This document shows, in pieces, positions 1 to 6,614 of a DNA stretch of 6,614 nt (positions are counted from its first letter, which is position 1; every line of letters starts with the position of its first letter). The notes under the pieces are model-generated. The model ran no database searches, was not told where the DNA came from, and saw only the letters and a list, made by a program, of their open reading frames with translations. The stretch is from a bacterium. Lineage in GTDB: Bacteria; Blakebacterota; Blakebacteria; Blakebacterales; Blakebacteraceae. Location of the stretch: positions 1-6,614 of the forward strand of contig JALGVQ010000156.1 of assembly GCA_025774615.1 (NCBI GenBank), in the 5' to 3' direction. The position numbers and the translations under genes were made by a program.

Positions 1-721
1 CGATACCACCGGCGGAGAAGCCACCTACGATTACCGCGTCCCCATCAATGGAATACTCATTTCCGACTTGTTGGTACGCCTCGGTGATCTCTCTTCTCGA
101 GACCTCGATATCCTGAGTCCAGCTGTACCCGGTCATCGACACGACCAACGACGACTGCACGTAGGCAACGATGAACTCCGCTGTCAGCAGATCCGATGTC
201 CAGATTCCACTGAAGTCCTCCATGTTCCCACCGCCTCCGTGGAGAGCAATACACAGAGGGTATTCCCGATCGGCCGAATATCCCTCCGGCAACACTACCT
301 TCAAGTCGGGAGTCGATGTCGCCTGGGCCACCAGACGGAGGGAGTCGCTCCTTGCCACAACCGCATTGAACTCAGCCAACTCGCGATACGGATTGAACGC
401 TGGTGAGTCGAATTCCCAGTAGATGTTGAACCAAACACTCTGATCCAAAGCGTAATTCAGCGCTTCCAATCCCCTGGCAATCTCACCCAGTTGACCATCA
501 ACGAGCGCCAGATTGAACGCATTGGTTTCCAGGTGCTCCGGGAACCGGGGCAAAGCGGCCTCCAACAGGTCGGCTGCCGCCTGAAGGTTGTCTTGCTGAT
601 ACAGTTCACCAAAGCGCGCTCGCATGCTCTGGTAGTCTTTGAATGGATAATCGTCACCTTGCCCACTGCAGGCGGCAAGACAGGCGGAAAGCAGCACAGT
701 CGCTGCAAACATTTTACTCAT
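1..721 (-). CDS. Lipoprotein with N-terminal helical region and alpha/beta-hydrolase domain, C-terminus cut by window start
   Basis: The frame is open from ATG 721 to the window edge, giving 240 residues with the C-terminus missing. I chose this start because AAGGA lies about 9 bases upstream. The N-terminus is a lipoprotein signal: a short hydrophobic stretch and the lipobox LAAC with Cys18, so the protein is probably membrane-anchored in the periplasm. Residues 28-95 look alpha-helical and TPR-like (for example DLLEAALPRFPEH). From about residue 139 an esterase-type hydrolase begins: DLKVVLPEGY, then HGGGGN (161-166) as the likely oxyanion-hole loop, and GGFSAGG (233-239), a G-x-S-x-G nucleophile elbow with Ser236. 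The catalytic Asp and His would lie beyond the window. The closest general types are serine esterases or carboxylesterases; the substrate is unknown. It lies 79 bases downstream of the sigma factor gene and may share its transcript or be a target of it (inference). Confidence 0.82.
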   Translation of the reverse strand, partial: MSKMFAATVLLSACLAACSGQGDDYPFKDYQSMRARFGELYQQDNLQAAADLLEAALPRFPEHLETNAFNLALVDGQLGEIARGLEALNYALDQSVWFNIYWEFDSPAFNPYRELAEFNAVVARSDSLRLVAQATSTPDLKVVLPEGYSADREYPLCIALHGGGGNMEDFSGIWTSDLLTAEFIVAYVQSSLVVSMTGYSWTQDIEVSRREITEAYQQVGNEYSIDGDAVIVGGFSAGGI

Positions 722-800
722 TACAACTTTTCCTTTTATTATCATGTCACCCGTATAGTCCGGGGGACAAGTGGAGGGCTCAAAAATATACAAAACGCTT

Positions 801-1376
801 TCAGACATAGAGGGATATGTCATCCTCCTGGTGAGTAAGGATATTGCGTAGAGCAGCGCGAGCATTGTACAGCCGACTGGCGATCGTGCCGGGGGCGATT
901 TTCAGGATCGTGGCGATCTCGCGGTAACTGAGTTCCTCGATGTCCTTCAGAATGAGGATCTCGCGGTGAAGCCTCCCGAGACGGTTCAGGGCCTCCCGGA
1001 GATGCTCACGGGTTTCACCCTCGATCGCGGCCTGGTCGGGCGCCGGGCCGGGATCGGGGAGCATGGACAACGGTTGGGAAGTCCGAGTACTTTCACGGTC
1101 ACGACCGTTCCGGGAGCGGAGCCGGTCCACATGCAGATTCCGGGCGATCATGAAGAGCCAGGGCACCAGGGGGCGGTCAGTGCAGTAGAGGTGGAGGCGG
1201 TAGTAAGCCCTGATGAAGGTATCCTGGGTCAGATCCCGGGCCTCGTCGGTATCCCTGATGAGCCCGTAGAAATACCTGAAGAGGCGTCCTTCAAGGGCTC
1301 GCACGATAGGTTCATAGGCCTCACTTTCCCCCGCCTGGCACCGCTCGAGTAGGCTCCGTTCTTCATCCCGGTTCAT
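801..1376 (-). CDS. RNA polymerase sigma factor, ECF (sigma-70) family
   Basis: This 191-residue protein has the two-domain layout of an ECF sigma factor. Region 2 covers about residues 10-85, with the core-binding motif DLTQDTFIRAYYRL followed by PWLFMIARNLHVDRLR. A Pro-rich linker follows, then region 4 at about 124-178, whose helix-turn-helix reads LSYREIATILKIAPGTIASR. It should direct RNA polymerase to a small set of promoters. The frame is open back to 1466, but ATG 1376 is preferred: GAGAGGAAGG lies about 9 bases upstream, the sigma domain begins shortly after it, and the longer version would overlap the preceding gene. No classical anti-sigma factor is encoded next to it; the neighbouring four-helix membrane protein is the only local candidate for a membrane-bound regulator, without direct evidence. 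It lies 43 bases downstream of that gene, consistent with one operon. Confidence 0.93.
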   Translation of the reverse strand: MNRDEERSLLERCQAGESEAYEPIVRALEGRLFRYFYGLIRDTDEARDLTQDTFIRAYYRLHLYCTDRPLVPWLFMIARNLHVDRLRSRNGRDRESTRTSQPLSMLPDPGPAPDQAAIEGETREHLREALNRLGRLHREILILKDIEELSYREIATILKIAPGTIASRLYNARAALRNILTHQEDDISLYV

Positions 1377-1419
1377 CAGTCGGTGCCTTCCTCTCCGCCA
1401 TGAAAGGTCTGAAGAAGTT

Positions 1420-1989
1420 TCAAGGTGCCCTAAAGGAGAAGAAACGGCGTTCGAAATTCCAGCCAATCAAGAGCACGAAAAACATATATGCCATCGCATA
1501 CCATCGAAGCTCGACACCCGAAAACTGCCTTATCGCTATCAACAGGACCACCGAGATAGCTACACCGACTCCCCGGAACACAAGATTTCCGGATACCAAC
1601 CCAATCGCGGCGGGAACCGCGATAGCGAATATAACGAGTGCGATGGTTGTGAAGCCTGCAGTCCAGAGGCCTGAGTCCGAAGCCATCAACGTGCCAAGAA
1701 CCAGTATGGTCACTGCGACACCCCAACGAATTTTACCCATCTGTATCTCCTTTTCAAGACTGCGAGCGAGTAGAGGTGGAACAGACTCGGCCACCTGCCA
1801 CCAGAACCAACAAAGAGCAGCCCTTCGGCCTCTTCGAGGCAACACAACTGTGTCGACCTCTTCGATCAGGTCGCCGACGAACTCCTCTCGACGATTCTCA
1901 GGGAAGAGACATCTCAAAAGAAGTCGTGACACCGGGCCGGGAAAGTGAGGACCAAGTGCCTCGTGCTTGAAAATTTCAGCCTTCTTCAT
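1420..1989 (-). CDS. Four-helix membrane protein with a permease-prefix-like N-terminal domain
   Basis: This 189-residue protein has two parts. Residues 1-80 are soluble and amphipathic and contain LLLRCLFPENRREEFVGDL followed by a Trp-rich WFWWQVAESVPPLL. This resembles the N-terminal prefix found on MacB-like ABC permeases encoded beside PadR regulators. The rest is hydrophobic, with four probable membrane helices at about 88-104, 112-132, 138-155 and 163-178, ending in a basic tail. It lacks the large periplasmic domain and FtsX-type region of a real permease, so it is not a transporter by itself. ATG 1989 overlaps the PadR stop codon in ATGA, which implies translational coupling, and a GGAG site lies 8 bases upstream. 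Function is unknown; a membrane sensor or partner for the adjacent sigma factor is conceivable. Confidence 0.8.
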   Translation of the reverse strand: MKKAEIFKHEALGPHFPGPVSRLLLRCLFPENRREEFVGDLIEEVDTVVLPRRGRRAALCWFWWQVAESVPPLLARSLEKEIQMGKIRWGVAVTILVLGTLMASDSGLWTAGFTTIALVIFAIAVPAAIGLVSGNLVFRGVGVAISVVLLIAIRQFSGVELRWYAMAYMFFVLLIGWNFERRFFSFRAP

Positions 1990-2330
1990 AAACCCATCTC
2001 CATTAGCTGTGCAAACTGCATGAGACCATCCCGCATGCGGTCCAGTGAATTCAGGGTGCTCCTCAGTGCACGTTCTCCCTCGGATTCAACCATGAAGAAT
2101 CTCTTGGCTCGAACACGGTGCACCCCATCAGACTGTCCGAGATGGGAACTTATGAGACCCTTGCTTTCGAGGCGATCAAGAGTCGCATATATGGCCCCGA
2201 GCGATACTCTGCGATCAGCCCTCTCCTCGATTTCACGTCGTACCGTCATCCCGTACGCACCTTCACCAAGCCGAAGCAAGGCAAGAATGACAAGCTGTTC
2301 GAATTCACCTAAGTTATTTCCCTTGGGCAT
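1986..2330 (-). CDS. PadR family winged-helix transcriptional regulator
   Basis: The 114-residue product is a near-complete PadR protein. LGEFEQLVILALLRLGEGAY opens the winged helix, YGMTVRREIEERADRRVSLG continues it, and GAIYATLDRLESKGLISSHL is the recognition-helix and wing signature. A C-terminal helix of about 25 residues should serve dimerisation. PadR proteins usually repress their own operon and release it on ligand binding. I prefer ATG 2330 over the upstream ATG 2339 because AAAGGA sits 8 bases before 2330 but runs into 2339. It is first in a leftward operon and overlaps the membrane-protein gene by 4 bases. Palindromes at 2354-2383 just upstream are a plausible autoregulatory operator. 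The family call is firm; ligand and regulon are unknown. Confidence 0.93.
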   Translation of the reverse strand: MPKGNNLGEFEQLVILALLRLGEGAYGMTVRREIEERADRRVSLGAIYATLDRLESKGLISSHLGQSDGVHRVRAKRFFMVESEGERALRSTLNSLDRMRDGLMQFAQLMEMGL

Positions 2331-2353
2331 GTGCGACATCCTTTATACTATTA

Positions 2354-2383
2354 TGTAGGAATTACTACAATGTAGAAATACAT
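2354..2383. promoter_or_regulatory. Two adjacent palindromes, candidate PadR operator in the divergent promoter region
   Basis: TGTAG and CTACA (2354-2358 and 2365-2369) form a perfect inverted repeat around a 6-base centre. Directly next to it, ATGTA and TACAT (2370-2374 and 2379-2383) form another around a 4-base centre. PadR-family operators are often ATGT/ACAT-type inverted repeats, so a pair of sites immediately upstream of padR fits autoregulation. A minus-strand promoter overlapping the palindromes is plausible (CATAAT as a -10 element), but the -35 match is poor. The same sites could also influence the rightward amidohydrolase gene. Binding is inferred from symmetry and position only. 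Confidence 0.5.
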
Positions 2384-2474
2384 GCATTGAAGTTTCCTGT
2401 CAACAGCATTCTGCCCGTAAGAAAAATCTGTGGGCATCGAGAAATGAGTTCTGACGATGTACAGGAGAACACTC

Positions 2475-3818
2475 ATGGGATATCGATCCCGATATATCTT
2501 CACGCTGGCCCTCATGATAGCTGTGGTTGGTTCGACGACAGGTTCTTCACAGCTGAGGGATGGGAAGATCATCGTGGTCCCGGACGATGCTCTGATCATC
2601 ACCGGCGGCACAGTTCTGGACGGCACCGGAAGGATCCCGATTCCGGAGGGTGTAGTTGTGGTGGAGGGGAACCGTATCGTGGCGATTGGCAGTGAGGCTG
2701 ACTTGCGCATTCCCTCATCAGCCAGGGTGCTCGACGCCCGGGGTGGTACCATCATGCCGGGAATAATCAACAGCCATGTCCATCACGGGGCGCCGGCCGC
2801 ACTGCGTCATCAGTTCCTCATGGAAGGGTGCACGACCATCTGCGATCTGGGCTCTGAACTCGGTGAGATGTCACAGTTCACCGAAACGAGCTGCAGCGAA
2901 GGCCCGGCTGCGCGCGGCCTGCGGGCGGGGCCAATCATTACTGCACCGGGCGGCTATCCCGACGGTCTGTACGGAACCCGCATTAACTATGAAGTGGCGA
3001 CTCCGGACGAGGGGAGGACAGCTGTACGCGACCTGGCCGGACGCGGTACTGACGTGATTAAAATCGCGCTCGATCCGAGCTGGAACTTCGATAATCCTCT
3101 CCCGGTGCTGGATCTGTTAACGGTCCAGGCGATCGTGGCCGAGGCTCACGATCACGACCTGATTGTCCGCGCCCACCTAATTCAACCTCCGCAACTAGCG
3201 CTGGCAATCGCTGGCGGCGTGGATGTGGTTGAGCATCTGGCCATGCCGCGATGGCCCGCTCGGGAGGAAGTGGAACGCGTGATGGCCAGCGAAAACCCAA
3301 TCAGTCTATTCTTCGACCGCTGGGCTCCTGAATACCAACCTCAGCTCGAACACATGGCCGAACTAGGCATGGCCATGGTACCAACAGTCAGCTCTCTCCT
3401 GCGCGAGGAATACACCAAGGCTGATCCAACTCCGCGGGAGTCCTGGGTTGTCGATGTGGTCCTGGACATCGTTCGCCGGTTCCATGAGGCGGGGGGTACG
3501 GTAGCGGTAGGCAATGATTTCAATGATCGCTCTACGAAAGAACGCCTGCCCCTCCTGGAAATGGAGATGCTTCTGCAGGCAGGTCTGTCATCGATGGATG
3601 TCATCATCGCCGCTACCCGTAACGCCGCCCGGGTCTGCGGAGTTGCAGCTGAACTCGGGACCCTCGAGCCCGGTATGCTGGCCGATATCGTCGTTGTGGA
3701 AGGTGATCCTCTGACCGATCTGATCGGAGCTCTGGGACGGGTGAGGATCATCATCAAGGACGGGGTGATCGTCCACGATTCAGATGCGGATCTCTCCGGT
3801 GACCGGGGATCCCGATAG
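2475..3818 (+). CDS. Exported metal-dependent amidohydrolase
   Basis: This 447-residue protein belongs to the amidohydrolase superfamily, which hydrolyses C-N bonds in cyclic amides, imides or peptides using one or two metals. AGGAG (2463-2467) lies 7 bases before ATG 2475, so I use this start rather than the in-frame ATG at 2457. An N-terminal Sec-type signal peptide (about residues 1-25, core FTLALMIAVVG) suggests the periplasm. The small beta domain starts at ALIITGGTVLDGTG. Metal ligands are recognisable: HVHHG (His101, His103), DVIKIALD with Lys196 as probable carbamylated lysine, His234 in VRAHLIQP, His254 in VVEHLAMP, and Asp348 in VAVGNDFND. The end (LGTLEPGMLADIVVVEGDPL) is the typical closing strand region. 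It resembles imidazolonepropionase-like and prolidase-like members; the substrate cannot be told. It is transcribed divergently from the padR operon. Confidence 0.92.
   Translation: MGYRSRYIFTLALMIAVVGSTTGSSQLRDGKIIVVPDDALIITGGTVLDGTGRIPIPEGVVVVEGNRIVAIGSEADLRIPSSARVLDARGGTIMPGIINSHVHHGAPAALRHQFLMEGCTTICDLGSELGEMSQFTETSCSEGPAARGLRAGPIITAPGGYPDGLYGTRINYEVATPDEGRTAVRDLAGRGTDVIKIALDPSWNFDNPLPVLDLLTVQAIVAEAHDHDLIVRAHLIQPPQLALAIAGGVDVVEHLAMPRWPAREEVERVMASENPISLFFDRWAPEYQPQLEHMAELGMAMVPTVSSLLREEYTKADPTPRESWVVDVVLDIVRRFHEAGGTVAVGNDFNDRSTKERLPLLEMEMLLQAGLSSMDVIIAATRNAARVCGVAAELGTLEPGMLADIVVVEGDPLTDLIGALGRVRIIIKDGVIVHDSDADLSGDRGSR
3788..3812 (+). terminator. Hairpin at the end of the amidohydrolase gene, weak terminator candidate
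   Basis: GGATC (3788-3792) pairs with GATCC (3808-3812), and TCCGG (3795-3799) pairs with CCGGG (3803-3807) around a TGA loop, with a 2-base bulge between the two helices. The stem ends just before the TAG stop codon. The following bases are T-rich (ATTTAGGTATTTTC) but not a proper T-run, so termination is only a possibility. Confidence 0.3.
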
Positions 3819-4073
3819 CGATTTAGGTATTTTCAGCTTGTCCCCCCGAATAATCCCGTCTGCATTGAACCGTAACAAGATACACGTATTCTGTCGCTTC
3901 TGTTTCATGCTCCAATTAACGGGTCGTTCACCAAAACTCTTCTCAGGTAGTTTTGACGGTATAGAACGTTGTGGATCCCCGCTACCAATCTAACCTGCGA
4001 CGCCGGCCAGGTTGTTTCCCGGCCGGCGTTACTGTGTGATTGAGCTGCTCCCCCGCTGCGTACCTGCGATAAC
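3819..4073. other. Intergenic stretch with a strong GC-rich hairpin and no supported gene
   Basis: I find no convincing coding sequence or tRNA here. Short open frames lack ribosome sites and recognisable content. The one clear structure is at 4000-4029: ACGCCGGCC (4000-4008) pairs perfectly with GGCCGGCGT (4021-4029) around a 12-base loop. No T-run follows on either strand, so it is not a standard intrinsic terminator. It could be a repetitive extragenic element or a transcript-end structure. Confidence 0.5.
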
Positions 4074-4101
4074 CCTCCTGTAAATATCCAGAGACCATTT
4101 C

Positions 4102-4136
4102 CCGAAATATTATTGAGACTCTCGATAGTATTTCGG
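4102..4136. repeat. Uninterrupted 16-bp inverted repeat with a 3-base loop
   Basis: Bases 4102-4117 pair along their whole length with 4121-4136 around the loop ACT (4118-4120). The outer eight pairs, CCGAAATA with TATTTCGG, are perfect; the inner eight, TTATTGAG with CTCGATAG, include two G-U type pairs. No T-run flanks it on either strand, which argues against a simple terminator. It sits about 40 bases before the start of recognisable dehydrogenase sequence, so it may be a small repeat element, a recombination scar or an RNA structure. Confidence 0.6.
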
Positions 4137-4174
4137 AGGCCTTCCGTTTACTTGGACATCCAGTAACCGCATGC

Positions 4175-4327
4175 GATAGACTCCTGCTCACCGCCCTCCA
4201 GGCACTTCGCGATCAAGGGAAAGTCATGCCGGTCATCGACAGAACGTACCCGTTGAGCGAGACAGCTGAGGCTATCGGTTATATCGGAGAGGGACACGCC
4301 CGAGGTAAAGTCGTCATCACTGCATGA
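4175..4327 (+). pseudogene. C-terminal remnant of a zinc-type (MDR family) alcohol dehydrogenase or quinone oxidoreductase
   Basis: In the frame ending at TGA 4325-4327, the last 36 or so codons read as the typical C-terminus of medium-chain NAD(P)-dependent dehydrogenases: GKVMPVIDRTYPLSETAEAI followed by GEGHARGKVVITA. Similarity probably reaches back to DRLLLTALQALRDQ at 4175. A complete family member has about 320-350 residues, so the whole catalytic domain and most of the Rossmann domain are absent. The frame stays open upstream to a TAA at 4070-4072, but that part does not look like the family, and no start codon with a ribosome site is present. I read it as the surviving end of a deleted or rearranged gene rather than a functional peptide. 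It lies 78 bases upstream of the first selenoprotein gene. Confidence 0.75.
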
Positions 4328-4332
4328 AGAGT

Positions 4333-4398
4333 TGCACCATCGCGCAGGTGCAGGAAAGGTATTCACCAACGGATACAGGTGATCTGAATAACAGGAGG
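4333..4398 (+). promoter_or_regulatory. Leader of the first selenoprotein gene: small hairpin and start-deciding ribosome binding site
   Basis: TGCACC (4333-4338) and GGTGCA (4347-4352) form a 6-bp hairpin with an 8-base loop. Further down, AGGAGG (4393-4398) is a near-ideal Shine-Dalgarno site, 7 bases before ATG 4406. By contrast, ATG 4484 has only GGAAG two bases away, too close to work. This ribosome site is the main reason for starting the gene upstream of the in-frame TGA. I cannot identify a convincing promoter. Confidence 0.65.
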
Positions 4399-4405
4399 AG
4401 ACGAG

Positions 4406-5251
4406 ATGGCAGAAGCACATGTCGATCAATCGACGATGAAAGCAAGGCGCACATTTCTGAAAGTCGGTACGTGATCGGAAGCCATGATCAACGTGCTTGA
4501 TCGAGCCTTCGAACATCCGTTGGAAACCGAGGAACATGCCACCATGCTTCTGGCGGGCGGGATTGTGCAGCATGGCTACCAGTGTGGTCTGGTCTGGGGC
4601 GCGGCGCTTGCCGCAGGGGCACAGGCATATCAACTGTACGGTTCCGGCCCACAGGCTGAGACCGGGGCGATCGTCGCAACACAGCGGTTTGTAGATTCTT
4701 TCCGCGCTCGCAACGGCGATGTTGATTGCCTTGTCCTTTCCGGTACCGACTGGAAGAAACCAACGCAATTTGTATGGAACCTGGTGACAGGCGGACCGAT
4801 TCGCTGCCTGAACCTGACGGCAAGAAATGCCCCGCCAGCATTCGATGTGATAGACGCCGCTCTCTCTGAAGAACAGATCGAAGCACCTGCTCCTCCGGTG
4901 AGTTGCGCGGCAATAGTGGCAGAGAAGATGGGGGCGTCCGACCTGCAGACAGTAATGGCGGCGGGACTGGCGGGCGGTATCGGTCTCTGCGGGGGTGCCT
5001 GTGGCGCATTGGGAGCCGCAATATGGCTCAAAACCATGAACACTCTCGAAGAAGGCATAAAGATCAAATACAAGGACCCTAAAACCAAAGCTGTGATAGA
5101 CAGATTTCTGGAAAGCACTGATCAGAAATTCGAGTGCTCCGAGATAGTCGGACGGAAGTTTGAGAACGTCGATGACCATGCCGGCTATCTGCGCGACGGA
5201 GGCTGCTCGGAATTGATCGAAGTATTGGCTGCTTCAGTATCTGCAGAATAA
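4406..5251 (+). CDS. Selenocysteine-containing C-GCAxxG-C-C family redox protein, copy 1 (TGA at 4472-4474 read as Sec)
   Basis: Reading the TGA at codon 23 as selenocysteine gives a 281-residue protein from an ATG with a strong ribosome site. The family is a small group of putative redox-active proteins named after its thiol pattern; no enzymatic reaction is firmly assigned that I know of. The block RTFLKVGT-U-SEAMINVLD places Sec23 where family members have their first Cys. The protein then shows two copies of the signature. Domain 1 has U23, C60 (in GYQCGLVWGAALAAG), C108 and C134. Domain 2 has C167 (PPVSCAAIV), C199 (CGGACGALGAAIW), C244 (FECSEIVGRKF) and C267 (GGCSELIEVLA). C195 is additional. 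There is no export signal, so it is probably cytoplasmic. A hairpin after the TGA fits a bacterial SECIS. A paralogue follows 92 bases downstream. If TGA were a stop, only a 22-codon peptide would be made from the good start. Production requires SelA, SelB, selC and SelD, which are not in the window. Confidence 0.87.
4472..4510 (+). promoter_or_regulatory. Candidate bacterial SECIS element, copy 1
   Basis: The TGA at 4472-4474 is followed after 17 bases by the apical loop CGTGC (4492-4496). The upper stem pairs TGATCAA (4485-4491) with TTGATCG (4497-4503): six Watson-Crick pairs and one U-G. A lower helix pairs GAAG (4478-4481) with CTTC (4507-4510), separated by small mismatches around one C-G pair. 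Bacterial SECIS elements lie directly after the UGA, have a short apical loop with a G in its first two positions, and start that loop about 16-37 bases after the UGA. All three conditions are met. SelB with Sec-tRNA would bind here. Confidence 0.8.
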
Positions 5252-5332
5252 GCATTCTTGGGCGGAGAAAGGTATCGGGTGATCTGTTGTCTGCCCGAGT
5301 CGAGCTTTCGCTGCAGGTGACGGATTGCGATC

Positions 5333-5338
5333 AAGGAG
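5333..5338 (+). promoter_or_regulatory. Ribosome binding site deciding the start of selenoprotein copy 2
   Basis: AAGGAG lies 5 bases before ATG 5344 and supports initiation upstream of the in-frame TGA at 5410. The internal ATG at 5422 has only GGAAG two bases away, which is too close. The GTG at 5341 is in frame but less well placed than the ATG. Confidence 0.7.
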
Positions 5339-5343
5339 ACGTG

Positions 5344-6180
5344 ATGAGCAAAGGGAACGGCGGAATATCATCGATAGGAACAGCGCGTACCTTCATCAAA
5401 GTTGGTACATGATCGGAAGCCATGATCAACGTGCTTGATCACGCCTTCAAACATCCGCTGAAACTCGAGGAGAACGCCGCCATGCCCTTCAACGGCGGCA
5501 TCAATCGGCAGGGCTATCAGTGCGGCCTGGTCTGGGGGGCGGCGCTTGCCGCCGGGGCACAGGCATATCACGTGCATGGCTCGGGCCCGCAGGCAGAGGC
5601 TGCGGCTATCATTGCCACTCAGAGGCTTGTTGATTCCTTTCGTGCTCAATTCGACAATGTCAATTGCCTCGAAATCACCGAATGCGAAATGCAGTCAATG
5701 ATGCAGATATTCAAGTTCCTGATTAAATCGGGGGCAGGTGTAGGCTGCGTCCGCATGGCCACCAAATATGCCCCGGTTGCCTACCGTGAGATAGATGCCA
5801 CCCTTTCCGAAGAATCGATCGAAGCGCCTGCACCCCCGGTGAGTTGCGCTGCACTGCTGGCACAGAAGATGGGCGCATCCGACCTGCATTCGGTGATGGC
5901 GGCGGGCTTTGCGGGCGGTATCGGCTTATGCGGCGGTGCCTGCGGGGCATTGGGAGCCGCGATATGGATCCATGGGATGAACCGCCTCGAGGAAGGAATC
6001 AGTAACAAAGAACTTCTTTCAAGTGTCAGTGATATGATGGATAGATTCGCCGCAATCGCCGACTATGAGTTCGAGTGCTCTGAAATAGTCGGACGGAAAT
6101 TTGAGGATATCGAAGACCATGCCGGTTTTTTACGCGATGGAGGCTGCTCGAAAATTATCGAAGCATTAGCTGCTGATTGA
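5344..6180 (+). CDS. Selenocysteine-containing C-GCAxxG-C-C family redox protein, copy 2 (TGA at 5410-5412 read as Sec)
   Basis: This paralogue of the preceding gene has 278 residues when TGA at codon 23 is read as selenocysteine, the same codon number as in copy 1. The first 14 residues differ completely between copies, but RTFIKVGT-U-SEAMINVLD matches closely, so selection seems to act on the frame through the TGA. Both four-thiol signatures are kept: U23, C60, C108, C135 in domain 1 and C168, C200, C245, C268 in domain 2; C196 is also shared, and C114 is unique to this copy. The most divergent part is residues 109-147, including one extra residue. The gene ends four codons earlier than copy 1: a TGA at 6178 replaces aligned sense codons, and the position of the copy 1 TAA is TAC here. 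No SECIS-like hairpin follows that last TGA, so I treat it as a true stop. Two related genes in series may give different partners or a heteromer (inference). Confidence 0.87.
5410..5448 (+). promoter_or_regulatory. Candidate bacterial SECIS element, copy 2
   Basis: The architecture matches copy 1: TGA (5410-5412), 17 bases, then loop CGTGC (5430-5434) closed by TGATCAA (5423-5429) with TTGATCA (5435-5441). Here all seven pairs are Watson-Crick, because the G at the stem base in copy 1 is an A. GAAG (5416-5419) with CTTC (5445-5448) forms the lower helix. The sequence from the TGA through 5440 is identical to copy 1, including every third codon position. Confidence 0.8.
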
Positions 6181-6223
6181 CCTGCGGAATACGCCTTCCC
6201 TGGATTGCTCGGTTGTCGCAGGT
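6180..6223. terminator. Inverted repeat between convergent genes, weak terminator candidate
   Basis: ACCTGCG (6180-6186) and CGCAGGT (6217-6223) form 7-bp arms separated by 30 bases, followed on the plus strand by TTTAATAG. It occupies the 52-base gap between copy 2 and the convergent gene, where a terminator is expected. The long loop and poor T-run keep confidence low. Confidence 0.22.
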
Positions 6224-6232
6224 TTAATAGTC

Positions 6233-6613
6233 TCAGGAACCAGCAGTCTTCTTTCGGACCAGAATGAAGATCCCGACACCACTACCGAGTACCGCCAGCA
6301 CCAGCAGGATGATCAACAAGGTAATGGTACCATTCTTGGCCGAGATGGTATCCTCCAGATCAAGTTCCAGGTCGCTCTTTTCAGCCACCAGATTCATGAT
6401 CTGATTTTGCTGTGAGGAGATGGTACCATTCAAGGTCTGCACCTGCTCCTGGAACGTCCCTATCTGCTCTTCAAGTTCGTTGATCCTGCTTTGCCGGGCG
6501 GAAAGCAGCCGGCGCAGGCCGGTGATGTCACTTCCCAGTTCGGCCGCTGTCGTTTCGCCCGCGGCAGCACTCTCCTGAACAGCTGTCAGTTCGACGACCA
6601 GCCGCTCCTGCTC
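6233..6613 (-). CDS. Coiled-coil protein with C-terminal membrane anchor, N-terminus beyond window
   Basis: The frame is open from the window's right edge to a TGA ending at 6233, giving 126 visible residues; the start lies outside. The first 95 or so visible residues are charged, heptad-like and rich in Glu, Gln and Leu (INELEEQIGTFQEQVQTLNG, then VAEKSDLELDLEDTI), typical of a coiled coil. Then TLLIILLVLAVLGSGVGIFI forms a single membrane helix, followed by a short basic tail with RKK. This is a long coiled coil ending in a C-terminal anchor with a positively charged end. I do not recognise the family; a surface or envelope protein or a filament-like scaffold are options. A GTG at 6442 could be called as a start, but coding continues upstream of it without a stop. 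It converges on the selenoprotein pair and shows no obvious link to it. Confidence 0.75.
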   Translation of the reverse strand, partial: EQERLVVELTAVQESAAAGETTAAELGSDITGLRRLLSARQSRINELEEQIGTFQEQVQTLNGTISSQQNQIMNLVAEKSDLELDLEDTISAKNGTITLLIILLVLAVLGSGVGIFILVRKKTAGS

Positions 6614-6614
6614 C

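Follow-up and report, generated by a model that had tools for sequence, protein, structure and literature searches.

Two adjacent genes at positions 4406-5251 and 5344-6180 of the window, the whole 6,614-nucleotide stretch of DNA that was analyzed, very probably encode selenoproteins in which an in-frame TGA at codon 23 is read as selenocysteine (Sec). This reading was well supported by the conserved in-frame TGA, an exchange between Sec and Cys among homologues, a constrained hairpin and the presence of a Sec machinery. Based on these sequence comparisons, we hold with high confidence the explanation as a whole, namely that both products are functional selenoproteins and that UGA-23 is decoded as Sec.

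Organization and coding evidence of the two paralogous genes

Both genes were located on the forward strand. Copy 1 (4406-5251) began at ATG 4406, encoded 281 residues and ended with TAA; copy 2 (5344-6180) began at ATG 5344, encoded 278 residues and ended with TGA. The putative Sec codons were found at 4472-4474 in copy 1 and 5410-5412 in copy 2, where the homologues contained either Cys or TGA, and Shine-Dalgarno-like sequences preceded the start codons (AGGAGGAGACGAG in copy 1 and AAGGAGACGTG in copy 2). A first-pass annotation of the same DNA had described exactly this arrangement of two tandem genes with TGA at codon 23, each with a ribosome site and an ATG, and all of these elements were present. 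The two proteins shared 63% identity over 269 residues, and neither copy contained a further stop or a frameshift besides TGA-23.

Both copies scored above the curated cut-offs of two profiles of the C-GCAxxG-C-C family. For PF09719, where the cut-off is 27 bits, the scores were 73.1 and 74.6 (E-values of 2.7e-20 over two stretches for copy 1 and 9e-21 for copy 2), and for TIGR01909, with a cut-off of 47.4 bits, they were 55.4 and 49.7. Each protein consisted of two domains with a four-Cys pattern, in which the second Cys was part of a CGxxxG-type motif. Domain 1 contained residues 23, 60, 108 and 134, where Sec-23 replaces the first conserved Cys, and domain 2 contained Cys 167, 199, 244 and 267. 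In an alignment of 14 sequences, Cys 60, 108, 134, 167 and 199 were invariant and Cys 244 was nearly so.

The first 14 residues of the two copies were mostly unalike, with 3 identical residues in codons 1-15, and the block around the TGA, RTF[L/I]KVGT-U-SEAMINVLD, was common to both, as the first-pass annotation had noted. Codons 15-22 encoded R T F L/I K V G T in copy 1, in copy 2 and in a homologue (L019/L032, labelled Candidatus Zixiibacteriota CSMAG_1180) that belongs to the same family but to a different genus. Five synonymous third-base differences (in the codons for R, T, F, V and T) were found between the copies in this segment, and the L/I exchange was the sole residue change. Such almost exclusively synonymous change is typical of a peptide that is translated and under selection, and it marks the sequence 5' of the TGA as protein-coding.

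This observation bears on the possibility that translation begins at an internal ATG and that the upstream part with the TGA is a leader or decayed sequence. A standard-code gene caller did place the starts at ATGs 4484 and 5422, giving ORFs of 255 and 252 residues, and a weak GGAAG was present upstream of the internal ATG in both copies. The first-pass annotation had itself raised initiation at these two sites; however, the coding-type evolution of codons 15-22 speaks against these ATGs as the sole starts. Additionally, the internal ATG lies inside a conserved hairpin, it was absent at the corresponding codon in three homologues (L034, L039 and L041), the Cys homologues are translated through position 23 with the Cys kept, and an internal start would leave the protein without the initial Cys of the motif that defines the family. 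We therefore regard this alternative as very improbable.

Sec/Cys exchange among homologues and a predicted SECIS element

A scan of genome contigs with a single protein revealed no homologue, whereas a profile scan with the alignment identified 11 other MAG loci encoding the two-domain protein at 33-70% identity. These loci comprised 12 genes, as L033 holds two copies. No match was found in the plasmids and phages searched, and no homologue was seen in a genus relative (G001) or a family relative (G002), the genomes of which are both incomplete. At position 23, six of the 12 genes had TGA (L032, L034, L036, L037, L039 and L041) and six had Cys (L033 in both copies, L035, L038, L040 and L042), so that eight TGA genes and six Cys genes were present when the window was counted. 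Every two-domain homologue found thus had one or the other, and those without TGA had Cys exactly there. The tree of these sequences needed four Sec/Cys changes (three to four over the bootstraps), two of which were forced by well-supported branches; we estimate at least two changes, and probably three to four.

The Acidobacteria MAG locus L033 contained a tandem pair (2981-4792) with Cys in both copies, which indicated that tandem paralogues recur without Sec. The first gene of this pair encoded a twin-arginine-like N-terminus, RRKFLKG. The L032 contig, from the other genus, ended inside the first copy. We also observed a single-domain C-GCAxxG-C-C relative (L024:1273-1914) with TGA at its first Cys and an RRRFLKK N-terminus; the gene 3' of it looked like a GMC-type oxidoreductase.

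A hairpin was predicted immediately after the TGA in both copies of the window. In copy 1, the predicted SECIS element spanned 4475-4512 on the forward strand, with arms at 4486-4491 and 4497-4502 and a loop at 4492-4496 (CGUGC), and in copy 2 it spanned 5413-5448 on the same strand, with arms at 5424-5429 and 5435-5440 and a loop at 5430-5434 (CGUGC). Both folded as GAUCAA-CGUGC-UUGAUC; the loop lay 17 nt past the UGA and had G as its second base, and the predicted folding energies were -11.9 and -10.6 kcal/mol. A bacterial SECIS model with defined constraints has been published, and the hairpins of both copies fell within it (PMC13188914). We rejected raw folding energy as evidence for a SECIS element, because peptide-preserving shuffles often folded as well, and by folding energy alone most sites were not distinct from such shuffles. 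The argument for a SECIS element was instead built on synonymous freezing, the position of the stem and the contrast with the Cys homologues.

The longest identical DNA run between copies 1 and 2 (31 nt) began exactly with the TGA, as did the longest run between copy 1 and the other genus (55 nt); the longest run between copy 2 and the other genus (34 nt) started one codon before the TGA. When only codons with the same degenerate residue in both sequences were counted, 12 of 12 codons were identical between the copies in codons 24-38, compared with 85 of 141 further on (Fisher p = 0.003), and the corresponding values for copy 1 and the other genus were 14 of 14 and 90 of 140 (Fisher p = 0.003). 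Two Nitrospirae and one Desulfosarcinaceae homologue (L034, L041 and L039) had GUUGAG-AGUU-CUCAAC at the same place, a stem of different sequence that paired at six of six positions and again had G as the second loop base. In contrast, the Cys homologues paired at merely two to five of the six stem positions. The two other TGA homologues, L036 and L037, had a hairpin with a different geometry.

These comparisons also leave hardly any probability that nonsense mutations have turned both genes into pseudogenes. The TGA does interrupt each frame, and the adjoining gene for an MDR (quinone reductase-like) protein is a relic; however, TGA was found at the same codon in the paralogue, in the other genus and in other lineages, protein-level conservation extended throughout both otherwise uninterrupted copies, and the synonymous constraint lay exactly downstream of the TGA. 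The view of the first-pass annotation that the TGA is not a disabling mutation was upheld; its position is more than a coincidence, as the other-genus homologue and five homologues of other lineages carried it at the same codon and the rest had Cys.

Selenocysteine machinery, proposed mechanism and the neighboring reductase gene

The genome of the window contained a tRNA-Sec (66 bits; called by ARAGORN as tRNA-SeC with anticodon tca, UCA) as well as selA, selB and selD, which were the components that the first-pass annotation had suggested searching for. Among the relatives, selA was found in all 10 genomes tested, and tRNA-Sec was above the cut-off in six of the seven genomes tested, with the seventh (G108) reaching 45.8 of 47 bits. 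The selD gene of the window's genome (L015:1483-2517) had an in-frame TGA of its own in the motif CAGUASK, so that SelD appears to be another selenoprotein made by this organism.

In-frame TGA codons in otherwise intact genes could also arise if TGA were reassigned to another amino acid or read through without selenium. However, TGA acts as an ordinary stop elsewhere in the window, as had been pointed out earlier: it terminates copy 2, an ECF sigma factor gene (801-1466, reverse strand) and a PadR regulator gene (1986-2339, reverse strand). The aligned residue in the homologues without TGA was always Cys, and the Sec system of the genome was complete. We consider reassignment or selenium-free readthrough extremely unlikely. 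An amidohydrolase gene (2457-3818, forward strand) was also present in the window.

With UGA-23 read as Sec, we propose that the hairpin just 3' of UGA-23 in each mRNA would be bound by SelB carrying Sec-tRNA-Sec, so that UGA-23 would yield selenocysteine and UGA codons at other sites, among them the stop codon of copy 2, would terminate translation. We infer Sec insertion in the cell from these sequence features. The products would be two-domain C-GCAxxG-C-C proteins in which Sec takes the place of the foremost conserved Cys in domain 1. Their function would most likely be thiol/selenol redox chemistry, as suggested by the family annotation, which for PF09719 says only that the family is putatively redox-active, and by the conserved Cys residues. 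Sec-23 would then be the reactive selenol, and Cys 60, 108, 134, 167, 199, 244 and 267 would serve as resolving thiols or metal ligands.

The AlphaFold model had a pTM of 0.84 and a mean pLDDT of 77.5. A Foldseek search with this model gave no PDB match at E <= 0.001, VIA-align gave no confident PDB match (best Z of 3.2), and the sequence comparison with PDB chains gave no convincing match; for a predicted model, this lack of a PDB match would neither show nor exclude a new fold. PF09719 presumably resembles the C-terminal part of split-Soret cytochrome c, and no split-Soret cytochrome c chain was among the PDB sequence matches.

The MDR relic (4188-4327, forward strand) had an internal deletion between short repeats, which was evident from comparison with L032: positions 4188-4232 and 4217-4449 of the window matched parts of L032 that are about 0.4 kb apart. 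An intact MDR gene was found immediately 5' of the homologue in L032, L035, L036, L037 and L038, and none was seen within the fetched DNA of six of the 11 relatives. The intact protein contained ADH_N and zinc-binding dehydrogenase domains, and its best NCBIfam similarity, below the cut-off, was to the PIG3 quinone reductase subfamily. The C-GCAxxG-C-C proteins would probably work with this NAD(P)H-dependent MDR quinone/enone reductase, either feeding it or being fed by it; judged from gene order, we consider such a partnership plausible but somewhat short of an even chance. More speculatively, the two-domain proteins may form a distinct Sec/Cys subfamily over several phyla that acts as a redox module with the MDR protein, and in the genome of the window it would have been duplicated to a Sec-Sec pair that, with the neighboring reductase gene lost, could act as a heteromer; we put this forward only as a tentative and rather doubtful proposal.

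Significance and comparison with known families and selenoprotein gene pairs

Under the standard code, both genes are cut back to the internal ATG, and the Sec, which is probably the active site, is lost. The occurrence of Sec and Cys orthologues in several lineages, together with two different stem sequences at one fixed SECIS position, offers a clean natural comparison of the two residues in a family that lacks an assigned function, and the recurrent MDR neighbor is a first testable lead to that function.

The two proteins belong to PF09719 and TIGR01909, and lists of prokaryotic selenoproteins already contain Sec-bearing members of the C-GCAxxG-C-C family as form 1 and form 2 (PMC13188914, PMC9312934). 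The family was thus known to include selenoproteins, as the first-pass annotation had stated, and the TIGR01909 name itself includes "(seleno)protein". The proteins of the window apparently differ from the listed forms in having two domains, of which only the first carries Sec, and in being tandem paralogues. Domain 1 was weakly similar to the HUGP/GUXX-star fusion selenoprotein (NF045501; E-value of 1.5e-5), which 11 of the 14 alignment members matched; however, the scores of 24.7 and 22.5 bits lay far below the cut-off of 325, and the second half of the proteins described here is another C-GCAxxG-C-C domain. Similarly, domain 2 resembled the DVU_1555 family C-GCAxxG-C-C protein (NF045669; E-value of 9.8e-10), although the scores of 38.3 and 36.6 bits were below the cut-off of 103 and the proteins of the window differ in having two domains and Sec.

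In the open-access literature, we found neither a Sec form with two domains nor a tandem pair of Sec paralogues described. The present analysis adds a subfamily of two-domain proteins with Sec or Cys that occurs in several phyla, a pair of Sec genes in tandem, and a quinone reductase-like gene that recurs directly upstream. The first-pass annotation had placed the novelty in the tandem two-domain pair; this stood insofar as no such pair was found described, but adjacency of selenoprotein genes as such was already known. Neighboring selenoprotein genes have been reported as Prx/SelW pairs (PMC2398784), and selenoprotein operons as grdA-grdB, Tso and SAO (PMC13188914). These systems resemble the present locus in that at least two selenoprotein genes lie side by side; in contrast, their adjacent genes belong to different families, whereas those described here are paralogues of one family.
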